Shown here one piece after another: positions 1 to 64,000 of a stretch of 64,000 nt of DNA. The stretch lies in the NCBI RefSeq assembly GCF_028993635.1, contig NZ_CP118631.1, positions 3,410,001 to 3,474,000 on the forward strand, given 5' to 3'. The notes beneath the pieces were generated by a model. It saw only the letters and a list, made by a program, of their open reading frames with translations. It ran no database searches and was not told the DNA's origin. The translations under genes were made by a program, and so were the position numbers. Numbering within the stretch: the first letter of the stretch is position 1; the number at the start of each line of letters is the position of its first letter. This DNA is from Mucilaginibacter sp. SJ. Its GTDB lineage: Bacteria; Bacteroidota; Bacteroidia; Sphingobacteriales; Sphingobacteriaceae.

Positions 1-1411
1 CCATTTCATTTGGCTGCAGTTTTTTAGCTTTTGCTTTGCCAGCAAACTCTTTCACTTCAACCGAAATGTGGCTTAATGATTTACCATCGGCAAATTTGAT
101 AACCGGAACCAGTAAACCTTCGTCAACAGCAACGGCAACGCCAACGTGAACATGCTCATTAGTGCGGATCTTATCACCCAGGAATGATGAGTTGATAGCA
201 GGGTGCTGCCTTAAGGCTACAGCACAAGCTTTAACAACAAAATCATTAAATGAAATTTTAACCGGAGCAATCTCGTTCATACGGGTACGGGCAGTAATTG
301 CCTGATCCATATCAATGCTCATGGTTACGTAGAAATGCGGAGCAGTAAACAAACTTTCGCTTAAGCGGCGGCTGATAGCTTTACGCATTTGAGTAACCGG
401 CCTTTCGCTAAATTTCTCTTCGCCTGTAAAGGTTGGCAATACGATAGGTGCCTTTGCAGCGGGAGCGGCAGACGGAGCAGCGGCAGGCGTAGCTTCGGCA
501 GCAGCAGCCGGTTTGGCCGACGGTGTAAATTCCTCCACATCCTTTTTAATGATGCGGCCGCCTTCGGCGCTGCCTTTTACATCATTAAGGTTGATACCTT
601 TATCTTTAGCTATTTTACGTGCCAGCGGTGATGCTTTAACGCGGCTGTCATCAGTGTTAGAAGCTTCAGTGGCAGTAGCAGTTGCAGTTGCAGTCGCCTC
701 CGTTTTAGTTTCAGTAGCAGGTGCAGCTTCATCGGCGGCAGGAGCCGAACCACCATCCTGTAATAACGGTGTGATATCGGTACCTTCTTTACCTACTATA
801 GCAATGATATCATTTACTTTAGCGGCTTCACCTTCTTTAACACCTATATATAACAAGGTACCGGCCTCGTAACCCACAACTTCCATGGTAGCCTTATCGG
901 TTGCCACATCGGCCAGTGAATCATCTGCTTTTACTTTATCGCCAACTTTAAAGTTCCATTTTTCAATGGTACCTTCGGTCATGGTGTCGCTCAATAATGG
1001 CATGCGGATAACCGTAGCCGGAATGCTTGATAAATCAACCTTAGGTGCAGCTGGTGCCGGAGTAGCGGCAGGTGCTTTGTCGGCAGCGGGTGCTGCTTCT
1101 TTAGCAGGTTCTTCGGCCGGTTTTGCAGCAGCGCCGCTGCCAGCCTGATCAAGTAAAGACTTGTAATCTTCACCTTCTTTACCTAAAATGGCAATAACAG
1201 AATCAACCGGGGCGGCAGCACCTTCCTGTATACCTATATACAGCAATGTACCATCCTGGTACGATTCAAAATCCATGGTAGCTTTATCAGTTTCAATCTC
1301 GGCCAGTACATCGCCCGATTTAACCTTGTCGCCAACTTTTTTATGCCATTTCGCCAATACCCCTTCGGTCATGGTATCGCTCATTTTAGGCATTTTTACT
1401 ACTTCGGCCAT
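1..1411 (-). CDS. Pyruvate dehydrogenase E2, dihydrolipoamide acetyltransferase (C-terminus beyond window)
   Basis: E2 of the pyruvate dehydrogenase complex transfers acetyl groups from E1 to CoA through lipoyl-lysine arms. The reading frame opens with ATG at 1411 and stays open to base 1, so the catalytic C-terminus is cut off by the window edge. Two lipoyl domains are visible, at about residues 1-80 and 135-210. Each has a DKA lipoylation motif; the first lysine is residue 43. Ala/Pro-rich linkers follow, then a peripheral subunit-binding domain (ASPLARKIAKDKGI) and the start of the acetyltransferase domain (motif FTAPHFYVTMSIDMD). It lies 114 bp downstream of the E1 alpha gene on the same strand, so the two are probably co-transcribed. 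The linker after lipoyl domain 2 is encoded partly by a hexanucleotide repeat near 672-695. E2 of another 2-oxoacid complex is possible but less likely beside E1 alpha of this type. Confidence 0.93.
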   Translation of the reverse strand, partial: MAEVVKMPKMSDTMTEGVLAKWHKKVGDKVKSGDVLAEIETDKATMDFESYQDGTLLYIGIQEGAAAPVDSVIAILGKEGEDYKSLLDQAGSGAAAKPAEEPAKEAAPAADKAPAATPAPAAPKVDLSSIPATVIRMPLLSDTMTEGTIEKWNFKVGDKVKADDSLADVATDKATMEVVGYEAGTLLYIGVKEGEAAKVNDIIAIVGKEGTDITPLLQDGGSAPAADEAAPATETKTEATATATATATEASNTDDSRVKASPLARKIAKDKGINLNDVKGSAEGGRIIKKDVEEFTPSAKPAAAAEATPAAAPSAAPAAKAPIVLPTFTGEEKFSERPVTQMRKAISRRLSESLFTAPHFYVTMSIDMDQAITARTRMNEIAPVKISFNDFVVKACAVALRQHPAINSSFLGDKIRTNEHVHVGVAVAVDEGLLVPVIKFADGKSLSHISVEVKEFAGKAKAKKLQPNEM

Positions 1412-1525
1412 ATATTATTTATATGTGTTTAAATTTAGTAATTTTCTGTTGTCCGAAAGTCTGATGTCCGCAGTCTGAAAGTTTTTTGACTAATGACTTT
1501 GGGTTTAAGACTCCCGACTTAAAAC
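1412..1525. repeat. Short-unit degenerate repeat between E1 alpha and E2 genes
   Basis: The 114-bp gap holds repeated variants of GTCTGA, AGTC and GACTT (about 1447-1530), on both strands. It does not code and has no clear terminator. It belongs to the locus-specific low-complexity repeats seen in many gaps of this window. Confidence 0.5.
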
Positions 1526-2521
1526 TTAGTCCCTGATATAAGGGTAATCTTCCTGAACATAAACATCTGTATATAATTCAGATGCATCCGGCCATGGCGA
1601 TTCTTCAGCAAACTTAACCGCTTCGTCAACAATAGCTTTGATCTTGGCGTCCATTTCATCAAACCATGCTTCTTCAGCATATTTTTCGGCAAGGATAGTT
1701 TGTTTGGTAGCCTCAAGAGGGTCTTTCGCTTTATAGCTTTCCAACTCCTCTTTAGTACGATACTTTTGCGGATCGGACATGGAGTGACCTTTATAGCGGT
1801 AAGTACGCATTTCAAGGAAGGTTGGGCCTTCGCCTGCACGCGCGCGCTGAACAGCTTCGTCCATTGCTACGTGTACCGCAGCAGGGTCCATACCATCAAC
1901 AGCCGATGAAGGGATACCATAAGGCAGGCCTAATTTATAAATATCAGTCTGCGCGGTTGTACGCTCAACAGAAGTACCCATGGCATAACCATTGTTTTCG
2001 CAAACAAAAATTACAGGCAGTTTCCAAAGCGCAGCCATGTTAAAGGTTTCGGTAAGCGCGCCCTGGCGTACGGCACCATCGCCCATATAGGCAATGTTCA
2101 CAAACTCGGTCCCTTTATATTTTTCGGCAAAAGCAATACCGGCACCCAGCGGTACCTGGCCGCCCACAATGCCGTGACCACCATAAAAATGTTTTTCTTT
2201 ATCAAACATGTGCATAGAACCACCTTTGCCTTTTGAGCATCCGGTAGCTTTACCATACATTTCGGCCATAATGGCGTTTGGAGTTACACCTTTAGCAAGT
2301 GCATGAGCATGATCACGATATGCGGTGATCATACTGTCTTCAGGTTTAATTACAGACATGGCTCCGGCCAAAACAGCCTCCTGCCCAATATATAAGTGGC
2401 AAAAGCCCCTGATCTTTTGTTGTCCGTATAACTGTCCTGTTTTTTCTTCGAACCTGCGCATCAATAGCATCTGTTCGTACCACATCAGGTAGGTGTCCTT
2501 GTTTATTTCGATTGAACTCAT
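1526..2521 (-). CDS. pdhA: Pyruvate dehydrogenase E1 component, alpha subunit
   Basis: This is the thiamine-diphosphate-dependent subunit that decarboxylates pyruvate and passes the acetyl group to E2. The 331-residue length is normal for the alpha subunit of an alpha2beta2 E1. The TPP motif begins with GDGAVRQGA near residue 147 and ends in CENN about 25 residues later. The conserved loop YRYKGHSMSDP lies near residue 242. No beta-subunit gene is next to it; the only partner in view is E2 downstream. A -7-like element, TAGATTTG, lies on the minus strand at 2558-2551, about 30 bp before the ATG, but I see no well-spaced -33 element. Confidence 0.95.
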   Translation of the reverse strand: MSSIEINKDTYLMWYEQMLLMRRFEEKTGQLYGQQKIRGFCHLYIGQEAVLAGAMSVIKPEDSMITAYRDHAHALAKGVTPNAIMAEMYGKATGCSKGKGGSMHMFDKEKHFYGGHGIVGGQVPLGAGIAFAEKYKGTEFVNIAYMGDGAVRQGALTETFNMAALWKLPVIFVCENNGYAMGTSVERTTAQTDIYKLGLPYGIPSSAVDGMDPAAVHVAMDEAVQRARAGEGPTFLEMRTYRYKGHSMSDPQKYRTKEELESYKAKDPLEATKQTILAEKYAEEAWFDEMDAKIKAIVDEAVKFAEESPWPDASELYTDVYVQEDYPYIRD

Positions 2522-2988
2522 GTATTAAACAACCTTTTTGGAGTAAAGCGCAAATCTAATTATATCCTGCAAAATATCGAAACCTCAAGCAAATTGTTGC
2601 AAAATTTTATTTGGTGGCTCTAAAGTGCGTTTGAAAACAACAAACCGCCTGTTTATAAGTTTGGCATAGCCCATTGGGTTAAAATAAAACTTAAAAAAGC
2701 ACACCAGGAGGCAATAAATTATCGTTTTACGAAGTTTTAGAGGGGCTATTTTTCGCAAAAGACTAAAAAAAGCCTTTAAATAATTACAACCAAATTACAT
2801 TAATACACGTACAAAAGCCTGTTTATTAAAAGGATGTGTAATAAAAAGCGCTTTTTTATATTTTTTGAAAAATAAGCTGCATTTATTTGCAATTTTAAAA
2901 AATATAAATAGTTTTGTAGAGCACGATAGACATAGTGTCTGATTTAATAAACAATTTGTTGTCCTAACTCAACAAACAAACTGATTAA
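2522..2988. other. Divergent intergenic region between pdhA and the NlpC/P60 gene
   Basis: This 467-bp AT-rich gap separates divergent genes. It holds the pdhA -7-like element near 2551-2558 and a good promoter for the rightward gene at 2886-2916. No ORF, hairpin or RNA gene could be recognised in the middle part. Confidence 0.6.
2886..2916 (+). promoter_or_regulatory. Bacteroidota-type promoter of the NlpC/P60 gene
   Basis: A -33 element TTTG at 2886-2889 is followed after 19 bp by TAGTTTTG at 2909-2916, matching the TAnnTTTG -7 consensus. The start codon lies 72 bp further on, leaving an untranslated leader of roughly 65 nt. Confidence 0.7.
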
Positions 2989-3594
2989 ATGAAGAAATTT
3001 GCCCTGGCTATTGCCTTACTTTTCAGCGTCGTAGCTTCACAAGCTCAAACTCAAGTTGCCCCCGGCACCAGTGATAATAACAAAGACGACCAGGAAAGTT
3101 TAGGTAAAGCATACTTTTCCCAAATTATGGGAGTTGCTTTATCTGCTACCTCAAACATGAAGCTCTTTCACTTTGTTTACGATTGGATTGGTACCCCTTA
3201 CCATTTTGGCGGAAGCTCAAGAAGAGGCATTGACTGCTCAGCCTTCACCAAAGAATTGTACAGCGAAGTTTTCAACCTCGATATTAAACGTAACTCACGC
3301 GATATTTTCAGCATGGTTAACCCTGTTGGTAAAGATGAGTTAAAAGAAGGCGATTTGGTTTTCTTTAAGATCCACAGCCGCAGCATTTCGCATGTAGGTA
3401 TTTACCTGGGTAATAATAAATTTGCCCATGCATCATCAAGGGGTGTTGCCATCAGCAGTCTTGACGACGCTTACTACAGCCGTTTCTTTTATAAAGGCGG
3501 CAGGTTGTTAGCCTCGTTCAAAGATGAGTTTAAAGGTTCGGCATCCACGGGTAGCAACGATATGGGCGACGACGTAGACGAAAGCAAGAACTAA
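2989..3594 (+). CDS. Exported NlpC/P60-family cysteine peptidase
   Basis: Predicted cell-wall peptidase that cleaves peptide stems of peptidoglycan in the periplasm. The 201-residue protein begins with a signal peptide (about residues 1-20, ending SQAQ). The NlpC/P60 core follows. The catalytic cysteine is C83 in GIDCSAF, the histidine H135 in SHVGIYLG, and the third polar residue probably H147 in KFAHAS. The last 30 residues are polar, acidic and probably disordered. It has its own promoter. The CapA-like lipoprotein gene follows 61 bp later and may be read through. The substrate is not deducible. Confidence 0.9.
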   Translation: MKKFALAIALLFSVVASQAQTQVAPGTSDNNKDDQESLGKAYFSQIMGVALSATSNMKLFHFVYDWIGTPYHFGGSSRRGIDCSAFTKELYSEVFNLDIKRNSRDIFSMVNPVGKDELKEGDLVFFKIHSRSISHVGIYLGNNKFAHASSRGVAISSLDDAYYSRFFYKGGRLLASFKDEFKGSASTGSNDMGDDVDESKN

Positions 3595-3655
3595 ACGATT
3601 TTGAAATAAATAAACTAATTGGTCCCTTCATCCCGGTGAGAGGATTTTTTTTATA

Positions 3656-4798
3656 ATGAAATTTTTATTGCTTACAGCAGCCTGCCTGGCGCTGTTTTTA
3701 CAGGCGTGTAACCATCCGCCAAATAAAAAACAAATCCTGGCCCCTGCACCTAAACCCGACACTGCCGCTACAACAACCGCAGCCGTTGTTCAGCCTGATT
3801 CATCCATATCCATTGCCGCTGTTGGTGATATGATGCTCGGAACATCGTACCCTAATAATTACACCCTCCCACCCGATAGTGCGAAAAACAGTTTTAATGC
3901 AATAGCTAACGAACTAAGAAACGCCGACGTAACCTTTGGCAATCTTGAAGGCAGCTTGCTTGACGGAGGCAGCCCTGCTCATTACAAACTGCATCAACGA
4001 AGCAAAGCCTATTTATTCAGGATGCCTACAGCCTATGCAGGCGTTTTTAAGGACGCCGGTTTTAACCTGCTAAGCCTGGCCAATAACCATATTGGCGATT
4101 TTGGCGATACCGGCCGCATGAGTACCACTCATGTGCTTGATAGCATAGGGATTAATTATGGCGGATTGCTTAGCCACCCCTCCACGGTGTTCGAACGTAA
4201 CGGTGTTAAATATGGCTTTTGCGCTTTTGCCCCCAATGCCAATACCCTGCCTATTCTCGACCTAAAGAACGCAACCCGTATCATAAGCCAACTGAAACAG
4301 CAATGTGATATTCTCATTGTATCGTTTCATGGCGGTGGCGAGGGTGTAGCTTATGAACATATTCCCTTTGCAATGGAATCCTTCATCAGTGAAAAACGTG
4401 GCGATGTAAATGCTTTTGCCCATAATGCTATTGATGCCGGTGCGGATATTATATTGGGCAATGGCCCGCACGTGAACCGTGCAATGGAGGTTTATAAAAA
4501 CCGGCTGATCGCTTACAGTCTCGGCAATTTTTGTACTTATAAATCAGTAAGTGTAGTGGGGGTTTGCGGTCTGGCGCCACTATTAAAAGTAAAGCTGAAC
4601 AAAAAGGGGGAGTTTTTAAAAGGGCGCATCATATCCCTAAGGCAAGCGCATGATAAAGAGCTTGAACTTGATTCGCTTAACCGTGCTGCTATCCGGATCA
4701 GGGAACTTACAGAGGCCGATTTCCCGGATGCGGGATTACTGATATCCAACACGGGCGAGATTAGCCTTAATCCGTCTATTAAGAGCGAGAATTTATAA
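3656..4798 (+). CDS. CapA-family lipoprotein (poly-gamma-glutamate-capsule-type metallophosphoesterase fold)
   Basis: CapA-family proteins have a calcineurin-like phosphoesterase fold and are linked to polymer export or anchoring, though many members lack a known substrate. This 380-residue protein starts with a lipoprotein signal (lipobox LQAC, cysteine 18). The expected family motifs come in order: VGDMMLGT, GNLEGSLL, LANNHIGDFG, SFHGGGEG, GNGPHV and YSLGNF. A Pro/Ala/Thr-rich stretch at about residues 25-48 links the anchor to the domain. No capB/capC homologues are nearby, so a role in polyglutamate synthesis is unlikely. A general envelope phosphoesterase is a better guess. Confidence 0.88.
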   Translation: MKFLLLTAACLALFLQACNHPPNKKQILAPAPKPDTAATTTAAVVQPDSSISIAAVGDMMLGTSYPNNYTLPPDSAKNSFNAIANELRNADVTFGNLEGSLLDGGSPAHYKLHQRSKAYLFRMPTAYAGVFKDAGFNLLSLANNHIGDFGDTGRMSTTHVLDSIGINYGGLLSHPSTVFERNGVKYGFCAFAPNANTLPILDLKNATRIISQLKQQCDILIVSFHGGGEGVAYEHIPFAMESFISEKRGDVNAFAHNAIDAGADIILGNGPHVNRAMEVYKNRLIAYSLGNFCTYKSVSVVGVCGLAPLLKVKLNKKGEFLKGRIISLRQAHDKELELDSLNRAAIRIRELTEADFPDAGLLISNTGEISLNPSIKSENL

Positions 4799-4831
4799 AT
4801 AGATACCAAGGCAGGAATTAAACGCCGTATC

Positions 4832-4961
4832 TACTCACCCCGACTTCGCTACGCTCGTCACCCCTCTCTGCTGCGCAAAGAGGGGACTTTAATTTCTTCC
4901 TACCCTCTTTGCGGCACAGCCGGAGAGAGGGTGGTCCAGCGAAGCGTAGACCGGGTGAGTA
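4832..4961. repeat. Hairpin-forming intergenic element (CCCCTCTTT type)
   Basis: The ends are inverted: TACTCACCC at 4832-4840 and GGGTGAGTA at 4953-4961. Inside, CCCTCTTTGCG and CGCAAAGAGGGG also pair, as do GCTTCGCT-like arms. The whole 130 bp can fold as one long imperfect hairpin. It sits between convergent genes. Related CCCCTCTT-type hairpins occur at 12112-12228 and 49273-49366. Confidence 0.6.
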
Positions 4962-4991
4962 AACTATGCAATTTGCAGCTAATGTGCACAT

Positions 4992-5180
4992 CTAAGCCGC
5001 TTCATCCTTAGTATTCCGCACCAGGCTGATACCCGTTGTGAAAAATATTAATGAGATAATACCAATTACCACCATGGTGGTTACTTGCGCGCTATGGTTT
5101 ATGATAGCTACCCCGGTATAAATAAGGCCAACTATACCAAGCACACTCAATATAGCTCCAAAAGTTCGTTTTAAGTTCAT
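4992..5180 (-). CDS. Small two-helix membrane protein of unknown function
   Basis: The protein has 62 residues when read from the ATG at 5180 (start MNLKRTFG). An upstream in-frame ATG at 5207 would add nine residues that look non-coding. Two hydrophobic helices, about residues 8-28 and 34-54, are joined by a short polar turn, and the C-terminus is charged (KDEAA). This suggests an inner-membrane protein with both ends in the cytoplasm. I recognise no named family. It converges with the CapA-like gene across a hairpin element and diverges from the SPFH gene. Confidence 0.65.
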   Translation of the reverse strand: MNLKRTFGAILSVLGIVGLIYTGVAIINHSAQVTTMVVIGIISLIFFTTGISLVRNTKDEAA

Positions 5181-5274
5181 GACAGGTGTGTTGTTTTTTA
5201 TAAGCATTTTTTAAAAAACAAATAACACACCAATAATTAATGCTACTTTTATTTTAAACATAATAAACTAAACC

Positions 5275-6222
5275 ATGCCCGAATCATTTGGATCATTGAT
5301 AACGATCATCATTTTTGTTGTTATCCTTATTACTATTTTCACCTCGTTTGTGTCTGTAAAACAGGGCACTATAGTAGTTATCACCGTATTTGGCAAATAC
5401 CGCCGCATCCTAACCCCGGGGCTTAATTTTAAGATCCCATTTATCGAAAACATTTACTCCAAAATCTCTATCCAAAACCGCTCGGTTGAGCTGGAGTTCC
5501 AGGCGGTAACTTACGACCAGGCCAATGTGTATTTTAAGGCCATGCTGCTGTACTCGGTATTGGACCAGCAGGAAGAAACCATCAAAAACGTAGCTTTTAA
5601 ATTTGTTGACGAGCGTAACCTGATGCAGGCGCTGATCCGTACTGTTGAAGGTTCGATCCGTGCCTTTGTAGCAACCAAACGTCAGAGCGAAGTGCTGATA
5701 TTAAGGCGCGATATTGTGGAACACGTAAAGGAGCAATTGGATGTGATACTGGAAGGCTGGGGATACCACCTGCAGGATTTGCAACTGAACGATATTACTT
5801 TTGATGATGTGATCATGAAATCAATGAGCCAGGTAGTAGCATCCAACAACCTGAAAGCCGCTGCCGAGAACGAAGGTCAGGCCCTGCTCATCACTAAAAC
5901 CAAAGCGGCAGAGGCCGAGGGTAACGCCATCAAAATTTCGGCACAGGCCGAGCGTGAGGCTGCTCAATTACGCGGACAAGGTATAGCGCTGTTCCGCGAG
6001 GAAGTTGCCCGCGGTATGACTGTAGCTGCCAAAGAAATGGCCGAAGCCAACATGGATACCTCGGTGATTTTGTTCACCATGTGGACAGAATCCATCAAAC
6101 ACTTTTCCGAAAACTCAAAAGGGAATGTTATTTTCCTGGATGGCTCAACCGATCAGATGCAACATACGTTAAAAGAAATGATGGCCTTAAACCTTTTACA
6201 TACCGACAACGTCAAAAAGTAA
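5275..6222 (+). CDS. SPFH/Band 7 (prohibitin/slipin-like) membrane protein
   Basis: SPFH proteins form large membrane-attached rings that organise lipids or regulate membrane proteases. This 315-residue protein has one N-terminal membrane helix (about residues 8-28) and the Band 7 entry motif VKQGTIVVITVFGKYRRIL. The SPFH domain runs to about residue 200, followed by an Ala/Glu-rich coiled coil (residues about 195-260) of the kind that drives ring assembly. No NfeD-like partner lies next to it. The DUF922 gene starts 25 bp downstream and may share the transcript. Confidence 0.88.
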   Translation: MPESFGSLITIIIFVVILITIFTSFVSVKQGTIVVITVFGKYRRILTPGLNFKIPFIENIYSKISIQNRSVELEFQAVTYDQANVYFKAMLLYSVLDQQEETIKNVAFKFVDERNLMQALIRTVEGSIRAFVATKRQSEVLILRRDIVEHVKEQLDVILEGWGYHLQDLQLNDITFDDVIMKSMSQVVASNNLKAAAENEGQALLITKTKAAEAEGNAIKISAQAEREAAQLRGQGIALFREEVARGMTVAAKEMAEANMDTSVILFTMWTESIKHFSENSKGNVIFLDGSTDQMQHTLKEMMALNLLHTDNVKK

Positions 6223-6247
6223 AAGTTTGAAACCGCCAGTTTTTTAA

Positions 6248-6805
6248 ATGAAAAGAAATATAGTGAAAGTGATAGGCCTTACGGCCATGTGTGTTTTAAT
6301 GATGATCGCGCCGGCTTCGGCGCAATCATTTCACCAGCTAACTGCCAATGATTTTTGGGGAACGCCGCGGGCTAATGCCGGCGGCGTTGTAGCTTATACC
6401 AACTGCACCATCGATTACCGGTATCAGGCCCGGCGCGAAGGCAGGGGCTACCGGCTTAATTTTAACATTAGGCTCATCCTTAACAACAATAAATCATGGC
6501 TGGATAAAAGCAGGGTTAATACGCCGCAGCAGCTCAGCGAAATACTAAAACACGAGCAGGGCCATTACACCATTGCCTTTTTAGAGCAGCAGGAGTTGTT
6601 ACGCATAGTAAGCAACACCCGTTTCAGCAATAATTACAACTACGAAGCCATGGCCATCTTTAACCGCATCGACGCCAAGTACAAACAGCTTAATGCCGAT
6701 TATGATGAGGACACGGCTCACATGACCGACCGCAAGCAACAGCATAGCTGGGACGTGTATTTTCAGCAGAAGCTTAAGTTTTTGCCAGGGGATACGGAAA
6801 GCTGA
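6248..6805 (+). CDS. Exported DUF922 protein, putative zinc protease
   Basis: The 185-residue protein has a signal peptide (about residues 1-25, cut after APASA). Near residues 102-106 it carries HEQGH, a perfect HExxH zinc-protease signature inside the context expected for DUF922 (COG5661-type secreted proteases). An N-terminal beta-rich part precedes it, and the C-terminal third is helical and charged. It is 25 bp behind the SPFH gene in the same direction. The family assignment rests on the HEQGHY motif, position and length; activity is inferred. Confidence 0.7.
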   Translation: MKRNIVKVIGLTAMCVLMMIAPASAQSFHQLTANDFWGTPRANAGGVVAYTNCTIDYRYQARREGRGYRLNFNIRLILNNNKSWLDKSRVNTPQQLSEILKHEQGHYTIAFLEQQELLRIVSNTRFSNNYNYEAMAIFNRIDAKYKQLNADYDEDTAHMTDRKQQHSWDVYFQQKLKFLPGDTES

Positions 6806-6820
6806 AGATCATTTTTTAAA

Positions 6821-7057
6821 ATCCCCTCTTGAGAGCTACGTGCGGACACATCTTTAAAAAAATGTCATTTCGACGATCCAACGGAGGGGGTCGTGCGTGA
6901 GCTGGTGAGGAGAAATCTTCTACACCCTACTTTTATAGGCATAGTTGTAGAGCCTGATGTAGAAGATTTCTCTTTCGCTCCATTGCTCAGCCTGCCGCTG
7001 CTCTATCGAAATGACACTTTTTTAAAGATGTGTACACACGATAGCTCTTAAGATGGG
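6821..7057. repeat. Long imperfect palindromic element (about 237 bp)
   Basis: The arms pair along almost their whole length. ACACATCTTTAAAAAAATGT at 6846-6865 is mirrored near 7014-7033. TGTCATTTCGA at about 6863-6873 is mirrored by TCGAAATGACA at 7006-7016. AGAAATCTTCTACA at 6911-6924 is mirrored by TGTAGAAGATTTCT near 6957-6971. Outer parts resembling CCTCTTGAGAGCTA also match. No ORF is present. A related but decayed copy is at 8300-8430. Confidence 0.7.
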
Positions 7058-7123
7058 AATCGCACATTCCCTTGCTTTTTTTATCCTATGTTAACAGGCC
7101 TTGAATCCTATTAACCACAACAA

Positions 7124-7154
7124 TTGCAGCAAGCCTGCAACCCGCCTATATTTG
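7124..7154 (+). promoter_or_regulatory. Promoter of dinB with very short leader
   Basis: TTG at 7124-7126, a 20-bp spacer and TATATTTG at 7147-7154 match the Bacteroidota sigma consensus. The dinB ATG at 7166 lies only 11 bp beyond the -7 element, so the transcript should begin a few bases before the start codon. Confidence 0.65.
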
Positions 7155-7165
7155 CTTTTATCACC

Positions 7166-8284
7166 ATGACGGAGCAATCACCAAATATTCACCGTAAAAT
7201 TATCCATATAGATATGGATGCATTTTACGCGTCGGTTGAGCAGCGGGATTTTCCGGAGTACCAGGGTAAACCTTTGGTGGTGGGCGGTTTGCCCGAAGGT
7301 CGGGGAGGTGTGGTGGCCACCGCCAGTTACGAGGCCCGGAAGTTTGGCATCCGGTCGGCCATGTCATCGAAAAAAGCATTACAGCTTTGCCCACATGCTT
7401 TGTTTGTAAGGCCAAGGTTTAATGTATACCGGGAGGTATCACAGCATATCCGGGAGATCTTCAGCCGTTATACCGACCTGATAGAACCGCTCTCTTTAGA
7501 TGAAGCTTTCCTGGATGTAACCAACGATAAACAGGACATCGGCTCGGCCATTGAAATAGCCAAACTCATTAAACAAGCTATTAAAGATGAGCTGCGGCTC
7601 ACCGCTTCGGCCGGGGTGTCTATCAATAAATTTGTAGCCAAAATAGCATCTGATATTAATAAGCCCGATGGCCTGAAGTTTATCGGGCCGTCAAGCATCG
7701 AAAACTTTATGGAGCAGCTGCCTGTCGAAAAATTCTTTGGTGTAGGCAAGGTAACCGCTCAAAAAATGAAACAGATGGGCCTGCATACCGGGGCCGACCT
7801 GAAACGACTGGAAGAAAGTGACCTTGTAAAACACTTTGGCAAGGTTGGCAAATTTTACTACCAGATAGTGCGCGGCATTGATAACAGGGAAGTCCAACCC
7901 CACCGCGAGACTAAATCCCTGGGTGCCGAAGATACTTTCGCCTATGACCTGACAACTCTTGAGGAAATGGAGGCTGAGCTTGATAAGATAGCGGTCACCG
8001 TTCATAACCGGCTGCTCAAATATGAACTCAAAGGCCGCACCATTACCCTCAAGGTAAAATACCACGATTTTAAACAGATCACCCGCAATCAATCCTTCCC
8101 CACAGCGGTAAACGATCTGGAAACGATCAGCCATACGGCCAAACAATTAATGGCTGCAACAGGTGTTGATGATGTAAAAGTGCGGCTGCTGGGCATTTCG
8201 CTTTCAAATTTTGGGGAGATAGCGGTTAAGCAACGGGACGATAAGGAGCTGGGGCCGGGGGATCAGTTGGAATTGGAGTTATAG
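7166..8284 (+). CDS. dinB: DNA polymerase IV (Y-family translesion polymerase)
   Basis: Error-prone polymerase that copies past damaged template bases. From ATG 7166 the protein has 372 residues. Catalytic carboxylates are visible: D16 in IHIDMDAFYASVEQ and D112-E113 in PLSLDEAFLDV. The steric region SYEARKFGIRSAMSSKKA follows the family, as do the thumb and little-finger domains. The C-terminus QLELEL resembles a beta-clamp-binding peptide. The frame can be read from TTG at 7124, but that TTG is the -33 element of the promoter, so the later ATG is preferred. I did not search for a LexA-type operator and saw no obvious one. Confidence 0.95.
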   Translation: MTEQSPNIHRKIIHIDMDAFYASVEQRDFPEYQGKPLVVGGLPEGRGGVVATASYEARKFGIRSAMSSKKALQLCPHALFVRPRFNVYREVSQHIREIFSRYTDLIEPLSLDEAFLDVTNDKQDIGSAIEIAKLIKQAIKDELRLTASAGVSINKFVAKIASDINKPDGLKFIGPSSIENFMEQLPVEKFFGVGKVTAQKMKQMGLHTGADLKRLEESDLVKHFGKVGKFYYQIVRGIDNREVQPHRETKSLGAEDTFAYDLTTLEEMEAELDKIAVTVHNRLLKYELKGRTITLKVKYHDFKQITRNQSFPTAVNDLETISHTAKQLMAATGVDDVKVRLLGISLSNFGEIAVKQRDDKELGPGDQLELEL

Positions 8285-8299
8285 ATGTAGTTGCTACAA

Positions 8300-8430
8300 A
8301 AATGTCGATGGAGCAGGGGAAGGCTGAGTGTTGGTGCGAAAGAGAAATCTTACACGCCCGGCAATCGGCTATGCACAGTTTGCTAACTTGATGTATAAGA
8401 TTTCTCCCGATGGTCGAAATGACATCGTTT
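8300..8430. repeat. Decayed copy of the GAAATCTT/AAGATTTC palindromic element
   Basis: GAGAAATCTTACA near 8341-8353 and TGTATAAGATTTCTC near 8391-8405 form an inverted pair. TCGAAATGACAT at about 8413-8424 repeats the arm of the 6821-7057 element. The left outer arm is degenerate. It lies between the ends of dinB and the convergent oxidoreductase gene. Confidence 0.5.
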
Positions 8431-8438
8431 TTGACATT

Positions 8439-10268
8439 CTAATTCACCATCCTCCCCGCAATATCCACCGACCGCGCAAAAGGATTAAAAAACCTGTTGG
8501 CCAGTATGGCAAATTCCCGACGGGTTACCGGGCGTTTCATATCAAAAGCAGAACTAAATTTATATTGATCTTTCCATGCTTTTTGCATGGCAATCTCTAA
8601 AGTATGCGGATCGGTTAGCGTAGTTTCGCTTATAAACGATAACAGGTTTCCTACCGTGAACAGCGGACCGGGCTTTTCTTTATTGAACCATAAAAAACCG
8701 CGGGTATAGGTTTCTTCCAGTGTTGGTTTTATTTCGGCAGTGGCTACCAATGAATCAGGCTGAAAAAGCAACCCTGCAGTATTGCCATCTGCTTTTTGCA
8801 CCCCTTTTAATAGTCCGGAAGCACCTATTTGTTGTATCGCCCTGAAATACGGATCGGTTGGTTTAATATCGGCAAATGGCATGATCCAGGCTTTAAAATC
8901 CAGCAGTTCGCCCTGGATTATCCGCACATTCAGATTTTGCGTAGTAGTTTTAAAAAAGGCGCAATAGGCTGCTGTAGCACCGGCACCCTGCCCAATAGCC
9001 ATTTGTACCGAGGGGTACATGGTACTGGCATTTACCAGGTGCGTTACCGACATGGCTTTTTCCGTTACCAATAAATTGCCCAGGTCTTTAAGCACAATGA
9101 CCCCCAGGGGCACGCCATAGGCAGGGAAAGGTGGGTAATTAACTTTCGGAGCATTGGCATCTGTATAATGCTGGCCCGGGGAGGCATCGCCAACGGCAAT
9201 AGCTGTACGGTAAAGTTTTGATTCGCGGTCGTAAGGTTTGTACACATCATCCATCATCATCCTCACCAAACCTTTTGTCGCGCGACCGGCTTCGCGCAGG
9301 TAGGGGATATATGGCAAGTGATCGGGCGTGGTAAAACCATCGTCCAATCCCAGATTTCTATAACCCAGTTCGGTTTGCAAATAGTAGATCAAACCCAAAG
9401 TATGCAAACGGGCTTTGGCATAAAAAGCCTCCCGGTTTTCGGGTTTTAAATTATCCGCGGTCACTGGGAACTGGTTTCCGCATTCGGCCCATTTGACCAT
9501 GTATTTCTCATTGGGCAGCCTGCCATCATCAAGCATTTTTTTGATGTTCTTCCCTTTAAGGCAGGTGTACACCGCGGCATCATACCCCTCGGGGCGGGGA
9601 ATAGTTTTATCGGCCGAAGTGCCAAAATCCTTCAAAATGGAAATCCAGCTAAGGTCCTGTAATTGTGGCGATTCATTATCAGGTGCAAGGGGCTCGGCAG
9701 TTTGTTTTTTACTCTCAAAGCCATAAATGTAGGTTTCGCCTGCTTTGGCGGCCACATCGCCGGTTTCTGTAGCGTCAATAACTACTTTGGCTTTTACGGT
9801 AGCCGTTTTCCCGTCGAGGGTGATAGTTACATCCCAACCGGTGCCATCTTTTTTAATGCCTGTAAATGGGGTGTTTAATTTTACAGTGAGGTTTTTTACC
9901 GTATCGGTTATTTTTTTGAGGATAGCGGCCCCGGTATAAGGTTCAAATCTTAGCGTAGCATTGTAAGCCGTATCATAACCCGGTGTTTTACTATAAAAAT
10001 CCCGCACCCTGCGCCTGAACTCGCCCCAGATGCCTGTTGGTAAATTGCGGTTACCTTCAATTATGCACATCCCGCCGGCTGTCATGCTGCCGCCAAGCCA
10101 GGGGCCTTGTTCAACCAGCATGGTTTTTAGTTTGCTTCGTGCGCCTTGTATGGCGGCCGCTGTTCCGCTTGCGCTTCCGCCTATGACTAATATGTCGGTT
10201 TTAATGGTTTGTGCAAAGGATAGCGTACAGTTAAAAACTAAAAGTACGGCCAGTAACTTTTTTATCAT
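8439..10268 (-). CDS. Exported FAD-dependent oxidoreductase (FAD_oxidored family)
   Basis: The 609-residue protein has a signal peptide (about residues 1-20, ending SFAQ). A Rossmann nucleotide-binding motif follows at residues 25-40 (ILVIGGSASGTAAAIQ), then a second family motif, GPWLGGSMTAGGM. A later segment, VKAKVVIDATETGDVAAKAG, is the typical second FAD-contact strand. This domain is common in Bacteroidota periplasmic enzymes, often linked to polysaccharide use, but the substrate is unknown. The last about 50 residues contain an SLH-like stretch (PVTRREFAILANRFF). It is divergent from the BstA-like gene. Confidence 0.85.
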   Translation of the reverse strand: MIKKLLAVLLVFNCTLSFAQTIKTDILVIGGSASGTAAAIQGARSKLKTMLVEQGPWLGGSMTAGGMCIIEGNRNLPTGIWGEFRRRVRDFYSKTPGYDTAYNATLRFEPYTGAAILKKITDTVKNLTVKLNTPFTGIKKDGTGWDVTITLDGKTATVKAKVVIDATETGDVAAKAGETYIYGFESKKQTAEPLAPDNESPQLQDLSWISILKDFGTSADKTIPRPEGYDAAVYTCLKGKNIKKMLDDGRLPNEKYMVKWAECGNQFPVTADNLKPENREAFYAKARLHTLGLIYYLQTELGYRNLGLDDGFTTPDHLPYIPYLREAGRATKGLVRMMMDDVYKPYDRESKLYRTAIAVGDASPGQHYTDANAPKVNYPPFPAYGVPLGVIVLKDLGNLLVTEKAMSVTHLVNASTMYPSVQMAIGQGAGATAAYCAFFKTTTQNLNVRIIQGELLDFKAWIMPFADIKPTDPYFRAIQQIGASGLLKGVQKADGNTAGLLFQPDSLVATAEIKPTLEETYTRGFLWFNKEKPGPLFTVGNLLSFISETTLTDPHTLEIAMQKAWKDQYKFSSAFDMKRPVTRREFAILANRFFNPFARSVDIAGRMVN

Positions 10269-10358
10269 TAGTTAAATTAACAATCTACAGAACGCTAAAA
10301 TAGGTCAAAAGCTTGTGGTAGTATAAAATAATACCTAATTTAAATTTTTTTAACATTT

Positions 10359-10895
10359 ATGATGACAGACGAACAAATGAAATACCCTATCGGGAAGTTT
10401 GCGCCCCCGGCTTCGTACACTGCCGAAGATATGCGCGGCTGGATTGAAGATATCGCTACCCTGCCCGGGAAACTGAGACATGCAATTGCCGGTCTTAATT
10501 ACCAGGAGCTGGATACCCCATACCGCACCGGCGGCTGGACACTGCGCCAGGTGATCCACCATTTGGCCGATAGCCACATGAATTCCATTACCCGCTTTAA
10601 GCTTGCCCTTACCGAAAATAACCCAACCATAAAGCCATATGAAGAGGCCGACTGGGCACTGCTGCCCGATTATCGGCTGCCGGTTGAGCCATCATTAAAA
10701 ATGCTGGAAGGCATCCATCAGCATTTTGTAGCCCTGTTTGAAAGTTTCACCGAAAACGAATGGGTACGCACATTTGTTCACCCGGCCTCGGGCGAAACGA
10801 TATCGCTGAAAAAAGGACTGGCCCTGTACGCATGGCACAGCAACCATCATTTGGCACATGTAACCGAAACGGTGAAGAAGTTTGCGAAGGTTTAA
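10359..10895 (+). CDS. DinB/YfiT-family metal-dependent protein, bacillithiol transferase (BstA)-like
   Basis: The YfiT branch of the DinB four-helix-bundle superfamily binds a divalent metal with three histidines; characterised members transfer bacillithiol to electrophiles. The 178-residue length is typical. The N-terminus has the family's YPIGKF motif. Candidate ligands are H67 in RQVIHHLADSH and H160 and H164 in AWHSNHHLAHV. ATG at 10359 and a second ATG immediately after it are both possible starts. A thiol S-transferase role is inferred from the family; bacillithiol genes are not in view. Confidence 0.8.
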   Translation: MMTDEQMKYPIGKFAPPASYTAEDMRGWIEDIATLPGKLRHAIAGLNYQELDTPYRTGGWTLRQVIHHLADSHMNSITRFKLALTENNPTIKPYEEADWALLPDYRLPVEPSLKMLEGIHQHFVALFESFTENEWVRTFVHPASGETISLKKGLALYAWHSNHHLAHVTETVKKFAKV

Positions 10896-10905
10896 TTTTG
10901 AGGTG

Positions 10906-10932
10906 AAAGGATAAAGGTAAAAGGCGAAAGGT
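10906..10932. repeat. Short-unit repeat behind the BstA-like gene
   Basis: AAAGG(A/T/C)-type units are repeated four to five times directly after the stop codon. This is another member of the locus-specific degenerate repeats. Confidence 0.45.
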
Positions 10933-10950
10933 GTGTTTCACTGGAGTAGA

Positions 10951-11287
10951 GTTTTATGTTCCCTCAGGGTCTCTCGCAGATTTAAGTTAACCCATAAAAC
11001 TTGTCGCTTAAACAGCAAAACGTCATGTTTTGCCCCTCTGTGGCAAAGGATATTCTATAACTTTACAAGCTACAACTCTTTTGCACCGCTGGTGCACCTG
11101 TACTTGAGCAATTAATATATGTTTATTAAATTGTAAAATCCCCCGGGAGGGAGAAAAGGTTTGTAGAAATAACGTCACAGCCCTTACCCGAACCCCGGAG
11201 GGGTTCAACTTATGAAGATTAACCAATTTGACTATTGATTTTGTGGGTAAACTTGAATCTGCGAGAGACCCTGATGGGACGTTAAAA
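10951..11287. mobile_element. Non-coding element with about 36-bp terminal inverted repeats (MITE-like)
   Basis: The left end, about 10951-11000, is the reverse complement of the right end, about 11238-11287. The core begins TCAGGGTCTCTCGCAGATT and continues for about 36 bp with three mismatches, and similarity extends outward for another dozen bases. The interior, about 240 bp, has no convincing ORF. Length, terminal repeats and lack of coding resemble a miniature inverted-repeat transposable element. No matching transposase is in the window and I could not identify a clear target duplication. Confidence 0.55.
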
Positions 11288-11343
11288 TGACGTAAATGTA
11301 AGTTATTGATTGTCGGATGTGTTTTTTAATTGATTTGTTGATA

Positions 11344-11432
11344 TGGGCGTTGCCTGCGGCCCGGGCTGTACGCTTATACTGCACAAGGCATTAGCCATTG
11401 GCCGGTATCCGCTACTATCACTAACGCGGCCA
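11344..11432. repeat. Copy of an about 85-bp dispersed repeat (GGGCGTTGCC ... CCCTAACG type)
   Basis: This stretch matches, in reverse orientation, the sequence at about 59926-60005. Both share GGGCGTTGCCT, then GGCCGGGCT-like, CGCTxATAC, TTGGCCGGTA and CCGCTxCTATCxCTAACG blocks in the same order. The middle differs more than the ends. It is intergenic. A third, partial copy flanks the insertion sequence near 52205-52237. Confidence 0.6.
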
Positions 11433-11555
11433 CCGCACAACATCACTAAAATATATTGTACACGTTATCACTTTTTTTCAGGATTTCACCTTGTGGTTCC
11501 TCGAAATGAGGCTTTTTTAAACATCATCCGCACATCATCCGGCCATCCTTTAATC

Positions 11556-12086
11556 CTAAAAATCACGGTTCAGATATTCATCCACCGCTTTCACTGCATT
11601 TTCATACCTATCCTGCCCAAGGCCTGATATTACTACGTACCGGGCGTTAAGCGCCTGAAGTTCGCGGTGCCAAACGTTCATAAAATATGCGCGCCTGGTT
11701 GGGAAATTGCGCAAGGGATCGTCCTGCCAGGGCAGATCGATATCCAGGAGTAAATAAAAATCATAGGGATGATGAGGCAGTTCGTCAAGCACTTCCTGCG
11801 GGGCGCTGCCAAACATTTCCTCACTCCAGATCTTTACTGTTAAAAAAGTGGTATCACAAATCAGGATCCCATTAGCCTGCGGCAGCAGCTTTTTTTCAAG
11901 TGCCAGTTGGCCGTGAAACATATTTACCTCGTCCTGCCAGGTACAATCGCCCTTAAGGTTTGCACAATACTCGCGCGAATACTCCGGTACAGCTATCGTA
12001 TTATAATGCGCCGCCAGATATTCAGACATGGTTGACTTCCCTGTTGATTCGGGGCCTACAACTGCTATTTTGAGTATTTTGTTCAT
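11556..12086 (-). CDS. AAA_28-family ATPase, NadR ribosylnicotinamide-kinase-like
   Basis: The 176-residue protein has a P-loop at residues 11-19 (GPESTGKST), the form found in the C-terminal kinase domain of NadR. A second motif, PEYSREY, also fits that family. LLLDIDLPWQDD near residue 133 resembles the lid/Walker B region. The transcriptional-regulator and adenylyltransferase domains of full NadR are missing. It may phosphorylate nicotinamide riboside or a similar nucleoside, but this is inferred from the domain alone. No NAD-transport gene such as pnuC lies next to it. Confidence 0.72.
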   Translation of the reverse strand: MNKILKIAVVGPESTGKSTMSEYLAAHYNTIAVPEYSREYCANLKGDCTWQDEVNMFHGQLALEKKLLPQANGILICDTTFLTVKIWSEEMFGSAPQEVLDELPHHPYDFYLLLDIDLPWQDDPLRNFPTRRAYFMNVWHRELQALNARYVVISGLGQDRYENAVKAVDEYLNRDF

Positions 12087-12111
12087 GAACTATAAAAGTA
12101 AAGTGCTGGCC

Positions 12112-12228
12112 GCGTGCGACTCCCCTCTTGAGAGGAGCGAAGGGGTGTGTCTCTGCTTTGACAAGCATACAGCAGCCCCCCCTGCTACTACTCGTTCCTC
12201 CGCGCTCCATCTCAAGAGGGGATTTTAA
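12112..12228. repeat. Hairpin-forming intergenic element (CCCCTCTTGAGA type)
   Basis: TCCCCTCTTGAGAGGAGCG near 12121 is mirrored by CGCTCCATCTCAAGAGGGGA near 12208-12227. The interior carries smaller pairings. It resembles the elements at 4832 and 49273 and lies upstream of the ATPase gene. Confidence 0.55.
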
Positions 12229-12267
12229 AATCCTTATCATTCGGGTGTTCCCTGCGGCAGCAAATTT

Positions 12268-12360
12268 GTCTGAATCAGAATTTTCAGAATTCAAGAATAT
12301 CCAGAATGTGATGTGCTAATCTGAAAATTCAAACATTCTGAAAATTCTGATTCTGACGCT
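12268..12360. repeat. Degenerate CAGAATT/TTCTGA repeat
   Basis: About ten variants of (T)CAGAATTxxx and its complement TTCTGAAAATT occur in 90 bp just downstream of the M28 peptidase stop codon. Because both orientations occur, parts can pair, but there is no T-rich tail typical of a terminator. Confidence 0.5.
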
Positions 12361-12361
12361 C

Positions 12362-13669
12362 TTATTCCGTCTTCTTCGGAACCCTTGTTGGTGTATCCTG
12401 GCCCGAAACTATAGTACGCGAGCTTAGGGCTATCGCGCGGATGGCCGAAGTAATATTATCTACATCCAGCGAACTAAATTCGTCGCCAACAGTGTGGTAT
12501 AATTTGTCAATATCAATCTGGTCGGTTGAGATGGTGTGGGCCGGTACGCCAACTTCAGCCAGCGACGCGTTATCACTTCTGTAAAACAGGTTCTGGTCCG
12601 GGTAAGGGTCCGGGTAAAACTTAAAGGCCGTACCTTTCAGGTTCTTTTGCAGGATCTTGCCAAAATCAGATCTTTCAAACCCGGTAATAAATGCCGAATT
12701 AGTGCCGAATTTGGACGCTTTACCAATCATTTCGATGTTGAACATGGCAACTACCTTATCTGCATCTATTTGTTTAGCAAAGTACTGAGAGCCGTATTCG
12801 CCAATCTCTTCGGCAGTAAAAGCTACGAAAATAAGTGTGCGGGCGTTGTTGTTTAACTTTTTATAGTATTTAGCCAGGCTCAATACAGCGGTTGTGCCTG
12901 AGGCATCATCATCCGCGCCATTGGCAATGCTGTCTGTTACGCCGGGTTTATCAGGTTTGATAATCCCCAAGTGGTCATAGTGTCCCGAAAATACCACATA
13001 TTCATTCGGCTTGGTTTTCCCGGGGAGGATACCGGCAACATTAAACAGCGGCAATTCTTCGTTTTTGATATCACAGTTAACATCAAACGATGCTGTGTTA
13101 TCGAACTTACCCAATACAAATACCAAAGGCTGCTTTACTGTGCCTTTAAAGTTTGTACTGCCTGCCCCCAGGTACGACTTAACCCGGCTAAACAGCTCTT
13201 TAAATTTAGGGTCGATCAGCAAAAGTGTTTTTTTGCCGCTTTGTAAAGCCGCCCGGTACTCGGTCCTGAAATTTTTATCCGCACCAACGGTAACTACCTG
13301 TACATCTTTATCGCTTGCCCATTTAAACGAATCCGTACCGCTTGCAAACACGCTGTCGGCAGCTATAGCTTTACCATTGATGCTTACACTCAAGCTAAGG
13401 GGGGCCGATCGTACCATTGTAAAGTTTTGACGGTAACCGGTATTGCCTGCCATAGGTTTAAGACCGGCCTTTTTATATTCGCCTTCAATAAATGTAGCTG
13501 CCTTTTCAATGCCCGGCGTAAAAGTGGCCCTGCCCTGCATATCATCGGCCGACAGCGTTTTGATAATCCGGGTTACATCATCTTTACTAATGAGTGTATT
13601 AACATCCTGTGCAAAGCCATAAGCCGAAACGCTTAATAATGCCGCTGTTATTATAGAGATCTTTTTCAT
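12362..13669 (-). CDS. Exported M28-family zinc metallopeptidase
   Basis: Predicted periplasmic aminopeptidase or carboxypeptidase with two zinc ions. The 435-residue protein has a signal peptide (about residues 1-20). The catalytic part shows the M28 order of ligands: FSGHYDHLG, NGADDDASG, FTAEEIGEYGS, the EMIG segment and a late histidine in PAHTIST. A protease-associated-like insert lies between the N-terminal region and the catalytic core. It ends two bases from the upstream M61 peptidase gene, so the two form an operon of exported peptidases. Confidence 0.9.
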   Translation of the reverse strand: MKKISIITAALLSVSAYGFAQDVNTLISKDDVTRIIKTLSADDMQGRATFTPGIEKAATFIEGEYKKAGLKPMAGNTGYRQNFTMVRSAPLSLSVSINGKAIAADSVFASGTDSFKWASDKDVQVVTVGADKNFRTEYRAALQSGKKTLLLIDPKFKELFSRVKSYLGAGSTNFKGTVKQPLVFVLGKFDNTASFDVNCDIKNEELPLFNVAGILPGKTKPNEYVVFSGHYDHLGIIKPDKPGVTDSIANGADDDASGTTAVLSLAKYYKKLNNNARTLIFVAFTAEEIGEYGSQYFAKQIDADKVVAMFNIEMIGKASKFGTNSAFITGFERSDFGKILQKNLKGTAFKFYPDPYPDQNLFYRSDNASLAEVGVPAHTISTDQIDIDKLYHTVGDEFSSLDVDNITSAIRAIALSSRTIVSGQDTPTRVPKKTE

Positions 13670-13671
13670 AA

Positions 13672-15549
13672 TTATTTGACTTTTGATTGCAGCCAGTTGT
13701 TACGGAAAGTTTCCTGTTCTTTACTTAGTTGTTTGCCTGCCTTTTCAAAGGTTACCACTTCAAAATTGGGGTTTTCCTCAAGTGTGATAGTGGTTTCATG
13801 GGCACCGGTCCGGTTTTTATAGTTTACCATGATCTTATCGCCCGGCTTTTTATCGGCAATGGCATCACTAAACCCTTTCTGATCTTTAATATCTTTTCCA
13901 TCAACTTTCAGGATCACATCACCCGCATCGATGCCTGCCTTGTAAACCGGGGTACCTATAGTCGTGCTTGAAAGTATTGGCAAACCTTCGGCATCCGCAG
14001 CACGTGCCTGCCCGGCGCGGCCACGGCCCGGAGTAACCGCCAGAGGACCAGCCCAGCCTTTGCCCGGCTGTACTTTACGCAGTACCAGGCCTGCTTTAGC
14101 TAATAGTTCTTCGTAATTGTTTTTGTCGGTTCCGTTGATGTAACGCTTAAAGAAATCGGCCGCGAACTTAGGGTTATTGGTTACTTTACCTAAATCGGTT
14201 TGCAAATCGGGAATGGTATACGGTTTCATTACTTTACCCCGGTTAAGCCAAACAGCACGCATATAATCATCAAGCGTCATGTTAAAATCGCTGCGGAGGC
14301 GAAGGTCGAGCGCCAACGCAATAGCACCGCCATAAGTGTAATAACTGGTAAAATCGTTAACGTTATTATTAGGGTCGATAGATACACCTGCATCGGCAAA
14401 GACCGAATAGCGGCTCATTTGGGCGGCCGAATATTTGGCAGCGGCAGGTGTGTTTAAGATCTGGTTTACTAAACCGGCAATGGTTTTGGTATAATCATCA
14501 ACCGTTACAAAGCCGGCGCGGGCAAGTAATAACTCGCCGTAATATTGCGTAAAACCTTCGGCAAACCAAAGCTCACTGCTCATGTTGGCGTGTTCAAAGT
14601 TAAAAGGCTCCAATGATTTTGGGCGGATGCGTTTTACATTCCAGCTATGGAAGTATTCATGTGCATAAACACCCATGAGGTTGTTTTCAAATCCTTCAAC
14701 CTTGGGTGCCGGAATAGTTATAGAAGTAGAGTTACGATGTTCCATACCGTCGCCTGATACAGCAGGGTTTACATCGCTCACAAAAGTGTACTCGCCAAAA
14801 TCATAATTGGGCAGTTCGCCAAATACGGCTTTTTCTTCCAGCACCAGCTTCCGGATCATCTTGCCGAAGTTATCAATCACCGCCTGGCTATCGTCTGAGT
14901 GCATGGTAAGGTTTATTTTTTCTTTCTTACCATCGGTATTTACTACTTCCCAGCTACTGACGTTGTAATTGGACAGTTCGGTAGGGCTATCCATCATATA
15001 TTGCAGATTGGGTGCGCTGTACACATTTGAGCCTTCATGTTTAAGTTGTGAAGCTACTTTCCAGCCGTATTTATCAATGTCGTTAAACTCAAATGTAAGG
15101 GGGCGTTTATCCTGCCCTACCACCCACATAAACGCGGCAGGCATATTCAGGTGGGCATGGCTCGGATCAATAGAAGCATAAGTACCATCGGTCCAGTTGC
15201 CAAAAAGTGTATAGCTTACTTTTACCGCGGCCGGGTGTTCTCCCACTTCATAAACATCGCCCTCAATTTGGGTTAAGGGCAGTTCCTTACCGTCAACATC
15301 GGTAGCTTTAACGTTGTAAATATTTTTACCAAACTCATGGGTTGCATAACGACCGGCAGATGAGCGGCTCATCCGTACCCTGAAAGCACCTGATGGCGCC
15401 TGCGGAATGGTCATACTTATCTCAGCCTCGTGATGGGCCGCGTTTGGAAATGATATGGAATAGTAAATAGCTTTTTGTGGTTCCTGCTGTGCCATAGCAC
15501 TGCACGCAAGTACCGAGGCGGCGGTAAAGAGTAGTAATTTTTTCATCAA
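13672..15549 (-). CDS. Exported M61-family (glycyl aminopeptidase-like) peptidase with PDZ domain
   Basis: The 625-residue protein starts with a signal peptide (about residues 1-20). The zinc signature HEYFH sits in AHEYFHSWNVKRIRP, and the third ligand glutamate in WFAEGFTQYY, exactly as in M61 peptidases. A PDZ domain fills about residues 490-590 (GTPVYKAGIDAGDVILKVDG), which suggests substrate recognition by peptide ends. It is the first gene of a pair with the M28 peptidase. A role in degrading imported peptides is inferred. Confidence 0.9.
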   Translation of the reverse strand: MMKKLLLFTAASVLACSAMAQQEPQKAIYYSISFPNAAHHEAEISMTIPQAPSGAFRVRMSRSSAGRYATHEFGKNIYNVKATDVDGKELPLTQIEGDVYEVGEHPAAVKVSYTLFGNWTDGTYASIDPSHAHLNMPAAFMWVVGQDKRPLTFEFNDIDKYGWKVASQLKHEGSNVYSAPNLQYMMDSPTELSNYNVSSWEVVNTDGKKEKINLTMHSDDSQAVIDNFGKMIRKLVLEEKAVFGELPNYDFGEYTFVSDVNPAVSGDGMEHRNSTSITIPAPKVEGFENNLMGVYAHEYFHSWNVKRIRPKSLEPFNFEHANMSSELWFAEGFTQYYGELLLARAGFVTVDDYTKTIAGLVNQILNTPAAAKYSAAQMSRYSVFADAGVSIDPNNNVNDFTSYYTYGGAIALALDLRLRSDFNMTLDDYMRAVWLNRGKVMKPYTIPDLQTDLGKVTNNPKFAADFFKRYINGTDKNNYEELLAKAGLVLRKVQPGKGWAGPLAVTPGRGRAGQARAADAEGLPILSSTTIGTPVYKAGIDAGDVILKVDGKDIKDQKGFSDAIADKKPGDKIMVNYKNRTGAHETTITLEENPNFEVVTFEKAGKQLSKEQETFRNNWLQSKVK

Positions 15550-15606
15550 CTTAAATTATCAGCGCTGAAATTACTATTAAATCGCGAAAAATTTATATCA
15601 ATATTA

Positions 15607-15954
15607 TTACCTGATATTGTCTAATACTATCGAAGTTTTTTGTCTCAAAACCGGGAGATCATTAATGATAACCTGCTAGATAAGATTAAAATCAACGCCA
15701 AAGTATTCGTGAACAAGAATGTGCCGCATCCCGATAATCTGTTTCCATTCTAAATCGGTGAACATTGCCTTTGTTTCGGGCGTAATGTAGTTGGCGGCCT
15801 CGCCAATAATTTCAATTTGCTTAACGCAGGCAAACCGCATCATTGAATTTGAAAGAAATGTTGTTAAGTCGGTATTTAAAGTATAAGAATGAATCTGATC
15901 AATTGCCTCTAAAATATGTAGCAATCTTTGGCTATCGCCCATCTTACCTCTCAT
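15607..15954 (-). pseudogene. hepT: HepT-type toxin gene interrupted by an in-frame amber codon
   Basis: HepT is a HEPN-domain RNase or tRNA-targeting toxin neutralised by MntA. The frame from ATG 15954 gives 92 residues with the full HEPN motif RHILVHEYF (R-x4-H-x-Y), then meets TAG at 15678-15676 after FNLI. Reading on in the same frame gives QVIINDLPVLRQ and a TAA at 15609-15607, which restores the usual length of about 115 and the usual family C-terminus. The stop stands where relatives commonly have tryptophan, so TGG to TAG is the simplest explanation. The catalytic motif is intact, so the short protein could retain some function. It overlaps mntA by 11 bp. Confidence 0.7.
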
Positions 15955-16237
15955 AAATCAAAATTTTGTCTTTTTCGATAAATGGCGAAAGGTATTTAGA
16001 TATGGCTTTTGACGAAATAAGGTCTACCTTTTTATGGAGCCTTTGTTGTATATCGGCTTGCATAGATACAAACCCCAAACCAATGTGCTTTGAGTAGTCA
16101 AGATCAACCAGGATGTCGATATCGCTTTCATCGTCGGCCTCATTGCGCGAATAGGAACCAAACAGATATGCCTTTATTACGGGTTGCCCCGAAAAGTAAT
16201 CTTTTAGTATTTGTATGTCCTTAGTTGATAACTGCAT
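15944..16237 (-). CDS. mntA: MntA-type nucleotidyltransferase antitoxin
   Basis: Minimal nucleotidyltransferases of this type AMPylate the tyrosine of HepT and so block the toxin. The motif GS-x10-DxD is complete in GSYSRNEADDESDIDILVD. From ATG 16237 the protein has 97 residues. An upstream in-frame ATG at 16261 lies within the promoter-like stretch and is less likely. A -7 element TATATTTG lies on the minus strand at 16252-16245, only 7 bp before this ATG, suggesting a leaderless message. The gene overlaps hepT by 11 bp, the usual order for this type VII toxin-antitoxin system. Confidence 0.85.
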   Translation of the reverse strand: MQLSTKDIQILKDYFSGQPVIKAYLFGSYSRNEADDESDIDILVDLDYSKHIGLGFVSMQADIQQRLHKKVDLISSKAISKYLSPFIEKDKILIYER

Positions 16238-16367
16238 CACTATACAAATATAACGAATCAATTGCTAAAATTACGTCCTCCAAACCTTTCGCTATTTCAT
16301 TTAAAAACCGGTTTGGTGCCATTCATTCTGTTTTATTATATGTACATTTAAAGAAATTTGCCGGCTT

Positions 16368-16649
16368 ATGATCCTCTTTTCAAAAAGAAATCTATACTAC
16401 ACCGATTATCAATGGACTACTTACATCCCGAATGATCCGCGTGTAAATGGCAGGCCCGATCATACTACGTTTAACAAAAACGAAGGGAATGAAATGGTAT
16501 ACCTGATCAATAAATTAATGGTGATTTGGGATTACCGTTTTGCCAATACCGGCAATAAAATGGAAAAACTGATCCACGATGAACTTCCTGCCGATATCAC
16601 CAGCCAGGAAGGTGTGCAGAACTGGCTTAAAACAAATTTGAAGTTTTAG
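16368..16649 (+). CDS. Conserved-looking hypothetical protein, 93 residues
   Basis: The protein is soluble, without signal peptide or membrane helix. It is rich in aromatic and polar residues (NLYYTDYQWTTYIPNDPR), then predicted helical (EGNEMVYLINKLMVIWDY). The composition and codon use look genuine and the ATG is preceded by a normal gap. I do not recognise a family. It stands alone between the toxin-antitoxin pair and radA, converging on radA. Confidence 0.6.
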   Translation: MILFSKRNLYYTDYQWTTYIPNDPRVNGRPDHTTFNKNEGNEMVYLINKLMVIWDYRFANTGNKMEKLIHDELPADITSQEGVQNWLKTNLKF

Positions 16650-16695
16650 AAAAAAGCTAAAAGCGGAATGCTTAAAGCTTAAAGCCAATAATTTT
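16650..16695. repeat. Degenerate AAAGC/GCTTAAAGC repeat
   Basis: Variants of AAAAGC, GCTTAAAGC and AAAGCC are repeated directly after a stop codon. This is a locus-specific low-complexity repeat. Confidence 0.45.
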
Positions 16696-16786
16696 ATGAT
16701 CATAGCTATCTAACAACACTATAAAAAGATAACATGAAATCAATTAAACGCTTTGAGCATTCTGCTTCAAGCCTTAAGCTCCCCTC

Positions 16787-18199
16787 TTATCCAAACAACA
16801 AACTAAAAACCTCTTCAATACTGCTTACTATTTTGATGTCGATATCATAGCGGGACAAATCCATGCGCTTTTTATCCTGGCCGCTGGCGGGGAGGTTATA
16901 TTTGGAGATAAAGATCTGGTTAAAGCCAAGCTTCTGCGCTTCGGCAATGCGTTGCTCCACGCGGTTTACCGCCCTGATTTCGCCCGAAAGTCCCAGTTCG
17001 CCTGCAAAACAGGTTTTGAACGGGATGGGCATATCCTCGTGCGATGAGATAATGGCTGCCGCCAAACCAAGGTCAATAGCCGGGTCTTCAACCCTGATGC
17101 CGCCGGTAATATTCAGGAATACATCTTTTGCGCCCAACCTAAAACCACAGCGTTTTTCCAATACCGCCAGCAGCATGCTCATGCGTTTGGTATCAAAGCC
17201 GGTAGCAGTACGCTGAGGCATCCCATATGCCGAAGTGCTAACCAGGGCCTGGGTTTCAATCAGCATTGGCCGCATCCCTTCTAAGGTAGCCGAAATAGTG
17301 ATGCCGCTCAAGGGGGCCTCCCTATGTGAGAGCAGAATCTCTGACGGATTGGATACTTCCCTCAATCCCTCGCCCATCATTTCGTAAATGCCCAGCTCAG
17401 ATGACGAGCCGAAACGGTTTTTGATAGTACGCAATATGCGGTAAACATGATGCCTGTCGCCCTCAAACTGCAGCACGGTATCAACCATATGCTCCAGTAT
17501 TTTAGGGCCTGCTATCATGCCGTCCTTAGTGATATGGCCTATCAGAAACACCGGTGTCGAGGTTTCCTTGGCGAAGCGTAATAGCTCGGCTGTACATTCC
17601 CTAACCTGCGATACACTGCCGGGCGTTGATTCGATATGTGCCGAATGCAGTGTTTGGATCGAGTCGATCACCACCATATCCGGTTCTAATGATTCTATCT
17701 GTTTAAATATGTTTTGGGTAGAAGTTTCTGCCAGTATATAAGCGCCTTCGCCTATGACTCCCCCTTCGGGCGAAGCTAACCTTTCGGCCCGCATTTTTAT
17801 CTGCCTTTCACTTTCCTCGCCCGATACATACAAAACTTTTTGGTTTGGCATATTGAGCGCAAGCTGCAGCATCAGGGTTGATTTGCCTATGCCCGGCTCT
17901 CCGCCTATCAATACCAGTGAACCGGGCACTATCCCTCCTCCCAAAACGCGGTTAAACTCTTTATCGGGAGTTGGCACACGGTGCTCTTCGGTATAAGTGA
18001 TCTCCGTTACGGCCACGGGTTTATTGGCCCGCTGCTGACTGGTTGATGCAGGCTTCCAGGCAGGTACCGCTGCATTGCCTTTTTCAATCACCTCCTCAAC
18101 AAAAGTGTTCCATTGCTGGCATGACGGGCATTTACCCAGCCACTTGGGCGATTCAAAGCCACAGCTTTGACAAAAGTACGCGATCTTGGATTTGGCCAT
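16787..18199 (-). CDS. radA: DNA repair protein RadA (Sms)
   Basis: RadA is a RecA-like branch-migration helicase that helps to process recombination intermediates. The 470-residue protein is full length. It has an N-terminal zinc finger with C10, C13, C24 and C27, a Walker A motif near residues 99-107 (GGEPGIGKS) and the RadA-specific KNRFG motif. The C-terminal third is the Lon-protease-like domain typical of the family (GGIRVEDPAIDLGLAAA). The start is the first ATG, directly before the zinc finger. It appears to be a single-gene unit. Confidence 0.97.
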   Translation of the reverse strand: MAKSKIAYFCQSCGFESPKWLGKCPSCQQWNTFVEEVIEKGNAAVPAWKPASTSQQRANKPVAVTEITYTEEHRVPTPDKEFNRVLGGGIVPGSLVLIGGEPGIGKSTLMLQLALNMPNQKVLYVSGEESERQIKMRAERLASPEGGVIGEGAYILAETSTQNIFKQIESLEPDMVVIDSIQTLHSAHIESTPGSVSQVRECTAELLRFAKETSTPVFLIGHITKDGMIAGPKILEHMVDTVLQFEGDRHHVYRILRTIKNRFGSSSELGIYEMMGEGLREVSNPSEILLSHREAPLSGITISATLEGMRPMLIETQALVSTSAYGMPQRTATGFDTKRMSMLLAVLEKRCGFRLGAKDVFLNITGGIRVEDPAIDLGLAAAIISSHEDMPIPFKTCFAGELGLSGEIRAVNRVEQRIAEAQKLGFNQIFISKYNLPASGQDKKRMDLSRYDIDIKIVSSIEEVFSLLFG

Positions 18200-18202
18200 T
18201 GT

Positions 18203-18242
18203 TCAGATGTGCAGATTACAGATGTGCAAATATGCAGATTAT
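18203..18242. repeat. Degenerate CAGATGTG/CAGATTA repeat upstream of radA
   Basis: Four to five variants of CAGAT(G/T)TGCAGATTA lie within 40 bp immediately upstream of the radA start. They could overlap its promoter. No clear TAnnTTTG element was found there. Confidence 0.45.
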
Positions 18243-18299
18243 TTATTTTATTACTAAATTAATTAGCAAAACACATTGGTAAATACTACTCAATTACCA

Positions 18300-20585
18300 T
18301 TACTTCTTATCTGCATAGATCCTAAAATAGCCACACTCCTTCAGCACTTCTTTATAGTAGGCCGTTTTATTGTATTTTTCTTTTAGCTCGGCAAAATAAT
18401 TGTAATACGCGCCGGTAACAAGCTGACTGGCTTTTATATCGGCAAACTTGTCGGCACCTTTAAAGTTTGGGTCATTGTAAATTTCATTCAGCGCGCATTT
18501 GCTGAGCATAAATGTACAAAGGGCGCGTTGCTCGTCAGTCGCGGCGTTTTTCCGCGCCAGTTCATAATACCTGATAGCTGTACGCATGGAGGTTAGCTTA
18601 TCATCCATCCTTTCTTCTCCCTCATAATAATAGCGACCGGTAGGACCCGAAGCAACTACGTCTCCCTCATAAAACAGCCTCGCGTTACCATAATAGGTAA
18701 TGTTATAATAGGCATTAGCAACAGAAAAAGCACTACGATAAATATTTTTCCCGTTTTCAATATCGGTGTCCATTGTATACAACGTTTCTAAAAAGGTTAA
18801 TGGTGTAAACTTTTTCATCTTCATAGCCGCATGGTCACAATCATGACAGTCAACTAATCTGCCGGCAAAAGGGTTGCCGGCAAGCACCAAATCGTCGGGC
18901 TTCATTTTTTTAAGCCGGGCAATAGCTTCCGGTAATTTTTGCTGATAAGTGAGCGCAATAGCCTGATGATAATATAAATTGTTAAGTGTTATTGGATAAT
19001 ACCGCAGCATAGCTTGCTCAAATGGTGTTTTGTCGGGCTTATTTAACAGATCGATCATGTGCTGTACCCGGGCGCTATCCGCATAAAAATCCTGTGCATT
19101 GTTGTTAAAGCATACCTCCCTGATTGGGTTGCCTTGCTTTTTATAAAGCCGCGATATGGCAAGGTTACAAACCGAAATGGCATTATCAAACCGCAGGTCT
19201 TTGATCTTAATCTTACTATCGCGCAGGTTGGCAAGCCAGTTAAGGGGCTCCGTTAATTTTGCCTCTGCAGTGGCATCCATTTTTTTAAGGTTTTTGATAT
19301 ATAACATCAGGTCGAGCAACTTGCCCTGTGCTACAATCATTTTATCGCCGGCGGGGAACTGGCTTTTTGCTGTAGCATAAAACTTACCGGCTGCGGTGTA
19401 GTTGCTATCCAAAAAGTTAAGGTACCCCGCGGCAAGGTTCCAATAGTAAGGCTTGGCCGTATTATTTTTAAGGGCGATGCTCTCCACGAGGCGTTTGCCG
19501 TTGTCATCGGCTCTTTTTACTGAATCAGCGGGCTTGTCATTCCCTGTTCCAGCTTCCCTGATATTAATCAGACGACTTAGCAGCAGGTCCAGCTTTTCGG
19601 ATTTTGGATTGATGGCCGCGATAGTTTTTATAGCCCTTGCAGCGTCATATTGTACCCCCATCATATGCCACAGGGTTATTTTCTCTTCTGGCGTTTTGGC
19701 AAGCCTGAGTGTGGCATTCCAATCACTTTCATTTTGCGGGTGGAAGCTCCAGAAACTCGGGATCTTTAATTTATACGTGTAATCATAACAAAGGCTGTAC
19801 AGGTAGTTTGATAGGGCGTAGTTTTTTTGCCTGTAATAATATCCGGCTACATAGCCCATTGTACGGTAGTAAATGAGGTTTTTAGGAAAATGATCTTTGA
19901 ACTGATTAAACAGTTTCACAGTTGTTGCCGACGACGAATTATCCAGGAAGTAATAATAACGAACGGCTTGAAACCATAAACGCTCCTTGATAAAAGGATC
20001 TGTTTCGGCATCGAAGGCGCCAATCAGCGTTGAAGCCAGCTTTACCGGCGAATGATTGGGCTTTACCTTATCCCACGAATAATATTTATCGTTTACCGAA
20101 TAAGCCTCACTTATTTTCGCCAGCTTCAGGTAGCTATAAAAAGCCTTGAGCATTTTTGCCGATACAGTACCGGTGCTCATAACCGGGTATTTAGCGGGCA
20201 GTACTTTGAGCGCGCCGGCTGATTTACGGGAGATAGAATCAACAGCGCCGGCACTGGCTTTAATAAGCAGGTACTGCAGTGAGGCTTTGCTGAATTGACG
20301 GTTAAAATGATCGTACCATTCGTCAACAATAATATCGTTATACCAGGTATTGCTCCCATCGGTATAGCCTAAGCCATAGTAAACCTCGTTACCCGTGTAA
20401 AAGAAGGGGGAGTATTGCTTGTTGACAAAATATTCGGGAGTAAAAACGGAATATTCTTCCTCATACGAGTCGGCACAAGCCCAGATCATGCCTGCTATCG
20501 TTAGCGTACATAAACTAAAAACGAGCAGAAATTTGCGTAAGGGTTTCCTGGTTAAATTTTGAAAGGTCGATGTTGGCCAGTTCAT
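18300..20585 (-). CDS. Large lipoprotein of unknown function with helical repeats
   Basis: The protein has 761 residues. Its first 40 residues form a long signal sequence ending in a lipobox-like WAC (about residues 35-37), so it is probably anchored to a membrane by lipid. The mature part is rich in Tyr, Lys, Asn and Leu and in paired amphipathic helices (for example RLWFQAVRYYYFLDN and PEEKITLWHMMGVQYDAARA), suggesting a TPR-like solenoid. Near residue 590 there is a cysteine/histidine cluster, CHDCDH, that could bind metal. It overlaps the upstream gene by 71 bp, so the two should be translated together. I recognise no named family. Confidence 0.75.
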   Translation of the reverse strand: MNWPTSTFQNLTRKPLRKFLLVFSLCTLTIAGMIWACADSYEEEYSVFTPEYFVNKQYSPFFYTGNEVYYGLGYTDGSNTWYNDIIVDEWYDHFNRQFSKASLQYLLIKASAGAVDSISRKSAGALKVLPAKYPVMSTGTVSAKMLKAFYSYLKLAKISEAYSVNDKYYSWDKVKPNHSPVKLASTLIGAFDAETDPFIKERLWFQAVRYYYFLDNSSSATTVKLFNQFKDHFPKNLIYYRTMGYVAGYYYRQKNYALSNYLYSLCYDYTYKLKIPSFWSFHPQNESDWNATLRLAKTPEEKITLWHMMGVQYDAARAIKTIAAINPKSEKLDLLLSRLINIREAGTGNDKPADSVKRADDNGKRLVESIALKNNTAKPYYWNLAAGYLNFLDSNYTAAGKFYATAKSQFPAGDKMIVAQGKLLDLMLYIKNLKKMDATAEAKLTEPLNWLANLRDSKIKIKDLRFDNAISVCNLAISRLYKKQGNPIREVCFNNNAQDFYADSARVQHMIDLLNKPDKTPFEQAMLRYYPITLNNLYYHQAIALTYQQKLPEAIARLKKMKPDDLVLAGNPFAGRLVDCHDCDHAAMKMKKFTPLTFLETLYTMDTDIENGKNIYRSAFSVANAYYNITYYGNARLFYEGDVVASGPTGRYYYEGEERMDDKLTSMRTAIRYYELARKNAATDEQRALCTFMLSKCALNEIYNDPNFKGADKFADIKASQLVTGAYYNYFAELKEKYNKTAYYKEVLKECGYFRIYADKK

Positions 20586-21549
20586 AGTAGATGATGGTTG
20601 TATTTTTTTGTTTAGGTAGATGCTGTGTTAATTGCTGGGCGGCAGCGTTCAATGTATTGCTGTCCGTTTCTTCAAGTTTAAAAATATCATTTTGTTTGAT
20701 ATAAATTCCATCAAGAAAAAAGCTCGTTTTGGCCCGGTAATTTGCCTGCCCTTCAATTGGTTCAAAATGAACCTGATCGGTAAGTTGCCTTCGCCCTATT
20801 TTTCCATATACCTGGATCACCCGGCCCTCCCTGATATGAATAGCCCAGGAAAATAAAGGCAAGGCAATATCCAGCTTCAGGGGATAGCTGCCCAGGTAAG
20901 CGATATACTTATCCGCATCATCGCTATTGTATATTGAATTGGGCTGCTGCAGATCGGCGTTGAGCTTGCCCATGTTGTAAAACATCAATACCCCGCGGTC
21001 GGCAGGAGGCACACCTGTACGGTCTTTAAATTTAACCTGGTGCAGGCGGATAGTTGCTTCCAGTTGTTTTTTGTTAAGCTTTTTAAAAGCCTTAAGGAAG
21101 CTGAAGTATTTATCCCGGGTGCTTAATGACCAATCGCAATCAACCTGTATTTTGCTATAGCTGATCTTCTTTTCTGTGGCCAGTTCATTGATCAGTTTAT
21201 TGCAATGTGCCGCAAGTGTAGCAACGGCAGTATCGGCAGTGTTTTCAAAAGTTTTATTGGTGATATAAATAACCGGGGTAATGTTTAGTCCGGCCGGGAG
21301 TTCGTTGAGTTGTACAACGGCATTGGGGTAAGAGCGTTGTTCTTTATCGCTCCAGCTTACATCAAAAAAACGGATGTAGGCATTGTTGCCGGTTTGCTTT
21401 AGTAAGGCTTCCTGCTGTTGGTTGAGGTTAAAGGCGGTTTTCCAGTAATAAAAGGCTGTTGTAGCATTGCCGGGTTTGCGGCAGGAAGCCACTGGAAGTA
21501 ACAAGACCAATATTATAATCCACCGGAAATATTTGAACATAAGTGACAC
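20515..21549 (-). CDS. Lipoprotein of unknown function, possibly TIM-barrel-like
   Basis: The 344-residue protein starts with a lipoprotein signal (lipobox VASC, about residues 20-23). It then alternates predicted strands and helices: AYIRFFDVSWSDKEQ, LNITPVIYITNKTF, KIQVDCDWSLSTRDKY, LEATIRLHQVKF and GVLMFYNMG. This pattern, with a D-x-D on one strand end, resembles a TIM barrel of the glycosidase type, but that is inference only. It is the first gene of a pair; the next gene starts inside its last 71 bp. Both products should be membrane anchored and may form a complex. Confidence 0.72.
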   Translation of the reverse strand: MSLMFKYFRWIIILVLLLPVASCRKPGNATTAFYYWKTAFNLNQQQEALLKQTGNNAYIRFFDVSWSDKEQRSYPNAVVQLNELPAGLNITPVIYITNKTFENTADTAVATLAAHCNKLINELATEKKISYSKIQVDCDWSLSTRDKYFSFLKAFKKLNKKQLEATIRLHQVKFKDRTGVPPADRGVLMFYNMGKLNADLQQPNSIYNSDDADKYIAYLGSYPLKLDIALPLFSWAIHIREGRVIQVYGKIGRRQLTDQVHFEPIEGQANYRAKTSFFLDGIYIKQNDIFKLEETDSNTLNAAAQQLTQHLPKQKNTTIIYYELANIDLSKFNQETLTQISARF

Positions 21550-21669
21550 AGCAGGGCATTTTACCCGGAGTAAAGTTCGGGAATTTCAGTAGATTGGTAT
21601 AAGGAAAGTTAAACTCTTAACTGGTCGAAGTTTAGCGGCAGCGTAACTTCAATCAGTATCATTAATACC

Positions 21670-21837
21670 TTACTTATTCAATTTCTTTTCAACTGCACTA
21701 CGTTGATTGGAGCCTGCTGATTTTTTTGCCGCTTCTACCTTTTTTGCGGTTGTTCCTTCTTTGCGTGCTTCATAGTTCAATTCGTGTGGCTGCTCTGATA
21801 CAGAGTTCCTTTCTACTTTTACGCCTCTTTTTGACAT
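21670..21837 (-). CDS. Small basic protein of unknown function, 55 residues
   Basis: The protein starts MSKRGVKVERNS and is strongly charged, Lys/Ala/Glu-rich and probably disordered or helical. The frame extends upstream to 22026, but that part is hydrophobic, overlaps the neighbouring gene and does not look coding, so ATG 21837 is preferred. It is divergent from the small membrane protein at 21971. The composition resembles small stress-type proteins. I cannot name a family. Confidence 0.55.
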   Translation of the reverse strand: MSKRGVKVERNSVSEQPHELNYEARKEGTTAKKVEAAKKSAGSNQRSAVEKKLNK

Positions 21838-21970
21838 AGCTTTTCTTATTAGATGTAACTGATTAACAGCGGTGCATTTTAATGGTTTTAACCAGCGGAT
21901 AAATAATTGTCTTTTTAAATTAATTACAACTAAATGAAATGTGGCTTGTTCAGCTATAAAGAAAAAAGCT

Positions 21971-22210
21971 ATGAAAAACCTATTTGCACAAAAAAACAAT
22001 ACCGGATTATGGATCACAGCCGGCATAACAGGAGTTTTGGCAGCAGGCGCGGGGATCTGGTTTTACTTCCGTGGCAAAAAATCAGATGAAACAGCCGGCT
22101 CCCAACAGGAACACGTCCAGGATTATCTTGAAGCCAAACACCCCAAAAAGAAAAAACATAAAACCGATGTAGACGAGTTGGCAGACCTGGTACATCATCA
22201 GGCAACCTGA
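21971..22210 (+). CDS. Small single-helix membrane protein, 79 residues
   Basis: From ATG 21971 (MKNLFAQKNNTG) the protein has one hydrophobic helix at about residues 12-30 (GLWITAGITGVLAAGAGIWF). A basic cytoplasmic tail follows (PKKKKHKTD), and then an acidic end. This layout resembles YtxH-like small membrane proteins, but the similarity is only structural. An ATG at 21941 would add ten residues and is less likely. It is divergent from the basic small protein at 21670. Confidence 0.6.
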   Translation: MKNLFAQKNNTGLWITAGITGVLAAGAGIWFYFRGKKSDETAGSQQEHVQDYLEAKHPKKKKHKTDVDELADLVHHQAT

Positions 22211-22366
22211 AAAGACTGGATGCCCCTAACTGGTCGGAGTTAAGCAGCCGGCACACCTTCGACCAGCAGGGTTGCCGGCACGAACCAAGCCGGAAGCAAT
22301 ACGACAACTATTATTAAGTAAATGTTTTCTATGTGAGGGAAAACGTACCGGCACTTAAACAAGTAT

Positions 22367-22606
22367 TTACTCTTCTGATGTTAGCATTACAGCGCACAGC
22401 GCTCTTATTGTTTCAGCTAACTTGCCTTCGGCGTTTAATTGTATCAGTTCAGCTTCTCTAAAAGTACGCTTATGTGATTTCCCCTCGTGCTTCGCCTCTA
22501 TAGTAATAAAGGCTTCAGCGTTTAAGCTATCAGGGCCTGATCTCGTTACCTTTAAAACTTCGAAATTTGGCTCGAAAATCTCTTTTATTTTATCAACTAT
22601 CTCCAT
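22367..22606 (-). CDS. Conserved-looking hypothetical protein, 79 residues
   Basis: A small soluble protein with a predicted helix-strand-strand-helix order: DKIKEIFEPNFEVLKV, LNAEAFITIEAKHEGK, then a C-terminal helix ending in ALCAVMLTSEE. There is no signal peptide. The codon use looks normal. No family is recognised. It stands 67 bp downstream of the methyltransferase-like gene and may be co-transcribed. Confidence 0.55.
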   Translation of the reverse strand: MEIVDKIKEIFEPNFEVLKVTRSGPDSLNAEAFITIEAKHEGKSHKRTFREAELIQLNAEGKLAETIRALCAVMLTSEE

Positions 22607-22672
22607 ATCTCAAAAATAAATGTATTGGTTTTAAAAAACATCAGATCCAACCGGGCTATTTTTCACATTTAC

Positions 22673-23356
22673 TTATATCTTGCTTTTAATAACCAACATT
22701 TGATTACCTCCTTTTTGAAATTCGTAATCCACTTTTTGTATATCAATATTAAAATCGCGGCCAAGCACGTCAAGTAGTTCGTCAAAAAACACTGGAGCCC
22801 CGGCATTGAGGTTTAATATTGGGAAGATCCGCAATTCGGGGCATATGCGCATGATCTCCTGTATAGCTTCTGTATGAAACTTTAACCCCAGATTATCATA
22901 TAGCAATAAAAAATGAGAGCTTAGGCCCAACTCAAATGCGTTATCCGCAAAAGAGGTTTTAGCGGGCATGGCATGTTTAATATATCTTTGCCGAAAGCAG
23001 TCCTGGTCAAAATCCTGCAGAAAATGGTTCATCGCGGTCATTCTTATTTCCTGCAGTCCTTCCACATCTTTAATGTTGTTCCAAACAAATTTACCGGCGT
23101 TAGCCCTCACCTGGCCTATCACTTCTACACAGGTTTCATCAATCCGTTTTCGGATATCATCAGTCGAAAATTGATATAAAGGATCGATGGAGATAACCTG
23201 CTTACCCATTGCGTGCATCTCCGCATTAAAACTTGCCGGGCCATCACCTATACTGACGATCTTTTTGGTAACATCACCGGCGCTAAGGTTAAACATTTGC
23301 TGATATTCGGTAAACGTGCGGCCCCAGGGCACAACGTTATTTAGTTCAAAAGCCAT
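22673..23356 (-). CDS. SAM-dependent methyltransferase-like protein
   Basis: From ATG 23356 the protein has 227 residues. Near residue 33, KIVSIGDGPASFNAEM followed by KQVISIDPLYQFS fits the glycine-rich motif I and acidic motif II of a Rossmann methyltransferase. Later segments (HFLLLYDNLGLKFHTEAIQEIMRICPE) fit the post-motif III helix. This type, with GDGPASFNAE, occurs in proteins of unknown substrate. The frame runs upstream to 23467, but that part looks non-coding. The gene lies 287 bp from the 3' end of the group II intron. Confidence 0.65.
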   Translation of the reverse strand: MAFELNNVVPWGRTFTEYQQMFNLSAGDVTKKIVSIGDGPASFNAEMHAMGKQVISIDPLYQFSTDDIRKRIDETCVEVIGQVRANAGKFVWNNIKDVEGLQEIRMTAMNHFLQDFDQDCFRQRYIKHAMPAKTSFADNAFELGLSSHFLLLYDNLGLKFHTEAIQEIMRICPELRIFPILNLNAGAPVFFDELLDVLGRDFNIDIQKVDYEFQKGGNQMLVIKSKI

Positions 23357-23643
23357 TATTGTAATTTTGTTATAGATAAAAAAAAACGGACCTGTATAAT
23401 GATACTGCCGGACGAATATTGAAAATAGGACTAATACCTGATAGTCGTTATGATACCGGCTGCACAAAGCTGTGACGCCACCAATTGAGTTTGGTTATGT
23501 GATAATTGATCATTGACAGGCAAGATATGATTAAAGACTGGCAATAGCAAGGTTTGTTATTTATTCCAAATGCTAACCAACATAAGGCTTACGTCATCTC
23601 TGCTGCCGTAAGGCTATGGCACCTGATAGGTACCCTAAAAACA

Positions 23644-25561
23644 ATCGAGTAGGAAGTAAGGGAGTGAAATTCTCCCTTACCGTCCGCTCACACCACCGTA
23701 CGTACCGGTCTGGTATACGGCGGTTTGTCAGAATATAGATAACTGGTGTTTAGTTTTCCAAAAGTATCTGTTCTCGAACCCTGTGTATCCTAAGTTATTA
23801 AAGTACAGATTGTTAAGCGTGGTTTGCAGTATGGGGCTGTGGGCTACCCGACAGTATCCCTTACTGCTATTTCCCCACTCATAAGCTTTCCTTTTCTTAA
23901 CGCCCAGCTTTATTAGCCGCTTCACCCTTGCTTTTGGTAGCTTCCATTGTTTCCATTGGCATATCCGTAAACGGGTTCGTACCAGTTCATCCAACATTCG
24001 CATCTGCGATTTTGCCGTGGCTATCCAAAAATAATTTATCCAGCCCATGATGACCGTCTCCAATTCTCTTATCTTTTCGGCTATTGGGTTCGGGTGCTTC
24101 CGCTCCGTATGCCGGCGAATCTTACCTTGAATCCGTTTTACCGTCAGATTCGATAGCCGTATCTCCCATTTTCCTTTGCTGCGATAGAAAGAGAAGCCTA
24201 AAAGCGTGCTTTTCGCCGGGGCGCTGACTTTCGTCTTTGTCCTGTTCACTTTTAGCTTAAGCTCCTTTTCTACGTACCGGATAATACTGCCTTCTACCCT
24301 ATGAGCTGATTTCCAGTTCTTAAGGTAGATGCTGCAATCGTCGGCGTACCTCACAAAGCTGTGCCCGCGCCGTATAAGTTCTCTGTCCAGTTCATCTAAC
24401 ATAATGTTGGAAAGTAGAGGGCTAAGCGGTGAACCCTGTGGGGTGCCTTCCAATCGGACGCTTGAAACCCCGCCTTCCATAATACCGCTGCGCAGATAGC
24501 TGCCGATCAACGCAAGGATGCGTTTATCTTTTACCTTTCTTGATAGCGATCCCATGAGTTTGTCGTGGTTGACACGGTCGAAGAACTTTTCCAAGTCCAA
24601 CTCTACTATCCTTGTTTTACCTTCATTGAGGTACTCCTGGGCCTGCATGACCGCCTGACGGGCGTTCTTGCCTGGCCTGAAACCGTAACTTGTTTTGGAA
24701 AACTCCGGTTCGTATTGCGGACTTAGCCATTGACTGATGGCTTGTTGAAGGAGCCTGTCGATTACGGTTGGTATGCCTAACATCCGGCGACCGCCTGTGG
24801 GCTTGGGGATTTCTACTTTCCGTACCGGGCTTGGTTGATAACTGCCCTCTAAAATACTTGTTTTGAGCGGACGCCAGTGCTCGTTCAGGTAGTCGCGAAG
24901 TTCATCGGTCTGCATACCGTCAACCCCACCAGCGCCTTTATTGCTCATTACCTGTTTCAGCGCTTTGCTGATGTTCCTGTAATCAAGTATTTCTTCGAGC
25001 ATACTTCTTTTAAAAAAAAACATTTGTTTCCGGCTTACAGCCGCCTTGTTCGCATGTCGCACCTCAACTCCTCCTGCACTTTACTTTCGGCTTCCGGCCT
25101 ATCCTCCTGCAGGCAGTTCGCTTATGGGGTTCCGTTGTTAGCGGTGACGACACAGAGCCATCAGCGTCTTGGCCAATTCTAACATGCAGTCCTTCATCCT
25201 TTTGTGAGACCTCTCCGCTTTGCGGAGCTCGTTTCGGAACTAATATGACGTTTGCTGACTTCTGCGCTTTACGAACTCGTCGTTACGCAGACCTCCCAGG
25301 GTAAGTGTGTCCGCTTTCCGTTCATGTAGCCTCTGCATTTACGTTATAGTATCCTGTACAGTGTCGGGCTTTTGCTTCTTTTGCAGCATCACCCATACTA
25401 TCCCGCCTGATATGCAGTTTCTGTTCGTAGGCTCGAACTTTTGCCGCTGGCTTCCTTCAGATTTGTGTTCACACACTTTCTCCTTGCCTTAAGCTAAGAC
25501 TTCCCACTGTAATGCGTCTTCGGGACTTGCACCCTATAGATGACACACGTGCCTGGCACAC
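23644..25561 (-). mobile_element. Group II intron (probably IIC), complete
   Basis: On the minus strand the element begins GTGTGCCAGGC at 25561, matching the GUGYG 5' consensus. It contains a 444-residue reverse transcriptase. It ends with a domain V hairpin (about 23720-23680, starting AACCGCCGTATAC) and a domain VI stem (about 23680-23650), finishing CTACTCGAT at 23644. The size is about 1918 bp. Its 5' boundary lies exactly after the T-tract of the terminator at 25562-25598, the kind of site used by class IIC introns, which recognise a hairpin plus a few bases. The encoded protein lacks an obvious endonuclease domain, also as in IIC. All expected parts are present. Confidence 0.85.
23728..25062 (-). 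CDS. ltrA: Group II intron reverse transcriptase/maturase
   Basis: The protein copies intron RNA into DNA and helps the intron to splice and spread. It has the retroviral-type RT motifs in order: LGIPTVIDRLLQQAI, YGFRPGKNARQAV, LDLEKFFDRVNHD, GTPQGSPLSPLLSNIMLDELD and the catalytic FVRYADD. The maturase (X) domain follows, and the C-terminus ends without an HNH endonuclease. From 25062 it has 444 residues; ATG 25002 (MLEEILDYRN) is an equally good or better start. It lies in domain IV of the intron. Confidence 0.93.
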   Translation of the reverse strand: MRHANKAAVSRKQMFFFKRSMLEEILDYRNISKALKQVMSNKGAGGVDGMQTDELRDYLNEHWRPLKTSILEGSYQPSPVRKVEIPKPTGGRRMLGIPTVIDRLLQQAISQWLSPQYEPEFSKTSYGFRPGKNARQAVMQAQEYLNEGKTRIVELDLEKFFDRVNHDKLMGSLSRKVKDKRILALIGSYLRSGIMEGGVSSVRLEGTPQGSPLSPLLSNIMLDELDRELIRRGHSFVRYADDCSIYLKNWKSAHRVEGSIIRYVEKELKLKVNRTKTKVSAPAKSTLLGFSFYRSKGKWEIRLSNLTVKRIQGKIRRHTERKHPNPIAEKIRELETVIMGWINYFWIATAKSQMRMLDELVRTRLRICQWKQWKLPKARVKRLIKLGVKKRKAYEWGNSSKGYCRVAHSPILQTTLNNLYFNNLGYTGFENRYFWKTKHQLSIF

Positions 25562-25598
25562 AAAAAGAGCAGGTGCTCATCCAACACCTGCTCTTTTT
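25562..25598 (-). terminator. Rho-independent terminator of the RNase G gene
   Basis: A perfect 14-bp stem (AAAAAGAGCAGGTG against CACCTGCTCTTTTT) with a 9-nt loop, followed in the minus direction by a U-tract. It lies 50 bp downstream of the rng stop codon. The group II intron begins at the next base. Confidence 0.9.
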
Positions 25599-25647
25599 AA
25601 AGATCTTTAATTTTGTGCCATTTTCAAACAGTTGCACTTCTGAATTT

Positions 25648-27198
25648 TTACAGTTTAATTTCTTCGTCTTTTGATGAGAAGAAATGGAATTCCGTGATCT
25701 GATACGATGGGTTACTTTTAACCTTTATCCATTGCCCATATTTTACAAACCACTTCATTTGGCGGTTATAGATGCCCTTTTTAATAAAGGCCTCAATATA
25801 TGGGTGTACAGCCAGGGTTATACCTTTTTCGTTTTGCTCGGTAAGGATGTAATTGAAATTATTTTCAATATCGTCCATTAGCAAAATGGTTGGCCTTATC
25901 GTTCCGGTTCCGTTACACGTAGGGCAAACCTCGCTGGTAACAATGTTCATTTCGGGCCTTACCCGCTGACGGGTGATCTGCACCAGTCCAAATTTGCTTG
26001 GAGGCAAAATGGTGTGCTTGGCACGGTCGTACTGCATTTCGGCACGCAGAAAATCAAAAAGCTCTTTACGGTTTTGCGGTTTGTGCATATCGATAAAATC
26101 GATCACCACAATGCCGCCCATATCGCGCAGGCGTAACTGCCTTGCAATTTCTTTAGCTGCTTCCTTGTTTACCTGGTAAGCGTTCTCTTCCTGGTTTTCT
26201 TTGCTGGCTGTACGGTTACCGCTGTTTACGTCAATAACGTGCAGGGCTTCCGTATGCTCAATTACCAGGTAAGCACCACCGGCAAGGTTAACGGTTTTTC
26301 CAAACGCGCCTTTAATTTGCTTTTCGATCCCAAAATGGTCAAATATAGGCTCCTTGTGCTTGTGCAAGCGGACTATATTCTCCATATCGGGCGATATTTC
26401 ATGAACGTATGACCGAATTTCTTCGAACATACTATTGTCATTGGTATAAATGTGCTGAAAATCGGGGTTCAAAATATCCCTTAGGATAGTTGAAGTACGC
26501 CCAATTTCGCCCAATACCTTTTTTGAAGGCTCAACAGAAGGCAGCTTGGTAATAAACTGTTCCCATTTCGAGATCAGGTCAAGCAAATCTTTCTGTAGCT
26601 CATCAACCCCTTTACCTTCGGAAACTGTACGGATGATAACGCCAAAATGTTTTGGCTTAATGCTCTCAACTACTTTACGGAGACGTGTGCGCTCAGTATT
26701 GCTTTTTATCTTTTTCGAAATAGAAATTGCTTCCGAAAAGGGTACTAAAACAACATACCGGCCCGCTATCGACAGGTCGGAACTTAAACGCGGCCCCTTA
26801 GTTGATATGGGTTCTTTGGCTATCTGTACCGGGATAAGCTGGTTTTTGGTTAATATCTCGGAGATTTTTCCTCCCTTATTGATATCGGCCTCAAGCTTAA
26901 ACCCATCCAGTAGCTTTGACTGATATCCCCCGCTACGTACCTGCTTGGTTAGTTTAAGCAGGCTCTGCACCTGCGGACCAAGATCAAGATAATGCAAAAA
27001 GGCATCCTTCTCATAGCCAACGTCAACAAAGGCGGCATTTAAACTGGGCATGATCTTTTTGATGCGGCCCAGGTAAATATCGCCAACTGTATAGTTGTTG
27101 CTTACCTGTTCTTTGTGAAGCTCTACGAGTTGTTTATCCTGTAATAATGCAATAGTAGCCCCGTTGGGGGATGAATCGATAATTAATTCTTTTATCAA
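25648..27198 (-). CDS. rng: Ribonuclease E/G family protein
   Basis: Endoribonuclease of rRNA and mRNA processing. The 516-residue length fits RNase G rather than the longer RNase E. The N-terminal S1 domain shows VGDIYLGRIKKIMPSLNAAFVDVG. The catalytic part has VIDVNSG and VVIDFIDM with the metal-binding aspartates. CPTCNGTG near residue 420 is the zinc-link sequence. The gene stands upstream of a strong terminator and, in the other direction, is preceded by the COX24-like mini-gene on the same strand. Confidence 0.95.
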   Translation of the reverse strand: MIKELIIDSSPNGATIALLQDKQLVELHKEQVSNNYTVGDIYLGRIKKIMPSLNAAFVDVGYEKDAFLHYLDLGPQVQSLLKLTKQVRSGGYQSKLLDGFKLEADINKGGKISEILTKNQLIPVQIAKEPISTKGPRLSSDLSIAGRYVVLVPFSEAISISKKIKSNTERTRLRKVVESIKPKHFGVIIRTVSEGKGVDELQKDLLDLISKWEQFITKLPSVEPSKKVLGEIGRTSTILRDILNPDFQHIYTNDNSMFEEIRSYVHEISPDMENIVRLHKHKEPIFDHFGIEKQIKGAFGKTVNLAGGAYLVIEHTEALHVIDVNSGNRTASKENQEENAYQVNKEAAKEIARQLRLRDMGGIVVIDFIDMHKPQNRKELFDFLRAEMQYDRAKHTILPPSKFGLVQITRQRVRPEMNIVTSEVCPTCNGTGTIRPTILLMDDIENNFNYILTEQNEKGITLAVHPYIEAFIKKGIYNRQMKWFVKYGQWIKVKSNPSYQITEFHFFSSKDEEIKL

Positions 27199-27308
27199 TT
27201 GCTACTCCATTTCTTATAACGGTAAAAACCGTGTGTTAATAAGTGGGTAAAAAAACACTAATAAATAAAAAGTACCCACCCCGGTTTGGGGCAGGTAAAA
27301 TCACCAAT

Positions 27309-27380
27309 GTTTAGTCTTAAGTTTTTAGTCGAAAGTTTAAAGTCAGAAAAAAAGACTTTGTACTTAAGACTAAGTACTAT
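27309..27380. repeat. Degenerate AGTC(T)TAAG/AAAGTC repeat
   Basis: Variants of AGTCTTAAG, AGTCGAAAG and AAAGTCAG are repeated about eight times between rng and the COX24-like gene, in both orientations. No ORF is present. Confidence 0.5.
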
Positions 27381-27397
27381 CAACTTAACACAAATGC

Positions 27398-27487
27398 TTA
27401 TTTCTTTTTATGTCTGTTTTTTCTTAAACGTTTTTTACGTTTGTGGGTAGCCATTTTGTGTCTTTTACGTTTTTTACCGCTCGGCAT
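27398..27487 (-). CDS. AURKAIP1/COX24-domain-like very small basic protein
   Basis: A 29-residue ORF starts MPSGKKRKRHKMATHKRKKR; about two thirds of its residues are Lys, Arg or His. This matches the tiny conserved protein of Bacteroidota annotated with the AURKAIP1/COX24 domain, related to the mitochondrial ribosomal protein mS38. A ribosomal role is therefore likely but inferred. ATG at 27487 is followed by a clean frame to TAA at 27400-27398. It is too short for most gene callers. The TPR protein gene ends 22 bp upstream on the same strand. Confidence 0.85.
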   Translation of the reverse strand: MPSGKKRKRHKMATHKRKKRLRKNRHKKK

Positions 27488-27509
27488 AATAATAATTTTT
27501 AAATGTGTG

Positions 27510-28364
27510 TTAGTTATTTAATTCCTTGATATATCCATCAATGCGCTGACTGAATACAGGGTCAGGCATCATTTCTTTGCATTTCTGGTAAGCATCAATA
27601 GCTTCCTTTTTCATGCCTAATTGCTTATAGCTTTCGGCTAAATAGAAAGTAGGTTCCAGTTCCTGCTTTTGCGCAAGCAGCGTTTTAAACCTGCCTACCG
27701 CTTTTTCATACTGACCCGATTTCATGGCGAACATACCTAAGTTAAGGTTAGCGTTCCAATTTTTCGGGTCTTTTTTAACAACCTCAAGCAACAGCGCTAT
27801 ACCCTGCATAGGGCCTGCTGCGCCATTAACGTAAGCTATGCCCAACCCGGTTTTACCTTCAAGGCTTTCGGGTTGTAATTTCAAAGCATTTTGAAATGCT
27901 TCGGCAGCATCATTCACAAACGCAGGTTGAAATAAAGTATCCTGTGTAAGTTTATATGCATCATTAAAACGGTTACCTGCATTTATCCAGTCTTGTACCT
28001 TGTTTTCTTTACGGGCTAATGCCTGGTAATAAAACGCTGCAGGTGCGGGCTGGTTAACATCATCCCAGTGCTTGGCAAGCTGCGCTTGCAAAGACGGCGC
28101 ATCTGCGTCTGATGCTTTTTTTAACTGGGCTTCAAGGTCATTGATCTTAGCCGCCAATGCATCCCCAATAGCTGCTTTGGCAGGGGCCGACACCATATCA
28201 ACGGTAACATTAGCTGCCGGTTTAACAGCGCCTGCTGAGGCGGCCATGGCCGGTTTGCCGTTTTTATCGTCTTTTGGTTTTACTAAACCTTTTACGGGCA
28301 ACCAATACAAATAGCCCATAATAACAACTACGGCTGCACTAACGACTATTTGTTTTTTATTCAT
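27510..28364 (-). CDS. Membrane-anchored TPR protein
   Basis: The 284-residue protein has an N-terminal membrane helix (about residues 7-25) and an Ala/Lys-rich linker. A set of TPR-like repeats follows, seen clearly in the C-terminal half: GKTGLGIAYVNGAAGPMQGI, NWNANLNLGMFAMKSGQYEK and EPTFYLAESYKQLGMKKEA. Such proteins usually scaffold complexes on the periplasmic side. It starts 12 bp downstream of the HU gene and probably shares its transcript. Confidence 0.8.
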   Translation of the reverse strand: MNKKQIVVSAAVVVIMGYLYWLPVKGLVKPKDDKNGKPAMAASAGAVKPAANVTVDMVSAPAKAAIGDALAAKINDLEAQLKKASDADAPSLQAQLAKHWDDVNQPAPAAFYYQALARKENKVQDWINAGNRFNDAYKLTQDTLFQPAFVNDAAEAFQNALKLQPESLEGKTGLGIAYVNGAAGPMQGIALLLEVVKKDPKNWNANLNLGMFAMKSGQYEKAVGRFKTLLAQKQELEPTFYLAESYKQLGMKKEAIDAYQKCKEMMPDPVFSQRIDGYIKELNN

Positions 28365-28376
28365 GATGGCGTATAA

Positions 28377-28673
28377 TTATTTTTTGCTGGTTTTGTTACC
28401 TGACTTTACTTTCTCAACAAAAGTTTTGGCCGGTTTAAAGCTTGGCACAAAGTGCTCAGGGATAATGATGGCAGTATTTTTTGAAATGTTACGTGCTGTT
28501 TTCTTAGCTCTTTTTTTAACCACAAAGCTACCGAACCCTCTTACATATACGTTTTCGCCGCCAACCATTGAGCTTTTAACAACTTTGAAAAACGCCTCAA
28601 CAGTTTCCTGCACGTCTACTTTCTCTATACCTGTCTTTGATGAGATTTCAGTTATAATTTCTGCCTTAGTCAT
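28377..28673 (-). CDS. HU-family DNA-binding protein
   Basis: A 98-residue histone-like protein that bends and compacts DNA. It starts MTKAEIITEISSKTG, the classic HU N-terminus, and has the DNA-binding arm signature GFGSFVVKKRAKKTARN. The C-terminal tail is lysine-rich. A -7 element TACTTTTG on the minus strand at 28731-28724 probably belongs to its promoter, about 50 bp before the ATG, but no well-placed -33 was seen. Confidence 0.93.
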   Translation of the reverse strand: MTKAEIITEISSKTGIEKVDVQETVEAFFKVVKSSMVGGENVYVRGFGSFVVKKRAKKTARNISKNTAIIIPEHFVPSFKPAKTFVEKVKSGNKTSKK

Positions 28674-28967
28674 ATCTTATTTACTTAATTTAATTTTATA
28701 AATACTTAACTGTTTTGGGGTTGCAAAAGTATTGCTTTATCCGTTAACAGCGAAATATTTATCCGTTTTTTTTTACCAGGGCCGTAAAACCTACATTTTC
28801 GTTACAATTTTGAGTATGAGAGGCTTATAAATTACTGGTTAAACATCAATTTGCCGGTGTAAAGAAGTGTGAAAAAAAGTGTGAAAATCTATCAATCCAA
28901 CTGGTAGTAAAGGGCTTGTACTTTCACAGGTTAGTTGCCAATATTTATCTCTGATTTTTAAATATCA

Positions 28968-29137
28968 ACTCCCCGGCCTCCTGGCTTTTCTCCTGGTTCG
29001 TGACTCTTTGATTTCTTATCTCCCGATTCTTGTTTCTTGACTCTTACCTCTTGACTCTTCCCCTATCTCCAGCCTTCCGCTCCTCTTGATTCCTGATTCT
29101 TGCCTTCTTGTTTCCTGCCTTCTTGTTTCTTAATTAC
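28968..29137. repeat. Pyrimidine-rich degenerate repeat tract upstream of mutY
   Basis: For about 170 bp the plus strand is largely C and T, built from variants of TTGATTCCTGATTCTTG, CTCTTGACTCTT and CTTGTTTCCTGCC. The tract reaches to within a dozen bases of the mutY ATG at 29148. It keeps the mutY frame open upstream by chance, but the peptide it would encode is not protein-like. The rest of the 28674-29147 gap holds the HU promoter region and nothing else recognisable. Confidence 0.65.
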
Positions 29138-29147
29138 TTTTACAACA

Positions 29148-30194
29148 ATGAATTTTACCGACGAAATTGTACAATGGTACTTAAACAACAAACGAAACCT
29201 GCCCTGGCGCAATACTACCGATCCTTATGTGATCTGGCTATCTGAAATCATACTGCAGCAAACCCGGGTAGAACAGGGTATGCCATATTTTTATCGCTTC
29301 CTGGAAAAATATCCTGATGTAAGCAGTTTTGCCGCAGCTCATGAAGATGAAATCCTGAAGCTGTGGCAGGGACTGGGTTACTACTCCAGGGGGCGCAACA
29401 TGCTTAAAACAGCCCGGCTGGTACAGGAACTCCATAACGGACGTTTCCCGGATAGCTATAATGAACTGATAAAACTAAAAGGTATTGGCGAATACACGGC
29501 CGCCGCCATCGCTTCGTTTGCGGCTAATGAAGCCAAAGCCGTAGTAGACGGTAACGTTTATCGTGTACTGGCGCGATACCTGGGTATCTATGAGCCTATC
29601 AACTCAACCGGGGGTAAAAAAACATTTCAACAAGCCGCCGACGATTTTCTTAATAAGAAAATGCCGGGACTGCATAATCAGGCCGTGATGGAGTTTGGTG
29701 CCATGCTGTGCAAACCTAAAAATCCGGCCTGTGGTATTTGCCCTGTCCGCCTGGGTTGCGTGGCCTTTAACACCAACGCTGTTGCCGCTCTCCCGGTAAA
29801 ATTAAAAACTGTAAAAGTGTGTGAGCGCTTTTTTAATTATTTCCTGGTAACCAACGGCGACACCATTTTGATGAACAAAAGGGGCGATAAAGACATCTGG
29901 GCCAATATGTTTGACTTACCTATGGTAGAAACAAGCTCACTTTTAACCCTGACAGCGCTATTGAAACAACCCGAAGTTTTAGCTGTTTTTGGTGATGATA
30001 TTGAAGCTACTGAAATCTCGCCGGTGCATAAACACATCCTTACCCATCAGCGGCTTTTTGTAAGGCTGATAAAAATCAAAAACCAGCCACTCAAAACGCA
30101 CGAAAACTGGGTTAAAATTAACGTTCAAAACCTGCCGGAGTTAGCTTTACCAAAAATCATTTTTATATTATTAAAAAATATTTTTAATTTGTAA
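29148..30194 (+). CDS. mutY: A/G-specific adenine glycosylase MutY
   Basis: Removes adenine mispaired with 8-oxoguanine. From ATG 29148 the protein has 348 residues. The catalytic glutamate lies in ILQQTRVEQ and the catalytic aspartate in VVDGNVYRVLARYLG, after the helix-hairpin-helix LKGIGEYTAAAIASFA. The iron-sulfur cluster motif C-x6-C-x2-C-x5-C is intact in CKPKNPACGICPVRLGC. A NUDIX-like C-terminal domain that recognises 8-oxoG follows. A longer frame from 29100 runs into the pyrimidine tract and is rejected. ssb follows 24 bp later. Confidence 0.95.
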   Translation: MNFTDEIVQWYLNNKRNLPWRNTTDPYVIWLSEIILQQTRVEQGMPYFYRFLEKYPDVSSFAAAHEDEILKLWQGLGYYSRGRNMLKTARLVQELHNGRFPDSYNELIKLKGIGEYTAAAIASFAANEAKAVVDGNVYRVLARYLGIYEPINSTGGKKTFQQAADDFLNKKMPGLHNQAVMEFGAMLCKPKNPACGICPVRLGCVAFNTNAVAALPVKLKTVKVCERFFNYFLVTNGDTILMNKRGDKDIWANMFDLPMVETSSLLTLTALLKQPEVLAVFGDDIEATEISPVHKHILTHQRLFVRLIKIKNQPLKTHENWVKINVQNLPELALPKIIFILLKNIFNL

Positions 30195-30218
30195 AATAAT
30201 TTTGCGTTAATTTATGGC

Positions 30219-30629
30219 ATGTCTGGAATAAACAAAGTAATACTCGTTGGCCACTTAGGCAAAGACCCTGAAGTGCGGAATTTAGAAGGTGGCGTATCTG
30301 TTACGAGTTTCCCTTTAGCTACTTCCGAAACTTTTAACAAAGATGGCCGCAAGGTTGAACAAACCGAATGGCATAATATTGTAATGTGGCGGGGACTGGC
30401 AGAAGTAGCGGCCAGGTTTCTTTCAAAAGGGAAGCTGGTTTATATTGAGGGCAAACTCCGCACCCGCTCATTTGAGGATAAGGAAGGTATAAAAAAATAT
30501 ACTACCGAAATTGTGGCCGAAAACTTCACTATGCTTGGCCGCAAGAGTGATTTTGATACCGAGCCGTTAAAATCACCCTCAAAAAATGGGGATTCGTTTA
30601 TAGATCATTTAAATGCCGAAGACTATTAA
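30219..30629 (+). CDS. ssb: Single-stranded DNA-binding protein
   Basis: A 136-residue SSB with the OB-fold start GINKVILVGHLGKDPEVR and the conserved core TEWHNIVMWRGLAEVAARFL. The acidic tail ends in HLNAEDY rather than the usual DDDIPF, so the partner-binding tip is altered. Bacteroidota carry several SSB paralogues, and this may be a secondary one. A -7-like TAATTTTG at 30197-30204 lies just before the start, but without a good -33. A terminator follows at 30661-30694. Confidence 0.93.
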   Translation: MSGINKVILVGHLGKDPEVRNLEGGVSVTSFPLATSETFNKDGRKVEQTEWHNIVMWRGLAEVAARFLSKGKLVYIEGKLRTRSFEDKEGIKKYTTEIVAENFTMLGRKSDFDTEPLKSPSKNGDSFIDHLNAEDY

Positions 30630-30660
30630 ATTACCGATACTTACTAAAACATCCCAAAGA

Positions 30661-30694
30661 AAAAATGCCGGTAACACTTGTCACTGGCATTTTT
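30661..30694 (+). terminator. Terminator of the mutY-ssb unit
   Basis: The hairpin AAAAATGCCGGT ... ACTGGCATTTTT has a mostly paired stem and a T-tract on the right. It lies about 30 bp after ssb and before the convergent lipoprotein gene, so it may work in both directions. Confidence 0.8.
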
Positions 30695-30719
30695 CATATC
30701 CCGCAGAATTATAAATCGG

Positions 30720-31211
30720 TTATTGCTTAAAATAGTTCACACCCTGTGGCGCGGTACAATCGTCGGCCGGTCCGCATATATATGTCAACGTAAGTACATT
30801 CCCTCCGGCATTTAAAACCATAGTGTAGTTCGCCGTTACCGCAATAACGTTGCTAACCGCCGCCAGTTCGGAAACCGGACCAAAAGCATTGTTTTTATTT
30901 TGATAATCGGTTATATCATACAAGGTTAACACCGAATTCTGGATCTTATACTTTCCAACCCTTTTTGACGCTGTTCCGATAAGCTTTTTGGAAACCGAGT
31001 CGATACTGGTCACAGTACCTTCAAATGTGTGGTCGGTTTTAAAATCGTATTCATATTGTATCCACTGTTTTGAATAAGCTGCCGGAACAATCCATTTTCC
31101 CGATACGTTTAGCTCACTTGTTACCGACTCTTTATGGCAACCCCAAAACGCCGTTACTAAAACAACGGCTAACAAGCCTAACACTTTTGCAGGATTCGTA
31201 ATTTGTTTCAT
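30720..31211 (-). CDS. Lipoprotein of unknown function, lipocalin-like
   Basis: From ATG 31211 the protein has 163 residues, with a lipoprotein signal (lipobox FWGC, about residue 25). The mature part is beta-rich: SGKWIVPAAYSKQWIQYEYDF, DHTFEGTVTSID, GKYKIQNSVLTLYDITDY and NYTMVLNAGGNVLTLTYICG. A G-x-W motif early in the mature part plus repeating strands suggests a lipocalin-type barrel. The frame runs upstream to 31277 but that part overlaps a terminator hairpin. No partner is evident. Confidence 0.68.
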   Translation of the reverse strand: MKQITNPAKVLGLLAVVLVTAFWGCHKESVTSELNVSGKWIVPAAYSKQWIQYEYDFKTDHTFEGTVTSIDSVSKKLIGTASKRVGKYKIQNSVLTLYDITDYQNKNNAFGPVSELAAVSNVIAVTANYTMVLNAGGNVLTLTYICGPADDCTAPQGVNYFKQ

Positions 31212-31276
31212 ATCAATGATTACGCTTAAAAAAAGCGTAATGATACAGCAGCATATTCTTTTTCGCCGCAAAAGCA

Positions 31277-31310
31277 AAAGCCCTCATATAATGAACTATA
31301 TGAGGGCTTT
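31277..31310 (-). terminator. Terminator behind the DPP-IV-like peptidase gene
   Basis: A perfect 14-bp stem, AAAGCCCTCATATA against TATATGAGGGCTTT, with a 6-nt loop. In the minus direction it is followed by TTGCTTTTGC. It begins 14 bp from the peptidase stop codon. Confidence 0.85.
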
Positions 31311-31323
31311 GCATATAATATGT

Positions 31324-33513
31324 TTATCTTCCTCCCGGAGGGCATTTAGCTTTCAGATACTGTGTAAATAACGTGCGCAAATGCTGTGTTGTACCTTCGC
31401 CTTCCGATATCGAATGCGTACGGTTAGGGTACGACATTAGCTGAAACTGCCTGTTGTATTTCACCAGTTCGTCAATCAGCAGCTCGGCATTTTTGTAATG
31501 CACATTATCATCGCCCGTACCATGAATGTAAAGCAGGTTGCCTTTCAAATTCTTAGCATAAGTAACCGGCGAGCCTTTGATAAACACTGCACGGCCGGCA
31601 TCATCGGTTGGTACGCCCATATAGCGCTCCTGGTAAATGTTATCATAAGTAAGCTGGTTGCCCACCGCTGCTACCGCGATACCTGTTTTATAAATATCTC
31701 CATACTGGAACATCAGGTTAAGGGTTGATGAACCGCCGCCGCTCCAGCCGTGTACTGCAATACGGGTTGAGTCGACAAATGGCCATTTAATGATCTCTTT
31801 GGCAGCCATAGCCTGATCACGGATATTGATGATCCCGATGTTCTTGTAAATAGCCTTGCGCCACGCGGTGCCTTTAGGGGTAGGAGCGCCACGACCTTCA
31901 ACCGACATGTAAATATACCCGTCGTCGGCCATGCTGCCTTCATATAGCCTGTTACGGCCCGTACCCCAGGTATCTGTTACGGTTTGTCCGGCCGGCTCGC
32001 CATAAACGGTAAACAGCACCGGATATTTTTTATTCGGATCGAAATTGGTTGGTTTTACCATCCAGCCGTCCATTTCAATGCCATCAACAGTTTTTACTTT
32101 GAAAAACTCGGGTTTATTTTTAGCGTTTTTATCAACGGTTATTACAGTGCCGCCGATATGTTTATGAGCGGGCAAACTGATCACCTCGCTTTGCGGGCGG
32201 GTATAGCTGTTGCTGAAATTATGCAGCGCAACCTTACCATTAGGCGAAATATCATAGCTATGCGTACCCGGTTCATCAGCAGGCGAAACACGCTCGGCCG
32301 TGCCGCCGCTTAATTTTATTTTGTAAAGGTATTTCTGTGTAGCATTATCCGGCGAAGCGATGAAATATACATAACCCAAAGCTTCGTCGATCATGTCGAT
32401 ACCGATCACATCATAATTGCCTTTGGTGATCAGGCTTTCTTTGCCTTCGCGCGTTATTTTATACAAATGGCGCCAGCCATCCTTTTCGCTCAGCCACAAA
32501 AAGCTTTTACCTTTTTCAATCCAGCCCCAGCCTACCGGGTCGCCGCCGGCTACACGAGCTTTAACATCAATCCATGAATCATTATGCTCTTCGCGGATAA
32601 CACGGGTAGTACCATTTGATACATTGCCGATAAATACGCGGCTTTCATTTTGCGCACGGTTCAGTTGTTCAAGAATAACTTCGTTTGAGTTATCGGCCCA
32701 TTCCATATTAGGGATATAATGCTGCACAGCATCGCCGGGCACATTGATCCAGGTAGTTTTACCGGTAGCGGTATTCACAACGCCCACTTTACATGAGCTT
32801 GGATCTTCGCCTGCAACAGGATATTCAACCGGCACAACGTAGGGATAAACCGAATCGGTAGTGTTCAGCATCAAATAAGTTTTGATCTTGCCGGCGTCTA
32901 TTTGCCAGTAGGCTATTGATTTACTATCCGGCGACCAGCGGAAACCGTCGCGGCAGCCAAACTCTTCCTCATAAGCCCAGTCAAAAGTACCGTTGATAAG
33001 CGTTTGGGTACCATCGGTAGTTAGTTGTTTTACCGAACCATCGGCCAGGTCTTCCATGTAGATATTATGCCCGCTTACGTAAGCAGCTTTACTGCCATCG
33101 GGCGAAAATTTGGCGAACATCAATGATGATGCCGGCAGATTTTTACCCAACTGCCAAAGCTTTTTGGTATTGGAATCATACACCCAGTAATCGCCGCGGG
33201 TATCATAGCGCCATACTTTTTTAGTATTGGTGTTGATGAGCACTTTTTTGTTATCATCGCTCACTGTAAACCTTTTAACACTGATAGGCGCTTTGCCGGC
33301 CGGCGTCAATTCTTCTTTGGTGATAAAAACAGCTTTCTTTGAAGTATCACGGGCATCAATCATGATAATTTGCCCGCCGGTGATACGGTAATACTGATAG
33401 CCGTCTTTTGTCCAGTTAACGGCGGCCCGTTGCGCCCGGGCCGTATTTTGCAGTAAGATTAACAATAGCGCAGTAAGGAAAAATAATCCCGAACGGTAAA
33501 ATTTCATATACAT
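31324..33513 (-). CDS. Exported S9-family (dipeptidyl peptidase IV-like) serine peptidase
   Basis: The 729-residue protein has a signal peptide (about residues 1-27). It has an N-terminal beta-propeller (DPP IV N-terminal region, about residues 90-440) and a C-terminal alpha/beta hydrolase domain. The catalytic serine is in HGWSGGGS, the aspartate in HGTGDDNVHY and the histidine in PNRTHSISEG. These fit dipeptidyl peptidases that cut after proline in the periplasm. The conserved glutamate pair of DPP IV is probably YEEEFG near residue 180. A strong terminator follows. It is divergent from the serine hydrolase gene. Confidence 0.92.
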   Translation of the reverse strand: MYMKFYRSGLFFLTALLLILLQNTARAQRAAVNWTKDGYQYYRITGGQIIMIDARDTSKKAVFITKEELTPAGKAPISVKRFTVSDDNKKVLINTNTKKVWRYDTRGDYWVYDSNTKKLWQLGKNLPASSLMFAKFSPDGSKAAYVSGHNIYMEDLADGSVKQLTTDGTQTLINGTFDWAYEEEFGCRDGFRWSPDSKSIAYWQIDAGKIKTYLMLNTTDSVYPYVVPVEYPVAGEDPSSCKVGVVNTATGKTTWINVPGDAVQHYIPNMEWADNSNEVILEQLNRAQNESRVFIGNVSNGTTRVIREEHNDSWIDVKARVAGGDPVGWGWIEKGKSFLWLSEKDGWRHLYKITREGKESLITKGNYDVIGIDMIDEALGYVYFIASPDNATQKYLYKIKLSGGTAERVSPADEPGTHSYDISPNGKVALHNFSNSYTRPQSEVISLPAHKHIGGTVITVDKNAKNKPEFFKVKTVDGIEMDGWMVKPTNFDPNKKYPVLFTVYGEPAGQTVTDTWGTGRNRLYEGSMADDGYIYMSVEGRGAPTPKGTAWRKAIYKNIGIINIRDQAMAAKEIIKWPFVDSTRIAVHGWSGGGSSTLNLMFQYGDIYKTGIAVAAVGNQLTYDNIYQERYMGVPTDDAGRAVFIKGSPVTYAKNLKGNLLYIHGTGDDNVHYKNAELLIDELVKYNRQFQLMSYPNRTHSISEGEGTTQHLRTLFTQYLKAKCPPGGR

Positions 33514-33534
33514 TTAGTTTGAATTAATAGAGCA

Positions 33535-33561
33535 ACGTTATTTTTATTTATTAGATAACGT
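33535..33561. promoter_or_regulatory. Inverted repeat in a divergent promoter region
   Basis: ACGTTAT at 33535-33541 is mirrored by ATAACGT at 33555-33561, with 13 bp between. It lies between two divergent exported-enzyme genes and could be an operator. No regulator gene is nearby and the match could be chance. Confidence 0.3.
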
Positions 33562-33615
33562 CACTGTAAATTTTGCGTTAAATTAGCACAATAAAGAAAT
33601 CTAAAGCCCTCTGTA

Positions 33616-35148
33616 ATGAAAAAAATACCTCTATTGCTCGCCGCCTGCATGTTATTTTTCGCATCGGTAAACGCCCAGCGGGCCGACAGGAGCAAGTTCA
33701 TTAAAGATAGTTTAGACCTCTATATCAGCAAGGCCTTAACCAACTGGCGAGTGCCCGGCATAGCTGTTTGTATTGTGAAAGACAACAAGGTTGTGCTAAT
33801 GAAGGGCTATGGTATTAAAGAGCTTGGCCTCATGAACAAAGTTGATGAAAACACCCTGTTCATGATAGGCAGCAATACCAAGGCTTTCACGGCAACAGCG
33901 CTTGCCATGCTGGAAGTAAACAAAAAGCTGTCGTTAGATGACAAGGTAACCAAATACATACCGGAATTTAAACTGGAAGACAAAAACGCAAGCGACCAGG
34001 TAATAGTGCGCGACCTCCTTTGCCACCGCCTCGGCTTCCGGACCTTCCAGGGCGATTTTACTTTTTACAATACCAACCTTACCCGCCAGGAGGTGATACA
34101 ACGTTTGGGCAAGCTTAAAGCCACCTATCCGTTCCGCACACGCTGGGGTTATACCAACGCGGCATTTTTAACAGCCGGCGAGATCATTCCGAAGGTTACC
34201 AACGGGCACTCATGGGAAGCTTACATAAAGGAAGCCATTTTTGCACCGCTGGGCATGGGCAATACTTTGGCCCTAAGCAAGGATTTACCAACATCCTTAA
34301 ATCGCACGGTGCCGCATACTATTGTCGACGGCAGGCTTACGCCAATCCCTTATTGTCAGATAGATGGCATCGCACCTGCGGGATCTATCAGCTCATCGGT
34401 AAATGACATGAGCAAATGGGCACTTGCTTTACTGAACGACGGTAAGGTTGGGCAGCGCCAGGTGATCCCTTCCGCAGCCATCCAGGCAACACGTGTGCCG
34501 CAGGATATTGTGAGTAGTGTTCATCATATGAATGGCGAAAATAACTTTGAGCTTTATGGCTTAGGCTGGTTTATCCAGGATTACTCGGGCCACAGGCTGG
34601 TGATGCATGATGGCGGGGTTAACGGCTATTTGTCGTCAGTAACGCTTTCGCCGCAGGATAACCTGGGCATCATCATATTAACCAATACCGATCAGAACCA
34701 GTTGTTTGAGGCCCTGCGCTGGGATATTTTAGATGCTTATTTCAAACAACCCTTCCGCAATTACAGCGAAGGTTATTTAAAACAATACAAAGCCAATATC
34801 GCAACCGAACAGGCCGAAGATAAAAAGCTGAGGGATTCTGTGCTGTTAAACCCCAAACCAATGTTGCTGCCAAACAAATATATTGGCAAATACAGCAACG
34901 ATTTTTACGGTAGCATGGAGGTTACCCAGGGCGAAGGCAACAACCTCGAAATGCGCTTTGAGCATCACCCTAAAATGTATGCCTTACTAAAACCACTTGG
35001 CGGCAACCGCTTTTATGTAATTTTCTCTGACCCTACACTGGGGAAAGCTGTATTTCCGTTCATGGTACAAAACGGCGAGGTTACGGGAGTACGCGTAAAA
35101 GTTGCTGATTTTGTAGAGCGGGGCGCGTATGATTTTAAGAAGAATTAG
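33616..35148 (+). CDS. Exported serine hydrolase of the beta-lactamase/class C family
   Basis: The 510-residue protein has a signal peptide (about residues 1-20). Its penicillin-binding-type motifs are visible: S-x-x-K in IGSNTKAFTA, Y-x-N in WGYTNAAFL and H-x-G in MHDGGVNGYL. The C-terminal about 110 residues look like the beta-sheet domain often fused to these hydrolases (DUF3471-like). Likely substrates are peptides or esters rather than antibiotics, as for most such proteins in soil Bacteroidota. It is divergent from the S9 peptidase, and the spacing suggests common control. Confidence 0.88.
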   Translation: MKKIPLLLAACMLFFASVNAQRADRSKFIKDSLDLYISKALTNWRVPGIAVCIVKDNKVVLMKGYGIKELGLMNKVDENTLFMIGSNTKAFTATALAMLEVNKKLSLDDKVTKYIPEFKLEDKNASDQVIVRDLLCHRLGFRTFQGDFTFYNTNLTRQEVIQRLGKLKATYPFRTRWGYTNAAFLTAGEIIPKVTNGHSWEAYIKEAIFAPLGMGNTLALSKDLPTSLNRTVPHTIVDGRLTPIPYCQIDGIAPAGSISSSVNDMSKWALALLNDGKVGQRQVIPSAAIQATRVPQDIVSSVHHMNGENNFELYGLGWFIQDYSGHRLVMHDGGVNGYLSSVTLSPQDNLGIIILTNTDQNQLFEALRWDILDAYFKQPFRNYSEGYLKQYKANIATEQAEDKKLRDSVLLNPKPMLLPNKYIGKYSNDFYGSMEVTQGEGNNLEMRFEHHPKMYALLKPLGGNRFYVIFSDPTLGKAVFPFMVQNGEVTGVRVKVADFVERGAYDFKKN

Positions 35149-35190
35149 GGGGTAGGAAGTTTACATGAAGGTGAATGAACTACCCTGCAC

Positions 35191-35288
35191 GTCATGCCGA
35201 ACTTGTTTCGGCACCCCACAGGACAAGTGGCCGGTTTACTCAGCATGGTTGCTTAGCACTTGAGGTGTTGAAACAAGTTCAACATGAC
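35191..35288. repeat. Hairpin-forming element (GTCATGCCGAACTTGTTTC type)
   Basis: GTCATGCCGAACTTGTTTCGG at the left is mirrored by TGTTGAAACAAGTTCAACATGAC at the right with few mismatches; the interior is 50 bp. The surrounding gap 35149-35478 otherwise holds only the terminator at 35417-35456. Confidence 0.55.
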
Positions 35289-35416
35289 CGCAATTATCAA
35301 GTCATATGCATACACGAGCCCGTTCTTCGCCTCTGTATACAATTCTGTGCTATGAAGAAGATCCTTTGACCAGGAGAAAACCACTATGTGTAACTTCACC
35401 TCTCCTCACATAAAAA

Positions 35417-35456
35417 AGCGGGATAATTTTCCCGAAAGAAAAACTATCCCGCTGAA
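35417..35456. terminator. Bidirectional terminator
   Basis: AGCGGGATA at 35417-35425 pairs with TATCCCGCT at 35445-35453, flanked by A-runs on both sides. It lies between a plus-strand hydrolase gene and the convergent NHL-repeat gene, so it may serve both. Confidence 0.8.
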
Positions 35457-35478
35457 AAAATATCTAAACAATTAAATC

Positions 35479-36849
35479 TTATTGCAGCACAATCTTACGG
35501 ATACGGTTGTTATAATAGTCGGCTACGTAAACATTGTTTCCGGCATCAACGGTAACACCCTGCGGCGAATTAAAAATCCCTGCAGTGCCCACACCTTCCG
35601 CAAAACCGCTTGTTCCGTTACCGGCAATTACTTTTAACACTTTATCCTTGGTGATCTCCAGGATCCTGCCATTCTGATCGGCTATGAACAGGTTCCCGCT
35701 TTTATCAAACGCAATGGCCGAAGGGGCGCCAAGGAGGGTAGTTTGTTTATTACCGCCAGCAAAAGTAGTAACAACACCCGCAGGGGTTATTTTACGAATG
35801 GCGTGATTAAGCGTTTCGGCTACATAGATATTGTTATTGGCATCAATAGCTATACCGTTAGGCTTGTTAAAAGTAGCGCTGGTTGCCGTTGCATTATCCA
35901 GGTAGCTTGCGCCCCTGCTGCCTGCAAATGTGGTAACAACACCCGCCGGGGTTATTTTGCGGATCAGGTTATTGCCCAGATCGGCCACAAAAATATTTCC
36001 GGAGCCATCAATTGCTAACCCGCGCGGACTGTTAAACGTTGCTTTTGTGCCTGTACCATCGGTATATCCGGCATCGCCGCTGCCTGCAAAAGTACTAACC
36101 ACGCCGGCCGGGGTAATTTTGCGGATATTATTATTACCATAATCGGCTACATAAATATTGCCTGTTGCATCGGTAACCAAACTTTGCGGAGCATAAAACT
36201 GTGCGGTGGCTATAGGGCCGTCAACATAGCCAATGCTACCGTTGCCCGAAAGCGTAGTGACATCTCCTGCTGCAGTAACTTTGCGTATGGCACTATTAAA
36301 TGAATCGGCCACATAAATATTGCCGTCGGTACCTGCGGTTACCCCCTGCGGACTGTTAAAAAGAGCAGCGCCGCCCAAACCGTCAACAAAGTCGGCCGCG
36401 GTATTACCGGCCAATGTGCTAACTGTGCCCCCTGTTGATGTTGTACCTTCGCCGGTGGTAAACTGCACCACTTTTCCGTAGCCTGTACCCGCACTATTTA
36501 CAGCATACGCGCGTGCATAATAAGTTGTTTTAGGGCTTAAACCGGTAAGTTTTGTAGTATAGGCGTACAAAATTACCGTATCGGTGGTTTTCTTATCGGC
36601 AGTGGTAGGGGTTTGATTGGTGGCACTGTAACAAATACCGTAGCTGCTCAGGCTCACATCGGTCGACCCATTAAATAAACCACCGGTATAGGCTATGGTT
36701 CCACTTTCGGCAGTCACCACATCCATTGTGGTTAAATCAGGCACGGTTACGGGTGTAACGTTTCCTTTTTTACCACAGCTTGTGCCGGCCAAAGCAACGG
36801 CAAATAAAAACGCGGCAAATAAAATTGTTTTGGTAAAGCTCTTTTTCAC
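35479..36849 (-). CDS. NHL-repeat lipoprotein with N-terminal fibronectin III-like domain
   Basis: The 456-residue protein has a lipoprotein signal (lipobox GTSC, about residue 25). A fibronectin type III-like domain fills about residues 40-130 (GICYSATNQTPTTAD, LSPKTTYYARAYAVNSAGTGYG). Then come six blade-like NHL repeats with the pattern N-x-YVAD-x-x-N-x-x-IRK-ITPAGVV, which form a beta-propeller. DNA copies of three adjacent repeats are about 165 bp apart and very alike. A promoter with TAATTTTG (minus strand, 36890-36883) and TTG at 36909-36907 may drive it. The ligand is unknown. Confidence 0.88.
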   Translation of the reverse strand: MKKSFTKTILFAAFLFAVALAGTSCGKKGNVTPVTVPDLTTMDVVTAESGTIAYTGGLFNGSTDVSLSSYGICYSATNQTPTTADKKTTDTVILYAYTTKLTGLSPKTTYYARAYAVNSAGTGYGKVVQFTTGEGTTSTGGTVSTLAGNTAADFVDGLGGAALFNSPQGVTAGTDGNIYVADSFNSAIRKVTAAGDVTTLSGNGSIGYVDGPIATAQFYAPQSLVTDATGNIYVADYGNNNIRKITPAGVVSTFAGSGDAGYTDGTGTKATFNSPRGLAIDGSGNIFVADLGNNLIRKITPAGVVTTFAGSRGASYLDNATATSATFNKPNGIAIDANNNIYVAETLNHAIRKITPAGVVTTFAGGNKQTTLLGAPSAIAFDKSGNLFIADQNGRILEITKDKVLKVIAGNGTSGFAEGVGTAGIFNSPQGVTVDAGNNVYVADYYNNRIRKIVLQ

Positions 36850-37072
36850 GAGTTAGTTTAAAAGTTATATGTAGTAAGTAAGCAAAATTAACTTATCAAT
36901 ACGTAGCAAATTACTTTAAAGTAACATTTTAACAAATATTAACATACTTATTACTTACCAAAAGGCTCCGCCGCCCTGCAAACACAAATAAAACCTGTCA
37001 ACTGCTTGCTCACGGAGGTAAAGCCATCAAAATCCGGCAACATTTTTGGTGTATACCTGTTATTAATTTACT

Positions 37073-37537
37073 ATGAAACTCATCACGTTATTCATATCCA
37101 TTTTGATAGCCAATACAGCTATTGCGCAAAAACATGTGCCGCTACCCCACGGAATGATATTTGGCGAAAAGCCCGACACGATAGCCTTAATGCCCGCCTC
37201 CAAACTGGAAGCTTTTATGGGTAAAAAAACACGGATCACTACGGCCATTGGCGGCAGGGTTATTAAAGTAACTAAAGAAAAAGGCGGCTGGTTTGAAATG
37301 GATGCGGGTAACAACCGGGTTATAACAGCCCATTTCACCAATGCAGGGGTGAGCCTCCCCAGGCAATTGGCTGGCCGTACGGTAATCATTTCGGGAATAG
37401 CAGCCAAACAATTTATTGCCGATGACCTGCAACACATGGCCGGCGATACGGTTAGCGGCAAAAAGCAGCATAAGGTAAATACCAACCCCGGCCGTAAGGT
37501 TAGCTTTGAAGTAAAAGGGTTAATGATAGATAAATAA
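37073..37537 (+). CDS. Exported DUF4920-like protein
   Basis: The 154-residue protein has a signal peptide (about residues 1-18). The mature part contains the pattern IGGRVIKVTKEKGGWFEMDAG and AHFTNAGVSLPRQLAGRTVIISG, a small beta-barrel of the OB type as in DUF4920 proteins of Bacteroidota. The cysteine found in many relatives after KEKG is tryptophan here. It converges with the next gene two bases away, with no terminator between them. Function is unknown. Confidence 0.7.
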   Translation: MKLITLFISILIANTAIAQKHVPLPHGMIFGEKPDTIALMPASKLEAFMGKKTRITTAIGGRVIKVTKEKGGWFEMDAGNNRVITAHFTNAGVSLPRQLAGRTVIISGIAAKQFIADDLQHMAGDTVSGKKQHKVNTNPGRKVSFEVKGLMIDK

Positions 37538-37539
37538 AG

Positions 37540-38001
37540 CTATTCAAGCCGGGTAAATGAAAAGCTGTAAATAAGCCTCAAGCCGGCAAAAGGCGTAACC
37601 TGGGACCCTTTTTTCAAATAATCGCCATGAACATTAAGATCGAGTATTTGATGGCGCCCTGACAGCAGAATAAAACCTGCCCCGCCGGTGCCGCCGTAAC
37701 CGCTATAATCAGAATCAAAGTAACCCAATGCACCGGCCGACACATAGATTAATTTATTGAAGTAATATCTGCCCGAAAGTCCTCCCACTACGTAGTATGG
37801 CTCTTCCACGCTTAGATAAGGCGTAATGCTTACTGCTTTTGTTATTTTAATTTCACCTTGTAAAAGGCCGCCGTAGCCGGCGTTTTTTTCACGGGAGGTA
37901 TTAAGGCCTAATCCCAAACCAATGGCATTTTTGGACTGGGCATGAACTTTTACTCCCCCACACGCCAACAGGGCAAAAAGCAGGATAAAGGTAATTTTCA
38001 A
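37540..38001 (-). CDS. Exported beta-barrel-like protein of unknown function
   Basis: The 153-residue protein has a signal peptide (about residues 1-21, ending HAQS). Its alternating hydrophobic strands and aromatic girdles (NAIGLGLGLNTSRE, AVSITPYLSVEEPYYVVGG, LIYVSAGALGYFDSDYSG, PFAGLRLIYSFSFTRLE) look like a small outer-membrane barrel. The last residue is Glu rather than an aromatic, but the last strand ends in F-T-R-L. No specific family is recognised. Confidence 0.65.
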   Translation of the reverse strand: MKITFILLFALLACGGVKVHAQSKNAIGLGLGLNTSREKNAGYGGLLQGEIKITKAVSITPYLSVEEPYYVVGGLSGRYYFNKLIYVSAGALGYFDSDYSGYGGTGGAGFILLSGRHQILDLNVHGDYLKKGSQVTPFAGLRLIYSFSFTRLE

Positions 38002-38059
38002 AGCAGGATAGATTAATCGTTTAAAGTTAACGTATGTCTGTTAACCCTGACGACTACAC

Positions 38060-38707
38060 CTACGCGTTTGTTACAATGAGCTGCCTTAATTTTTCGGAAA
38101 CCTCGTTTTTGTTTACTGCAGATGCTTCGCGTTTGCATTTCATATAATGTTCGCGGGCAATTTTTTCGGCCAGGTCGCCGATGGTTTTTACATGCATCTC
38201 TTTGCCAAAACGCCCGGCCAGTTTTAAACCTATCCCGGCTATTACCATACCGGCAATACCTATGGCCAGGTAATAAAAGGCCAAAACAAAGCTAACTACC
38301 AATATCATGGAAAACAGGTTAACTATCCATTGCTTCGGCTGAAGCAAACGGATCTGGAAACCCATCTCTTCTTCAATGGCAGCCACAGCCTCAATACGGC
38401 TGTCGCGCGGAAAAAGATCAGCGAGTTTGGTTTGGGGTTTTATGATATCCTTATCATACCCCGATGATGCATTGATGGCATTACGGAGTTTGTAAAACGC
38501 CTGCTGTGTGGTACAGCCATCATTTGTTTTTTTTACTTTTTCAACAACAACGTCGCAAAGTTTACCAAAGTTTTGCACATCATTTACCGATGTATCGTTT
38601 AAACTGATGTTAAATGATTTTTCAATTTTCACTAAAACACCATCCATATCTTCAGGATCAACACTCTTCAGGTTGATTTCCTGACCATTAGCCGTATTAA
38701 CTTTCAA
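38060..38707 (-). CDS. Membrane protein of unknown function with N-terminal helical, carrier-like domain
   Basis: The 215-residue protein starts at ATG 38707. The first about 110 residues are helical, with two DxxNFG/DLF-type segments reminiscent of an acyl-carrier fold (FNISLNDTSVNDVQNFGKLCDVVVEKV), but the phosphopantetheine serine motif is absent. Two membrane helices follow at about residues 130-170 (WIVNLFSMILVVSFVLAFYY, IAGMVIAGIGLKLAG), then a cytoplasmic tail. It lies 100 bp downstream of carB on the same strand. I know no named family. Confidence 0.6.
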   Translation of the reverse strand: MKVNTANGQEINLKSVDPEDMDGVLVKIEKSFNISLNDTSVNDVQNFGKLCDVVVEKVKKTNDGCTTQQAFYKLRNAINASSGYDKDIIKPQTKLADLFPRDSRIEAVAAIEEEMGFQIRLLQPKQWIVNLFSMILVVSFVLAFYYLAIGIAGMVIAGIGLKLAGRFGKEMHVKTIGDLAEKIAREHYMKCKREASAVNKNEVSEKLRQLIVTNA

Positions 38708-38806
38708 TCTATAGCAACTAAATACAACAATAGTGAACCTGCAATTAGGGTTGCAGGTTCACGTTATTAGCAATTAAACTACAAAGGCTGCAATTTAATG
38801 TTTTAA

Positions 38807-41623
38807 TTATTTACTCAAATACATTGATTTCTCTTTGTACAGGTGCCTGAAGTATGGGTCCTGCAGGTTAGGGATAAAGCGGATAGCCTCACCTGTCGAT
38901 TTCATTTCAGGGCCAAGCTCCTTGGTAACTTCAGGGAATTTATCAAATGAGAATACCGGTTCTTTGATAGCGTAGCCCCACAGTTTGCGCTCGATGGTAA
39001 AGTCGCTCAGTTTATTGGCTTCAAGCATAACCTTTGTAGCTATATTGATGTATGGCACATCATAAGCTTTGGCGATGAAAGGCACGGTACGTGAAGCACG
39101 CGGGTTAGCTTCAATCACATACACCTTATCATCCTTAACAGCGAATTGTATGTTAAGCAAACCGCGTACGTTAAGCGCTTTAGCTATCTTTTTGGTATAT
39201 TCTTCTATCTGGTGGATTACATTGTCCGACAGATCGAACGGAGGCAATACAGCGAATGAATCGCCCGAGTGGATGCCGGCAGGCTCAATGTGCTCCATGA
39301 TCCCTACAATATGTACATCCTCGCCATCGCTGATCGAATCAGACTCGGCCTCAGCGGCACGGTCAAGGAAATGGTCGATCAGCACACGGTTGCCCGGCAG
39401 GTTGCGCAGCAGGCTTACCACAGCTTTTTCAAGGTCTTCATCGTTAATCACAATGCTCATGCCCTGCCCGCCTAATACATAGCTTGGGCGTACAAGTACC
39501 GGGTAACCAACTTTGTGGGCAACTTCAAGCGCTTCTTCCGCACTTTCGGCTACACCATATTTAGGGTATGGGATATCAAGATCCTTCAGCAGGTCGGAGA
39601 AACGGCCGCGGTCTTCGGCAATATCCATATCATTGAATGATGTACCAATGATCCGGATGCCGTGCTCGTGCATTTTCTCAGCCATTTTAAGGGCTGTTTG
39701 GCCACCCAGCTGAACAATTACCCCATAAGGTTTTTCAAGCTCGATGATCTCGCGTACATGCTCCCAGTAAACAGGCTCAAAGTACAGCTTATCGGCCATG
39801 TTAAAGTCGGTTGATACAGTTTCAGGGTTACAGTTAACCATGATAGCTTCAAAACCGGCTTCCTTGGCTGCAAGCAGCCCGTGAACACAGCTGTAATCAA
39901 ACTCTATACCCTGGCCTATGCGGTTAGGGCCCGAGCCTAATACAATGATCTTTTTCCTGTCAGATGCTACCGACTCGTTTTCGCCTTCGTAGCTCGAATA
40001 GTAGTATGGAGTTTTAGCGGGGAACTCGGCAGCGCAGGTATCAACCATTTTGTAAACGCGGTGCATGCCTAAAGCCTTACGGCGCTGGTACACATCCTCC
40101 TCGGTAACGTTACCCAAAATGTGGGCTATCTGCACGTCGGAGAAACCTTTTTGTTTCAGGGTGTACAGGAATTCTTCAGGAACGTTGTTCAATGAATAAC
40201 GGCGAAGCTCTGTTTCCAGGTTAACCAATTCCTGGATCTGGTTCAGGAACCAGCGATCGATCTTGGTTACTTTACGTACCGATTCGATTGGCACACCAAG
40301 GCTCAGGGCGTCATAGATGTGGAATAGCCTGTCCCAACTTGGGTGCTCAAGACTGGCCATGATCTCTTCGAGGTTGCGGCTCTGACGACCGTCGGCACCT
40401 AAACCGGCACGACCGATCTCCAGGCTTTGGCAGGCTTTCTGTAAAGCCTCGGTAAAGCTGCGGCCAATGCCCATCACCTCACCTACCGATTTCATCTGCA
40501 GGCCAAGTTCTCTGTTAGCGCCTTTGAACTTATCAAAGTTCCAGCGAGGTATTTTAACGATCACATAATCCAAAGTAGGCTCAAAATAAGCCGAAGTGGT
40601 TTTGGTGATCTGGTTTTCAATTTCATCAAGGTTGTAACCTATGGCCAGCTTGGCAGCAATTTTAGCGATAGGGTAACCGGTAGCTTTTGATGCAAGGGCC
40701 GATGAACGTGACACACGCGGGTTAATCTCGATGGCGATGATCTCTTCATCGGCAGGGTTCACCGAAAACTGTACGTTACAACCGCCGGCAAAATTACCTA
40801 TGGCGCGCATCATTTTGATGGCCTGGTTACGCATTTCCTGGTAGCAACGATCGCTCAGGGTCATGGCAGGGGCCACGGTGATCGAGTCGCCGGTGTGGAT
40901 CCCCATCGGATCAAAGTTCTCGATAGAACAGATGATGATCACGTTGTCGTTGCTGTCGCGCAACAACTCTAACTCGTATTCTTTCCAGCCTAATACAGCC
41001 TGCTCAACCAATACCTCGTGGGTTGGTGAAGCTTGTAAGCCACGGTTAAGGGCAGCGTCGAAATCTTCTTTTCTGTGAACGAAACCCGCGCCTTTACCGC
41101 CCAGGGTATAGCTTGGGCGAATAACCAGCGGGAAGCCAATTTCCTGCGCGCCTTCTTTACCTTCGAGGAAAGAATTGGCGATCTTTGATTTGGCAACGCC
41201 TACGCCGATATCAACCATCAGTTGGCGGAAAGCCTCACGGTTTTCGGTTTTTTCGATGGCGGCGATGTCTACACCGATAACTTTAACGCCATATTTTTCC
41301 CATATGCCGCGTTCAGACGCTTCGATACAAAGGTTCAACGCGGTTTGACCACCCATGGTAGGCAGCACAGCGTCTATCTGCTGTTCGGTTAAAATTTTCT
41401 CAATGCTTTCGCAGGTGAGCGGCAGAAGGTAAACATGGTCGCTGATAACTTTATCCGTCATGATAGTTGCCGGATTGCTGTTAATAATAGAAACGGAGAT
41501 GCCTTCTTCTTTTAACGAGAGAGCGGCTTGTGAGCCGGAATAATCAAATTCGCAAGCCTGGCCGATAATGATTGGGCCGGAGCCAATGATCAGAACGGAT
41601 TTGATGGAGGTGTCTTTGGGCAT
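38807..41623 (-). CDS. carB: Carbamoyl-phosphate synthase large subunit, lacking the C-terminal regulatory domain
   Basis: Makes carbamoyl phosphate for pyrimidines and arginine. Both ATP-grasp halves are visible: IIGQACEFDYSG and RIGQGIEFDYSC begin the two pre-ATP-grasp domains, and ATP-binding segments RPSYTLGGKGAG and RPSYVLGGQGMS follow. The length is 938 residues against about 1070 in enterobacteria. The protein stops about where the C-terminal MGS-like allosteric domain would begin, in EKSMYLSK. The start is the first ATG (MPKDTSIKSV). No carA gene is adjacent. Confidence 0.96.
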   Translation of the reverse strand: MPKDTSIKSVLIIGSGPIIIGQACEFDYSGSQAALSLKEEGISVSIINSNPATIMTDKVISDHVYLLPLTCESIEKILTEQQIDAVLPTMGGQTALNLCIEASERGIWEKYGVKVIGVDIAAIEKTENREAFRQLMVDIGVGVAKSKIANSFLEGKEGAQEIGFPLVIRPSYTLGGKGAGFVHRKEDFDAALNRGLQASPTHEVLVEQAVLGWKEYELELLRDSNDNVIIICSIENFDPMGIHTGDSITVAPAMTLSDRCYQEMRNQAIKMMRAIGNFAGGCNVQFSVNPADEEIIAIEINPRVSRSSALASKATGYPIAKIAAKLAIGYNLDEIENQITKTTSAYFEPTLDYVIVKIPRWNFDKFKGANRELGLQMKSVGEVMGIGRSFTEALQKACQSLEIGRAGLGADGRQSRNLEEIMASLEHPSWDRLFHIYDALSLGVPIESVRKVTKIDRWFLNQIQELVNLETELRRYSLNNVPEEFLYTLKQKGFSDVQIAHILGNVTEEDVYQRRKALGMHRVYKMVDTCAAEFPAKTPYYYSSYEGENESVASDRKKIIVLGSGPNRIGQGIEFDYSCVHGLLAAKEAGFEAIMVNCNPETVSTDFNMADKLYFEPVYWEHVREIIELEKPYGVIVQLGGQTALKMAEKMHEHGIRIIGTSFNDMDIAEDRGRFSDLLKDLDIPYPKYGVAESAEEALEVAHKVGYPVLVRPSYVLGGQGMSIVINDEDLEKAVVSLLRNLPGNRVLIDHFLDRAAEAESDSISDGEDVHIVGIMEHIEPAGIHSGDSFAVLPPFDLSDNVIHQIEEYTKKIAKALNVRGLLNIQFAVKDDKVYVIEANPRASRTVPFIAKAYDVPYINIATKVMLEANKLSDFTIERKLWGYAIKEPVFSFDKFPEVTKELGPEMKSTGEAIRFIPNLQDPYFRHLYKEKSMYLSK

Positions 41624-41632
41624 AGGGCTTTT

Positions 41633-41668
41633 TTTAAGTCAAAAGTTCTAAGTCAAAAGTCAAAGGCA
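41633..41668. repeat. Degenerate AAGTCAAAAGT repeat upstream of carB
   Basis: About four variants of (T)AAGTCAAAAGT stand directly upstream of the carB start. They lie within the predicted leader between the -7 element at 41736-41743 and the ATG. Confidence 0.5.
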
Positions 41669-41714
41669 TTTAAGCCTTTAAACGGTTTTTCCTATGCGCT
41701 GAAAGCCAAGAAAT

Positions 41715-41743
41715 CCCGACTTCAGCGTCGGGGTGCAAAGATA
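41715..41743 (-). promoter_or_regulatory. carB promoter -7 element and leader hairpin
   Basis: On the minus strand TATCTTTG at 41743-41736 fits the -7 consensus; no well-placed -33 was found. Directly downstream, CCCGAC and GTCGGG (about 41733-41715) form a short hairpin at the very start of the leader, which is about 110 nt long. It could stabilise or regulate the message. Confidence 0.4.
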
Positions 41744-41916
41744 GAGTTTTAACAAACACCATTCATGTTTTTTTTCAGATTTAATATTGTCGCAATAACA
41801 CGCGGCCCTTTTTAAGTTTCGGGGCACATTTTCTTAAAACAATAGGCTTACAATTTCCGTAAAATCTCACTATATTTACTTACAGCCCGGCCTGTAATTT
41901 CCAATTGAACCTGTAA

Positions 41917-41946
41917 TTGCGCCCTGGCGCAAATACGTTATATTTA
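41917..41946 (+). promoter_or_regulatory. Promoter adjoining a start codon
   Basis: TTG at 41917-41919, a 19-bp spacer and TATATTTA at 41939-41946. The ATG at 41953 is six bases beyond, so transcription should start at or next to the start codon. The spacing is ideal; the last -7 base is A instead of G. Confidence 0.55.
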
Positions 41947-41952
41947 AGGACT

Positions 41953-42480
41953 ATGATAAAGAAGCCTGTTTTTCCGTTGCTTGCGGCTATTTTATTTTGG
42001 GGCAGCTGTGCTATGCTGCAATCAGTTGTTAAATCTACTTTTCCGTATACTGCTACTATGGTTATCCCGGCATCGGCCAAAGTTGATGAGGCGCAAACAG
42101 CAGTTAGCACGGGCAACAGCTTTGACCAGGATTTTACTAAAGATGGCAACAATGCCAGCAGGATAAGCGAGGTGCGTATCATATCAGCCAAACTGCAGTC
42201 GAGCGATCCATCAGATTATAACATCGGCAATATAGCTTCATTAAGGGTATACATGGCTAAAAATGATGGCAGCGAAGAGGTGATGGTTGCCATACGTAAA
42301 GATATCCAACCCAACGCCGGCAACAGCATCGTACTTGACATTGACAACTCACACTTTTTAGACGAACTGGTGCGGCAACCAAGCGTGCGCATCCGGATGG
42401 TTTACCGTTTGCGTAAAGCTACGGCAACTGATGCCAGCCTGAAAGTATCATTGGGAATTGGGTCGTACCCGGCTAATTAA
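41953..42480 (+). CDS. Lipoprotein of unknown function, 175 residues
   Basis: From ATG 41953 the protein has a lipoprotein signal (MIKKPVFPLLAAILFWGSC, cysteine 19). The mature part is beta-rich (SKASRISEVRI-like segment at residues 65-80, LRVYMAKNDGSEEVMVAIRKDI, SIVLDIDNSHFLDELV, VRIRMVYRLRKA) and looks like a compact surface domain. An upstream in-frame start at 41917 would place the promoter inside the gene and is rejected. The gene converges on panD. I recognise no family. Confidence 0.68.
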   Translation: MIKKPVFPLLAAILFWGSCAMLQSVVKSTFPYTATMVIPASAKVDEAQTAVSTGNSFDQDFTKDGNNASRISEVRIISAKLQSSDPSDYNIGNIASLRVYMAKNDGSEEVMVAIRKDIQPNAGNSIVLDIDNSHFLDELVRQPSVRIRMVYRLRKATATDASLKVSLGIGSYPAN

Positions 42481-42501
42481 ACCGGCGACCGCACAAAAAA
42501 C

Positions 42502-42852
42502 TTACTTAATCAGTTTGTTATCTGAATCGGGGAATATCAAAATAGGTTCGTAATTACGGGCTTCCTCTGTTTCCATATATGCATATGACATAATGATCAC
42601 AATATCGCCTACCTGTGCCAGACGGGCTGTAGCTCCGTTAAGGCATACGGTGCCTGTTCCGCGCTCGCCTTTGATAACATAAGTTTCAAATCGCGCGCCG
42701 TTATTATTGTTCACTATCTGAACCTTTTCGTTGGGGATGATATTTGCAGCCTCAATCAGGTCTTCATCAATAGTGATACTGCCCACATAATTCAACTCCG
42801 CCTGCGTTACCTTAACCCGGTGAATTTTGGACTTTAATATTTCAATTATCAT
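42502..42852 (-). CDS. panD: Aspartate 1-decarboxylase
   Basis: Makes beta-alanine for pantothenate. The 116-residue proenzyme has the self-cleavage site Gly24-Ser25 in YVGSITID, which creates the pyruvoyl group. The motif [18 protein letters not shown] and the C-terminal part fit the family, and the length is typical. panC lies 128 bp upstream on the same strand, so the two act in the same pathway and may share a transcript, though degenerate repeats fill the gap. Confidence 0.96.
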
Positions 42853-42867
42853 GGCGCAAAGTTAGGA

Positions 42868-42985
42868 ATAAATTTAGTCGATAGTCCATAGTCGATAGTC
42901 CATAGATTGTAAAAGATTTTTCATCGGCCGGATAACCAGTCTACTGAAGCGTCCATGGACTATCGACTATGGGCTATCGACTAAG
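42868..42985. repeat. Inverted and direct TAGTCCATAGTCGA repeat between panC and panD
   Basis: Units of (A)TAGTC(G/C)ATAGTCCA at 42873-42907 are mirrored by TGGACTATCGACTATGGGCTATCGACTA at 42955-42982. The two clusters can pair as a long stem with a loop of about 50 nt. It would form in a panC-panD transcript and could act as terminator or processing site. Confidence 0.6.
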
Positions 42986-43838
42986 AAATCAACACATTAT
43001 CAATCAATCTTGTTTTACCTACGCGTGCTGCAACAAGGGCAACAATTGTTTCGGATGCGGGGTTGGCATGATGCAGTGTTTTGCCATCGGCTATTTCAAA
43101 ATACTCCAGCTCAACGCCGGGTTCGTTGCTGATCATTTGAGCTGCCTGCTGCTGCAGGGTGTCAATTTTGTTAATACCGAAGTTTTCATTAACCCAGTTA
43201 AGTGCTTTGGAGAGAATGAGCGAGTGTTCCCTGTCATACGGGGTGAGGTGAATGTTCCTTGAGCTCATGGCCAAGCCGTCGGGCTCACGTTCAATCGGGC
43301 ACATCACCAGCTTAACGGGCATCTCCAGTACCTCAACCATTTTACTGATCACCATAAACTGCTGGTAATCCTTCTGCCCGAAAAAAGCGATATCGGGCTT
43401 TACAATATTGAACAGCTTATTTACCACCTGTGTAACGCCCTGGTAATGCCCCGGCCTGAATTTTCCTTCCAGCAGGCGCTCCAGATCGCCCATGTCAAAA
43501 TGCCATTTTTCATTATCAGCATACATCTCGGTAACCTGCGGATTAAACAAAATATCGCAGTTAACTTCCTCAAGGCGGCGGATATCGTCAGTAATGGGTC
43601 GGGGGTATTTTTCAAGGTCCTTGGGGTCGTTAAACTGGGTGGGATTTACAAAAATGCTGCAAACAACCTGGGTGCTTTGCTGCTTTGCCAGTTCAATTAA
43701 ACCCAGGTGCCCTTTATGCAATGCGCCCATGGTAGGTACAAAGCCAATTACTTTTACCGGCTTACGGTTAAAATAATCGGTTATCTCATTTTTAGTGCTG
43801 AATATTTTCAACGTAATAGGTGTTACAAAATTTGGCAA
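42981..43838 (-). CDS. panC: Pantothenate synthetase
   Basis: Joins pantoate and beta-alanine using ATP. The 285-residue frame contains FVPTMGALHKGHLGLI (the HIGH-like motif), FVNPTQFND, FGQKDYQQF and LAMSSRNIHL (the KMSKS-like motif). The first ten residues before LKIFSTKNEI look unlike the family; a TTG codon at about 43808, giving MKIFST, is a plausible true start. The gene is divergent from the glycogen-synthase-like gene, an arrangement seen in Bacteroidota. Confidence 0.95.
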   Translation of the reverse strand: MPNFVTPITLKIFSTKNEITDYFNRKPVKVIGFVPTMGALHKGHLGLIELAKQQSTQVVCSIFVNPTQFNDPKDLEKYPRPITDDIRRLEEVNCDILFNPQVTEMYADNEKWHFDMGDLERLLEGKFRPGHYQGVTQVVNKLFNIVKPDIAFFGQKDYQQFMVISKMVEVLEMPVKLVMCPIEREPDGLAMSSRNIHLTPYDREHSLILSKALNWVNENFGINKIDTLQQQAAQMISNEPGVELEYFEIADGKTLHHANPASETIVALVAARVGKTRLIDNVLIS

Positions 43839-43885
43839 AGGTGTACAATTGATTAAAAATAACCAAAAGTAACTTGCATAATTCG

Positions 43886-43916
43886 TTGGCAGTTTATATA
43901 ATAATAGTTATATTTG
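43886..43916 (+). promoter_or_regulatory. Promoter of the glgA-like/DUF4270 unit
   Basis: TTG at 43886-43888, a 20-bp spacer and TATATTTG at 43909-43916, an exact -7 consensus. The start codon lies 45 bp further on. Confidence 0.75.
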
Positions 43917-43961
43917 CAAACTCAAATTTTTTGACTTCTTTACATTTTAAATACTGATTTA

Positions 43962-44789
43962 GTGATGGGTAAATCTAAGCTTTTGTTTATAACTCATGAA
44001 ATGTCCCCTTTCCTTGAACTCACAAAAATTGCTGAAATAACACGCCAACTTCCGCAGGCCATGCAGGAGAAAGGTTACGAGATCCGTATCCTTATGCCGC
44101 GTTTCGGCAATATCAATGAGCGCAGGAACAGGCTTCATGAAGTGATCAGGTTGTCAGGTATGAATATTATTATCGACGATAATGATAACCCGCTGATCAT
44201 CAAAGTAGCATCTATCCCGGCGGCGCGTATGCAGGTGTATTTTTTGGATAATGAAGAATATTTTCAGCGTAAGCATGTGTTTGCAGACAAAGACGGTAAG
44301 TTTTATGCCGACAATGACGAGCGCATGATTTTCTTTTGCAAAGGCGCATTGGAAACTGTTAAAAAATTAGGTTGGGCACCGGATGTGATCCATTGCCACG
44401 GCTGGATGAGCGCGCTTGTGCCTGCTTATCTGAAAACAACCTACAAAGACGATCCTACATTTAAGCACTCAAAAATCATTTACTCTATTTATGAAAATGA
44501 TTTCAAAGAGCAATTGCACAATGACTTTGCTACAAAAGCCATCATGAGCAATATGAACGAGCAGCATGTGGAGCCGTACAAAGGCGGCACCAATTCGGCG
44601 CTGTATGCCGGTGCAATCCACTACTCAGATGGTATTGTTTTAGGCAGCCCTGATATTGATGCAGATGTGTTAAATAATGTTAAAAACAGCAATAAATCGG
44701 TTTTAGACTTTGATTCTACCGCAGATTTCGAAAATTATTACAATTTTTACGACGAAATTACCAACGACGAATTGGTGGATGTTGCATAA
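43962..44789 (+). CDS. Glycogen/starch synthase-like N-terminal domain protein
   Basis: The 275-residue protein matches the N-terminal (acceptor) half of GT5 glycogen synthases: KLLFITHEMSPFLELTKIAEITRQLP, EIRILMPRFG, FFCKGALETVKKLGWAPDVIHCHGWMSALVP and NNVKNSNKSVLD. The usual K-x-G-G-L motif is replaced by ELTKIAEI. The whole C-terminal nucleotide-sugar-binding half is missing. It therefore cannot be assumed to make glycogen, and a regulatory or binding role is possible. It is followed 15 bp later by the DUF4270 gene in an apparent operon. Confidence 0.85.
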   Translation: MMGKSKLLFITHEMSPFLELTKIAEITRQLPQAMQEKGYEIRILMPRFGNINERRNRLHEVIRLSGMNIIIDDNDNPLIIKVASIPAARMQVYFLDNEEYFQRKHVFADKDGKFYADNDERMIFFCKGALETVKKLGWAPDVIHCHGWMSALVPAYLKTTYKDDPTFKHSKIIYSIYENDFKEQLHNDFATKAIMSNMNEQHVEPYKGGTNSALYAGAIHYSDGIVLGSPDIDADVLNNVKNSNKSVLDFDSTADFENYYNFYDEITNDELVDVA

Positions 44790-44804
44790 GACTTAATATT
44801 ATAT

Positions 44805-46208
44805 ATGAAATTTTTCCGATTAGACTTATTGACCCTGTTAATAAGTCTTTTTATTTTGAACAGTTGTAAACGCCAGGATGGTATTGGTTTGGGCGTCAAT
44901 GATCAAAACGAGATCAATGGCAACCTGATAGTTGATACTAACATCGTTATTAACACTGTTGTTGATGATACCGCAGCTACCTCGGCTCAAACCCGGACAC
45001 CGCTTGCCAACTTTACCGATCCTGTATTTGGAACAACAAAAAGTATCGTTGCTTTAGGTGTTAACCTGCCTAACGGTGCCGCTTACACAGTTCCCGCGGG
45101 TACCCTGACAATCGACTCGGCTGTACTTGTGCTAAAATATGCTGACGGTTTTTATGGCGATTCGCTGGCTTCACGCTATAAAATAAACGTGTATCAGCTT
45201 CAACAAAAGGTAGAAAGCAAAACTTATTACAGCAATAACCACTGGGATGCCGATCTGGGCACTTTGCTTGGGTCTAAGACCTTCACAGCCCGTACGCATG
45301 ATAGTATCACCATAGCCCGCATCCGTACCGACACATTAGATACCGTTCAGCGCGTAGCACCTCAGTTACGTGTACCGCTTAGTAAAGCTTTTATCTATAA
45401 CAACCTGTTTAATGCAAGCGGTGCTGTACTTGCATCACCAACAACTTTTCAAAGTACTATAAAAGGCCTTTACCTTTCATTAGACAAGGCACAGGCCAGC
45501 GATGCCGGCGGTATTATTCAGCTCAATCTGGCCTCATCGCAAATTGATGTTTTTTATAAGGTTGTTACCGCCTCCACCAGTACAACATCCAGTACCATTG
45601 ATACGGCATCCGTAACCCTGCCGTTCTTTAACCGTGCTGCCGAAATTACGCATACTTATAGTACTACTATCCAGGCAGCCCTGAATAATACAACAACATC
45701 GCAAAATACGGTTTACCTCCAGGGGCTTGCAGGCTTAAGGGCTAAGCTTAGTTTCCCCGGCCTTGACAAGCTTGTTGACTCATCGGTAGTGTTAAACCGT
45801 GCCGAAATTGTTATCACCCCGCGCGCGGGTTCAGGTGTACCTTATGCGCCTTTACCTAAGCTTACCATGTACAAGCTGGATATAGCTAAACAACGGGCAC
45901 TGATACAGGATGCATCTGCAAGTGACCCGCGTTCGCAAACAAGTTTATTTGGCGGCAATTATGACCGTACCAAAAAAGAATACCATTTCCTGGTTACAGC
46001 TTTTGTTCAGGACCTGATCCGTAAAAAAACAGTTGATTACGGCACCTACATTGCCCCGGTTGATACTACACTTATTAACACCACAACAGGTATTGACGTG
46101 GCGCCGTCAACACAAACGGCAGCCCGTACGGTGATAGTGGGGAGTGATAAGGCAACCCCGGGTTATAGCATCCGCATGAACATCATTTACACCAAGGTCC
46201 GCAAGTAA
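44805..46208 (+). CDS. DUF4270 lipoprotein
   Basis: The 467-residue protein has a lipoprotein signal (lipobox LNSC, about residue 21). The N-terminal mature part GIGLGVNDQNEINGNLIVDTN and the later PLANFTDPVFGTTKSIVALGVNLP match the DUF4270 family of Bacteroidota surface lipoproteins. The C-terminal part has beta strands and a segment YHFLVTAFVQDLIRKK. Its place between a glycogen-synthase-like gene and glmS is a typical Bacteroidota arrangement. Its function is unknown; a role linked to surface polysaccharide is only inferred. Confidence 0.88.
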   Translation: MKFFRLDLLTLLISLFILNSCKRQDGIGLGVNDQNEINGNLIVDTNIVINTVVDDTAATSAQTRTPLANFTDPVFGTTKSIVALGVNLPNGAAYTVPAGTLTIDSAVLVLKYADGFYGDSLASRYKINVYQLQQKVESKTYYSNNHWDADLGTLLGSKTFTARTHDSITIARIRTDTLDTVQRVAPQLRVPLSKAFIYNNLFNASGAVLASPTTFQSTIKGLYLSLDKAQASDAGGIIQLNLASSQIDVFYKVVTASTSTTSSTIDTASVTLPFFNRAAEITHTYSTTIQAALNNTTTSQNTVYLQGLAGLRAKLSFPGLDKLVDSSVVLNRAEIVITPRAGSGVPYAPLPKLTMYKLDIAKQRALIQDASASDPRSQTSLFGGNYDRTKKEYHFLVTAFVQDLIRKKTVDYGTYIAPVDTTLINTTTGIDVAPSTQTAARTVIVGSDKATPGYSIRMNIIYTKVRK

Positions 46209-46230
46209 GATATCTTTCAATAAACAAAAG

Positions 46231-46254
46231 AATCCCCGCTTAGGGGATTTTTTT
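46231..46254 (+). terminator. Terminator after the DUF4270 gene
   Basis: AATCCCC at 46231-46237 pairs with GGGGATT at 46243-46249, loop GCTTA, followed by a T-run. It separates the DUF4270 unit from glmS. Confidence 0.85.
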
Positions 46255-46398
46255 GTTTAAGACAAATACACTTCTTAAAATACTTTTTTAAGTATTTTAA
46301 AACTTCGTCTTTTTCGAAAAAAATCAAAATAATTATTGCTGATATGTGTTATATAGCTGTTTATTTTGCGGCGTTTAACATTTATACTTGATTATTTT

Positions 46399-48234
46399 AT
46401 GTGCGGAATTGTTGGTTATATAGGATTCAGGGATGCTTACCCTATTGTTATAAAAGGGCTTCACAGGCTCGAATACCGGGGCTATGACAGTGCCGGTGTC
46501 GCCCTGCTTAATCATGACCTTAAAGTTTATAAAAAGGCCGGCAAGGTTGAGGACCTTGAAAATTTTGTGAAGGGGATTGACCTGAAGGGAACAATTGGAA
46601 TGGGCCATACCCGCTGGGCCACCCACGGCGAACCGAGCGACCGTAACTCGCACCCCCACTCATCAGGCGACAGAAAACTCACCATTATCCACAACGGTAT
46701 TATTGAAAACTATGGAGTGATCAAGGAAACCCTTGCAGCTAAAGGCCATGTTTTAAAAAGCGATACGGATACTGAGGTTTTAATACACCTGATTGAGGAT
46801 ATCCAAAAGGAAACCGGTCTTGATTTGAAAGATGCCGTACGCGTGGCTTTAAACAAAGTGATAGGCGCATACGCCATTGTGATTATGAGTGCCGATGAGC
46901 CCGATTTGCTTATTGCGGCCCGTAAAGGCAGCCCCATGGTGATTGGCGTAGGCAAAGGCGAATATTTCATAGCTTCAGACGCTACACCTATTGTGGAATA
47001 TACCAAAAATGTGATCTACCTGAACGATAACGAAATTGCCTATGTACACCGTGAAAGCTTACTGGTAAAAAACATCGACAATTCGGTACAAACCCCCTAC
47101 ATCCAGGAGCTGGACCTAAAACTTGAAATGCTTGAAAAAGGCGGCTACGACCATTTCATGATGAAAGAGATCTATGAGCAGCCCCGTTCCATCCGCGACT
47201 GCCTGCGCGGCCGTATTTACCCCCAGCAGGGCAAAGTTCAGCTTGGTGGCATTAAGGAATACACTGAGAAGCTTAAAAACGTTGACAGGATCATTATCGT
47301 AGCCTGCGGTACCTCCTGGCATGCGGGTTTGGTAGGAGAATACCTGATTGAAGAATACGCGCGTGTGCCGGTAGAAGTTGAATATGCCTCCGAGTTCAGG
47401 TACCGCAACCCAATCATTACTGAAAAAGACCTGGTGATAGCCATTTCCCAATCGGGCGAAACAGCCGATACCATGGCCGCCATAGAACTGGCTAAGGAAA
47501 AAGGCGCTACCATTTTCGGCATTTGTAATGTGGTAGGTGCATCTATTCCGCGTTTAACACATGCGGGTGTGTATACCCATGCCGGGCCCGAAATTGGCGT
47601 AGCATCCACCAAAGCCTTCACCGCCCAGGTAAGCGTACTAACGCTGATAGCTTTTTACATAGCCCAGCAGCGGGGTAAAATCACCCAAAGCAAAATGGTT
47701 GAATATTTAACCGGCTTAAACGAGATCCCGAACCTGGTACAGGAGGCGCTGAAATCAAACGAACATATCCGGCAAATTGCAGCCCGGTTTAAAGATTCGA
47801 CCAATTGCCTGTTCCTGGGCAGGGGCAGCTCATTCCCTGTAGCGCTGGAAGGCGCTTTAAAGCTCAAGGAGATCTCCTACATCCATGCCGAAGGTTATCC
47901 TGCCGCTGAGATGAAACATGGCCCTATCGCCTTAATTGATGATGAAATGCCGGTGGTGTTCATCGCCACCAAACATTCATCATACGAAAAGGTGATCAGT
48001 AACATACAGGAAGTAAAAGCCCGCAAAGGCCACGTCATTGCCATTGTTTCCGAAGGCGATACCGAAGTAAAAGGCATGGCCGATTATGTGATAGAGATCC
48101 CGCAAACCAATGAGGCATTTGTACCGTTAGTGGCAACTATCCCGCTGCAGTTACTGGCTTATCACATAGCTGTAATGCGCGGCTGTAACGTTGATCAGCC
48201 CCGTAACCTGGCCAAGTCGGTTACTGTTGAATAA
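46399..48234 (+). CDS. glmS: Glutamine-fructose-6-phosphate aminotransferase (isomerizing)
   Basis: Makes glucosamine-6-phosphate, the first step to peptidoglycan and LPS amino sugars. From ATG 46399 the protein has 611 residues; the catalytic cysteine must be residue 2 (MCGIVGYIG), which fixes this start and rejects the frame extension to 46366. The glutaminase domain contains GHTRWATHGEPSDRNSHPH. Two SIS domains follow (IIVACGTSWHAG, AISQSGETADTMAA) and the C-terminus ends in PRNLAKSVTVE as expected. No glmS ribozyme-like structure was noticed in the 150-bp leader. Confidence 0.97.
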   Translation: MCGIVGYIGFRDAYPIVIKGLHRLEYRGYDSAGVALLNHDLKVYKKAGKVEDLENFVKGIDLKGTIGMGHTRWATHGEPSDRNSHPHSSGDRKLTIIHNGIIENYGVIKETLAAKGHVLKSDTDTEVLIHLIEDIQKETGLDLKDAVRVALNKVIGAYAIVIMSADEPDLLIAARKGSPMVIGVGKGEYFIASDATPIVEYTKNVIYLNDNEIAYVHRESLLVKNIDNSVQTPYIQELDLKLEMLEKGGYDHFMMKEIYEQPRSIRDCLRGRIYPQQGKVQLGGIKEYTEKLKNVDRIIIVACGTSWHAGLVGEYLIEEYARVPVEVEYASEFRYRNPIITEKDLVIAISQSGETADTMAAIELAKEKGATIFGICNVVGASIPRLTHAGVYTHAGPEIGVASTKAFTAQVSVLTLIAFYIAQQRGKITQSKMVEYLTGLNEIPNLVQEALKSNEHIRQIAARFKDSTNCLFLGRGSSFPVALEGALKLKEISYIHAEGYPAAEMKHGPIALIDDEMPVVFIATKHSSYEKVISNIQEVKARKGHVIAIVSEGDTEVKGMADYVIEIPQTNEAFVPLVATIPLQLLAYHIAVMRGCNVDQPRNLAKSVTVE

Positions 48235-48264
48235 GGTTTTGTTAATAATAAAATCTGATTTTTA

Positions 48265-48301
48265 CCAGCCCCTGCCAATAACGGCAGGGGTTTTGTTATT
48301 T
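48265..48301 (+). terminator. Terminator after glmS
   Basis: CCCCTGCC and GGCAGGGG form an 8-bp stem with a 6-nt loop and a T-rich tail. TATTTTTG at 48297-48304, directly behind it, may serve as the -7 element of terC, though no good -33 is present. Confidence 0.85.
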
Positions 48302-48328
48302 TTGGGCAAAAACAAATACCTGCTACCT

Positions 48329-49099
48329 ATGAGTTTTGAAATGTTTGCCCAGGCCGAGTCCTGGATCTCCCTGATCACACTTACGCTTTTGGAGATCGTT
48401 TTAGGGATCGACAACGTGATATTTATCTCCATCCTGTCTGATAAATTGCCTGCCGCCCAGCAAAGCAAGGGCAGGCGGATTGGTTTGGGCATGGCCATGA
48501 TCACCCGCATCCTGCTGTTGTTATCCATTAGCTGGGTAATGACGCTTACCGCCCCCCTGTTTAACCTGAGTTCGGTTTTGAGTATTACCAGCCCGGAATG
48601 GGTTGAAAAACTGGCTATCTCCGGCCGCGACCTGATCCTGATCATCGGCGGCCTGTTCCTGATCTATAAAAGTACTGCCGAGATCCATCATAAAATTGAG
48701 GGTGAAGAAGAAGACGGAGGAACCATAAAAAAACATTCGTTCTGGGGCACAATCATCCAGATCATGCTGCTGGATATCGTTTTCTCGCTCGACTCGGTGA
48801 TCACCGCGGTAGGAATGGCCAGCCACGTGGAGATCATGATCCTGGCGGTTGTTATAGCCGTAGGCATTATGATGTGGGCATCAAACGGGGTAGCCTCATT
48901 TGTAAACAAGCACCCAACCGTAAAAATGCTGGCGCTATCATTCCTGCTGCTGATCGGCGTTTCGCTCCTGGCAGAAGCTTTTGAACAGCATATCCCTAAA
49001 GGGTATATCTATTTTGCCATGGCATTCTCTGTTTTGGTAGAGATGCTGAATTTGAAAATGAAAGCAAATAAGGGAAAGAACGTGGTGAAGAAAGGATAA
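48329..49099 (+). CDS. TerC-family integral membrane protein
   Basis: TerC-family proteins are multi-helix membrane proteins linked to metal export and, in some bacteria, to manganese loading of exoenzymes. From ATG 48329 the protein has 256 residues and about seven membrane helices. Family motifs are LEIVLGIDNVIFISIL in the first helix and LLDIVFSLDSVITAVGMA in a later one; both aspartates are conserved. A cytoplasmic loop near residue 115 is acidic (EGEEEDGG). The frame from 48191 is rejected since it overlaps glmS and the terminator. Confidence 0.9.
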   Translation: MSFEMFAQAESWISLITLTLLEIVLGIDNVIFISILSDKLPAAQQSKGRRIGLGMAMITRILLLLSISWVMTLTAPLFNLSSVLSITSPEWVEKLAISGRDLILIIGGLFLIYKSTAEIHHKIEGEEEDGGTIKKHSFWGTIIQIMLLDIVFSLDSVITAVGMASHVEIMILAVVIAVGIMMWASNGVASFVNKHPTVKMLALSFLLLIGVSLLAEAFEQHIPKGYIYFAMAFSVLVEMLNLKMKANKGKNVVKKG

Positions 49100-49139
49100 T
49101 AAAAAAACATCTCAATGTGAGTATTTAAAATCCGGTTAC

Positions 49140-49250
49140 CCCTGAAGGAGAAATGACAAAGGGGTCTGTCAGTCTGAGCCCGTCGAAGACTCGCGCGCAG
49201 AGGCCTGCCCACCATGCTTCGAGAACCTCAGCATGACACCTCTTCTTTTA
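49140..49250. repeat. Dispersed repeat (GTCTGAGCCCGTCGAAGACTCG type)
   Basis: This stretch is nearly the same as 62041-62140, sharing GAAATGACAAA, CTGTCAGTCTGAGCC, GTCGAAGACTCG, AGAGGCCTGCCC, CATGCTTCGA and CTCAGxATGACACC in order. The inverted halves GTCAGTCTGAGCC and CTCAGCATGACACC can form a hairpin. Confidence 0.65.
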
Positions 49251-49272
49251 TTATGTCATGGATAGATAACGC

Positions 49273-49366
49273 GTTAGCCCCCTTTAAGTCTCCCCAAAAA
49301 AGGGAGACTTAAAAAGCGGAATTTTTTAAAGTCCTCTCCTTTGGAGAGGGTTTGGGTGCGGCTAAC
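49273..49366. repeat. Hairpin-forming element (GTTAGCC ... GGCTAAC type)
   Basis: GTTAGCC at 49273-49279 is mirrored by GGCTAAC at 49360-49366. Inside, TAAGTCTCCC and GGGAGACTTA (about 49285-49311) form a perfect stem with an A-rich loop, and CTCTCC and GGAGAG form another. The class is the same as 4832-4961 and 12112-12228. Confidence 0.6.
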
Positions 49367-49398
49367 TCGATCAATGACCCAATGACTCAAATGACGCA

Positions 49399-51816
49399 CT
49401 ATAGCGCCACTACCATCGCTTTACCTGTATATTTAACAACCTTATCAGCCTTGGCTGTTAAAGCTACATCCGAACCATGAACACCTTTAACCATCACAAT
49501 ATTAAACGTGCGGCTTTTCAGCTGGCCGGGGAAATGCCCCTTGGTATCTGATATGGTAAGCTTACGGGTTTTATCATTCCAGTTCAGGTTAAATGTAGCT
49601 GATTGTCCTTTCTCGTAATTGTAGTTATCGTTTTCATCTTCGTAAAACTTAAATGAAGCATCAGCGCCGGGATAGATGCGAAGCTCAATATTGCTGTTTG
49701 GTTTTTCGGTTGCGTATTCAACATCCGGGCCCATTGGTATAATTGAACCTGCTTTTACATATAACGGCAAAATCTCGATAGGTGCCGCAGCGCTAATGGT
49801 TTGGCCGCCGTCAAGCAGTTCGCCTGTCCAGAAGTTATACCATTTGCTGGCGGCAGGCAGGTAAACCTGGCGCGCCTTGGCTTTTTTATCTGCATCACTT
49901 GAAGTATATAGTTGTTCGGTTACCGGGTTAACCATAAAGGCCGGCCCGAACATATACTGGTCAGGAATGCCGTAAACCTTGCTGTCGCCGCGGTAATCAA
50001 ACGCCAGCGAACGCATAATGGTATAATTATCATTAGTTACACGACCTGCCAGTGAATAAATGTATGGCATCAGGCGGTAACGGAGCTTATCAAAATTAAG
50101 CAGGATCGACCTTGTATTTTCATCCCAGTTTTTGCTGAAGATGGCTCGCTCACCTTTACCGTGGATGCGGAAAATAGGGCAAAATGTACCGAACTGGAAC
50201 CAGCGGGTAAACAACTCGCGCTTATCCGGCTGCGACCAATCGGCAGGTTTCCAGTGGTAATGATAACCGCCGATGTCTGACGTCCAGTAAGGGATGCCAG
50301 AGGTACAGGCATTAATACCTTGTGGTACCTGATCTTTAAAATCATGAAAAGTACACTCAATATCGCTCGACCATAATGTAGAGGCGTTGCGCTGCTCACC
50401 GGCAAAGGACTGCCTTACCAAAAAGAAAGCACGTTTACCCGGGATATCCCTGCGCCAGCCTTCGTAAACGCCTTTTGTATGCTGTAAAGAGTAGGTATTA
50501 AAATAATCAATGCCTTTACCGATAGCAAAATTGCTTTGACGACGGGCGTCAAGTAAAGCACCATTATCCGGCTCACACTGGTCAATCCACCAGGCATCCC
50601 AGCCGTAACGTTTAATGAGGCTGTCGCGGGCCTGGTCCCAGTAAAGCTCACGGGCTTTAGGGTTATGGGCATCATAATAAGTATCAAAAGTGTGGGTAAC
50701 CACGTTATCCCAGGTGATATCGGTTAAACCTCCCATTTTGTTCAGCGCGTCATAATTAGGGGTGCCTTTACCAAAAACCGGCCAGATAGAGATCATGGCG
50801 TGGATATTGGCCGCGTGCAGGGCATCAACCAGTTTTTGCGGATGCGGGTAACGTTCCGGTTTCATTACATGTGAGCCTATTGGCAATGGGTCCCAGTAGT
50901 ACCAATCCTGCACAATCACGTCAACCGGGATATGGTTATTGCGGTAATTATCCTTTACGGTAAGGATCTCGTCCTCGCTCAGGTACCTGTCCTGCGACTG
51001 AAACAAGCCATAAGCCCATTTACCGAACATCGGCGCCTTACCGGTAGCGGTTCGATAAAGATCGATGATATGGTCAAAGCCCGGCCCGTAAAAAAAGAAA
51101 TAATCAACCTGCTTACCGCTTTCGGATACATATTTAAATTTAGTGTTGTCCGCTTCGGCACCATAAAAATTACTGGCCGAATAGTTATCCCACATCAAGC
51201 CATAGCCTTTTGTTGACAACAGTACTGGGATAGCGCCGGTAAGATATTTAATAGCCAGGTCCTGGTTACGGCCTTTATAATTGATCGACATGGAATCTAA
51301 AGGATGGCAACCTAAACCGAACAGGGCCTCATCTTTAGGCGACGCAAATTGTGTAGTAACGTTATAAGTGCTGATCCCCGCGATGGTTGCCGGAGTAATG
51401 GATTTATTGTCGCTGTCTTCGGCAGTGATCACGTTACCCTTCAAATCGGTATAGGTGATAGCATTGGTAGCTTTATTGATCTTTACTTTCAGCTTTGCCG
51501 TAGTAATAACCACCTCGGTTTTCCCATCAGTAACCTGGTACGCTGAGTGCTGAACCCATTTATTATTTACAACCAATGATGGCTTGGTCTCAAAAGCATC
51601 AAAGATGGTATATTTTACTTCAACGATATCGTCCCTGCGGATAAGCACTTTCATCAAACCTTTGTCGAGCGTGAAAGTAACGCCATCAGCCGCCTTTTTG
51701 AAAGATTTAATAACTGCCATAGCCGGCATGGCAGACATGCCAGCCAAAAGAAAAATGAACCACGCAATCGATTGCCTAACTTTTGCGCCTTTATGAGATA
51801 ACTGTTTAAACATCAT
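49399..51816 (-). CDS. Exported GH31-family glycosidase (alpha-xylosidase/alpha-glucosidase)
   Basis: Hydrolyses alpha-linked glucose or xylose from oligosaccharides, probably in the periplasm. From ATG 51816 the protein has 805 residues and a signal peptide (to about residue 34). The catalytic nucleophile is in WWIDQCEPD and the acid/base region in YWTSDIGGYH, both GH31 hallmarks. An N-terminal beta-sandwich and C-terminal beta domains flank the barrel. The WWIDQCEP context is closer to the alpha-xylosidase branch, but substrate cannot be fixed. No SusC/D genes are adjacent. A second ATG follows at once; a GTG at 51825 is less likely. Confidence 0.9.
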   Translation of the reverse strand: MMFKQLSHKGAKVRQSIAWFIFLLAGMSAMPAMAVIKSFKKAADGVTFTLDKGLMKVLIRRDDIVEVKYTIFDAFETKPSLVVNNKWVQHSAYQVTDGKTEVVITTAKLKVKINKATNAITYTDLKGNVITAEDSDNKSITPATIAGISTYNVTTQFASPKDEALFGLGCHPLDSMSINYKGRNQDLAIKYLTGAIPVLLSTKGYGLMWDNYSASNFYGAEADNTKFKYVSESGKQVDYFFFYGPGFDHIIDLYRTATGKAPMFGKWAYGLFQSQDRYLSEDEILTVKDNYRNNHIPVDVIVQDWYYWDPLPIGSHVMKPERYPHPQKLVDALHAANIHAMISIWPVFGKGTPNYDALNKMGGLTDITWDNVVTHTFDTYYDAHNPKARELYWDQARDSLIKRYGWDAWWIDQCEPDNGALLDARRQSNFAIGKGIDYFNTYSLQHTKGVYEGWRRDIPGKRAFFLVRQSFAGEQRNASTLWSSDIECTFHDFKDQVPQGINACTSGIPYWTSDIGGYHYHWKPADWSQPDKRELFTRWFQFGTFCPIFRIHGKGERAIFSKNWDENTRSILLNFDKLRYRLMPYIYSLAGRVTNDNYTIMRSLAFDYRGDSKVYGIPDQYMFGPAFMVNPVTEQLYTSSDADKKAKARQVYLPAASKWYNFWTGELLDGGQTISAAAPIEILPLYVKAGSIIPMGPDVEYATEKPNSNIELRIYPGADASFKFYEDENDNYNYEKGQSATFNLNWNDKTRKLTISDTKGHFPGQLKSRTFNIVMVKGVHGSDVALTAKADKVVKYTGKAMVVAL

Positions 51817-51825
51817 GACTATCAC

Positions 51826-52237
51826 TGATTTGGTTTATACTGAGTGTGAGATTAACACTTAATTTGACACCGTGAATATAGCGTACTTTTTTTAATTGGA
51901 GTAATTTTTTATGTCGAATTATTAGTTAGCTACTATAAGCCCCGGATATTGAAAATATCTTGAAAGTGATACAATTTACCACGCGTTTTTAAGCAAAATG
52001 GTGGTACGATATAGTTAGTGTGCCAATTTTAAAACAGGGTGCTCCGCTCACGGAATGACGTTTATAACTTGCAGTTATCAATACCAGTCTGTTAATGCCA
52101 GTTGTAAGGAGATTTTGGCAGGATTATAACCAACTGATTATCATATACAATTACCCTGCAGGGCTTAACAAGTGTTCACACCTATAAAAATGGGACCTGG
52201 GTTCCACCCGGGTCGGTGCCTGCGGCCGGGCTATTGG
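51826..52237. other. Gene-free region upstream of the insertion sequence
   Basis: The GH31 upstream region and an AT-rich stretch hold no recognisable ORF. At about 52186-52205 a short palindrome GACCTGGGTTCCACCCGGGTC occurs, and 52205-52237 resembles the start of the 85-bp dispersed repeat (GGTGCCTGCGGCCGGGCTATT). Confidence 0.5.
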
Positions 52238-52319
52238 GCGAATAGGGATCAAGCAGAAAAATTGTGGGGGAGAAAAAAAAGTGTTTGCTTTGTGGATATA
52301 ATAATCAACACGCGTCCAC

Positions 52320-52676
52320 TTGTCATCAGCCCACGAAACCCTTGTCCATTTAATCTTACCAAAAGGCCTTTTAGACTATTTTGAACTTACCGATGTCCGT
52401 TCATCAGAGAATGGAGCGTTGAACATTTATCTGGAGGAGAAGAACCTTGCTCCATCAGGTTATGATAAGTCACAGTTAGAGTCAAAAGGCTTTTTACCAG
52501 AGACAGCTATTCAGGATTTTCCTATCCGCGGCCATAAAGTAGCCTTATGTATAAAAAGGCGCAGATGGGAAGTTAAAGCGAGTGGTGAGCTTATCACAAG
52601 AGACTGGGATTTAGTAAGAAAAGGGGCGCGAATGACAACGGAATTCGGCACTTTTTTAAAAGGAATATTTGGATAA
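52320..52676 (+). CDS. ISAon1-type transposase, N-terminal region protein
   Basis: The 118-residue protein carries the DNA-binding start of the transposase. It has helix-rich first 35 residues and then the segment GFLPETAIQDFPIRGHKVALCIKRRRWEVK, typical of the N-terminal part in this IS group. The gene overlaps the main transposase ORF by 8 bp. The next frame is +1 relative to this one and opens only at 52660, so the two must be joined by a shift within 17 nt or be translated separately. A start at 52320 has no strong ribosome-binding sequence. Confidence 0.8.
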   Translation: MSSAHETLVHLILPKGLLDYFELTDVRSSENGALNIYLEEKNLAPSGYDKSQLESKGFLPETAIQDFPIRGHKVALCIKRRRWEVKASGELITRDWDLVRKGARMTTEFGTFLKGIFG

Positions 52677-53652
52677 TCACCCGATCAGCAGCCATTTATT
52701 AGGCCGGTTATACCAGGTAGATGGCAAGCAGCTCGGTCAGCAATACAAAGATCACCTAAGTGATTTTCATAGCTGGAGCCAAAAGGACCATGCGGAAGAC
52801 CTGATGCTGTTTGCAGATAACACAGGCCCTTATCTGAGTATAGATGAAACCGCGTTAAGCAATGGGGAACTCTATACCATTGTTACCAACAAACAAGCCA
52901 AAGGGAATAAAAAAGCCATAGTGGCGATGATCAAAGGCACACAGTCTGAACAAATCATCGCTGTACTGGAGAAAATACCCTTAAGGTCAAGGAATAAAGT
53001 AAAGGAGGTAACGATGGACATGGCGGCAAACATGATCAAAGCTATACGCAGATGTTTTAGCAATGCTGTGCGGGTCGTGGACCGATTCCATGTACAAAAG
53101 CTGGCTTATGACGCTGTTCAGGAAGCAAGAATAAAATATCGCTGGGAAGCTCTTGATGCGGAAAGTAAGCTGATTGAACAGGCCCGGAAAAACAAACAAT
53201 CCTATCAGCCCGAAGTGCTCAGTAATGGCGATACTTTAAAACAATTACTCGCCGGAAGCAGATACTTGCTGTTCAAGCATCGATCTAAATGGACGCTATC
53301 ACAAAAGGAAAGGGCTGATCTGCTTTTTTCAAGATATCCGGAACTGCTCAAAGCTTATAATCTTGCTATCAGCTTAGGTAATATATTCACTAATTGTAAA
53401 ACCAAAGTGATCGCCTTTAAAAAACTGGCTATATGGTATAATGAGGTGGAAGACTCTGGTATTAATGCTTTTAAAACCGTTGCAAGGTCCGTTCAGCAAC
53501 ATTATGAATCTATCTTGAACTTCTTCGATAACAGAAGTACAAACGCATCTGCAGAATCTTTCAATGCTAAAGTTAAAGCTTTCAGAGCTACTCTCAGAGG
53601 TCTAAGAGATACTTCATTCTTTCTATTCAGACTTGCTAAAATCTATGCTTAA
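52669..53652 (+). CDS. ISL3/ISAon1-type DDE transposase
   Basis: The 327-residue protein contains the catalytic domain of ISL3-type transposases. The first aspartate is in LSIDETALS, the second probably in VVDRFHVQKLAYDAV, and the glutamate in NASAESFNAKVKAFRATLRG. The start TTG at 52669 is preceded at 4 nt by AAGGA, which could permit re-initiation after the upstream ORF. The reading frame is intact, so the element may be active. It ends just before the right inverted repeat. Confidence 0.88.
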   Translation: MDNHPISSHLLGRLYQVDGKQLGQQYKDHLSDFHSWSQKDHAEDLMLFADNTGPYLSIDETALSNGELYTIVTNKQAKGNKKAIVAMIKGTQSEQIIAVLEKIPLRSRNKVKEVTMDMAANMIKAIRRCFSNAVRVVDRFHVQKLAYDAVQEARIKYRWEALDAESKLIEQARKNKQSYQPEVLSNGDTLKQLLAGSRYLLFKHRSKWTLSQKERADLLFSRYPELLKAYNLAISLGNIFTNCKTKVIAFKKLAIWYNEVEDSGINAFKTVARSVQQHYESILNFFDNRSTNASAESFNAKVKAFRATLRGLRDTSFFLFRLAKIYA

Positions 53653-53732
53653 ACTTTCATCCCCCCAACTTTTCCCCTTGATCCGCGAATAGTAGCGTGG
53701 CAGGACAGACAGGCTACTGAAAAGCCTATCAA

Positions 53733-53771
53733 CGCAAAAAGCCTTAGTGATTAGCTAAGGCTTTTGCATTT
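53733..53771 (-). terminator. Terminator of the rRNA operon
   Basis: GCAAAAAGCCTTAG pairs with CTAAGGCTTTTGC around a short loop, with a T-tract in the minus direction. It lies 24 bp beyond the end of 5S rRNA. Confidence 0.85.
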
Positions 53772-53794
53772 GTAGCACTATTGAAAGTGATAAA

Positions 53795-53905
53795 GGGTGG
53801 CACCGACCTACTCTCCCACGTTTTACCGCAGTACCATCGGCTCTGGCGGGCTTGACTTCTCTGTTCGGAATGGGAAGAGGTAGACACCGCCGATATAGGC
53901 ACCTG
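53795..53905 (-). rRNA. rrf: 5S ribosomal RNA
   Basis: On the minus strand the sequence starts near GGTGCCTATATCGGCGGTG and ends near GGTCGGTGCCACCC, pairing as helix I. Internal motifs CCCATTCCGAACAG and ACGTGGGAGAGTAGG are the 5S signature. Length is about 111 nt; ends are good to within a few bases. Confidence 0.93.
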
Positions 53906-54147
53906 AATTTCTTTTGAGCTTAATGCTCAAGGCTGAAAGCTCAAAGCTTTTTTGCCAATTCTTTTATTATTTTATTTGTTTCGCATCCCCGCTTTAAGCT
54001 TTACGCCTTTAGCTTTTTGCTCAACAATGACATATTATTGAAAGAAGTGATTGAAGTTAAGAGAAAACAACAGATCATTGTTATTTATCTGTTTTTTTCG
54101 CGGATCAGAGGTAGCGACTAATCTCTTAATCTCTAACCTCTGATCTC
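53906..54147. repeat. 23S-5S spacer with degenerate repeats
   Basis: Variants of GCTTAAAGCTCAAAGCT lie at 53918-54010 and of ATCTCTAACCTCTGATCTCT at 54104-54150. No gene is present. These low-complexity units lie within the transcribed rRNA spacer. Confidence 0.5.
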
Positions 54148-57033
<2,886 letters not shown>

Positions 57034-57069
57034 CTCTTGCGCCTTTTGCGCCGCAAGGTATGTCTTTAT

Positions 57070-57170
57070 TTTAGTTAGTTGATTCGTTCATTTGTTCACT
57101 CGTTCATTTGTCCAAGCAGTATTGCTACCAATGAACTAATTTACTAATGAACCATTGAACTGAAAAAACT
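57070..57170. repeat. 23S-tRNA spacer with degenerate repeats
   Basis: Variants of GTTCATTTGTTCACTC and its complement GAACTAATTTACTAATGAAC are repeated. They lie in the spacer between 23S and tRNA-Ala. Confidence 0.5.
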
Positions 57171-57278
57171 TCCTATCTGTTGTTTTCTCTTGTTTTCAAT
57201 TACTTCTTCCAATATGTCAAAGAACGTTAGTTTTCATCTGTAGCGTAACCTATATTATAGTTACTGTAGAATACTTGG

Positions 57279-57352
57279 TGGAGAATAACGGATTCGAACC
57301 GTTGACCCCCTGCGTGCAAGGCAGGTGCTCTAGCCAGCTGAGCTAATCCCCC
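57279..57352 (-). tRNA. tRNA-Ala (anticodon TGC)
   Basis: A full cloverleaf can be drawn: acceptor GGGGGAT with ATTCTCC, D arm GCTC/GAGC, anticodon loop CTTGCAC, T arm with TTCGAAT. CCA seems encoded at 57278-57276. It is the usual second tRNA in the rRNA spacer. Confidence 0.95.
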
Positions 57353-57354
57353 GA

Positions 57355-57447
57355 AGGATGCGATCAATTAGTGATTTAGTGATTTTTTGAATTAGTGATC
57401 CTTTTCAATTCACTAACTCACTCATTCTCTAATTCGCTAATTGCCTC
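57355..57447. repeat. tRNA-tRNA spacer with degenerate TTAGTGAT repeats
   Basis: Variants of TTAGTGAT, AATTAGTGATC and AATTCACTAA lie between tRNA-Ala and tRNA-Ile. It is another low-complexity spacer. Confidence 0.5.
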
Positions 57448-57450
57448 TTG

Positions 57451-57525
57451 TAGTCCCGAGCAGATTTGAACTGCTGACCCCTACATTATCAGTGTAGTGC
57501 TCTAACCAAGCTGAGCTACAGGACT
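57451..57525 (-). tRNA. tRNA-Ile (anticodon GAT)
   Basis: 75 nt: acceptor AGTCCTG with CGGGACT, D arm GCTC/GAGC, anticodon loop CTGATAA, T arm TTCAAAT. The discriminator is A; CCA is not encoded. It is the first tRNA of the rRNA spacer. Confidence 0.95.
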
Positions 57526-57528
57526 ATT

Positions 57529-57600
57529 TGTTTTTAGTTGCAGTTATCAGTTGCAGTTTGCAGGACTTTTCTGCCTACTGCTGCTGCCACTGCTTACTGC
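57529..57600. repeat. tRNA-Ile-16S spacer with CAGTTGCAGTTTGCAG units
   Basis: Direct variants of CAGTTGCAGT and of CTGCTGCCACTGCTTACTGCCA fill the start of the spacer. The rest up to 57737 is not recognisable. Confidence 0.45.
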
Positions 57601-57737
57601 CACTTGTCCTGTGCCTACTTTCGTTTGCACATTCCACAGATGGCTTCATCTTCTGGGTTTCCTTTTGTCTTTTTGTTTGTGTTTTAAGAAATTATCATGT
57701 AGCGAACAGTTCCGAGTCACTCAGAGATACTGCTCCA

Positions 57738-59258
<1,521 letters not shown>

Positions 59259-59589
59259 TAAAATGTTTTGTTTAACCACTGACCCTATTATTAATTAATA
59301 GAATCTGTATTATATATCTTTATACAGTCTCTCTTCTTTTTTTGTAACTCTTCAATCTCCCTTCGCCTTAGCTTTGGTTGATCTCCCGTTACGCTACATG
59401 ATTTCCATTTCTTAAAAGAACTTCCTCGCTTCCCTATCCAGTTCAGCTATTATGTTGTCGCAATTTACATCGCTTAACTTGTCAGTTTGTTTCCCCGAAA
59501 ATCGCTTTCGGCTCTCTTGATTCCGATGGCCTAAAACCCTCATCCTCTTTTCTTTAGAAGCTTTTAAACTTCTCTCCCGCTTGGGGCTG

Positions 59590-59619
59590 CAAAGGTAGAA
59601 ACCTTTTCTTTATTTCCAA
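59590..59619 (-). promoter_or_regulatory. rRNA promoter P1 (closest to 16S)
   Basis: On the minus strand: TTG at 59619-59617, a 19-bp spacer and TACCTTTG at 59597-59590, followed by CAGCCCC. The predicted transcript starts about 325 nt before 16S. Confidence 0.75.
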
Positions 59620-59689
59620 AACTTTTTTTTATTTATTTTTTAAAGTTTCAGCCCCGCTTCCCTCTCGTCTTTTCCTCATTTGCGGGCTG

Positions 59690-59720
59690 CAAAGGTGTGG
59701 ATTTTTTTTCATTCCCACAA
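59690..59720 (-). promoter_or_regulatory. rRNA promoter P2
   Basis: TTG at 59720-59718, a 20-bp spacer and CACCTTTG at 59697-59690 (one mismatch from TAnnTTTG), followed by CAGCCCGC. It lies 100 bp upstream of P1. Confidence 0.65.
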
Positions 59721-59803
59721 AAAAGATTTTAATCTTTTTTTCCTTTACTTTTCTATCCTTTTAATGTACTAACCCGCTAACTCATTTCCTCGTTTGCGGG
59801 CTG

Positions 59804-59833
59804 CAAAGGTAGCCACTTTTATGCCCTCTCCAA
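59804..59833 (-). promoter_or_regulatory. rRNA promoter P3 (distal)
   Basis: TTG at 59833-59831, a 19-bp spacer and TACCTTTG at 59811-59804, followed by CAGCCCGC. It lies 114 bp upstream of P2. All three promoters share the -7 and the initiation sequence GCAGCCC. Confidence 0.75.
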
Positions 59834-59925
59834 ATTATTTCTACCTATTTTCTCCTATCTTCCTATAACTCCCTATTCTTCAATAAGAAAAAGTTATACA
59901 AGCCTCGAAAACCAGCGTTAGGGAT

Positions 59926-60005
59926 AGCAGCGGGTACCGGCCAACGAGCGCAAAGCCTGCAGGCGTATGAGCGAATAGCCCGGCCGAAGGCAACGCCCTC
60001 ATTCA
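59926..60005. repeat. Copy of the 85-bp dispersed repeat, reversed
   Basis: The reverse complement of the repeat at 11344-11432. It begins GCGTTAGGGATAGCAGCGGG and ends GGCAACGCCC. It lies upstream of the rRNA promoters, in the gap 59834-60256, whose rest shows no gene. Confidence 0.6.
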
Positions 60006-60256
60006 ACTTGCTGTTTTGAGCACACAATTAATACTTACAAAAATCACGAGTCATCAACATCCGGGCTATAGATAACTTATCCAGTTGCAAACCTCCACTA
60101 TATACTTAGGAAGACAACCGCCGGAAACTCTGCCAACGATGACTTGTCTACCTCCGGCATACTATTTCTCTAACTTTTCATTTACAATGCCTAAAACGAT
60201 TTATAGAAATCTATATTTGTTAAACAACCAATTCAAAACACAACGCATCTTATATA

Positions 60257-61972
60257 ATGGAGGAAAAACCGCTGCGGAGCCGGCAATGGTTTGGTAAAAA
60301 AGGCAAGGATGGCTTCATATACCGCGCCTGGATGAAAAACCAGGGCATCCCGGCACATCAGTTGCAGGGGAAGCCGGTGATCGGCATCTGCAATACATGG
60401 TCGGAGCTTACACCCTGCAATGCCCATTTCCGGGAATTAGCCCAATCTGTAAAAAACGGCATTTATGAAGCCGGTGGATATCCCGTTGAATTCCCGGTGA
60501 TGTCATTAGGCGAAACTTTGGTTAAACCTACTGCCATGCTATACCGAAACCTGGTAAGTATGGATGTGGAAGAGAGTATCCGCGCAAATCCGCTTGATGG
60601 CGTGGTGCTGCTTTGCGGCTGTGATAAAACCACGCCTGCACTGGTAATGGGAGCCTGCAGCGTAAATATTCCAACCATAGTAGTATCGGGCGGGGCTATG
60701 TTAACAGGGAAATACCGGGGCCGGGATATCGGCACATCGGATATCTGGCGTTTTTTCGCCGATCATCAAACCGGGCAAATGAACGATGAAGACCTTTATA
60801 CTGCCGAAGCCTGCATGGCCCGGAGCCAGGGACATTGTGCAGTAATGGGCACGGCATCAACCATGGCTTGCATGGTTGAATCACTGGGGCTTTCACTGGC
60901 CGAGAACGCTGCTATCCCTGCGGCCGACTCTCGTCGTAAAGTATTGGCGCACCTATCAGGCAATCGCATTGTTGATATGGTGCATGAAGATCTGAAACCT
61001 TCAGACATCCTGACCCGGCAGGCTTTTGAAAATGCCATCACCGTTAATGCGGCTATTGGCGGCTCTACCAATTTTATTATTCACCTGCTGGCCATAGCGG
61101 GCCGGATCGGGGTTGATTTAAATATGGACGATTTCAATACTTCGGCCCGTAAAATACCGCTGCTGGCCAATCTACAGCCGTCTGGTAAATATTTTATGGA
61201 GGACTTTTATTATGCAGGAGGTTTGCCGGCCTTAATGAAAGAACTTCATGAGCAATTAAACAGCGATACTATAACCGTAAGCGGGCATCCCATCTTACGC
61301 AACTATGAAAACAGCGAATGTTTTAACCGTGAGCTAATAGCATCTGTTGATAATCCCTTTAACCCGGCAGCGGGCATTACCGTACTAAAAGGTAACCTTT
61401 GCCAAAACGGGGCGGTGATCAAGCCATCGGCGGCAAGCCCCCATTTACTGCAGCATACCGGTAAGGCCGTGGTATTTGAAAATATAGAGGATTTTAACCA
61501 TCGTATCAATGATCCGGAACTTGATGTGGATAAAGACAGCATGCTGGTATTAAAAAATGCAGGACCAAAAGGCTACCCCGGTATGCCCGAAGTTGGCAAC
61601 ATGCTTATTCCTAAAAAATTGGCGGATCAGGGTATTACCGATATGGTACGCATCTCGGACGGGCGGATGAGCGGTACCGGCTTTGGCACGGTAATACTGC
61701 ATGTATCGCCCGAAGCTGCAATCGGGGGAACATTGGCTATAGTACAGGATGGCGATATAATTAAACTTGATGTACCCGCCGGTACACTGCACCTTGAGGT
61801 TAGTGATGAAGAAATTGCCGAAAGAAAATCAAAGCTGGCATTAAATAACAATATCAGCAAACGCGGATATACTTATTTATACCAAACGCATGTAGAGCAA
61901 GCACATCTGGGGGCTGATCTTGATTTTTTAAGAGGGAGCTCGGGGAGTGAGGTTTTGAGGGATTCGCATTGA
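60257..61972 (+). CDS. IlvD/Edd-family dehydratase, probably sugar-acid dehydratase
   Basis: Iron-sulfur dehydratase that converts a dihydroxy acid to a 2-keto acid. The 571-residue protein has candidate cluster cysteines in GICNTWSELTPCN, LLCGCDKTTPA and the later GTASTMACM. The N-terminus RSRQWFGKKGKDGFIYRAWMKNQGIP is typical of the pentonate/L-arabinonate dehydratase branch rather than of branched-chain IlvD. An SDR dehydrogenase gene 285 bp downstream supports a sugar-acid pathway. TATATTTG at 60212-60219 may be its -7 element. True IlvD activity cannot be ruled out. Confidence 0.88.
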   Translation: MEEKPLRSRQWFGKKGKDGFIYRAWMKNQGIPAHQLQGKPVIGICNTWSELTPCNAHFRELAQSVKNGIYEAGGYPVEFPVMSLGETLVKPTAMLYRNLVSMDVEESIRANPLDGVVLLCGCDKTTPALVMGACSVNIPTIVVSGGAMLTGKYRGRDIGTSDIWRFFADHQTGQMNDEDLYTAEACMARSQGHCAVMGTASTMACMVESLGLSLAENAAIPAADSRRKVLAHLSGNRIVDMVHEDLKPSDILTRQAFENAITVNAAIGGSTNFIIHLLAIAGRIGVDLNMDDFNTSARKIPLLANLQPSGKYFMEDFYYAGGLPALMKELHEQLNSDTITVSGHPILRNYENSECFNRELIASVDNPFNPAAGITVLKGNLCQNGAVIKPSAASPHLLQHTGKAVVFENIEDFNHRINDPELDVDKDSMLVLKNAGPKGYPGMPEVGNMLIPKKLADQGITDMVRISDGRMSGTGFGTVILHVSPEAAIGGTLAIVQDGDIIKLDVPAGTLHLEVSDEEIAERKSKLALNNNISKRGYTYLYQTHVEQAHLGADLDFLRGSSGSEVLRDSH

Positions 61973-62040
61973 GAGAGACAAAATAACAAATAAGCTTTGA
62001 GCGAGGGCTTGTCAGTCTGAGTGTTTAAATCCAGCGGCCT

Positions 62041-62222
62041 CTGAAGGGGAAATGACAAAAGAGGGCCTGTCAGTCTGAGCCTGTCGAAGACTCGTGCGGA
62101 GAGGCCTGCCCGCCATACTTCGACGAGCTCAGTATGACACCCGTTTGAAGTTGTCATGGGTAGCCTGTCGGAGACTCGCGCGCAGAGGCCCGCCCACCAT
62201 GCTTCGACATGCTCAGCATGAC
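62041..62222. repeat. Dispersed repeat, two tandem copies
   Basis: The first copy (62041-62140) matches 49140-49250. A second, shorter copy (about 62160-62222) has GTCGGAGACTCGCGCGCAGAGGCCCGCCC-like sequence and CTCAGCATGACA at the end. They fill most of the gap between the dehydratase and SDR genes. Confidence 0.65.
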
Positions 62223-62257
62223 AGCCAGTAATTAGTTAACCAACCATCAACCTAAAA

Positions 62258-63025
62258 ATGATAACTGATAAATTTAACGGACAGGTAGCTGTAGTAACCG
62301 GTGCCGGGCAAGGGATAGGTTTTGAAATAGCTAAACAGCTAAGCCTTGCCGGTGCGGCTGTATTATTGAATGATTTGAGTGAGGAACTGGCTGTTCAGGC
62401 ATCCGATACCATTAACGGGCTCGGCGGTAATTGTTACCAGATAGCCGGTGATGCTTCGGACATTGATTTTATACAGCAAATGGTTGATGAAGCGGTACAG
62501 CGTTATGGCAAACTTACCATTGCCGTTGCCAATGCCGGGATCACTTTGTTTGGCGATTTTTTGAATTACCCCGCCCAATCACTGCAAAGTGTAATGAATG
62601 TTAATTTGCAGGGCAGTTTCTTTTTAGCGCAAAGGGCAGCCAGGCAAATTGTTAAACAAAAAAGCGGGGGCAGTATCCTGTTCATGTCCTCGGTTACGGG
62701 GCACCAAGCCCATCAGGACCTTGCCGCTTACGGTATGACTAAAGCAGCCCTCGAAATGCTGGCCAAAAGCCTGGTGGTTGAACTATCACAACATCAAATT
62801 ACCGTGAATACCGTGGCCCCCGGTGCCACCCTTACCGAGCGCACTATGGAAGATGCCGGGTATCAAAAAACCTGGGCCCGCATCACCCCCATGGGGCGTG
62901 CCGCAACTGTTGAAGATGTGGCAAACGCGGTGTTGTTTTTGGTTTCGCCAGATGCAAGGCACATTACCGGGCAAAATTTGGTAGTTGATGGCGGATGGAC
63001 GGCGGTTAGTACTTCTCCCTTTTAG
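62258..63025 (+). CDS. Short-chain dehydrogenase/reductase (SDR)
   Basis: NAD(P)-dependent oxidoreductase of 255 residues. The cofactor motif is TGAGQGIG (about residues 14-21), the NAG motif is in VANAGIT, the catalytic serine in FMSSVTG and the catalytic pair in AYGMTKAA (Y-x-x-x-K). The C-terminus ITGQNLVVDGGW is classical. It resembles sugar or 3-oxoacyl-type dehydrogenases. Its position behind a sugar-acid dehydratase suggests that it oxidises a sugar or sugar acid. Confidence 0.9.
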   Translation: MITDKFNGQVAVVTGAGQGIGFEIAKQLSLAGAAVLLNDLSEELAVQASDTINGLGGNCYQIAGDASDIDFIQQMVDEAVQRYGKLTIAVANAGITLFGDFLNYPAQSLQSVMNVNLQGSFFLAQRAARQIVKQKSGGSILFMSSVTGHQAHQDLAAYGMTKAALEMLAKSLVVELSQHQITVNTVAPGATLTERTMEDAGYQKTWARITPMGRAATVEDVANAVLFLVSPDARHITGQNLVVDGGWTAVSTSPF

Positions 63026-63040
63026 TGAATGGTTGATTAG

Positions 63041-63589
63041 GTGAGTGGTTTCATCTCTGTTAACAAAGCATTAACTGTTCCGGCCAGATTAATAAAATAT
63101 CCAACCAAAAGGATTTTCGGATTAAATTTGTTGGCAAAAACCTATCACACTAAGAAATTAGATCATTTAGACGCAGCGAAAATAAAATTCACAATCCGGC
63201 AGGGAACAAACCTTGATCCCCAAAACCTGAAGGAAACTATTGTTGAGGTATTAACTAACTCAGGTTATAAAGTTATTAGGGTTACCGATTCAATGATCAA
63301 GTTTGATGATACCGGGGATAATAGATGGAGTCTCAGAGGAGAAAAAGGATTTAAAATGATGCAAGAAGGCCAGTTTGAAATTTTGACATCAGAAAAAGGG
63401 GCAACAATTCAACTGACTTATTACTTTGATGTATTTTTTGAAATTATATTGTTATCCATCTGCTTGTTAGGCGCCATTTTTGGAGCACCACCTGCACTCT
63501 TTATAGGCTCTGCTCTCTTGATTCAATTCCTGTTAAAAATTAGTATGATAAAAGGTGTTGCTAACAGTATGCTTTTAGATATCCTTTAA
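63041..63589 (+). CDS. Membrane protein of unknown function
   Basis: The 182-residue frame starts at GTG 63041, as no ATG occurs early; the true start is uncertain. The first two thirds are soluble and mixed alpha/beta (NLKETIVEVLTNSGYKVIRVT, GQFEILTSEKGATIQLTYYF). Two membrane helices follow at about residues 132-170. It lies 15 bp behind the SDR gene but is more AT-rich than its neighbours. A long perfect hairpin follows. No family is recognised. Confidence 0.6.
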   Translation: MSGFISVNKALTVPARLIKYPTKRIFGLNLLAKTYHTKKLDHLDAAKIKFTIRQGTNLDPQNLKETIVEVLTNSGYKVIRVTDSMIKFDDTGDNRWSLRGEKGFKMMQEGQFEILTSEKGATIQLTYYFDVFFEIILLSICLLGAIFGAPPALFIGSALLIQFLLKISMIKGVANSMLLDIL

Positions 63590-63608
63590 TTAATATTGTA
63601 GCAAGAAC

Positions 63609-63641
63609 AGACTTGCGAAGTTTTGAAAACTTCGCAAGTCT
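63609..63641. terminator. Bidirectional terminator (perfect palindrome)
   Basis: AGACTTGCGAAGTTTT at 63609-63624 and its complement at 63626-63641 form a 16-bp stem around one base. It stands exactly between two convergent genes. Confidence 0.8.
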
Positions 63642-63643
63642 TA

Positions 63644-64000
63644 TCACAGTTCGAGGTTATTCAGCAGATAATCAAACGTAAACTTTGGTTCATAACCAAA
63701 ATATCGTTTAGCCTTATCGGTTACGTAAACCCTGTCGATACTTTTCGGAAATGTCCAGCCTTTTGATTGATAAATACTTTCTGCCTGCGGATAATGCTTT
63801 TTTATTACGTCGAGAGGATTATGTTTTAATTGTATAAGCTCATCCTTTTTAAAAGGAGAACTACTGATAATGTTAAAAATCTCGAATTCCGGGAAAGTTT
63901 GATCGAGGGCCAAACGTAATCCTTCGGCACCGTCACGTTCATCAAGGCCGCGATACAGGCGATGATTTAGTTTGAGGTTATCTGTTTCGGGCAGAAACCG
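63644..64000 (-). CDS. NAD-dependent epimerase/dehydratase-like protein, C-terminal part (start beyond window)
   Basis: The frame is open from the window edge to TAA at 63646-63644, giving the last 118 residues. The part RGLDERDGAEGLRLAL and FEIFNIISSSPF fits the C-terminal half of extended SDR nucleotide-sugar epimerases, with the family-end pattern RAKRYFGYEPKFTFDYL-like at the tail. The N-terminal cofactor motif lies outside the window. The TTG at 63913 is an internal leucine codon and not a start. Confidence 0.75.
   Translation of the reverse strand, partial: RFLPETDNLKLNHRLYRGLDERDGAEGLRLALDQTFPEFEIFNIISSSPFKKDELIQLKHNPLDVIKKHYPQAESIYQSKGWTFPKSIDRVYVTDKAKRYFGYEPKFTFDYLLNNLEL

Follow-up and report, generated by a model that had tools for sequence, protein, structure and literature searches.

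A half-length glycogen synthase homologue, nearly universal in genomes drawn from its bacterial class, is probably not a glycogen synthase

The locus and its immediate neighbours

The window analysed here is the whole stretch of 64,000 nucleotides taken from the genome of Mucilaginibacter sp. SJ (contig NZ_CP118631.1, positions 3,410,001 to 3,474,000), and all coordinates refer to it. Positions 43965 to 44789 of its forward strand hold a gene for 274 amino acids plus the stop codon, which the open reading frame, Pfam and a structural model describe as a single-lobe GT5 protein derived from the glycogen synthase GlgA; its product is called here the half-length protein, or the half. The ATG at 43965 is more likely to be the start than the GTG at 43962, because an ATG occupies the same place in 11 of 11 printed sequences, some of which carry GGAG just before it. 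The stop codon lies at 44787-44789, and 15 bp further on, at 44805, is the ATG of a gene for a DUF4270 lipoprotein (44805 to 46208, forward strand), assigned to bamH by Pfam and by homology to solved BamH. It is followed by glmS (46399 to 48234, forward strand, named by eye), and upstream, on the reverse strand, are the divergent panC (42981 to 43838) and panD (42502 to 42852), both identified by Pfam. The first-pass annotation, made on the letters alone, had already described the 15-bp spacing to a lipoprotein gene and the proximity of panC and glmS. Convergent to panD, a lipoprotein-like protein of 176 amino acids is encoded at 41950-42477 (forward strand), for which Pfam returned no family at E <= 1.

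A promoter-like site, composed of TTGG, 19 bases and TATATTTG, precedes the gene at 43886 to 43916 on the forward strand. The consensus used for comparison is TTTG at -33 and TAnnTTTG at -7. The -7 element (TATATTTG, 43909-43916) matches TAnnTTTG exactly and the -33 element, TTGG, 19 bases upstream of it, agrees in three of four letters, so that the promoter formerly described as exact in its consensus is exact only in its -7 part. A TAnnTTTG box occurs near the same place in 11 of 11 printed upstream sequences.

Domain content and predicted structure

The only Pfam family that exceeds its cut-off on the protein is PF08323 (Glyco_transf_5), at residues 5-237 (E 2.9e-56, 191.3 bits against a cut-off of 22.7), and, judging by Pfam and by the length of the 274-aa frame, the donor-binding C-terminal lobe of the GT-B fold is absent. 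None of the 12 listed NCBIfam models for GlgA or starch synthase reaches its cut-off, the best full-length GlgA model scoring 185.5 bits against 754 (PRK14098) and TIGR02095 134.4 against 328.45. In the place of the KxGGL motif, residues 18-22 read ELTKI (44016 to 44030, forward strand). The claims that only the N-terminal GT5 half is present and that KxGGL has been replaced were thus borne out, and since both the C-lobe and the motif are missing, ordinary synthase activity is improbable, as had been proposed. No signal peptide is visible at the N-terminus of the half. The genome contains one other PF08323 match, a GlgA of 474 amino acids about 0.58 Mb away.

Structure prediction, which had been suggested as a check, returned the fold of a GT5 N-lobe, with a pLDDT of 91.1 and a pTM of 0.91 for the AlphaFold2 model. 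Residues 2-269 of the model align with the chain range 23..516 of starch synthase IV (Z 28.6, 253 residues), and likewise with 1..477 of the E. coli glycogen synthase and 1..478 of the Agrobacterium enzyme; because these ranges run to the enzyme ends (516, 477 and 478), the C-terminal end of the half coincides with that of the enzymes. The C-terminal helix of the model, residues 256-267 (44730 to 44765, forward strand), corresponds in the alignment to the final helix of full-length GlgA, and the sequence motif of that tail is found in 27 of 43 halves, compared with a mean of 3.7 and a maximum of 11 after shuffling; the strict form of the motif is missing in the other 16. The loss of the C-lobe therefore looks, from the model, like an internal excision in which the terminal GlgA helix was kept. 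Simple 3' truncation is disfavoured, compared with internal excision, by the structural alignment to the enzyme end and by the tail motif.

Distribution among genomes

Among genomes drawn from the class, the half is near-universal: 283 of 295 have a match, as do 251 of the 253 of high quality, the two exceptions being in about 410 contigs (G378) and about 300 contigs (G408). The open frames range from 269 to 328 amino acids among the class-draw matches listed. In the wider phylum draw, 294 of 296 genomes match either the half or a full-length GT5 protein.

Two sets of loci were compared. Set A consists of 60 loci, 44 with a half and 16 with a full-length GT5 gene; it comprises 34 of the 38 half-length best hits besides the locus described above (G008, G038 and G054 were left out), 10 of the 42 full-length best hits, and a further 10 half-length and six full-length loci from the phylum draw. 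Set B consists of 80 named loci, the nearest from Mucilaginibacter and others from Pedobacter, Sphingobacterium, Chitinophaga, Odoribacter and further genera. The expectation that the C-terminal half would always be absent holds within the class, where each of the 80 named loci and of the 21 genome-draw loci examined encodes a half-length protein, and fails in the phylum, where the gene is full-length at 16 loci from other lineages, 14 of them upstream of bamH.

Identity of the lipoprotein neighbour and conservation of gene order

Alone, the DUF4270 protein matches the solved BamH chain 9n2d_C with an E value of 7.6e-7, and a profile built from 18 DUF4270 neighbours matches 9n2d_C at 8.4e-122, 9hjm_G at 1.6e-29 and 9his_G at 3.1e-18. 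The NCBIfam model BamH_fj covers residues 10-464 with 93.6 bits, below its cut-off of 420, and the lipobox cysteine C21 is invariant in all 18 neighbours. On this homology we identify the protein as BamH, a subunit of the Bacteroidota BAM complex; the former label of surface lipoprotein is kept as to the lipoprotein and sharpened as to its identity. For Flavobacterium johnsoniae, the pertinent sections of PMC12611786 describe BamG and BamH as conserved and as necessary for BAM to function, and the corresponding sections of PMC12578637 name BT4306 as the BamH of B. thetaiotaomicron, whose deletion is harmful, not lethal.

The linkage of the half with bamH is real and old. No more than 300 bp downstream, and on the same strand, there is a bamH gene at 39 of the 44 half loci of set A and at 63 of the 76 loci of set B that had room for it, and panC is divergent upstream in 20/44 and 61/76, respectively, so that the proposed survey found the order widely conserved. 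Full-length GT5 genes have a BamH-like lipoprotein gene within 1500 bp downstream in 14 of 16 cases, and bamG follows in 10 of 16. The order half, BamH-like lipoprotein, BamG is present in 22 of the 44 half loci of set A and in none of the 75 loci of set B with room. BamG itself was recognised in three examples by NCBIfam (E 8.7e-55, 5.5e-70 and 2.3e-76, the last over the cut-off). The lipoproteins of the deep branches were classed as BamH-like by an iterated profile, whose one off-target hit was a second BamH-like frame at the same locus, by profile-profile comparison (probability 99.8 and 99.7, 377 columns each) and by position; searched against solved structures, their profiles gave no BamH at E <= 1. 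In Mucilaginibacter sp. SJ, bamG (G000:C1:3052767-3054002) is about 0.4 Mb from bamH, the two being adjacent in other lineages.

Two further genes recur in these operons. A protein of about 440 amino acids with TPR repeats is encoded after bamG in 20 half and four full-length GT5 loci of the 60 in set A (L050, L052-L060, L063-L072, L083, L084, L085 and L089), and its position makes it a candidate BAM-linked protein in those lineages. Directly after the full-length GT5 gene, a HAD phosphatase of about 200 amino acids, Pfam HAD in one example and GmhB-like by eye, is encoded in 15 of 16 loci (L076-L081 and L083-L091) and in none of the half loci scanned; it may have left the operon together with the C-lobe.

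Origin of the half

A tree of the N-lobe (82 rows, 202 columns) places 46 halves in one clade with support of 100/100, nested among the full-length GT5 proteins of the same locus; canonical GlgA rows have support of 99/95 and were used by us as the root. The KxGGL columns were kept in this tree, which is flagged for long branches that meet among the canonical GlgA rows, and the one-clade result also rests on an earlier quick tree of 86 rows. The long branches L210, L212, L213 and L092 were left out of the 82-row tree, and L191, which has no KxGGL frame, out of both; L064 is outside the table of 44 halves used for residue counts, alignment A1 and the trees, and L082, a half, is outside A1. Because the halves form one clade among full-length GlgA proteins whose genes precede bamH in other lineages, the C-lobe was probably lost once.

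Among the full-length proteins, L087 and L088 have the KxGGL motif changed to RTSAL and RISAL and are the sole PF08323 matches of their genomes. Their hosts look like green sulfur bacteria, to judge by neighbouring genes that resemble chlorophyll genes by eye.

Residue conservation and selection

The KxGGL motif is present in none of 44 halves and in none of the 80 named halves, as against 13 of the 16 full-length proteins of the locus. Two further positions, those of the catalytic His161 and of Asp137, are ones that we take to matter in E. coli GlgA. At the position of His161 the half studied here has Tyr, and among the 44 halves His is kept in 12 and replaced in 32; at that of Asp137, Asp is found in 16 of 44.

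Other positions do not vary. An alignment of 43 diverse halves has 29 invariant positions, among them R53, L57-H58-E59-V60, R62-L63, K80-V81-A82, Q90-V91-Y92-F93, D95, F100, D116-N117, R120, W137, H143 and F166. E12 and P15, invariant as well, are common to full-length GlgA and may be structural rather than functional. The segment of residues 52-65 (ERRNRLHEVIRLSG, 44118 to 44159, forward strand) is highly conserved in the family and belongs to lower-confidence blocks of the model (67 and 72). By the strand assignment of the model, a number of conserved residues are placed after the C-terminal ends of strands and would thus face what is the cleft side in a GT-B enzyme.

In five close Mucilaginibacter pairs, dN/dS is 0.06-0.083, values that are rough because dS is near 1 or above in these pairs and was not computable for three more (L100, L101 and L106). 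The half is under strong purifying selection and, as the phylum and class surveys and dN/dS show, its gene is a real one and not a chance open reading frame. An artefact of truncation or a pseudogene is ruled out by the 29 invariant positions, dN/dS and the presence in 251 of 253 genomes. For the same reasons it is hardly credible that the half is a selectively neutral leftover that travels with an important operon: that it is a shortened enzyme whose gene ends 15 bp before bamH would suit such a remnant, yet the protein is also retained in a strongly reduced genome (G317) with no bamH beside it.

The pattern of losses bears likewise on the idea that the half is a still-active part of a glycosyltransferase whose donor lobe is supplied by a second gene. 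GT-B enzymes split in this way are known, Alg13/Alg14 being an example in which, as here, one GT-B lobe is encoded alone, and the lobe that is retained is the acceptor lobe. However, KxGGL is gone from all 44 halves, 32 of them have a residue other than His at the His161 position, and, unlike in Alg13/Alg14, no gene for a partner lobe was found when the Mucilaginibacter sp. SJ genome was searched with one GT5 C-lobe query. That query recovered no lone C-lobe gene; its hits were the full GlgA (the 474-aa frame) and two weak ones in frames of 428 and 375 amino acids. The separate gene for the missing half, named earlier as one finding that would refute the first reading, thus did not appear in this search, and we regard a split enzyme as very unlikely. 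Low or partner-dependent activity of the half is possible, as is a partner lobe from another family.

Relation to glycogen genes and to the BAM complex

The half does not follow the glycogen genes. Out of 25 half-bearing genomes, GlgB exceeds its cut-off in 11 and falls below it in 14, seven of which have no GlgB match whatever; two of the sub-cut-off matches, in G534 and G072, are long (268 and 266 bits) and could represent a different type of branching enzyme. In six genomes (G017, G029, G041, G045, G072 and G069) the half is the sole PF08323 match. Strict reliance on glycogen genes is disfavoured by the halves that occur without a GlgB match or without another PF08323 protein. It is also quite unlikely, in our view, that the half regulates or scaffolds glycogen metabolism, for instance by binding glucan or by competing with full GlgA. 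Its descent from GlgA and the 11 genomes with GlgB would agree with such a role, as would locus L055, where glgB (Pfam) is three genes upstream of the half, with similar maps in its relatives, an arrangement that would fit a glycogen link in that lineage; against it are the seven genomes without GlgB and the six without another PF08323 match, in a search that covered GT5 as distinct from GT3 synthases. By eye, L055 also has a malQ-like gene, and L067 a glgC-like one close to its half.

Nor does the half always accompany bamH. The two are not adjacent in L033, L108, L110-L115 and a few other loci; in seven named loci among L108-L115 the half is still beside panC, and in the genome of L033 (G002) DUF4270 is found elsewhere than beside the half. 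A strict need for an adjacent bamH is rejected by L033 (G002), L108 and L110-L115. G534 has a half and an Omp85 match and no BamG match. The most reduced case is G317 (L210), a class genome of one contig of 489,825 bases and the only representative of its order in our sample, in which the half, in a stretch of 21% GC, is flanked by enolase and gyrB and has no adjacent bamH in the list of open reading frames. Searches of G317 for BamG and Omp85 gave no match, and diverged genes are possible in a genome that evolves so fast. Its half has LHDV in the LHEV loop and a tail of the Y..IY type, and by eye D at E59 and S at H143, so that not every position called invariant is needed.

These observations weigh on the proposal that the half serves outer-membrane biogenesis as a dedicated accessory in the cytoplasm, where it would tie sugar or glycan status to the supply of BamH and BamG. 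The proximity of bamH (39/44 and 63/76 half loci, 14/16 full-length GT5 loci) and of bamG (22/44 and 10/16) speaks for it. However, the half is retained at loci that lack an adjacent bamH and in genomes without a BamG match (G534) or without BamG and Omp85 matches (G317), bamG is next in none of the 75 loci of set B, no signal peptide is visible, and the main texts of two BAM papers do not mention glycogen, synthase or glycosyltransferase. We consider this accessory role unlikely, and the specific role in the envelope that had been suggested from the sequence is weakened by the same loci. Since the half persists without glgB, with bamH elsewhere and in G317, it is probably not a glycogen synthase, and probably not an obligate part of BAM either.

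Discussion

The explanation that we favour, with somewhat more conviction than doubt, is that the half is a single-lobe pseudoenzyme derived from GlgA that acts in the cytoplasm as a binding protein, as a sensor or scaffold. Its parts differ in strength: that it is a dead enzyme is highly probable, and for a function as sensor or scaffold the chances appear to us evenly balanced. With GT5 GlgA (PF08323, TIGR02095) it shares the fold and sequence of the N-lobe, the last helix and common descent, and it differs in having no C-lobe, no KxGGL, a mostly changed His161 position and no tie to glycogen genes.

According to this pseudoenzyme model, the half most likely descends from a full-length GlgA of the kind whose gene precedes bamH, and frequently bamG as well, elsewhere in the phylum. 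The donor-binding C-lobe is gone and the last helix, which folds back on the N-lobe, has stayed in the model, leaving a one-domain protein that may work in the cytoplasm without chemistry. A ligand or partner could be bound by the former acceptor-side edge of the sheet (E12, P15, N96, D116-N117, R120, H143 and W147), and the R53...LHEV..RL loop may contribute to binding either a ligand (a sugar, glucan or nucleotide) or a protein partner. A transcript shared with bamH would co-ordinate dosage in most lineages and would be dispensable for the function of the half. An excision of this kind illustrates a route from a two-lobe GT-B enzyme to a one-lobe protein. In a broader version, which we hold to be a modest possibility, a GT-B lobe became, by a single excision of the donor lobe, a sensor or scaffold with a near-universal housekeeping role. 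It would couple a sugar or nucleotide-sugar signal to a core process, in most lineages the supply of the envelope by way of bamH and glmS, and would be important enough to persist in the 0.49-Mb genome without detected BAM.

A GlgA 'fragment' in Bacteroidetes is already in print, in one sentence, within passages that give no locus, structure, origin or function, and it is most likely the same gene. In the main texts of the open-access literature we found no paper on the linkage of the half with bamH, on an internal excision or on an existence independent of glycogen. It appears that in a major bacterial group, with members in the gut, the mouth and soil, a core gene is mislabelled 'glycogen synthase'. 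In Bacteroides thetaiotaomicron, BT_4307 is annotated as a putative glycogen synthase in the passages that mention it in PMC10797578 and PMC8941943, and the consecutive tags of BT_4307 and BT4306 indicate apparently the same gene order; the likeness is one of tag order beside the BamH gene, not of compared sequence. In contrast to our reading, PMC10797578 takes BT_4307, where it is mentioned, as a sign of possible glycogen storage, an argument that would fail for a protein like the half.

For P. gingivalis, the section of PMC10434189 that names PG1042 lists it alongside feoB and a regulator of the DtxR type rather than bamH, and the literature mentions of BT_4307 and PG1042 yielded no tested function. 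An orthogroup called glycogen synthase, a candidate counterpart of the gene studied here, is reported under positive selection in P. gingivalis in the relevant part of PMC10394638. BT_4307 also appears in a table of a B12 affinity-probe screen of B. thetaiotaomicron in PMC8941943, an entry that may be background.
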